DNA of 32,300 bases from Bacilli bacterium (lineage in GTDB: Bacteria; Bacillota_I; Bacilli_A; RFN20; CAG-826), in NCBI GenBank assembly GCA_024696885.1, contig JAILGI010000067.1, forward strand, positions 1-32,300. Direction: 5' to 3'. Of the stretch, positions 1-32,300 are shown piece by piece; the stretch's first letter is position 1, and each line of letters begins with the position of its first letter. Under the pieces are notes generated by a model. That model worked only from the letters and a program-made list of their open reading frames with translations. It was not told the origin of the DNA and did no database searches. The position numbers were made by a program, and so were the translations under genes.

Positions 1-776
1 AATTCGTTATAGTAACCTAATAATTCAGATCTATCTTTCCAAGATGGTTGAACTGGGATTAACGCGGAGTCAAAGCAGAAGAATTTACCTAAAGCATAAG
101 CTAAAGATGTTTTACCTGTACCAGAGATACCTTCTAAGATGATTAACTTAGAGGTCGCAATACCGGCGAATAATTCTCTAACGACATCAATCGTGTAATA
201 TAAACCAAGTTTACTAGCCGCATAGTTTCTAAAGGAGTTACACACTTCTTCAAGAGATAATCCCTCTTTAAACATAATCGCGGTGTTTCTATCTTGATAG
301 TTAGCATCCACGGATAATAATTTGGGGAATCTAGCATTGCTATTTTCCACTGCTGCTTCTGCGGCCGCAGATTCTTCATCCGCAGGTTTTAAGCCCATAT
401 AAGCGGTCTTTAAGTTTAAGATCTTGTCTTTCTCTTTAGTGGCGCTATAGAGCTCATAGTTAAGTCTTTCGACTTGTCTTCTCATCTCATCTTTATCGAG
501 TTCTCTTCTCACGAATCTGATGTACTTACGGATTAAGATGAATAATCCAAAGCCGATCGCACCTATTAAACCGATGAAGAAGAGCATGAAGATGATGAAG
601 AATAACCAACCAGGAAAACCAAATTGTTTGTAATATGCACCTAAAATTGAATTGTAATTGCTGAAATTACTTCCCACATCCACCCATGGGGAAACAATCC
701 ACTTATAGAAGAATGTTCCTAAGTCTTTGAAAAATGCTGTTAACACTTCACGTAAATATTCGAAATAAGCACTCAT
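1..776 (-). CDS. Membrane-anchored McrB-like AAA+ ATPase, C-terminus cut by window edge
   Basis: Own translation from ATG at 776: MSAYFEYLREVLTAFFKDLG...GWLFFIIFMLFFIGLIGAIGFGLFILIRKYIRFVRRELDKDEMRRQVERL...LIILEGISGTGKTSLAYALGKFFAFDSALIPVQPSWKDRSELLGYYNE. One TM segment, coiled-coil-like linker, Walker A GISGTGKTS, McrB-type PSWKDRSELLGYYN. ATGA overlap with the upstream gene. Missing from the track because it has no stop inside the window. Confidence 0.85.
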   Translation of the reverse strand, partial: MSAYFEYLREVLTAFFKDLGTFFYKWIVSPWVDVGSNFSNYNSILGAYYKQFGFPGWLFFIIFMLFFIGLIGAIGFGLFILIRKYIRFVRRELDKDEMRRQVERLNYELYSATKEKDKILNLKTAYMGLKPADEESAAAEAAVENSNARFPKLLSVDANYQDRNTAIMFKEGLSLEEVCNSFRNYAASKLGLYYTIDVVRELFAGIATSKLIILEGISGTGKTSLAYALGKFFCFDSALIPVQPSWKDRSELLGYYNE

Positions 777-1858
777 ACAATAAATTCCCTTTCAATTTTA
801 AATTCTAAGTTGGAGATAAAGGTGGCTCCCTTGGTGCAGTTAATACTGTCTAAATCCCATCCCTCTATATAAATAGAGATGACAATTTCCTGCGGTTGGT
901 TTCTATAAACAGGAATGTGGAATGGTTTTGCTTCTTTACTGAAGTCTTGTAAGTTGATGGATGGTTCAGTCATGAAGCTAAATCCGTTTTCAGGTTTTTC
1001 GCTTTCTGTTTGATTGAACTTTCTCACTCCATCTCTGTGTCTGGCGTTAAACGCGGAAGGTTCTTCGTTTGGATCTTTATAACCGGTATCACCACTTTGA
1101 GGAACATCATCCCATATTGGGGTTCCGGTATATTCACCATACACTCTTTCGAGTTCATCGCCTCCCCTCACAAAGTAATCATAGAAATGGTCTTTATCGT
1201 TATCTAATAATCCACCGAAGACCGTTTCTTCTTTTTTGTGAGGATCAATAATCGCATAGTCGTAATCTTTTTCACTTGTGATGAGGATGGAATATCTCAT
1301 CGATTCCACTAAGCGATTCAATCTATTAACAATGTCTTCTTCGCTAAGAGCTTTTAAATCTTCATCACTACCATCTTGGTATTCTTTATAAAGCTCTTTG
1401 GCGTAAAGCTTGTTGTATTCTGGGTTAGGATTGATGAATGTGTTATCCACACCAACTGTGACGTAGATATCATCATCACTCTTGAGGTAGAACTTTTGGG
1501 AGTAATAACCGTGGTCTGCCACAGTTACTAGTTCCGTTTCTTCTACCGATGAATACTTCGTTTCATCATAAAATACAGGCATATCGCTTTTCTGTTGTTT
1601 CCACCTATCAGCATGTGCGGCGGTAACTGGGGAGAATAAGCCGACTTCTAACAAATCATCTGGTTCGAGTTTGTCGACGTATTTGCCATCTCTTTCTAAA
1701 GAAATGCCCAAGTCACGATCGCAGTCCACTGTCATCTCTATGCCTTCCAGGCGCACCTGCGTAGAAGAAGCATACCATGCGATAGACATGGATACGGTAG
1801 CAACACATAAAGCGATAACACCCACGTAAAAAACGAGGATGAAATTACTTTTTTTCAT
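773..1858 (-). CDS. SipW/TasA-like secreted surface protein (paralog 1)
   Basis: N-terminal TM ending SIAWYASS; FGGLLDNDKDHFYDYF; C-terminal IYIEGWDLDS motif shared with neighbours. Confidence 0.7.
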   Translation of the reverse strand: MKKSNFILVFYVGVIALCVATVSMSIAWYASSTQVRLEGIEMTVDCDRDLGISLERDGKYVDKLEPDDLLEVGLFSPVTAAHADRWKQQKSDMPVFYDETKYSSVEETELVTVADHGYYSQKFYLKSDDDIYVTVGVDNTFINPNPEYNKLYAKELYKEYQDGSDEDLKALSEEDIVNRLNRLVESMRYSILITSEKDYDYAIIDPHKKEETVFGGLLDNDKDHFYDYFVRGGDELERVYGEYTGTPIWDDVPQSGDTGYKDPNEEPSAFNARHRDGVRKFNQTESEKPENGFSFMTEPSINLQDFSKEAKPFHIPVYRNQPQEIVISIYIEGWDLDSINCTKGATFISNLEFKIEREFIV

Positions 1859-1877
1859 ATGTTAAAGATAGTTTTTG

Positions 1878-3005
1878 TTAATTTGTTTTGTTAATTTCGA
1901 ATTTCAAATCTAAGTTGAAATCATAGCCGGAAGCTTGGTCAATAACACTGTGATCCCAGCCTTCAATATAGATTGTGAATGTGGCATAGCCAACACCTGT
2001 AACCGCACTGGTTGTGGTAATTGGTTTGCCTGTGGCACCAGCATAATAAGCACCAGTTGTGGTGTTGATAAGTGGAGTCACTGTGCCATAAGTTTCGTTT
2101 TCCACGACTTTTGGCCCAATTGTCGCGATATTAGTGACAGCCTTTGCTCTTTCATTATGCTTCGCTAAGAATGTGGAAGCTTCAGAGGTATCAGAAACAC
2201 CGTTGACGTTATCTAATTGTGTGCTTGGCCCATAGGCGCTACTCGCATATGTAGGAGCGTTATCAGCCAAACCGTAATAACATTCTTTTAATTCGTCATC
2301 ATAGTCATATGTACCATCGCCGTCTAAATCAAGCAAACCACCAAGCTTAGTGGATTCCTTGCTTGTTGTCTTGTTGGCTGGTTTCATAATGAACTTTGTG
2401 GTGCCATTATCTAAATGAATACGAACGGCTTCATGAATGTTCTTAGCAGAGGCTTGAACACTACAGCCAGTTAACCAAATATCATCAGAAACGATGCCTT
2501 CGTTATTCGCATTACCGACACGGAATGCAAATGGGAGTTTGACATAGTCAGATTCCTCAGCGGCGTAACTGGAGATGTTGGTTTGTCCGTATTCTGGTGA
2601 CTTATAGAATATTAAGTTACCACTAGCATCATATGATGGCACTTGTGTAGTTATAGGGGAGAGTGTATCGACCGCATATGTAGAATTACTTAAGTATTCT
2701 TGAATGACGCGGTAATCGAGACCGTTTGTAGAGTGGCAGAAAACAATTGAGTGATTATCTATTGATTCTCTAGTGAGTCCGTATTGCGTAATGGTTGCTG
2801 CACTTATTTTATAAGTGGGACCATCGTCAACAATACCGACATTAAGTAAGGCAGTATTTGATACGGATGTGCCTCTATATGAGACAGTACCAGTACGGGA
2901 ATATGCATACCACGCTAGAGATCCTGCTGCTGTTCCTATAAGAGCAGCAGAAGTTAAACACGCAAGCGATATTAAACCAATTGTTATCCTTTTATTCGTT
3001 CTCAC
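1878..3005 (-). CDS. SipW/TasA-like secreted surface protein (paralog 2), GTG start
   Basis: N-terminal TM ending SLAWYAYS; LGGLLDLDGDGTYDYDDE (EF-hand-like); C-terminal IYIEGWDHS; SD-like AAAAGGGAAGAG upstream of GTG. Confidence 0.7.
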   Translation of the reverse strand: MRTNKRITIGLISLACLTSAALIGTAAGSLAWYAYSRTGTVSYRGTSVSNTALLNVGIVDDGPTYKISAATITQYGLTRESIDNHSIVFCHSTNGLDYRVIQEYLSNSTYAVDTLSPITTQVPSYDASGNLIFYKSPEYGQTNISSYAAEESDYVKLPFAFRVGNANNEGIVSDDIWLTGCSVQASAKNIHEAVRIHLDNGTTKFIMKPANKTTSKESTKLGGLLDLDGDGTYDYDDELKECYYGLADNAPTYASSAYGPSTQLDNVNGVSDTSEASTFLAKHNERAKAVTNIATIGPKVVENETYGTVTPLINTTTGAYYAGATGKPITTTSAVTGVGYATFTIYIEGWDHSVIDQASGYDFNLDLKFEINKTN

Positions 3006-3104
3006 GATAACTCTTCCCTTTTAACTAAACAAAATATGTTGAAAGTTAATTACTAATTATAAATGTTAATAATACAAAGTATTATTGTAGATTGTTTTTG
3101 CTGA

Positions 3105-4184
3105 TTATGCAGCAGAGTTGAGGTCGTTGCCTCTGAAGATGCCGGTATCGAATTGTAAACCGACTTTGACACCTGTTTCAGAAACGGCTGGATTCCAAAT
3201 GTTGGAATTTTCTGTGCCGTTATTTAAGAGAGCCCAACCTTCGAGCCAGATGGTGATTGTCACTTTGACTTCACCAGAAGCGCTGGTTGTTAAAACTTTC
3301 TTAGCAAAATTGGTTGTGTCACTAGAGGTTGGCATTTTGCCATTGGAATCTCTTTCTTGTTTGATAGCGCTTAAAGCTTTAGTGCTTTGTTTGTCGCCAT
3401 CTTTACCGTAGACGATTGCATCGCCTTCGCTATAAACAGCATCACCACTTGTATCAACACCATAAGATTTTAAATCTCTGAAAGCTGTTGTGACAGCTTT
3501 GTCTGAATCGCCACTACGATCTAAATCGAGGTTACCATAAAGTGGTAAATCTGTAACTGCAGTCTTGGAATAAAGATTTGCATTTTGGCTTTCTGGTGCG
3601 ACGTGAATTCTTAAAGCTTCATCAGCGACCTTATTTTGTTCTGTGTTTTCACAAATGAAATCAGAAAGGAAGACATTTCTTTCGACTAATTTGTAACCTT
3701 TGAGGTCACCAGTTGTAACTGTTTTGTCTGGTTCTAAAGCTCTGAAGTAAAGTTCAAATTGAGCATATTCTTTACCTTCGGTAGCTTCAACCCAACCTGG
3801 TTTCTTGTTTGTGGCATCGGCTTCATAGCCTGTTCCACAGCCAGCTTCTGGATAAGCATAAGCTTTAGATGGTAATGCATTGTTTGTGCCTAATTGTCCA
3901 AATGTAACTGGAACTAATTTTGCAGCATCACCGGATTGGACAAAGTCTTTGCCCCAGTGCATGACTTCGACGTCATCAGATGTATCATCTGGTGTGCCTT
4001 TGTTATCAATTGTTTTGTAGCCAATTTGGAGGACGCCTGTATCTGCGACAGATGATCCAACGAAAGAGGCTGTGACTTGGCTATTATATTGATACCAAGC
4101 AACTGCTCCACCGATACCAGCGGCTAATGAGATACCAATAGCTGTTGATAATGCAGGGATAATAAGTTTTTTACTCATTTTCAT
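3105..4184 (-). CDS. SipW/TasA-like secreted surface protein (paralog 3)
   Basis: N-terminal TM ending AVAWYQYNSQVTASFVGSSV; YGNLDLDRSGDSD; C-terminal IWLEGWAL; overlaps upstream gene by 14 nt. Confidence 0.7.
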   Translation of the reverse strand: MKMSKKLIIPALSTAIGISLAAGIGGAVAWYQYNSQVTASFVGSSVADTGVLQIGYKTIDNKGTPDDTSDDVEVMHWGKDFVQSGDAAKLVPVTFGQLGTNNALPSKAYAYPEAGCGTGYEADATNKKPGWVEATEGKEYAQFELYFRALEPDKTVTTGDLKGYKLVERNVFLSDFICENTEQNKVADEALRIHVAPESQNANLYSKTAVTDLPLYGNLDLDRSGDSDKAVTTAFRDLKSYGVDTSGDAVYSEGDAIVYGKDGDKQSTKALSAIKQERDSNGKMPTSSDTTNFAKKVLTTSASGEVKVTITIWLEGWALLNNGTENSNIWNPAVSETGVKVGLQFDTGIFRGNDLNSAA

Positions 4185-4980
4185 AAGCGTTTATTTCTAC
4201 TCCTAATTTAATTGTTGCACCTTTAGGTGCTGGTTCTGTACTACTTGATCGGAAACCTTCCAACCAAGAAACGATAGTATACCTTTTTGCTTCGCCAACA
4301 TTAATTGTTAGTCTTTGGAATGTGGTAACAACCTTTGATGAAGCGAATGTTTCAGCGTAACCCATGAATGGTTCTGATTCTGTGGCTTCACTTTCTCTGA
4401 CGGATACTGGAGCGCGGTAGTCCGCTTCTCCGGAAACGGCATTCTTATGAGGAATGGTTTCTCCTTTACCATAAACGGTTTTCTTTCCGTCTTCGTATAC
4501 CATGACGCGCATGGTATCTATTAAGGATCGCCCGTCCTCGCTTAATACGTTATCAGCGATATTCAGCTTGAAGTCGTATTTCGCGGGTGTTGTGCCTACG
4601 TTCTTCACATAGAAGGTGGTTTTGAAGAAGTTTAGTGAATCGTATTTACCTTCAGCGTCTTGATTTGCTCCTAAGGTATAATCGGTTTCTTCACTATCAA
4701 TGACGTCATCGCCGAATCTTCTTTCGAAATCACTATATGTGAATTCTTGGAAAGGCCACAATGAATCGACCCTGATGAATGTACTGCTATCGCCTGCGAC
4801 TTTCTTATTGCAAAGTGCGATTTCAACGTTTCTAGTTTCTAATGAAACTGTAAATGTTCCGACGAATCTACCTAAGAATGCGATAATTGATAGGGAAACT
4901 ACCACCGAGAGAGATATACCCCCAGCGATTAATACCCAGATTCTTCTTTTTCGTTTTCTTACGTATTCTAGCTCGTACAT
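4171..4980 (-). CDS. SipW/TasA-like surface protein (paralog 4, divergent), first gene of riboswitch operon
   Basis: RKRKRR plus N-terminal TM, then GTFTVSLETRNVEIALC; C-terminal VSWLEGF motif; SD GAAAGGT before ATG. Confidence 0.6.
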   Translation of the reverse strand: MYELEYVRKRKRRIWVLIAGGISLSVVVSLSIIAFLGRFVGTFTVSLETRNVEIALCNKKVAGDSSTFIRVDSLWPFQEFTYSDFERRFGDDVIDSEETDYTLGANQDAEGKYDSLNFFKTTFYVKNVGTTPAKYDFKLNIADNVLSEDGRSLIDTMRVMVYEDGKKTVYGKGETIPHKNAVSGEADYRAPVSVRESEATESEPFMGYAETFASSKVVTTFQRLTINVGEAKRYTIVSWLEGFRSSSTEPAPKGATIKLGVEINAYENE

Positions 4981-5017
4981 GTTTGTTACCTTTCAAAAAG
5001 GTGAGTGTCCCAACGAA

Positions 5018-5084
5018 GAAACAAAAATGCCACTTGCCTATCATCCTAACAACTAACACTTGTTGTTCTTCTAAGGCAACTGGC
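5018..5084 (-). terminator. Riboswitch expression-platform terminator overlapping aptamer 3' strand
   Basis: Minus strand GCCAGTTGCCT (5074-5084) pairs with AGGCAAGTGGC (5029-5039) with one mismatch, followed by ATTTTTGTTT. Confidence 0.8.
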
Positions 5085-5152
5085 TATCTAATATATTAGA
5101 CCCTGTAGTTTTGCGTCACCAAATTTCTTTGGTTTTGCTTTTTTCTCACCTA
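5073..5152 (-). ncRNA. Cyclic di-GMP-I (GEMM-I) riboswitch aptamer
   Basis: Minus strand: AGGTGAgaaaaaaGCAAAACCaaaGAAAtttGGtgACGCAAAaCTacaGGGTCTAatatatTAGATAGCCAGTTGCCT. GNRA tetraloop hairpin CCAAA-GAAA-TTTGG, ACGCAAA core, P3 GGGTCTA/TAGAtaGCC, and 3' AGCCAGTTGCC pairing as P1 with AGGTGA. Confidence 0.92.
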
Positions 5153-5154
5153 CA

Positions 5155-5182
5155 ATGTTACTCATCTATCAAGCAATGTCAA
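5155..5182 (-). promoter_or_regulatory. Sigma-A-type promoter driving the riboswitch operon
   Basis: Minus strand TTGACA (5177-5182), 16-nt spacer, TAACAT (5155-5160); predicted TSS just before aptamer P1. Confidence 0.65.
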
Positions 5183-5189
5183 ATATTTT

Positions 5190-5228
5190 TTTTACAAAAA
5201 GAAAAGAACCCCCCATATATGGAGGGTC
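5190..5228 (-). terminator. Intrinsic terminator of the 297-aa gene
   Basis: Minus strand ACCCTCCATATATGGGGGGT hairpin followed by a T-rich tail. Confidence 0.75.
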
Positions 5229-5252
5229 CTATAAATTTCCTTAATTAGCTTA

Positions 5253-6146
5253 TTATGAAGCGTTTGGAATCTTCACGGCAGCAAAGTGTAATGAAGCACC
5301 GACAGATTGGAAAACGGTGGCATCGTCATCGATTTCTGGATCTGTACCTTCATACCAGCAAACCACTGTGAATGTTAATGTGGCTTCGCCATTTGCGACA
5401 TATGTGAATGTACCTAAGTAGTCAGATCTTTGTGTACATTGTGCATATGTGGATTCAGATGTTGGAAGCGCATTATTGAATGAAGAATCCATTAAATCAT
5501 AGTTTGTAGCTGGAACATATGCTGTACCATCATAATCGCTGGTATCGTCAACATATTTACAATTTGCAGCAGTTTGTAAATCCGCTAAAACGGTTTTTCT
5601 TGTAGAACCATAGAAGCCCATTCTGAAGCCTTTGGCTGTGGAAGCTTCTCCACTACCAGAAACTGAGAAGTTAGTGTGGCTAGCGGTGTTATCAAGATAT
5701 AAACCATAGTTACCAGCAGCAGCGCCGAATTTAACTTTGAATGAGAGTTCAAATGTAGCAGCTGTATAAATGCTAACTGGTGTACTATCACTGGTTTGAC
5801 CTCTTAAGAGGTTAGATGTTGATGCACTAGCAACGGCAACACCAGTTGACGCGATTGCGGTACCATCTCCGGTTGGAGCATAGATCATACCATCTAAATG
5901 GTCAAACGAACCATCGGTTAATTTACCATTGAATGTAACGGCATTTGTACTTTCATTAACAGTTGTAGCAACACCAGATGAAACTGTGCATTCCAAGTTG
6001 GCGGTTGTTTTAACGACTGCGTATGTACCAGCGTCAAAATTGATTGTTCTATTCGCTGTGAACCATGCAACAGATCCAGCGATAGAAGCGGCCGTAGAAA
6101 AAGCAATCATAGCAAGTGCAGGAACAATAATTCTAGATTTTTTCAT
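5253..6146 (-). CDS. SipW/TasA-like secreted surface protein (paralog 5), separate transcription unit
   Basis: MKKSRIIVPALAMIAFSTAASIAGSVAWFTANRTINFDAGTY...; C-terminal VVCWYEGTDPEIDDD; SD AAGGAG. Confidence 0.75.
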   Translation of the reverse strand: MKKSRIIVPALAMIAFSTAASIAGSVAWFTANRTINFDAGTYAVVKTTANLECTVSSGVATTVNESTNAVTFNGKLTDGSFDHLDGMIYAPTGDGTAIASTGVAVASASTSNLLRGQTSDSTPVSIYTAATFELSFKVKFGAAAGNYGLYLDNTASHTNFSVSGSGEASTAKGFRMGFYGSTRKTVLADLQTAANCKYVDDTSDYDGTAYVPATNYDLMDSSFNNALPTSESTYAQCTQRSDYLGTFTYVANGEATLTFTVVCWYEGTDPEIDDDATVFQSVGASLHFAAVKIPNAS

Positions 6147-6167
6147 AATTTAGTATTAACTCCTTAT

Positions 6168-6241
6168 AAACGACAAAAATCATTCAACTTGTTATTTCTT
6201 AAATTGAATGGATGATAGTTATAGCACATCACTCGTCGTTT
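6168..6241 (-). promoter_or_regulatory. Structured leader candidate upstream of the 297-aa gene
   Basis: Nested complementary arms AAACGAC (6168-6174)/GTCGTTT (6235-6241) and ATCATTCAA (6179-6187)/TTGAATGgAT (6204-6213), next to the SD. Confidence 0.45.
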
Positions 6242-6442
6242 TTAAGGATTGGGACTTTCTTAAATCACTACTTTTGTGATGCATAAATATTATTGCGTAT
6301 TTTTCTATTTTTTAGCAAGAAAAAAATGAAAGACACTATGTGTCTTAAAAATACAATTTTAAGATAATATCAAATATATTAAACGTTATCTTCGCAAAAC
6401 AACATCTCGTAAACCAAAAGAAAAGATCTGCATCGATCTTCT

Positions 6443-6718
6443 CTAATTATCTCTATAGTGTGACCACATTGAATGAACAACAATCGTCTTTACCTCTTTG
6501 TGGACTTTATAAACCAATCTGTGTTGGAGATTGATACGTCTAGAATAATATTCATCCAAATCTCCCACCAACTTTTCAAAGCTGGGAGGGGTTTGGAAAG
6601 GATTCTCGGCAATAAGATTCAATAATTTCTTTACTTTGTCCTCTAATCCTGCGCTTTTAAGTAGTTTTTTATCCTTATCGGCATTCTTTGTGAATTTAAC
6701 AATCCACATAACTACCAC
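6443..6718 (-). CDS. yoeB: Txe/YoeB-family mRNA interferase toxin
   Basis: NPFQTPPSFEKLVGDLDEYYSRRINLQHRLVYKV...IVVHSMWSHY is characteristic. Confidence 0.92.
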   Translation of the reverse strand: MVVMWIVKFTKNADKDKKLLKSAGLEDKVKKLLNLIAENPFQTPPSFEKLVGDLDEYYSRRINLQHRLVYKVHKEVKTIVVHSMWSHYRDN

Positions 6719-6963
6719 TCTTCATTTGGATTATATGTAGACATTTTAGAAATATCTTCTTTTTCGCCTTCTTTGATCTTTTCGACCAATCCCTTTTGAG
6801 AAACTAAATAAATAGTTTCTAACATTGCGTTGTATTCAGCTTCAGAGATAATTACTGCGTTTCCGTTTTTGGTGCTCACAGTGATAGAGTCATTGTACTC
6901 AATGACATTATCAATAGAACTAAAGAGATTTTTTCTCAAAACAGAAATATTTGTAACTGCCAT
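6712..6963 (-). CDS. yefM: YefM/Phd-family antitoxin
   Basis: MAVTNISVLRKNLFSSIDNVIEYNDSITVSTKNGNAVIISEAEYNAM; start trimmed to 6963 by the SD AGGAGG; overlaps toxin by 7 nt. Confidence 0.88.
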   Translation of the reverse strand: MAVTNISVLRKNLFSSIDNVIEYNDSITVSTKNGNAVIISEAEYNAMLETIYLVSQKGLVEKIKEGEKEDISKMSTYNPNEEW

Positions 6964-6985
6964 AAGTTTTTCCTCCTGATTATAT

Positions 6986-7036
6986 TGTACACTAATTGTG
7001 TACGCTTTCAAGTACAATTGTTCTCTTTTGTGTACA
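6986..7036. promoter_or_regulatory. YefM-type operator: repeated TGTACA-like cores
   Basis: tTGTACActaattGTGTACg, aGTACAatt and tgTGTACAaa within ~50 bp upstream of yefM. Confidence 0.55.
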
Positions 7037-7169
7037 AATTTCATCATATTTAAAAAGAGCCTTTTCCAAAAAATCTCTATTTGTCATGACTAATTTAAAG
7101 TCGATTATTTAACAGAATTGAACAAAGAAAGCGTAGGGGTGGCTATACCCTTTATTGATTAATTGTCCT

Positions 7170-8384
7170 TTAATTATCTTTTTCGCCTTTAGCGTATTCC
7201 ACTCTAAGGTCTGGATCCATTCCACTAGTTGGCTCAAGTGGGCCGTTTTCTCTAACAAAAATTTCAACGACATTCTCATTACCATATTTTTGTCTCATTT
7301 TTTCCATGGTTTTGGATAAATATTTTGATGGCACTAAAGCGATAACGCTTCCAGCAAATCCACCACCATTAATTTTAACCGCACCGTGATTTTCAGTTGC
7401 TTTTAATAATAAATCACACGCTTCTAGTGGCGAACCTTCATAATGATTTTCTACCATCATATTCTTTAAATATTTAGTAGAAGATAGACGAGATTCATTA
7501 ATTTGTTTTAAAAACAATTCTTCGTCTTTTTCTCTAATTGCTCTAAAAGCAGTTTTCACTCTTTCGTTTTCCAAATAGAAATGAAGCCCTCTTAAATATT
7601 CAGACTCGCTTAATTCATCTTTATGAGAATCTAATTCTTCTAAATTTCCTTCAATTAAAAATTGGTGTCCACATTTTTTAGCCGCTGAATACATATCTAA
7701 TGGAATAGAAGAATATAAATCACTTAAGTTAGAATGGTCTCCACCAGTATTAACTAGGACAAAGTGTAAATCTTTAAATGGGAATTCGATTTGTTCCACT
7801 AGTGGGTCATCAATATTTTTAAAATCAATTTTGACTACTCCACCATAACCCACACCGATTTGGTCTAGTAATCCGCTCTTTTTACCAAAATATTCATTTT
7901 CCGCGTATTTTCCGGCTTTGCAGAGCTCAAACTTTGATATTTTACCGTCATTATATAAAACGTTAAATATATAACCTACTAAAAGTTCGAAAGCCGCAGA
8001 GGAAGATACTCCTGCTCCTTTAAAGATTGTGGATTCACTATATGCTTTAAATCCGCCTATTATATAGCCGTGACTTTTTAAATAAGCAGCGACTCCTCTA
8101 ATTAATCCTTTAGAGGTAGCGTATTCTTTATTAGTTGCTTTTAAGTCAGATAAATCTACTTCGTCTAAATCAAATCCTTTAGAGGCGAAATAGACTTTTA
8201 ATTCATTAGTCTTTTTCACACTAGCGGTGATTTCTAAATTACATGCACTAGCAAGACATAACCCGTGGTTATGATCCGTGTGATTTCCTAAGATTTCAAA
8301 TCTTCCACCGCAAGAAAATAGTTGGTCAGACTCTTCATTAAATTGCTTATTAAATTGAGTGTTTAAATGTTCTAATTGTTTCAT
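7170..8384 (-). CDS. galK: Galactokinase
   Basis: GRFEILGNHTDHNHGL, GAGVSSSAAFELL, KINGGGFAGSVIAL. Confidence 0.9.
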   Translation of the reverse strand: MKQLEHLNTQFNKQFNEESDQLFSCGGRFEILGNHTDHNHGLCLASACNLEITASVKKTNELKVYFASKGFDLDEVDLSDLKATNKEYATSKGLIRGVAAYLKSHGYIIGGFKAYSESTIFKGAGVSSSAAFELLVGYIFNVLYNDGKISKFELCKAGKYAENEYFGKKSGLLDQIGVGYGGVVKIDFKNIDDPLVEQIEFPFKDLHFVLVNTGGDHSNLSDLYSSIPLDMYSAAKKCGHQFLIEGNLEELDSHKDELSESEYLRGLHFYLENERVKTAFRAIREKDEELFLKQINESRLSSTKYLKNMMVENHYEGSPLEACDLLLKATENHGAVKINGGGFAGSVIALVPSKYLSKTMEKMRQKYGNENVVEIFVRENGPLEPTSGMDPDLRVEYAKGEKDN

Positions 8385-8433
8385 AATATTACCACTATAT
8401 ATCTTTTATATAAAAGATAAACCTTTTTAAAAT

Positions 8434-9414
8434 CTATTTATTCTTTTTAAATTCAAGAGAGATATTTCTCCTATATGTCTTTCCTTTTAATAAGATAGCA
8501 GGTTTATAAAAGGAGTCACTTGGTTCAATTGCAACACTATCACGATATTTGAACTTACTTGATAAATCAAATGATGGTTCATAGTTTGAGCTATATATTT
8601 GAGTGCCTTCAAAGTCTGTATAGACATTTAATAAATATTTTTGATTTCTAATTGAGACATTAGGTTTATTTATTTTAACTTCATCAAAATACCAGTAGGT
8701 ATCATACCCGTTCATCATCTTTCCTTTTAATAATTCACTATCGATATGGTCAGTTATCTTTTTATATTTAGAGAAATCTCTAACTTCATCAACGTCTAAA
8801 ATTTCAACCGGCAATAAACTTGAATAGTCGGTTTTTAAATATCTATATCCATTAATTCTTAGTTCGATATTTGAGATATCAATATCTCCTAAAGAATAAT
8901 AGGAATGATTAGTTAAAGCTAAGAAAGTATCCATATCACTACTAGCGGTATATGAGATATCAATTTTATTTACTGATTTATAAACGACATATTTCACCTC
9001 TAAATTCAAATTCCCAGGATATCCTCCTTCTAAATGTGGAGATAGGTAAGTAAACACTACTTCTACATAACTAGAATAAGTATTGATAGTAGATTTAAAT
9101 CTTTTATTAGATAATCCGTTAACGCCACCATGAAGAACATTTTCTCCTTCATTAGGCTCTAAAGTATATAAATTACCATTAATATCAAGTTTATTTCCTT
9201 TAAATCTATTACATGTTCGACCAATGGTCTTACCGTAATAGCAAGTAGGTAACTTATAATCTTTGATATTTTTCACATTACGAGTCATTTGCTCATCACA
9301 AAAATAAATGTTAAAAATAGAGGCCCCTAAATTACAAAACACCACTTTCAAAAGTGAGCCATTTAAGACTTCAATAAAATTTAAACCCTCTTTGTTATAT
9401 GAACTAATTTTCAT
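8434..9414 (-). CDS. galM: Aldose 1-epimerase (mutarotase)
   Basis: GRTCNRFKG, ENVLHGGVNGL, LTNHSYYSLGD; adjacent to galK. Confidence 0.85.
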   Translation of the reverse strand: MKISSYNKEGLNFIEVLNGSLLKVVFCNLGASIFNIYFCDEQMTRNVKNIKDYKLPTCYYGKTIGRTCNRFKGNKLDINGNLYTLEPNEGENVLHGGVNGLSNKRFKSTINTYSSYVEVVFTYLSPHLEGGYPGNLNLEVKYVVYKSVNKIDISYTASSDMDTFLALTNHSYYSLGDIDISNIELRINGYRYLKTDYSSLLPVEILDVDEVRDFSKYKKITDHIDSELLKGKMMNGYDTYWYFDEVKINKPNVSIRNQKYLLNVYTDFEGTQIYSSNYEPSFDLSSKFKYRDSVAIEPSDSFYKPAILLKGKTYRRNISLEFKKNK

Positions 9415-9944
9415 TTATTTCATTAATTTTTTGCCATCGCTAAAGGCTTGGCCGACTTTTTCACCTAATACGTAATAACCATGATTAAATGGATTATAGC
9501 AAATAAGTTTCATTTTTGAGATATCTGGCTTACCAGCTTCATCTAAATACCTTTCATCAACAAGTAATCTTACGATGTTGCCAATAATTCCATAATCCTC
9601 TAAAAAAATTCTAAAGTACATTCCATAGAAAATGGTAAGTCATCTAAAATTGGAACATCTACGACATCTGATTTATGAGCGTTCCACTTTGTTTTAGAAA
9701 ATTTTTGAGGCTCCTTTTTTGCTGAAACTATACCAACATAATCCGCTGGAACTAGGTTTGAAACATCCGCTAAAGAAACAGAGAATGCTTTTCTTTTTCT
9801 GATATTTTCTGTAGTACGGTGCTCATCAGAAATATTTAATTCAACTTGTTTATAATCAAAGGCTGTTCCACAAGCAGCGTTCATCACATCAATACTGCCA
9901 TCATCATTATATGTTGCAATTAAGATTACTGGCATTGGTGCCAT
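9415..9944 (-). pseudogene. Flavin reductase-like (FMN-binding split barrel) protein, frameshifted
   Basis: Track ORFs 9600-9944 and 9415-9621 join if one T is added to a T7 run near 9602-9608 (MECTLEFF+LEDYGIIGNIVRLLVDERYLD). The homologous-looking N-terminal extension (KKSVPIVPA) has no start codon in frame. Confidence 0.7.
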
Positions 9945-10081
9945 CGCAGGAACAATTGGTACACTTTTTTTATTTTTGAATAATCTCCTTTATTAAGTCT
10001 TTTTTTATCATAAATATGATAACACAATGTAATTATGTTGCCCACAAATTACATATAGTCAAAATAACTATGTAGATTTTT

Positions 10082-10125
10082 ATAAACTAAAAAAAGACCA
10101 AGGATATAAACCCTTAGTCTTATAT
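10082..10125 (-). terminator. Intrinsic terminator
   Basis: Minus strand AAGACTAAGGgtttatatCCTTGGTCTTTTTTT. Confidence 0.7.
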
Positions 10126-10138
10126 AGATTAGTTAATC

Positions 10139-10464
10139 TTATTTATAATTTTTTCTTTTCTTAAGCACTAATAAAGCAGTACCTAATAAAGCGGTTGTTG
10201 CAGCAATTGTAACAATGATAATAATCATGTTGTTATCGCCACCAATATCCAAACCATTAATGGCGCTTGTTGGATAAATAACTCCATCTGGGTTGGTACT
10301 TTCATCATAGCCTCTACCCATGAAGTCATTATATTTAGTGGTGCCATATTTCTTAATGATATAATCATATCTTTGAACAGCAGATTCAGCATAAGTGTCA
10401 TTTCCACCATCTTCAGCAATGGCTAAGAAGACATCTTTAACAGTTGCTTGGAATAGAAGTAATT
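10139..10464 (-). pseudogene. 3' remnant of a surface protein gene with C-terminal TM anchor
   Basis: ATVKDVFLAIAEDGGNDTYAESAVQRYDYIIKKYGTTKYNDFMGRGYDESTNPDGVIYPTSAINGLDIGGDNNMIIIIVTIAATTALLGTALLVLKKRKNYK; no plausible 5' end. Confidence 0.65.
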
Positions 10465-10538
10465 AAAGATTTCCAATATGGAAGAGATGCTGCTTCACAT
10501 GGATTAGTTAGATAATTTTCTAAAAACGAATTTGCCAT
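10437..10538 (-). pseudogene. 5' remnant resembling the N-terminus of a GNAT acetyltransferase
   Basis: MANSFLENYLTNPCEAASLPYWKSLITSIPSNC*; NPC..SLPYWK pattern, truncated at the junction with the surface-protein remnant. Confidence 0.45.
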
Positions 10539-10569
10539 ACAAAAGCTACCTAATATTTAAATAATTATA

Positions 10570-10599
10570 ACAAAAAAGCCGCCCCTCATGGACGGCTTA
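10570..10599 (-). terminator. Intrinsic terminator downstream of hepT
   Basis: Minus strand AAGCCGTCCatgaGGGGCGGCTTTTTT. Confidence 0.75.
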
Positions 10600-10657
10600 A
10601 TTTACATTGATTTGGCCTAAATACAGGGCCTTACCATATGCTCCGACGCGCAGATTA

Positions 10658-11002
10658 CTAACTATTTTCACCTATTATTTCTTCACAATACTCTCTTAAT
10701 GGTTTGATATCGTTTGTGGCGGTATTCCATACTTCTTCCAAATCAATAGTGCCATATCCATGGGCCACCCAATCTCTCATGCCCTTTATATCCTTCCATG
10801 GCATATTTGGATATTGCTTTAAAAAATCAGAAGAAAGATTTTTGGCCAATTCACCGATTTGTAAAACATTAAAACTAATAATTTCTTTAATATCTTCATC
10901 AGAAACAAATTTTTCAAAGGACACATCTTTTATTTTATCTTCGATTCTATAGCAATGTTTAATAATGTAAAACATTATTCCTTTTTCTTTTACTGTTAGC
11001 AT
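10658..11002 (-). CDS. hepT: HepT-like (DUF86) HEPN toxin
   Basis: HEPN motif RDWVAHGY (Rx4H-x-Y) in MPWKDIKGMRDWVAHGYGTIDLEEVW; overlaps the MNT gene. Confidence 0.85.
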   Translation of the reverse strand: MLTVKEKGIMFYIIKHCYRIEDKIKDVSFEKFVSDEDIKEIISFNVLQIGELAKNLSSDFLKQYPNMPWKDIKGMRDWVAHGYGTIDLEEVWNTATNDIKPLREYCEEIIGENS

Positions 11003-11451
11003 ATCTTAATCATATCCTCCTCTAATTGTTGTCTAAAGAAATCGTGCATACGGGATCCAATTGTAATAATATCTACATCTTTTCCTAGTGCTTCAGCTAG
11101 CTCATCCCTTAAAGCAGAGTGTTTCCATAACGTATCAACATTGCCTTTATCACAATATATGTCAACATCGCTATTTCTATTTGCTTCCCCTCTAGCATAG
11201 CTCCCAAATAGATAAACGTTTTTGATGCCATACTTTTCCATGACAGGTTTAATTCTTTCTTTTATTTGTTTAATTGTTAAAACGCTTGGATTAACATCTT
11301 CTAAAACAAGATTGGTTAAATAGCTGTTCCTATTTGAAACATTATCTAATTTATTAATCAATTTAGTTTCGCTTTTTTTAACTCTAAAAGGATACATTTT
11401 ATAATTCTCTTTATTGAATTTACTAATGTAATTGGCGCGTTTCTCATCCAT
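10996..11451 (-). CDS. mntA: MntA-like minimal nucleotidyltransferase antitoxin with N-terminal RHH-like extension
   Basis: GSYARGEANRNSDVDIY (GSx10DxD); N-terminus MDEKRANYISKFNKENYKMYPFRVKKSETKLINKLDNVSNRNSYLTNLVLED resembles ribbon-helix-helix; start trimmed to 11451 by SD GAGGAAA. Confidence 0.8.
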   Translation of the reverse strand: MDEKRANYISKFNKENYKMYPFRVKKSETKLINKLDNVSNRNSYLTNLVLEDVNPSVLTIKQIKERIKPVMEKYGIKNVYLFGSYARGEANRNSDVDIYCDKGNVDTLWKHSALRDELAEALGKDVDIITIGSRMHDFFRQQLEEDMIKIC

Positions 11452-11508
11452 AATCATTTTTCCTCGACTGTATGATATCATATATGTTTTCATTTGTAAA
11501 TCAGTATC

Positions 11509-11572
11509 AAAAAGCCGCCCTTCATGGACGGCTTATTTGCTATAAAAATAATTTCAGTACTTATTCCAAATG
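11509..11572. repeat. Direct repeat copy A (terminator plus flank)
   Basis: AAAAAGCCGCCCTTCATGGACGGCTTATTTGCTATAAAAATAATTTCAGTACTTATTCCAAATG; nearly identical to 13442-13505. Confidence 0.9.
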
Positions 11573-11803
11573 TGTTCCCATCTAAACCCAACTTCCCTCA
11601 AAAGTTCAAACGTAACTTCCCTAATTTTGACCTCGCCAGTTGTCTGATTTTTCGATAAGTAGTCCTCCAAGACTTCGACACGCAGGCCTCCGATTTGGCG
11701 ACTTCTCCGACGACGCTCCTCCGACAAGCACCAAGACGAAAGCTTCACACGTAGGCGTATAATACGTGAACACCTTGCAGACGACGAACGAGCCAACCAG
11801 ACA

Positions 11804-11833
11804 GCAAAAAAAGACGCCCGGGTGGACGGCTAA
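11804..11833 (-). terminator. Intrinsic terminator downstream of trpB-like gene
   Basis: Minus strand GCCGTCCACCCGGGCGTC followed by T7. Confidence 0.6.
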
Positions 11834-11857
11834 TTATATATTTCTCTTGTTTAAGAT

Positions 11858-13270
11858 TTACTTAAACATGTGAGGATATTTCTTTAACATGAATTCCATA
11901 TCCTTATCACCTCGACCACTGAGATTAACAAGGATGGAACCGCTTTTCATATTTCTAGCACATTTAATGGCATATGCTAAAGCATGACTTGATTCGATAG
12001 CAGGGATAATACCTTCTAATCTAGACAATAAGAAGAAGGCTTCCGCGGCTTCATCATCAGTCACATATTCATACTTAACACGACCGATTTCTTTTAAAAA
12101 AGCGTGTTCAGGTCCAACACCTGGATAATCTAAACCACTAGCAATAGAATATGCATCTCCTGGAGTTCCATCTTCGTTTTGTAACACCAAAGAATTAAAG
12201 CCGTGCAACACCATTTCTTTTCCTAATGTCATTGTCGCACTATTCTGGCCTGGTTCTTCTCCTTTTCCCATCGCTTCCACGCCCACGATATTCACTGGCT
12301 CTTCTAAGAAGGCTTCAAACATGCCAATCGCGTTAGAGCCACCACCGACACAGGCGGTAACAATATCTGGTAACTCACCAGTCATCTCTATAAACTGCTC
12401 TTTTGCTTCTCTACCAATAATCTCTTGGAAGTCTCTAACCATTAAAGGATATGGATGAGGGCCAACCGCACTACCTATAACATAGAAAGCTTTTTTGTAT
12501 TCTTTGGAATATGCTTCAAAGGCTGCATCTACTGCTTCTTTTAATGTTCTAGTGCCGAATGATACTGGAATTACTCTTGCACCAAGCATCTTAATTCTAT
12601 CTACATTAGGTGCTTGTTTTTCCATATCAACTTCACCCATATAAATATCACACTCTAAACCAAAATAAGCAGCCGCCATAGCAACAGCGGATCCATGACT
12701 TCCTGCTCCTGTTTCAGCGATAAGTTTTTTCTTTCCTAAATATTTAGCCAATAAAGCTTGTCCCATCGCATTATTTAACTTATGGGCTCCACCGTGATTA
12801 AGGTCTTCTCTTTTTAAATAGATTTGTACGCGCCCAAGATAATTGGAAAGATTTTGACAGTGATAAACTGGAGTTGGTCTACCTTGGTAATTCTTTCTGA
12901 TTTCTCTTAGTTCTGCAATAAACTTGGATGACTTAGCGATGGTTTGATAACCATAATAAATCTCATCCATGGCTTTTTTAAGGTTGTTAGGAAGGAAGGT
13001 TCCACCATATCTACCAAAATAACCATCTTCACTAGGATATTGTTTGCGGTAATTCTTAAAGTCGATATCAATACCCTTTAACGGGGAGTCTTCAAATAAT
13101 CTTTGACCCTTAACCCTACGGTCTAATGGTTTTGGTGCATTATCAGGAATTAGATATTTATGATCTTGATAAATAGCGCCTTCAATTCTTTTCTCTTTTA
13201 AAAGAGCTCTCACTCTTCTTTCATTAATACCAAATTTAACGGATGCTTCTTTAACGGTTATATATTTCAT
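11858..13270 (-). CDS. trpB: Tryptophan synthase beta-like protein with N-terminal HTH (excisionase/MerR-like) domain
   Basis: [46 protein letters not shown] (HTH), then [56 protein letters not shown]. Confidence 0.9.
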
Positions 13271-13324
13271 ACCTTTAATATCCTTTCGGTATATATTTTA
13301 TACCTTTTATGTTTTATAGCAATA

Positions 13325-13352
13325 AGAAAAAAGTCGCCCTAATGGACGACTT
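13325..13352 (-). terminator. Terminator-like hairpin
   Basis: Minus strand AAGTCGTCCATTAGGGCGACTTTTTT. Confidence 0.6.
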
Positions 13353-13441
13353 ATTCATTAAACTTATTATTTCGACTGACTGCCTTGCGAGGAAAGTCAT
13401 TTTTAGCCAAACGAGGCAAATCGCGACTGTCCTGCTACACA

Positions 13442-13505
13442 AAAAAGCCGCCCCTCATAGACGGCTTATTTGCTATAAGAATAATTTCAGTACTTATTCC
13501 AAATG
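13442..13505. repeat. Direct repeat copy B (terminator plus flank), downstream of rpsR
   Basis: AAAAAGCCGCCCCTCATAGACGGCTTATTTGCTATAAGAATAATTTCAGTACTTATTCCAAATG; about 3 substitutions versus copy A. Confidence 0.9.
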
Positions 13506-13510
13506 GCTGA

Positions 13511-13738
13511 CTAGTCAGCAACAAATGGAAGTAAGGCCATGAAACGTGCGTTTTTGATTGCTTTTGCTAATTCTCTTTGATGTTTTGCACATGTGCCTGT
13601 TGCTCTGCGGGTAGAAATTTTACCGTTTGGAGTAATCATGGTTTTTAATGTTTCAACATCTTTGTAATCAATAAATTTAGATTTATTCTTGCAAAAGACA
13701 CACACTTTCTTATGTGGTCTAACTTTCTTGAATGCCAT
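13511..13738 (-). CDS. rpsR: 30S ribosomal protein S18
   Basis: [60 protein letters not shown]. Confidence 0.97.
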
Positions 13739-13759
13739 TTTGTTTTTCCTTTCTAATTT

Positions 13760-14185
13760 TTAGAATGGAAGATCGTCATCTGGCAAATCTAACGCGTCAA
13801 GATTTTTGCTGTCAGTGGATTCCACTGGTTGATCATCAAACACTGGAACAGATTCTTCACTGTTACCTTTTGGTTCTAAGAATTGAACTGAGTCACAAAG
13901 AACTTCGATAACACTACCTTTTGAGCCATCTTGGCGGACAAAATTACGTTGATTTAAACGACCTTCTACACCTACCAATGCACCTTTTCTGGTGAATTTG
14001 ACCATGTTGTCAGCGGCTTGTTGGAAGCAAGCACAAGTAATGAATGTTGTGCCTCTTGTGCCGTCAGGATTTTTTTGACGGTTATCAACAGCAATACCGA
14101 ATGAACAAACGGAATTACCAGAAGCGGTTCTTCTGAGTTCTGGGTCACGGGTTAAGCGACCCACTAAAACTACACGATTAATCAT
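13760..14185 (-). CDS. ssb: Single-stranded DNA-binding protein
   Basis: MINRVVLVGRLTRDPELRRTASGNSVCSFGIAVDN; C-terminal DLPDDDLPF. Confidence 0.97.
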   Translation of the reverse strand: MINRVVLVGRLTRDPELRRTASGNSVCSFGIAVDNRQKNPDGTRGTTFITCACFQQAADNMVKFTRKGALVGVEGRLNQRNFVRQDGSKGSVIEVLCDSVQFLEPKGNSEESVPVFDDQPVESTDSKNLDALDLPDDDLPF

Positions 14186-14200
14186 AAAATGATTTCCTCC

Positions 14201-14491
14201 TTATTCGTGGTCGACGACAATTAAATGACGTAACACACTAGGATTGTGACGAACCTTACGATTGAATTGATACAATGCTTGATCGTCTGCGGACACTTTA
14301 ATGACGACATAGTAGCCTTTAACTTCATCCTTGATTGGATAAGCTAAGTCACGTAAGCCCATGGATTCATCAACTTTCTTCACTTCCGCTTTGTTGTCGG
14401 TAAGTAAAGCATGTAATTTTTCCATCTCAGCTGCGCGACCGGCTTCGTCTAAGTCGGCTTTTAAAATGTACATAATTTCGTAATTGCGCAT
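14201..14491 (-). CDS. rpsF: 30S ribosomal protein S6
   Basis: MRNYEIMYIL...; rpsF-ssb-rpsR synteny. Confidence 0.96.
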   Translation of the reverse strand: MRNYEIMYILKADLDEAGRAAEMEKLHALLTDNKAEVKKVDESMGLRDLAYPIKDEVKGYYVVIKVSADDQALYQFNRKVRHNPSVLRHLIVVDHE

Positions 14492-14667
14492 TTTGTATAC
14501 CTCCCTTTGGTCTTCTGGCTATTATTTTGCATAATAGCAGAGAGTTTTGCTAAGAATAGCATATGTATTATACATATCAGTTCTTATTTTGTAAAGTTAA
14601 TCATTACATCTAAAATTGCCCTCTATAAACATATCAGTAAAAATTGGCATATTATTTTCACATGAAT

Positions 14668-14700
14668 TAAAAAAGGAACCCAATGGTTCCTTAATTTTTT
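14668..14700 (-). terminator. Intrinsic (probably bidirectional) terminator
   Basis: AAGGAACCcaatGGTTCCTT flanked by A and T runs. Confidence 0.7.
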
Positions 14701-15293
14701 TATTCTTTTCCAAGAATCGGTAGGGCAAATACTCCCATACCAAATATTGTACCTACAGTTCCTATAATCAAACGAAGTGTTGAAAAAGCTGAATTGTGAC
14801 TTAATAAGAACAGTAAAACATTAGACGCTAATAAGACAAAAAACGCGGCAAAAGCAGCTAAGTTTGATTGCTTTTTGTTGTTTTCTCTCGACATATAAGC
14901 GATAGCACCACAAAAAGTCATGATAAGTGTAACGAACAAGAATAGATATTGTTCCCAACTTTCAAAAGACCAACGTCCAGCCATTCTTCCGTCATAAATG
15001 ATTTCGAGAAGCTTTTGTAAGAACCAAAACAAACCATAAAGAGTAACGAATGAGACCAAGTATCCATAACCTTTGTTATTCTTTTGAGCGAGGAATTTAA
15101 TTCCAACAAGGCAAACAACAATTAATATTGGTGTTTTGATTAAGTTCAAAAGATAAACGATGAATATTTCTACCGCGCCATAATCTAATGGAATAGCGAG
15201 GTATTCAAAACCATCTTTGACTTGTTCATAAAGGAATATTCCAAAAACCGCAATAAAGCAGAGATAAGATAAGACACCTAAAAGTTTTCTCAT
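14700..15293 (-). CDS. Multi-pass membrane protein of unknown function
   Basis: Several hydrophobic segments; abuts lysS. Confidence 0.6.
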   Translation of the reverse strand: MRKLLGVLSYLCFIAVFGIFLYEQVKDGFEYLAIPLDYGAVEIFIVYLLNLIKTPILIVVCLVGIKFLAQKNNKGYGYLVSFVTLYGLFWFLQKLLEIIYDGRMAGRWSFESWEQYLFLFVTLIMTFCGAIAYMSRENNKKQSNLAAFAAFFVLLASNVLLFLLSHNSAFSTLRLIIGTVGTIFGMGVFALPILGKE

Positions 15294-15295
15294 AA

Positions 15296-16783
15296 TTATT
15301 TATCCCTCATTGTCGGGAATAAAATGACTTCCCTAATTTGTGGTTGGTTAGTTAATAACATAACTAATCTATCGATACCCATACCAACACCACCGGTTGG
15401 AGGCATACCATATTCAAGAGCTTCAACGAAGTCTTCATCAATACCGCAAGCCTCATCATCGCCTAATTGTTTGGCTTTTGCTTGGGCTTCGAATCTTTCT
15501 CTTTGATCGAGTGGATCATTTAATTCGGTATAAGCATTTGCTAATTCTTTACCATTAACAAACAATTCGAATCTTTGAGTGAATCTTGGATCCTTATCTT
15601 TCTTGGTTAATGGAGAAACCTCAATTGGATATTGATAAACGAATGTAGGTTGAATTAACTCGTCTTGACAGACTTCTTCAAAGATTTCATTTAAGACATA
15701 ACCAATTGTGTTTTTAAATTTATCTAAATGAATTTCAAATCTATCGGCGACCGCTTTCGCTTCTTCAAAAGAATGAATATCTTTTAAGAAATCAACACCG
15801 GTTTTTTCTTTAACTAAATCCACCATGGAAATCCATTTGAATGGGGATTTGAAGTCGATAACCTTGTCTTGATATTGAACTAATGCAGAACCGGTAACAT
15901 CTTTCGCGGCTTGTCTAATCATCTTTTCAGTAAGCGCTCCGATGCCTTTTAGATCGGTATATGCTTGATAGATTTCAATGGATGTGAATTCTGGATTATG
16001 AGAGGCATCCATACCTTCATTACGGAACATTCTACCGATTTCATACACTCTTTCCATACCACCGACAACTAACCTTTTGAGGTTAAGTTCTGTAGCGATT
16101 CTGAGATAGAAATCTTTGTCTAATGTATTATGGTGTGTAATGAATGGACGAGCGGCAGCGCCACCTAAAATTGGATTGAGGATAGATGTTTCAACTTCCA
16201 CAAATCCTTGCTTATCTAAGAAGTTTTGAATACTTCTTACGGTTTTAGGACGAGCAAAAGCAACCTTACGAGATTCGTCGTTAACAATTAAGTCTAAATA
16301 TCTACGACGGCTTCTTTCTTCAACATCGGTTAAACCATGGAATTTTTCAGGAAGTGGGTGTAAGCATTTTGTTAAATGTGTATATTTTTCAGCGCGGATG
16401 GTTAATTCGCCGGTTCTTGTCATCATGACTCTACCTTTAACACCGACAATATCGCCAATATCCGCTAAGCGGAAAAGGTCATATGATTTCTTACCAACAA
16501 CATCGATACCAATATAGGATTGGATATTACCTGTTTTATCTTGAATATTGATAAAAGAGGCTTTACCCATTCTACGAATGGCCATGATTCTACCAGCGAC
16601 AGAAACGATAAGGTTCATCTTATCTAATTTCTCAGCGGTTTTCTTTTCACAGGCTTTTCTAATATCACTAACGTGATGGCTTACTTTATAAGTATGTCCA
16701 AAAGGATCAACACCTAATTCAACGTATTTAGGTAGTTTTTCACGCCTAGCTTGTTCTTGGTCGTTTAATTCTTTAACATCCAT
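15296..16783 (-). CDS. lysS: Lysyl-tRNA synthetase, class II
   Basis: MIATELNLKRL-type core (RIATELNLKRLVVGGMERVYEIGRMFRNEGMDASHNPEFTSIEIYQAY), GGVGMGIDRLVMLLT; start trimmed by SD GGAGGTCATAAATATG. Confidence 0.97.
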   Translation of the reverse strand: MDVKELNDQEQARREKLPKYVELGVDPFGHTYKVSHHVSDIRKACEKKTAEKLDKMNLIVSVAGRIMAIRRMGKASFINIQDKTGNIQSYIGIDVVGKKSYDLFRLADIGDIVGVKGRVMMTRTGELTIRAEKYTHLTKCLHPLPEKFHGLTDVEERSRRRYLDLIVNDESRKVAFARPKTVRSIQNFLDKQGFVEVETSILNPILGGAAARPFITHHNTLDKDFYLRIATELNLKRLVVGGMERVYEIGRMFRNEGMDASHNPEFTSIEIYQAYTDLKGIGALTEKMIRQAAKDVTGSALVQYQDKVIDFKSPFKWISMVDLVKEKTGVDFLKDIHSFEEAKAVADRFEIHLDKFKNTIGYVLNEIFEEVCQDELIQPTFVYQYPIEVSPLTKKDKDPRFTQRFELFVNGKELANAYTELNDPLDQRERFEAQAKAKQLGDDEACGIDEDFVEALEYGMPPTGGVGMGIDRLVMLLTNQPQIREVILFPTMRDK

Positions 16784-16847
16784 ATTTATGACCTCCAAAA
16801 ATCATATATTATGATACTCAATAATTTGACATTATCATAGTCAAAAA

Positions 16848-17828
16848 TTATTGATTGGTTATTTCTTCTTTCATTTCGTTAAGTATTCTTGTGAGCGATT
16901 CTCTATCAGTTAATTCCATACATAAGCGGTTCTTGTAGTACTTCGCATTTTTAAATCCAGAGAAGAATTTAGTGGAGATTCCGCGATATATTCTCATCGC
17001 CGTGGCCTCTCCTTTTTCTTGGATATAGTAATCCGCTAGTTCTTCACAATATTTAATCTGGTCTAAAACAGTTTTGTTTTCTAATCTTTCGCCGGTTCGA
17101 TAATAGTGATCAATTTGTTTAATTAACCATGGATTACCCATCGCTCCACGAGCCACCATAATAGCGTCCGCTCCAGTGATGTTTTTCGCGTTAATCGCAT
17201 CATCTAAAGTAAAGATGTTTCCGCTAATTATAAGGGGGACGTGCATTTGTTTTCTTAAATCTTTAAGTAGTTCGTAATGGGGATTTCCCATATACATTTC
17301 TTTTCTTGTTCTCGCGTGAATTGCAATTGCGGCAACACCCGCTTTTTCTAATTCATCAATGACTTCTAAATAGGTGAGGTTATTGTTATCCCATCCTAGT
17401 CTAATCTTGGCAGTAACAGGCTTATTTGTGGCCTCTTTTAGGGCTTTAACTATTTCTCCACATAGTTTGGGATTTTTTATTAATGAAGAACCCGCTCCGG
17501 TATCCACTACTTTATTTACCGGACAACCCATATTGATATCAAAGAAATCAATATTTGGATTTAGTTTTAACGCTAGTTGCCCAGCCTTAGCAATGGTTTC
17601 TGGAGTGTGACCAAACAATTGCACACCAGTGATGTGTTCTTCGGGATAGATAACATATTTGTTAGTTTCATCATTATCGTAGATAAGTCCCATATCAGAA
17701 ACCATTTCCGTGACTGAAACAGCCACACCAAAAGGTTTCATAAATTGGCGGTAACCACTCGATGTTACTCCCGCCATTGGGGCAAGAACAACAACACCAT
17801 CTATTATTAAATGATCGATGTTCCACAT
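16848..17828 (-). CDS. dus: tRNA-dihydrouridine synthase
   Basis: LAPMAGVTSSGYRQ, FFDINMGCPVNKVVDTGAGSSLIKNP, GADAIMVARGAMGNPWL. Confidence 0.94.
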   Translation of the reverse strand: MWNIDHLIIDGVVVLAPMAGVTSSGYRQFMKPFGVAVSVTEMVSDMGLIYDNDETNKYVIYPEEHITGVQLFGHTPETIAKAGQLALKLNPNIDFFDINMGCPVNKVVDTGAGSSLIKNPKLCGEIVKALKEATNKPVTAKIRLGWDNNNLTYLEVIDELEKAGVAAIAIHARTRKEMYMGNPHYELLKDLRKQMHVPLIISGNIFTLDDAINAKNITGADAIMVARGAMGNPWLIKQIDHYYRTGERLENKTVLDQIKYCEELADYYIQEKGEATAMRIYRGISTKFFSGFKNAKYYKNRLCMELTDRESLTRILNEMKEEITNQ

Positions 17829-17854
17829 AAGGAAAAGAGAGGTTTCCCTCCCTA

Positions 17855-19909
17855 TTATTCTCCTTTACCTTCTTCTAACGGAGGTTCTTTTTCTTCAACA
17901 GCTTCATCGCGTTTTAAATGCTTGTGTTCTAACAAGTAATCAATTTCTTCCGCGGTGATTTGTTCGTGTTCAAGAAGTGTCTTAGCAATAAGAATGACTT
18001 CATCTTTGTTTTCCTTGATGATTCTTAATGCTTCTTTATGCGATTCCTCGATTATTTTGCGAATTTCCGCATCAATTTTAGTTGCGGTTTCAATTGAGAA
18101 ATTCTTTTGTGAATTGGTGTAATCACGTCCTAAGAAAACGGAACCTGTATCTCTTTCATATTGGATAGGTCCTAAGGAAGACATACCTAATTCGCACACC
18201 ATGACACGGGCGATTTGAGTCGCCATTTCAATGTCGTTTTGTGCACCACTAGAGACATCATCAAAGAAGATTTCTTCACTCGAACGTCCACCTAAATAGC
18301 CAATGATACGCGCTTCTAATTCTTTCTTGGTTAATAAGAAACGGTCTTCTTCTGGTGTCATTCTAACATGACCACCTGTATTTCCACGAGGAATGATAGT
18401 AATCTTTTGGACTTTATCACTATGTGGGTTCTTTAAACCAATGATAGCGTGGCCGGCTTCGTGATAAGCGACAATTTCTCTTTCGTGAGCGTTAAGCGCA
18501 CGTGAAGATTTTGCAGGACCAGCAATACGACGATCAATGGCTTCATCGATATCATCAACTGTAACTTCTTTTTCGTTTTTACGAACTGCAAGGACGGCGG
18601 CTTCGTTCATGATATTTTCAATATCAGCACCAGAGAAGCCCACTGTTCTCTTAGCTAAGGCGTTGAAATCAACGTCTTTAGCAAGTGTTTTGCCTCTAGC
18701 GTGTACTTTGAAGATAGCTTCTCTACCTGCTCTATCAGGAAGAGAAACAGTAATCTTTCTATCGAAACGACCAGCTCTTAAGAGAGCAGGATCTAAAACG
18801 TCATCTCTATTTGTAGCGGCGATAACGATAATACCCGAGTTATCATTAAAGCCATCCATTTCCACTAATAATTGGTTAAGGGTTTGTTCACGTTCATCGT
18901 TACCACCACCTAAACCAGCGCCTCTTTGTCTACCAACAGCATCGATTTCATCGATGAAAACTAAACATGGAGCGTTTTGTTTTGCGGTATGGAACATATC
19001 TCTAACACGTCCCGCACCAACACCGACGAACATTTCGACAAAGTCGGAACCGGAAATACTATAGAATGGGACACCTGCTTCACCAGCAACGGCTTTTGCT
19101 AATAAAGTTTTACCACATCCTGGGGGACCTACTAAAAGGACACCTTTAGGTAACTTGGCACCGAATTTTGTGAATTTTGATGGTTCTTTTAAGTAATCCA
19201 CTAATTCTTTCATTTCGGTCTTTTCTTCATCAGCACCAGCAACATCATCAAATCTGACTTTGCTTGCTTTTTCTCTTCTGGCTCTTGATTTATTGAATTC
19301 TAAAGCCTTGTTATTTGAGGAACCAATAGAATTGGATAATCTTGAGAAGAGGAAGACAACGATGATAACACTACCCGCTAACATGAGTAATGTTGGACCC
19401 CATTGTTCAAACCAGTTTGTAGAATAGGCATCTTTAGATGTTACTCTCGCTTGGTTAACGTGTTCTAACACTAATGTGTGATATGTTTTACCAATAACTT
19501 GAATCTTGGTGGTATCAATTTCTGTTGGGTATTCAGCCTTTGGATAATCAGCATCTAAATAATATTGGACAGAATAATCTGATCCAGTACCTGTTCCATA
19601 ATATTCGGCAGCATCAATGTTGAGTTTGAAGCTAGTAAGATAGTGTCTTTTTTCAGTACTCTTTGTCTTGTCACCATTATTTGCGTAGTAATAACCAGAA
19701 AGGTTGACAACAGAGTTGTCTTTAACGGTCACATTCAAAGAATAGACACGATCGTTAACAAGAGCAGATGCAAATTGAATACGATTAATTGGGTCTGTTC
19801 CTTGGTTTAAAGCATAAACAGCGATAACTATTAATGAAATAACGAGTAAAAACGAAAATAAAACGCCAAAAGATGAACGTCTGCGGACAGGTTGTTGATT
19901 ATCGGGCAT
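17855..19909 (-). CDS. ftsH: ATP-dependent zinc metalloprotease FtsH
   Basis: [44 protein letters not shown], strong SD. Confidence 0.97.
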
Positions 19910-19981
19910 TGAGATACCTCCTTTCGCAAAAGCGAATTATAAATATTATATATAATTTTTCTTATTAAGAAAGCGAAATGC

Positions 19982-21184
19982 TCATTTTACGTAAAAATTT
20001 ACGGAATTAGAGGGGATAAAATCCTTTTGATAACGGGGAATATATTTGATGATTCCATCTTTGTTTACAATGACTGGCCACCTCTCTCTCAGTGATAAAG
20101 GCATCTTCCAATCAATAAACAATCTTCTAACTTTTACTTTGTAATCCTTAATGGTGTATTCATCATTCTTTTGCGCGGTTCTAATGGTTAAAGGATAGTC
20201 CTCTTCTTTGATATTTCGATTTTCCGCTCCTCTAGTGAAATCTAAAAAGAAATATTCGTTATCCATAATTGTTGGTTTTTCTAAAACAAAACAATATTGT
20301 TTTTTATGCGGTTTAATTATTTCAATATGGTCATAGCTTTTTCTAAAGTGATAACCGCGTGTTAAAGGAATATCAACATTGGCATTCTTGTGTTTCAAAA
20401 TATGCAAAATCTCTTTGCTGTATTTCAATGAAATAGATAAGTTTGGAAGTTGTCTTTTAACCAATAGGTTAATCGCATAAGCAAATTCTTTAATTGGTAA
20501 TTTCTTTAAAGCATCGGCGTCGCTTAAATCAATATGACTTATATTATCAAATAATTGTGATAACTCTTCGTTCTTTTTATCAATTTCTTTAATTGCATTT
20601 TGTCTTTCTTTATCATCCATTTTGCTGACGATTTGATGACGAATTCTGTTTCTTAAATATTTATCTTCTAAATTTGAAGAATCAATCGCGTATGGAACTT
20701 TATTTTCATCACAGTAATCTTTTAAAGATTGCTTGGAATATTTTAATAAAGGACGAATAACTTTTACATCGTTAATCGTAGAGACTTCTTTGATGCCGTA
20801 ATGCATCACTAAATTATGACGTCTTTCCTGCATGATATAGGTCTCAATCAAATCGTCTTCATTATGGGCCACTAGGACGGCATCATATCCAAATTGTTTA
20901 ACTAGTTCAGCGAAATATTGATATCTAATCTTTCGACATTCTGATTCAATGTTATGACCAATTATTCCATTCACTAAATCTTTAACATGATAAGCAATCT
21001 TTTTCTCTTCGCAAAAGTGCATAAACATATGCATTTCCTGCGTAGATTCATCTCTTAAGTGATAATTTACTAATGCGCAAGAAAAGTGAAAACCACCATT
21101 TAAAAGCATGGAAAATAAGGCCATTGAATCAGGGCCATAGGAACACGCTAAAAGGTAGTTTTTATTTTTATCTAATTTAATCAT
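19982..21184 (-). CDS. tilS: tRNA(Ile)-lysidine synthase
   Basis: PP-loop-like ACSYGPDSMAL, YHLRDESTQE, HNEDDLIETYIM, LRNRIRH; start trimmed to ATG at 21184 overlapping the rqcP stop. Confidence 0.85.
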   Translation of the reverse strand: MIKLDKNKNYLLACSYGPDSMALFSMLLNGGFHFSCALVNYHLRDESTQEMHMFMHFCEEKKIAYHVKDLVNGIIGHNIESECRKIRYQYFAELVKQFGYDAVLVAHNEDDLIETYIMQERRHNLVMHYGIKEVSTINDVKVIRPLLKYSKQSLKDYCDENKVPYAIDSSNLEDKYLRNRIRHQIVSKMDDKERQNAIKEIDKKNEELSQLFDNISHIDLSDADALKKLPIKEFAYAINLLVKRQLPNLSISLKYSKEILHILKHKNANVDIPLTRGYHFRKSYDHIEIIKPHKKQYCFVLEKPTIMDNEYFFLDFTRGAENRNIKEEDYPLTIRTAQKNDEYTIKDYKVKVRRLFIDWKMPLSLRERWPVIVNKDGIIKYIPRYQKDFIPSNSVNFYVK

Positions 21185-21431
21185 CTTTTCTTTTGATATG
21201 TGATAGTTGTACGAAGGTCGGAACTTCTTTTTTGCCCTTTTGTTCAAAATGGATTTCCACTTCAATTAAGTGCATACCTAAATTAAGTAAAAGTTTGTCA
21301 TTTTCTTTTACTTCACTACTCGGTTTCGCTACCTTCCCATTAATTTGGATTTTGCCATTCTCAGCGAGGGATTTTGCCACCGTTCTTCTTTTGATAATTC
21401 CGGTTTGTTTTAAAAGTAAATCTAATCTCAT
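21177..21431 (-). CDS. rqcP: S4-domain RNA-binding protein (RqcP/YabO-like)
   Basis: MRLDLLLKQTGIIKRRTVAKSLAENGKIQINGKVAKPSSEVKENDKL; between mfd and tilS. Confidence 0.85.
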   Translation of the reverse strand: MRLDLLLKQTGIIKRRTVAKSLAENGKIQINGKVAKPSSEVKENDKLLLNLGMHLIEVEIHFEQKGKKEVPTFVQLSHIKRKDD

Positions 21432-24400
21432 ATAACTTCTTTCATTTTATGTGTTTCAATCACATTTACCAAACTGTTTAGTATTGATTCTAAAGTATTT
21501 AGCCAATCTTTATTCTTCATCACATTGATTTTGAATTCATTTTTCAAATAACTAACTTTAATTGTATTTAGGAAAGGAATCATGGCTTCAAAGAGAATGT
21601 TACCTATACCTCTAATATTCAAATAATCCTTTGATAAGATGAGTTCTACGAATCTTGGATTATCGCTAATCTTGGTTACTTTTGCTTCATCTTTTAATAA
21701 ATCAATATTGCGCTTAATGAATAATCTCTCTACTTCGGTAGGTAATTTACCAAAGATATCTCTAGTTCTCACTTTTATCCTTTGTAAAGCTTCTATATTT
21801 GGCGCGGTTAATATCTCTTGGTAGATTTCAATCTTATCAGTATCACCAGCGTAGTTGCTGGAAATATAAGCATCGATTGATAAGGTGGAATTAGCTTCAA
21901 TAAGTTTATCTTCAATTGCGCCACCCATCTTTTCTTGCACAGCCTCATTTAGAAGCTTGATATACATGTCTAGACCAATAGAGTCGATGAAACCAGCTTG
22001 TTCTGGTCCTAAAATATCACCAGCGCCTCTAATCATTAAATCGCGTCTAGCAATTTTATATCCTGATCCTAATTCGGTAAATTCTTGTAAAGCTTGTAAT
22101 CTCTTTTGTGCCTTTTCATTCATCTGTTTAAATGGGGAATAGAACAAATAAGCATAAGCAATACGATTGCTTCTTCCCACTCTGCCTTTGATTTGATAGA
22201 GCTGAGAAAGACCATATTTTTCACTATCTTCAACAATAATCATATTAGCGTTAGGAACATCAATTCCGTTTTCAACGATTGATGTACAAACCAAAACATC
22301 AATAAGACCGCTATAGAATTTTTCCATGACCTCTTCAATTTCTTCGCGGCTCATCTTGCCATGGGCTACCGCAATAGAGGCATTTGGTAATTGCTTTTGT
22401 AATCTTGATGCACATTGATAAAGAGTGGAAATATTATTTCGCATGTAGAATACTTGTCCATTGCGTCCAAGTTCCCTTTCAATCAATTCTTTTACTACAC
22501 CATCATCAAATGGGGCGACATAGGTTTGAATAGGCATTCTTTCTTGTGGGGCGGTATCAATTTTAGATAACGCTCGTACGCCTAATAATGATATTTGTAA
22601 TGTTCTTGGAATAGGGGTTGCGCTTAATGTCAAAACATCGATATTGGTTTTGATTTCTTTTAAGCGTTCCTTTTGAGCCACGCCAAAGCGTTGTTCTTCA
22701 TCCACTACTAATAAACCAAGGTCTTTAAATGATATGTCTTTTGACAATAATCTATGGGTTCCAATGGCGAGGTGAATACTGCCATCTTGAAGACCTTTAA
22801 TATATGCTTTCTCGTCTCTTTCACTAATTAAGCGGGAGAAAATAGCAATCTTTAAACCAAATTCTGAAAAGCGTTTTACCGCTAATTCATAATGTTGTCT
22901 TGCTAATAAAGTTGTGGGGCAAAGTATCGCTGCTTGCTTACCAGAATTAATGGCTTTAAATATTGCTCTAAAAGCCACTTCTGTTTTACCAAAACCAACA
23001 TCACCGCATAATAAGCGATCCATTGGTGATGGTTTTTCCATATCTTCTTTAATTTCTTTTAAGGATTTTTCTTGGTCAGGTGTTAATTCAAATTCAAATG
23101 AGTTTTCAAACATTTCTTGCCACTCATCATCTTTTTTGAAAGCAAAGCCTTCCACCTTACTTCTTTCTATATAGAGATTCATTAAACGATTAGCTAAATC
23201 ATTAACTCTTTCTTTGATTCTCTTCTTAGTGTTTTCCCAATCGTTAGAATGGAGGCGAGACAAACGAGGTGCGCTTCCTTCTTTACCAATGAACTTTCTC
23301 ACTAATTGAAATTGGGTCAAAGGTACATAGAGGATTTCTCCTCCATGATAAGCAATCTTTAGATAATCGCGATGAACACCTTCAACTTCGAGAGTCTGTA
23401 ATTCTAGATATTGACCAATGCCTTGATATTCATGAACGACATAATCTCCTGGATTTAAATCTTCAAAGGAACGAATAATTGTGGCCTCTTTAAATCGATT
23501 ATCAAATCTTGCTGTTCTGACCTTTTCATTAAATAGTTCTGTGCTCGTTAAATAGACTATTTTTTCATCTGTTAAATAAAAGCCATTTTCTAAATTGAGT
23601 GTGGATATACCTATGTTTGTATTAGTGGGAATAGAAAATTCTGGCACTGATTCATAAGGAATATTTAACCCCATCAATCCTTCTTCAATGATATTAATTT
23701 GTTCTTTTTTATGAAGATTAATAACGACCTTATCACCCTCATTTAAATACATTTGAATAATGTTAAGAGCGTCCCCTCTTTTAGAAGCTTGATAAGGAAC
23801 GTTTTTCACATTAAATGATTCGTCTTCACCACTCTTCATGAATTTAGATGTGGTAATAACATTATGGACATTTAGTTTCACTAAACGATAAAAATCTTGT
23901 GTTAATTCTAGATGAGAAATACATTCGCCTTTTTCGTGCAATTCACTTAAATAGTTATATGATTCATCGATAGCGATTTTATTAGCCTGTTTGATGCTTT
24001 CTTCATCGACAATAATCTTTAGATATTGAGAGCAGTAATCAAATAAAGAAAAATGCCTTTCGGTTAATAAAGAATAATATTTATAAAGTTTTTGATTAGG
24101 TTGACCTTCAATAATTTCATTAACAACATCTTCAATATTGTTTCTTAAATGTTCAAATACACCATAATCAAAATGGAGTTTATCTTTTTCTAAAATATCG
24201 TAAATTTTATCGCTTGCTTTTAAAGTCTCTTTGTCACTTAAAAGCATGTCATTCCCGGGTAAAATGGTGATTTTATCGATTTGTTTAATGGATACTTGGC
24301 TCGCTAAATCAAAGTATCTAATCGATTCAATTTCATCCCCAAAGAATTCAATTCTCACTGGATATTCGTTATTAACAGAATAGATATCGAGGATATCCCC

Positions 24401-24910
24401 TCTTAAAGCATATTGAAGAGATTGGTCAACTTTACTTACCCTGGTATAACCATTCTTCACTAGTGATTTTTTAATATCTTCTAGGTTATATATTTCGCCC
24501 TTTTTAAATTCTAAAGTTTTATTAGAAAAGATAACGGGGTCCGGTAAAAATCTTGTTGCAGAGGCTAAGTTAGCGATGATTATTTTCCCTTTTCCCTTCA
24601 CTATTTCATTTAGAACATAGAGGCGTTGGGCCACCATTTCTTTAGATTGAGCGAGTGTTTGGGCTCTTATTAGTTCATCTGCGGGGAAAAGTAAAACGCT
24701 ATCTTTTCCGAGCATTGAAACTAAGAAGTTATATATCTTTTGAGCTTTATATAAATTGGAAGTAATCAACAAATATTGACCCTTATCTTCCTTATAAGAA
24801 AGAGCGGTTAAAAGGCTAATTCCAATGATATCGTCTACGACAAAATGCCCTCTTTTCGCGAGGAATGAGGGTATCGCCTTACTGTTTTTCAACTTAGAAA
24901 ATAAGTCCAA
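21428..24910 (-). CDS. mfd: Transcription-repair coupling factor
   Basis: DRLLCGDVGFGKTEVAFRAIFKA, LLVVDEEQRFGV, LSATPIPRTLQ, GRVGRSNR. Confidence 0.97.
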   Translation of the reverse strand: MDLFSKLKNSKAIPSFLAKRGHFVVDDIIGISLLTALSYKEDKGQYLLITSNLYKAQKIYNFLVSMLGKDSVLLFPADELIRAQTLAQSKEMVAQRLYVLNEIVKGKGKIIIANLASATRFLPDPVIFSNKTLEFKKGEIYNLEDIKKSLVKNGYTRVSKVDQSLQYALRGDILDIYSVNNEYPVRIEFFGDEIESIRYFDLASQVSIKQIDKITILPGNDMLLSDKETLKASDKIYDILEKDKLHFDYGVFEHLRNNIEDVVNEIIEGQPNQKLYKYYSLLTERHFSLFDYCSQYLKIIVDEESIKQANKIAIDESYNYLSELHEKGECISHLELTQDFYRLVKLNVHNVITTSKFMKSGEDESFNVKNVPYQASKRGDALNIIQMYLNEGDKVVINLHKKEQINIIEEGLMGLNIPYESVPEFSIPTNTNIGISTLNLENGFYLTDEKIVYLTSTELFNEKVRTARFDNRFKEATIIRSFEDLNPGDYVVHEYQGIGQYLELQTLEVEGVHRDYLKIAYHGGEILYVPLTQFQLVRKFIGKEGSAPRLSRLHSNDWENTKKRIKERVNDLANRLMNLYIERSKVEGFAFKKDDEWQEMFENSFEFELTPDQEKSLKEIKEDMEKPSPMDRLLCGDVGFGKTEVAFRAIFKAINSGKQAAILCPTTLLARQHYELAVKRFSEFGLKIAIFSRLISERDEKAYIKGLQDGSIHLAIGTHRLLSKDISFKDLGLLVVDEEQRFGVAQKERLKEIKTNIDVLTLSATPIPRTLQISLLGVRALSKIDTAPQERMPIQTYVAPFDDGVVKELIERELGRNGQVFYMRNNISTLYQCASRLQKQLPNASIAVAHGKMSREEIEEVMEKFYSGLIDVLVCTSIVENGIDVPNANMIIVEDSEKYGLSQLYQIKGRVGRSNRIAYAYLFYSPFKQMNEKAQKRLQALQEFTELGSGYKIARRDLMIRGAGDILGPEQAGFIDSIGLDMYIKLLNEAVQEKMGGAIEDKLIEANSTLSIDAYISSNYAGDTDKIEIYQEILTAPNIEALQRIKVRTRDIFGKLPTEVERLFIKRNIDLLKDEAKVTKISDNPRFVELILSKDYLNIRGIGNILFEAMIPFLNTIKVSYLKNEFKINVMKNKDWLNTLESILNSLVNVIETHKMKEVI

Positions 24911-24921
24911 CGTTTCTCTCC

Positions 24922-25473
24922 TTAGTTGAATTTGTTCATTGCCCGATCAAAGTCGGATTTAATAGCCTCCTTGATTGCTTCTACAGCGTTATTGATGGCG
25001 TCTTCGATTAAAGGCATTTCTTCTTTTAATGGTTTTCCCAAGACATAGTCGACAGTGTCATAAAGAGGTTCACCAATACCGATACGGATGCGTTTAAATT
25101 CTTCGCTTCCAACGTTTTCAATAATATTTTGTAAACCTTTTTGACCACCTGAAGAACCCTTTGTTCTTAATCTAATTGTGCCCACAGGTAACGCTAGATC
25201 GTCGCATACGACAATGATGTCGGATAGATCAAGTTTGAAGTAATTAATTACTTCTCTAACCGCGGTGCCACTTAAATTCATATAAGTGGTGGGTTTGAAA
25301 AGCATGACATCTTGGTCGAAGATTTTGCCTCTTCCTAATAAGCCATGAAAAACTTCCTTATCAACATCAATCTTTGATAAGTCGCTTAATAGGTCGATTG
25401 TCATAAAACCCATGTTATGACGTGTACCTTCGTATTTTTTGCCAGGATTACCTAAACCAACGATTAAAATCAT
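24922..25473 (-). CDS. pth: Peptidyl-tRNA hydrolase
   Basis: MILIVGLGNPGKKYEGTRHNMGF, KPTTYMNLSG, GSSGGQKGLQNI; start trimmed by SD GGAAGG. Confidence 0.95.
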   Translation of the reverse strand: MILIVGLGNPGKKYEGTRHNMGFMTIDLLSDLSKIDVDKEVFHGLLGRGKIFDQDVMLFKPTTYMNLSGTAVREVINYFKLDLSDIIVVCDDLALPVGTIRLRTKGSSGGQKGLQNIIENVGSEEFKRIRIGIGEPLYDTVDYVLGKPLKEEMPLIEDAINNAVEAIKEAIKSDFDRAMNKFN

Positions 25474-25550
25474 ATTGACCTTCCTAGCGGTAATTATATA
25501 CAAAATCATACTTTATTTAAAGTATTGAAAATTGTTATACTTTTATTTGT

Positions 25551-26501
25551 ATGAAAGCGTTTTTCAAAAGACTATTAGCCGGATTTGGAATTGGTACAGG
25601 GGCAGCAATACCCGGTGTTTCTGGTGCGGCGATCGCTTTAATTCTCAATGTTTATGAAGACATTATTGAAGCGGTGAATAGTTTCCGTAAAAAATTCAAA
25701 TGGTCAATTATCGTTTTAATTCCTATCTTAATTGGCATCATGCTCGCTGTATTAGTTTGCGTTAAATTATTCTCCTGGGCTTTTGAATATTGCATGTTCA
25801 TTTTGATTTGTATTTTTGCTGGTTTTTTAATCGGTTCATTCCCCGGTATAACTGATGAGGTAAAAGGCGTTCAAAAAGAAAAAAAACATATCATAGCCCT
25901 CATATGTGGCGTTATTTTTGTCATTACCTTAGGTGTTTTAAGTGTTGTTTTAGGACTCAACGGAGTGGATGTTTCTAGCGCTTTTGTTAAGATGCCTGTT
26001 TGGTTATATTTTGTTCTCATTCCTGTTGGTGCGGTTGCCGCGGTAGCCTTAACTGTCCCTGGTTTATCCGGTTCTCTTATTCTCTTAATTATTGGTTTTT
26101 ATCGCCCACTTATGGATAACGCTTCATCTTGGGGTGGAGAACTATTAAAAGGTAATACCGAGCATACTGGTCAATTAATCGGCATGATTTTATGCTTCGG
26201 TGTGGGTTGCCTAATCGGCGTTGTTTTAGTCAGTAAAATTATGAATGTGCTTTTGAAAAAGCATAGAAATACCACTTATTTCGCGATTATTGGCTTTATC
26301 TTAGGAAGTATGTTTGTCCTCTTCTTCAACTACGACATTTTCCGTTATTATCAAGTCTGGGCGGGTGAAGTGATTGAAAATATTAACCCAGGTTTACAAA
26401 TGTGGTTAGAGATGCTCATCGGTGTATTGGCCGCGGCTATAGCAGGTACACTATCCTATTTGGTAGTTAGATCAAGTCGAAAAAAGAAACAACAAGCATA
26501 G
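25551..26501 (+). CDS. DUF368 family membrane protein (undecaprenyl-phosphate translocase family)
   Basis: LLAGFGIGTGAAIPGVSGAAIALILNVYE..., VPGLSGSLILLIIGFY; multiple TMs. Confidence 0.85.
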   Translation: MKAFFKRLLAGFGIGTGAAIPGVSGAAIALILNVYEDIIEAVNSFRKKFKWSIIVLIPILIGIMLAVLVCVKLFSWAFEYCMFILICIFAGFLIGSFPGITDEVKGVQKEKKHIIALICGVIFVITLGVLSVVLGLNGVDVSSAFVKMPVWLYFVLIPVGAVAAVALTVPGLSGSLILLIIGFYRPLMDNASSWGGELLKGNTEHTGQLIGMILCFGVGCLIGVVLVSKIMNVLLKKHRNTTYFAIIGFILGSMFVLFFNYDIFRYYQVWAGEVIENINPGLQMWLEMLIGVLAAAIAGTLSYLVVRSSRKKKQQA

Positions 26502-26518
26502 TTTTATATAAATAAATA

Positions 26519-26545
26519 TTGACAAGTTCGTATGCGAACTATAAT
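26519..26545 (+). promoter_or_regulatory. Promoter with embedded MarR-type dyad operator
   Basis: TTGACA(26519)...TATAAT(26540) with AGTTCGtatgCGAACT (26525-26540) between the boxes. Confidence 0.65.
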
Positions 26546-26564
26546 ATTCTTCCTATAAAGATTT

Positions 26565-27026
26565 ATGGGAAAACAAGATTGCAGAAGAGATATTATCTAT
26601 CTCATTAGACACTTAAGTAAGTTATTACAAAACGATTTCGATAATCGTATCAATCAATATGGAATAACAGGCCAACAAGCCCGTATTTTGTTTTTTGTGA
26701 ACCATAAAACTGTCTTAGATAATGTTGAGGTTCATCAAAACGATATTGAAAATGAATTTAATTTAGCAAAGTCTACGGTCAATGGATTGATATCTAGATT
26801 AGAGAAAAAGAACTTTATCATAAAACAAAATAAACACCCATTCTCGGTAATTACAGTGAGTGATAAAGGAAAAGAATTGATTGCTGATTTACGAGAAGGC
26901 AGAGATAACACGATTGAGAAACTATTTGAAGGTTTCAATAAAGAAGAAAGAGAAAAAATATTAGAAAACGTATCAAAACTATTAACGAATTTCGAAGGAG
27001 GTAATGAAGATGTGGCAAAGAATTAA
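26565..27026 (+). CDS. MarR-family transcriptional regulator
   Basis: NEFNLAKSTVNGLISRLEKKNFIIKQNKHPFSVITVSDKGKELI winged-helix pattern. Confidence 0.88.
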   Translation: MGKQDCRRDIIYLIRHLSKLLQNDFDNRINQYGITGQQARILFFVNHKTVLDNVEVHQNDIENEFNLAKSTVNGLISRLEKKNFIIKQNKHPFSVITVSDKGKELIADLREGRDNTIEKLFEGFNKEEREKILENVSKLLTNFEGGNEDVAKN

Positions 27027-28848
27027 ATTAATTCTAAAAAGCGTTAGAGAATATAAGAAGTTCGCTTTAATTACTCCTTTGTTTATGGTGGGTGAAGCCG
27101 CTCTAGAGTGCTTACTCCCATTCATTATGTCAGTTTTAATTGATGATATTGGTAAGATTGAAAAACCAATAGATATCATGGAGAAATACTTCACCAATTT
27201 TATTTTTCCAATCTCTATTTTCTGGATCATCATTATCCTTATTGGCTTTTCTATCCTCTCTTTAATATGCGGTATTTTAGGTGGTAGATTTGCAGCGCGC
27301 GCATCCATAGGTATGGGCGCAAACCTTAGAAGTGATTTATATAAGAAGATTCAAAGTTTCTCCTTCAATAACATCGATAAATTCCATTCATCCAGTTTAA
27401 TTACCAGAATGACCACTGATGTTAACAATGTCCAAATGGCATTCCAAATGTGTATTCGTATTGTTATTAGGGCGCCTTTAATGATGATTTTCTCCGCGAT
27501 CATGGCCTTCATCGCTGGTGGTCATATGGCGTGGATCTTTATTGGTTTAATCCCATTAGTGGGTTTTGCCTTATTCTTAATTATCCGTTTTGCCATGAAG
27601 ATCTTTATGAGAGTCTTCAAACGTTACGATAAGTTAAACGAATCCGTCCAAGAAAATGTCTCTGGTGTGAGAGTTGTTAAATCATTTGTGAGAGAAGATT
27701 TTGAAAAAGAGAAATTCGCTCGTGCGTCTGACGGCATGACTGGTGACTTCATCAAAGCGGAAAAAATTGTCGCTTTACATAACCCAGTTATCAACACTGG
27801 TATCCACCTCAGTAATATTCTTGTCGTGGGTATTGGTTCATATATCATTTGTACAACACTTCCTCTTGTTCCTGTTACCACAAATGCGGATGGGGAAACG
27901 GTTATTGAATTTGGTCAATTATCCATTGGTCAAATGTCATCATTATTAACATATGGTATTCAAATTCTTTCCTCCGTTATGATGATTTCCATGATTTTAA
28001 TCATGTTAGTCATGTCTATTGAGTCCATGAAACGTATCGCGGAAGTTTTAGAAGAAGTACCAAGTATTCAAAACCCAGAAAACCCAATTACAGAAGTAAA
28101 GAATGGCGAAGTTGTATTCAAAAACGTGAACTTCAAATATTTTGAAAATGCAGAAAAGAATACATTAGAAAACCTCAATTTAACAATCAAAAGCGGTCAA
28201 TTCATCGGTGTTTTAGGTTCCACAGGTTCCGGTAAAACAAGCTTAGTTAATCTTATTTCCCGTTTATATGATGTGACAGATGGCTCTGTTACTGTGGCGG
28301 GACATGATGTTAGAGAATATGATCTCGTCACTTTAAGAGACGCAGTTAGTGTCGTGTTACAAAAGAACGTTCTCTTCTCCGGCACGATTGCTTCTAACTT
28401 AAGATGGGGTAATAAAGAAGCCACAGAAGAAGAAATGTGGGCGGCCTTAAAGATTGCGCAAGCTGATGAAATAGTGAATGGTAAAGAACAAAAACTTGAA
28501 TCAGTCGTTGAACAAGGTGGTGCGAACTTCTCCGGTGGTCAAAAACAACGTATTTGTATCGCTAGAGCTTTATTAAAGAATCCTAAGATTCTCATTTTAG
28601 ATGACTCCACTTCTGCGGTTGATACAAAAACTGACCGTTTAATTAGAAAAGGATTAAAAGAATCACTTCCTGAGATGACTAAAATTGTCATTGCACAACG
28701 TATTTCCTCTATTGAGAATGCGGATCAAATCATCATTATGGATGATGGTAAGATTAACGCAATCGGAACACATGAAGAATTGTTAAAGAGCAATAAGATT
28801 TATCAAGAAGTCTACTATACACAAAATGCGATAGGAGGTAATAAATAA
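27010..28848 (+). CDS. ABC exporter half-transporter (TMD-NBD), degenerate catalytic site
   Basis: GSTGSGKTSL, NFSGGQKQRI, LILDDSTSAVD; start trimmed to 27010 by SD GGAGG. Confidence 0.92.
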   Translation: MWQRIKLILKSVREYKKFALITPLFMVGEAALECLLPFIMSVLIDDIGKIEKPIDIMEKYFTNFIFPISIFWIIIILIGFSILSLICGILGGRFAARASIGMGANLRSDLYKKIQSFSFNNIDKFHSSSLITRMTTDVNNVQMAFQMCIRIVIRAPLMMIFSAIMAFIAGGHMAWIFIGLIPLVGFALFLIIRFAMKIFMRVFKRYDKLNESVQENVSGVRVVKSFVREDFEKEKFARASDGMTGDFIKAEKIVALHNPVINTGIHLSNILVVGIGSYIICTTLPLVPVTTNADGETVIEFGQLSIGQMSSLLTYGIQILSSVMMISMILIMLVMSIESMKRIAEVLEEVPSIQNPENPITEVKNGEVVFKNVNFKYFENAEKNTLENLNLTIKSGQFIGVLGSTGSGKTSLVNLISRLYDVTDGSVTVAGHDVREYDLVTLRDAVSVVLQKNVLFSGTIASNLRWGNKEATEEEMWAALKIAQADEIVNGKEQKLESVVEQGGANFSGGQKQRICIARALLKNPKILILDDSTSAVDTKTDRLIRKGLKESLPEMTKIVIAQRISSIENADQIIIMDDGKINAIGTHEELLKSNKIYQEVYYTQNAIGGNK

Positions 28849-30845
28849 TGCCACCCATTAAAATTAGAGAACGTGGTCGTGCGAAAAAAGGCACGATGAA
28901 ACGCTTAGTTAAAAAGTTATTTAAAGAATTCCCTGTCCATTTAATCGTTTCTGCGATTTGTATTGTTTTTAACGTCGCTGCAAACTTATGTAGTTCTATT
29001 TTCTCTGGCTTAATCGCTGGTGTTTTAACACGTGGAATTATTGAAAATAATGGTCCATATAACCCTATGACATTCGATAAATATTACACCGCGACTGTTT
29101 TCGGTGGAAGTTTTAAAGTCACCACGAACATTCCAATTTTATTAATTATCATGGGTTCCATCTATTTTGTTGGTATCTTCGCCGCTTGGGGATGGAATAG
29201 AACAATGGCGATTGTCACACAAAAATTCATGAATAAATTCCGTAAGGATATGTTCTTGCACATGCAAGATTTACCAATTAAATACTTTGATACACATCCA
29301 CGTGGAAGTGTCATGTCTTTGTACACAAACGATATTGATACAGTTAGACAATTTATTTCACAATCCTTACCAGAATTCTTAAGAGCCAGTTTATCCATTC
29401 TCTTCGCCTTAATTATGATGTTAATTAATAGCGTTTGGATGACTTTAATCGTGCTCCTCGGCTCTGTCTTTATGGTTCTTTCCACGAAGATTATCGGTGG
29501 TAAAGCTAGTAAATACTTCATTAAACAACAAATGCAAACCGGTATTGTGGAGGGCAATGTTGAAGAATCCATGAAGGGTTTAAAAGTTATTAAAGTCTTT
29601 AACCATGAAGATGAATCTATTGAACAATTTGAAGGTTTAAATAACACCTTAAAAGATTATGCGACCGCAGCGAATATTCACGGTAATATTACCGGCCCAA
29701 TTAACGGCAATATCGGTAACTTTATTTATGTTTTAACCGCTTTTATTGCTTGTTTAATCTTAACTTTACCTGGATTCCAAAACTTAACTATTATTAAAGG
29801 TTTAGTGGCCATTAATAGTGAGAATAAAGAAGCATTCTATTCTATGATTGTTTCCTTCTTAATGATGACCAGAATGTTCTCTAATAATATTACTGTCTTC
29901 TCTCAACAAGTCACATTTATCGTTCTTGGTATGGCGGGTGCATCTCGCTGCTTTGACTTATTAGATGAAGTCGTTGAAGAAGATGATGGATATGTTACTT
30001 TAGTTCACATTAAGAAAGATGAAGATGGCACAATCCATGAAACAGATGAAAAGACTAGATTATATGCTTGGAAACATCCACATGGCGATGGCACATTAAC
30101 ATACACCGAATTAAAAGGTGATATCGTTTTAGACCATGTCGACTTTGGTTATGTCCAAGATAAGCTGGTTTTGCACGATATTTCCATCTATGCTAGACCC
30201 GGTCAACAAATTGCATTAGTGGGTGCAACAGGTGCAGGAAAGACCACTATTACGAACTTAATTAACCGTTTCTATCCTCTCGCGGATGGTAAAGTTAGAT
30301 ACGATGGCATTAATATCAACAAGATTAAGAAAGCGGATTTAAGACGCTCCTTAGGTATTGTTCTTCAAGATGTTAATCTCTTTACCGGCACAGTTATGGA
30401 AAACATCCGTTATGGTCGATTAGATGCGACGGATGAAGAAGTTTATGAAGCGGCAAAAATCGCTAATGCATACGACTTTATTATGCGTTTACCTGAAGGT
30501 TTTAACACTATGTTAACCGGTGATGGCGCTAATCTATCACAAGGTCAAAGACAATTAATTTCCATTGCTAGAGCAGCGGTGGCTGATGCACCAGTTATGA
30601 TTTTAGACGAAGCGACATCTTCAATCGATACACGTACAGAAAAATTAGTTCAAGATGGTATGACCCAATTAATGAAGGGTAGAACTGTCTTTGTTATCGC
30701 CCATAGATTATCCACGATCCAAAATAGCAATGCGATTATGGTATTAGACCAAGGTAGAATTATTGAACGCGGTGATCACGATAGTTTAATTGCTGATAAG
30801 GGCACTTATTATCAACTCTATACCGGTGCATTCGAACTCGAATAA
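28848..30845 (+). CDS. ABC exporter half-transporter (TMD-NBD), heterodimer partner
   Basis: GATGAGKTTI, NLSQGQRQLI, MILDEATSSID; start overlaps previous stop. Confidence 0.92.
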   Translation: MPPIKIRERGRAKKGTMKRLVKKLFKEFPVHLIVSAICIVFNVAANLCSSIFSGLIAGVLTRGIIENNGPYNPMTFDKYYTATVFGGSFKVTTNIPILLIIMGSIYFVGIFAAWGWNRTMAIVTQKFMNKFRKDMFLHMQDLPIKYFDTHPRGSVMSLYTNDIDTVRQFISQSLPEFLRASLSILFALIMMLINSVWMTLIVLLGSVFMVLSTKIIGGKASKYFIKQQMQTGIVEGNVEESMKGLKVIKVFNHEDESIEQFEGLNNTLKDYATAANIHGNITGPINGNIGNFIYVLTAFIACLILTLPGFQNLTIIKGLVAINSENKEAFYSMIVSFLMMTRMFSNNITVFSQQVTFIVLGMAGASRCFDLLDEVVEEDDGYVTLVHIKKDEDGTIHETDEKTRLYAWKHPHGDGTLTYTELKGDIVLDHVDFGYVQDKLVLHDISIYARPGQQIALVGATGAGKTTITNLINRFYPLADGKVRYDGININKIKKADLRRSLGIVLQDVNLFTGTVMENIRYGRLDATDEEVYEAAKIANAYDFIMRLPEGFNTMLTGDGANLSQGQRQLISIARAAVADAPVMILDEATSSIDTRTEKLVQDGMTQLMKGRTVFVIAHRLSTIQNSNAIMVLDQGRIIERGDHDSLIADKGTYYQLYTGAFELE

Positions 30846-31264
30846 TGAATATTATCTTCGTTTGTCACGGTTCCATTTGCCGTTCTCCCGCCGCGGAATT
30901 TATCTTTAAGAAATATTCGAAAGAACACAATGTCATTTCACGTGCTTTGACGCATGAAGAAATAGGAAATGATATCTATCCTCCGATGAAAAGAGAATTA
31001 AATAGAAGGGGTATTCCTTTTTCCTTTCATCCCGCGATTTATTTAGCAGAAAAAGAATATTTAGAAGCGGATTATATCTTCTATATGGATAAGGAAAATT
31101 ATTACCATATCGCTAGAAGATTTGATGTTAATGATAAAGTAATGCCAATATATCGTTTTGCTCCCTCAATTGATGAAATAGAGGATCCTTGGTACACCGG
31201 AAATTATTCCAAAGTGGTAAGCCAAATTGAAGAGTGTATTAAAGATATTTTGAAGAATATTTAA
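30845..31264 (+). CDS. Low-molecular-weight protein tyrosine phosphatase family
   Basis: VCHGSICRSPAAEF (CX5R) and DPWYTGNYSKV. Confidence 0.9.
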   Translation: MNIIFVCHGSICRSPAAEFIFKKYSKEHNVISRALTHEEIGNDIYPPMKRELNRRGIPFSFHPAIYLAEKEYLEADYIFYMDKENYYHIARRFDVNDKVMPIYRFAPSIDEIEDPWYTGNYSKVVSQIEECIKDILKNI

Positions 31265-31995
31265 TTCGTTTCTTTTTTCCTAAATATAAATAAATATATT
31301 AATAAGAGGTAAACACCAACGATTAATCCTATTAAAGTGTTGATGATATAAAACCACATATCGTTACTAATTTGATAGATGTTTTCAAAGAGGAAATCAT
31401 TAATCAAATTAAAGAGGACATGGAAGCATACGCAAGCGATAAATAAGCGTGAATACATATAGAAAAGTCCTAAAATCATGCCTAAACCAAAGGCATAAAT
31501 GATGGGAATTAAATCAATCGGATTAAAGGTAGAAAAGAAGATTGATAGATGCGATAAAGCGAATATTGATGAAGAAATTAATATGGCCCTTAGGGGTCTT
31601 TTTTCATCGAGATTTCCTAATAATACAAAGCGGAACAATAATTCCTCAATAATGGCGATTAAGATAATAAGAAGTGCTTCTAAGATGGCGTGCTCTTCAA
31701 AAGATACATTCATCTTTTCTTGCGCGCACCAGGCATAAATGAAATTAGAAATGATAATGATAACGCTGGGAAGAAGTAACAATAGGTTCTTTGCATTATA
31801 ATTCTTCTTTTTATTAATTAAATAAGGATTTAGTTTCAAATAGACTAATAAAAAGATGAGATAAAGTAAAAGTACGCCAATCATTATCGCGTGATAAACA
31901 TATATTTTATCCACAACGTAATTAATAGGTAGAGCCGCGACGGCGATAAAAAGGACAATGAGAATTGATAAGTCGATAAGCTTTTGTCTATTCAT
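31261..31995 (-). CDS. CPBP-family intramembrane protease (Abi/CAAX)
   Basis: IEELLFRFVLLG (EExxxR), FALSHLSIF, CFHVLFNLIND; multiple TMs. Confidence 0.88.
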   Translation of the reverse strand: MNRQKLIDLSILIVLFIAVAALPINYVVDKIYVYHAIMIGVLLLYLIFLLVYLKLNPYLINKKKNYNAKNLLLLLPSVIIIISNFIYAWCAQEKMNVSFEEHAILEALLIILIAIIEELLFRFVLLGNLDEKRPLRAILISSSIFALSHLSIFFSTFNPIDLIPIIYAFGLGMILGLFYMYSRLFIACVCFHVLFNLINDFLFENIYQISNDMWFYIINTLIGLIVGVYLLLIYLFIFRKKETN

Positions 31996-32029
31996 ATTAA
32001 TATTGTATATCATTTGACGAACATAATAA

Positions 32030-32050
32030 AATCCCCCTTTAAGGGGGATT
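32030..32050 (-). terminator. Intrinsic terminator downstream of tRNA-Ile
   Basis: AATCCCCCTTTAAGGGGGATT perfect hairpin. Confidence 0.75.
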
Positions 32051-32061
32051 ATTTGCTATTT

Positions 32062-32138
<77 letters not shown>

Positions 32139-32300
32139 GACTGTTTTTTGGACAGCGTTAATAATATACAATAGCAATAATTATATTGTCAACGATAATC
32201 CAAAAATAAATCTATTTCAGCCAATATTCAAAGAATATTAATGAATTGTTTAGTATAAATCAGCGTATGAATAAATGGTGGCGTATGTATATGTTTCACC

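Follow-up and report, generated by a model that had tools for sequence, protein, structure and literature searches.

A GEMM-I riboswitch with a predicted ON mechanism ahead of a four-gene operon of putative surface proteins in a small Bacilli genome

GEMM-I is a well-known family of RNA switches that sense cyclic dinucleotides. In the window, by which we mean the whole analyzed stretch of 32,300 nucleotides, a sequence-only reading had placed a GEMM-I riboswitch at 5018-5182 and predicted it to be an ON switch. We asked how this leader is built, in which direction it would act, which ligand it would sense and which genes it would control. With a probability of about 0.75, we read it as a transcriptional GEMM-I ON switch, with c-di-GMP as the most likely ligand, that controls an operon of four genes.

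Aptamer, promoter and terminator of the leader

The Rfam search of the window matched the GEMM-I model RF01051 at 65.8 bits (gathering cut-off 35 bits), which bore out the proposed family; RF01051 was the sole cis-regulatory RNA matched by this search. The whole-genome search found the window aptamer again and one further GEMM-I copy on a different contig. All 17 scorable base pairs of the model (both partners present) were standard. The aptamer has helices P2 and P3 with a GAAA tetraloop (GNRA type) on P2; owing to a short loop, the distal portion of P3 in the model has no counterpart. Candidate tetraloop receptor strands in P3, GGGTCT and AGATAGCC, were kept across the leader alignment. The pocket nucleotides A47 and C92 are present, as are GACGCAAA and GTTGCC, and the lower P2 pair is G21-C46. 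By inspection, P1 comprises about four pairs (G14-C93, A13-U94, G12-U95, U11-A96), of which G14-C93 at the apex is the pair reported for the GEMM-I class (PMC3764141). The locus is a further GEMM-I member; its unusual point is one pocket letter, an A at position 20, which the sequence-only reading had overlooked.

The promoter that had been proposed to set the start right at P1 scored 10 of 12. Since the distance from the -10 element to the transcription start is usually 6-8 nt, the start was predicted near 5149, where the match to the aptamer model begins. The gene upstream is closed by its own terminator, and therefore the riboswitch begins a separate transcription unit.

The terminator arms, GCCAGTTGCCT and AGGCAAGTGGC, pair with one G/G mismatch and are followed by ATTTTTGTTT (Table 1). 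Folded in isolation, the terminator reached -23.0 kcal/mol (z -5.3), and none of 200 shuffled sequences was equally stable. The arm duplex was computed at -18.7 kcal/mol, and 0 of 50 arm shuffles matched its pairing with the 3' arm. The aptamer 3' strand doubles as the 5' arm of this terminator, as first proposed: positions 5084-5074 pair with 5110-5107 and 5103-5102 in the aptamer and with 5039-5029 in the terminator. The further claim that both P1 and P3 would sequester this arm needs correction: the shared strand is the 3' strand of P3 together with C92 and C93, and P1 is short and lies outside the Rfam structure.

Table 1. Coordinates of the riboswitch leader, the operon and the related RNA copies of genus g34. 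Coordinates without prefix refer to the window.
Feature	Position (strand)	Details
Terminator of upstream gene (5253-6146)	5205..5230 (-)	11 pairs and T-run
Promoter TTGACA, 16-nt spacer, TAACAT	5155..5182 (-)	10/12 consensus matches
GEMM-I aptamer (RF01051)	5072..5149 (-)	65.8 bits, E 6.2e-11, full model 1-87
Position 20 (Vc2 numbering), A and not G	5139 (-)	Rfam model position 11
Shared strand	5074..5084 (-)	aptamer P3 3' strand with C92/C93; terminator 5' arm
C92, pocket, pairs with ligand guanine	5076 (-)	within terminator 5' arm; C in 87/92 aptamers
Intrinsic terminator	5019..5084 (-)	5' arm 5084-5074, 3' arm 5039-5029, U-tract 5028-5019, small inner hairpin
Ribosome-binding-like GAAAGG	4989..4994 (-)	8 nt before ATG at 4980; read from sequence
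First gene, P0001, 269 aa	4171..4980 (-)	N-terminal anchor and beta-rich domain
Second gene, P0002, 359 aa	3105..4184 (-)	AWY after hydrophobic segment of signal
Third gene, P0003, 375 aa	1878..3005 (-)	AWY-type signal
Fourth gene, P0004, 361 aa	773..1858 (-)	AWY-type signal
g34 RNA copies	L105:4623-4534 (-), L106:4560-4474 (-), L107:429-513 (+), L354:748-847, L356:1482-1581	

Direction of the switch and conservation of its layout

Because the strand that closes P3 and carries the ligand-pairing C92 is the terminator 5' arm, the terminator and the ligand-bound aptamer are predicted to be mutually exclusive, which supports an ON switch. RNA polymerase would start at about 5149 and transcribe the aptamer first. 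When a cyclic dinucleotide is bound (most likely c-di-GMP), pairing with the ligand would engage C92, and the aptamer would hold on to the P3 3' strand; the terminator would thereby be blocked and the four-gene operon transcribed. In the absence of ligand, the shared strand would pair with the terminator 3' arm, and transcription would stop in the U-tract. The predicted direction was supported by stepwise folding of the window leader, which stayed compatible with the aptamer up to about nt 114 and formed the terminator only from nt 118-122.

A precedent exists in the pilM GEMM-I riboswitch of Geobacter metallireducens, for which the same ON logic was shown experimentally: its ligand-pairing C75 is captured by the terminator (PMC9262584). 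Both leaders combine transcriptional ON control, mutually exclusive aptamer and terminator, capture of the ligand-pairing C, A20 and a P1 that is weak or unseen (PMC9262584). They differ in phylum, in output (pili genes for pilM, TasA/SipW-like proteins in the window) and at position 21, which is G rather than C in the window, and no cGAMP synthase was found in the window's genome. With the c-di-GMP-I riboswitches of the Vc2 and Cd1 type (RF01051), the window aptamer shares the whole-model match, the P2 and P3 pairs, the GAAA tetraloop, A47, C92 and G21-C46, and it departs from them in having A20 instead of G20. Moreover, Vc2 acts on translation and Cd1 is an OFF switch.

GEMM-I aptamers are known in both ON and OFF forms, and in C. 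difficile Cd1, an OFF switch, the aptamer and the terminator can coexist (PMC9262584). If the window leader worked in this way, the ligand would promote termination via an extra anti-terminator, and an alternative hairpin at nt 70-88 was indeed seen in some intermediate folds. In contrast to Cd1, aptamer and terminator of the window share the P3 strand and C92, and blocking of the 3' arm left a best fold that was weaker by 15 kcal/mol, with no strong competing anti-terminator seen. We consider an OFF switch highly improbable.

The layout favoring an ON switch was conserved. GEMM-I was carried by 46 of 144 relatives, and 92 aptamers were read from these 46 genomes. The promoter placement recurs as well: among 188 leaders (relatives plus database hits, the hits being chosen for A20, partly overlapping the relatives and not all independent), 94 had an upstream promoter scoring at least 10/12, and in 77 of the 94 the end of the -10 element was 12-15 nt away from position 20. 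With the promoter at a control placement, such a score was reached in 1 of 180. Orthologues of the first operon gene, as defined by a motif, were preceded by 45 leaders, a few of which (e.g., L228 and L264) probably do not belong to true orthologues; in 30 of the 45 the terminator 3' arm paired with the aptamer strand better than -12 kcal/mol. Alignment of 24 orthologous leaders with the same terminator overlap showed recurrence of AGGC and the T-run, and differing bulges that move the terminator 3' arm between sequences. At one position of the arms, some of these leaders have U-A and others C-G, with complementarity of the 3' arm kept; covariation in the terminator is necessarily limited because the aptamer fixes its 5' arm.

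A scan for the ON-layout overlap was strong in 39 of the 92 leaders, a count that is too low due to a fixed T-run rule, and given this proportion, other leader layouts exist within the clade. Leaders L104, L100, L277, L281, L290 and L320 form a subgroup: their aptamer strand includes GCCAGCAACC, and a second hairpin resembling a terminator follows some 100 nt further on. Tandem GEMM-I pairs ahead of one gene were seen in L050 (G001:C20:5008 and 5499) and L271 (3151 and 3337).

Bc1 of Bacillus thuringiensis has the family fold, yet fluctuating c-di-GMP drew no response from it in vivo (PMC11218506). The window leader might likewise be a relic or a constitutive attenuator that is no longer ligand-responsive, and A20 deviates from the class consensus. 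Against this, pocket letters and base pairs were retained even though the proteins diverged to 22-66% identity, and we regard loss of the response as a very slight chance.

Position 20 and the ligand

G20 is highly conserved in the c-di-GMP-I class (PMC3764141). A20 aptamers of Geobacter select cGAMP, and the exchange A20G turns Gmet_0970 from cGAMP to c-di-GMP (PMC6456294). Selectivity is also governed by the lower P2 letters, and a protonated adenine lets cGAMP aptamers bind c-di-GMP (PMC9262584). A Geobacter cGAMP aptamer has C at the lower P2 site (C15; PMC7288161). The G20 that marks the c-di-GMP-selective subtype is replaced by A at 5139 in the window, and the combination of A20 with C92 is that of the Geobacter GEMM-Ib cGAMP riboswitches. 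The window differs from GEMM-Ib in the lower P2, which has no C at 21 and keeps the G21-C46 pair of the c-di-GMP class, and in a genome with canonical diguanylate cyclases.

Of the 92 aptamers of the relatives, 53 have A20 and 39 have G20. A20 was present in 35 of the 46 genomes, and 16 genomes contained both kinds. At the operon, retention of A20 required three changes on the protein tree, compared to a mean of 6.4 after shuffling. The A is deeply kept here while the other GEMM-I of the same genome keeps G20, so A20 probably matters, for affinity or for ligand choice, and is unlikely to be neutral. This second copy (G000:C83:1721-1645 (-), L002:1577-1501; 64.2 bits) lies ahead of an AWF-type protein. 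The association of A20 with the operon (26/33 vs. 27/59, Fisher p 0.002) was weighed as a sign of a distinct ligand, an argument that we dropped: the tree needs only three changes, so that the rows lack independence, and the operon group for this test was defined by motif and by eye after the data had been seen.

The position that we scored in GGDEF domains is Ser in the cGAMP-making Hypr enzymes. The window's genome encodes two GGDEF domains that are intact and carry the canonical Asp, and one degenerate GGDEF-EAL protein; in this 86% complete genome no cGAMP synthase was found, that is, neither a Ser-type GGDEF nor a SMODS/DncV match. The residue was Asp in 110, Asn in seven and Ser in one of 118 GGDEF domains from riboswitch-bearing relatives, which represent part of the relatives' total, several genomes being incomplete. 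A DncV-type cyclase (SMODS family) occurred in 1 of the 46 genomes. The single GGDEF detected was of the Asp type both in G037 (94% complete, two A20 switches) and in G122 (90% complete, one A20 switch). Seven A20-bearing genomes of other lineages outside the set had no Ser among 37 domains (one being the reference, and best-scoring domains only). As canonical Asp-type GGDEF domains dominate and Ser-type and DncV cyclases are nearly absent, c-di-GMP is favored as the ligand on sequence grounds, possibly at reduced affinity. A20 is common here and the known cGAMP-making enzymes are nearly absent, so that A20 alone should not be taken as the mark of a cGAMP riboswitch.

At three GEMM-I copies the leader stands immediately ahead of a GGDEF gene, and each of the three has G20 (L079, G051:C24:46626; L094, G115:C33:21682; L095, G038:C56:12160); here c-di-GMP might feed back on the enzyme that makes it.

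The same ON mechanism could have 3',3'-cGAMP as its physiological ligand, which would make the leader a GEMM-Ib-like switch in Bacilli. The A20 with C92 retained, its conservation at the operon next to G20 in the genome's other GEMM-I, and the G20 of all three leaders preceding GGDEF genes fit this idea, and the seven Asn-type GGDEF domains leave a gap in the cyclase argument. It is opposed by the Asp in both intact GGDEF domains of the genome, by the lack of a SMODS match there, by the rarity of Ser-type domains inside and outside the set, and by the lower P2 pair, which is that of c-di-GMP aptamers and not the C described for Geobacter. On balance we judge cGAMP to be an unlikely ligand. A broader version, which we find slightly less plausible still, would have the A20 aptamers form a separate arm sensing a messenger other than c-di-GMP, with the G20 aptamers in the same cells reading c-di-GMP. 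The messenger would then be, for example, cGAMP from an unrecognised cyclase such as the Asn-type GGDEF proteins, and two signals per genome would be told apart by a single RNA fold whose versions differ chiefly at position 20. Should A20 stand for another ligand, the lineage would possess an unknown signal synthase. The Asn- and Ser-type domains as an explanation of A20 were rejected: all of them occurred in A20 genomes, but A20 is present in 35 of 46 genomes, and the coincidence is not significant.

Two further kinds of aptamer were noticed. A20 occurs together with U92 in L068 (G101:C41:12437) and in L228 at about 1020 (-), a combination that enables a Vc2 mutant to bind c-di-AMP (PMC7288161). 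The highest aptamer score of the clade, 81.5 bits, belongs to L035 (G014:C58:5780), which has G20 and comes from a 94% complete genome with no GGDEF detected; a contaminant contig or a lost partner is possible.

The operon and its relatives

The order P0001-P0004 (4980 to 773) recurs downstream of riboswitches in many relatives, and P0001 orthologues of 22-66% identity follow GEMM-I leaders in many of them. In the clade, most genes linked to a riboswitch encode an N-terminal hydrophobic segment with AWF or AWY behind it, which resembles the TasA-type signals cut by SipW. An aromatic residue directly after the cleavage site typifies these signals (PMC10269814). A SipW-type peptidase was found in the window's genome (TIGR02228, 68.8 bits vs. 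51.85), adjoining another AWF/AWY-type protein. GEMM-I leader L054 (G103:C111:719) precedes a gene resembling type I signal peptidase.

The five TasA-like proteins of the window, P0001 included, matched no Pfam or NCBIfam family, and the TasA families were not matched by sequence; a sequence search of solved structures gave nothing usable. The AlphaFold2 model of P0001 (pLDDT 82.6) had the TasA fibre among its fold matches at rank 8 (probability 0.98, E 1.2e-3, TM-scores 0.28 and 0.32), and for the P0003 model no solved structure was matched. The resemblance to the TasA/SipW matrix of Bacillus subtilis concerns the output genes only. Points in common are short, secreted proteins whose signal has small residues directly followed by an aromatic one, the SipW-type peptidase and the TasA fibre among the P0001 matches; the window proteins differ from TasA in the missing family match, the low TM-scores and the P0003 model without any match. 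From signals and synteny, and not from fold, we infer that the operon encodes four secreted or anchored matrix, fibre or surface proteins with TasA/SipW-like signals. Because these proteins are anchored or exported with SipW-type signals, a surface or matrix structure produced at high c-di-GMP would be the likely output.

The gene directly upstream of the leader, at 5253-6146 (-), encodes an AWF-type protein; it ends in a separate terminator and lacks a GEMM-I. Further upstream, at 6443-7047 (-), the window contains a YoeB/YefM-like toxin-antitoxin pair.

The assembly of the window's genome has 1.08 Mb in 97 contigs, and named close relatives are mostly rumen or gut bins of Bacilli, Erysipelotrichaceae or Bacillales. 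On our reading, uncultured gut Bacilli with very small genomes (about 1-2 Mb) would have putative matrix or surface proteins under the control of cyclic dinucleotides, and the conserved pair of riboswitch and operon is open to in vitro study from sequence alone.

A GEMM-I-like RNA was also present in all five genomes of the related genus g34 (5 of 279 genomes of the order). Three of the five copies scored 39.5, 37.8 and 30.6 bits with RF01051. The pocket of the g34 RNA is rewritten: A47 and C92 are changed, and GTCGTTRGAAC replaces GACGCAAA. The five g34 genomes (63-93% complete) yielded no GGDEF, and no report of this RNA was found in the literature searched. The RNA stands ahead of polyamine genes: in every copy, a carboxynorspermidine-synthase-like gene follows after about 40-50 nt, and further downstream in L105 and L107 come genes for an nspC-like decarboxylase, aspartate kinase and aspartate-semialdehyde dehydrogenase. 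The g34 RNA is a candidate riboswitch variant with a different ligand, and it may be more novel than the riboswitch of the window.
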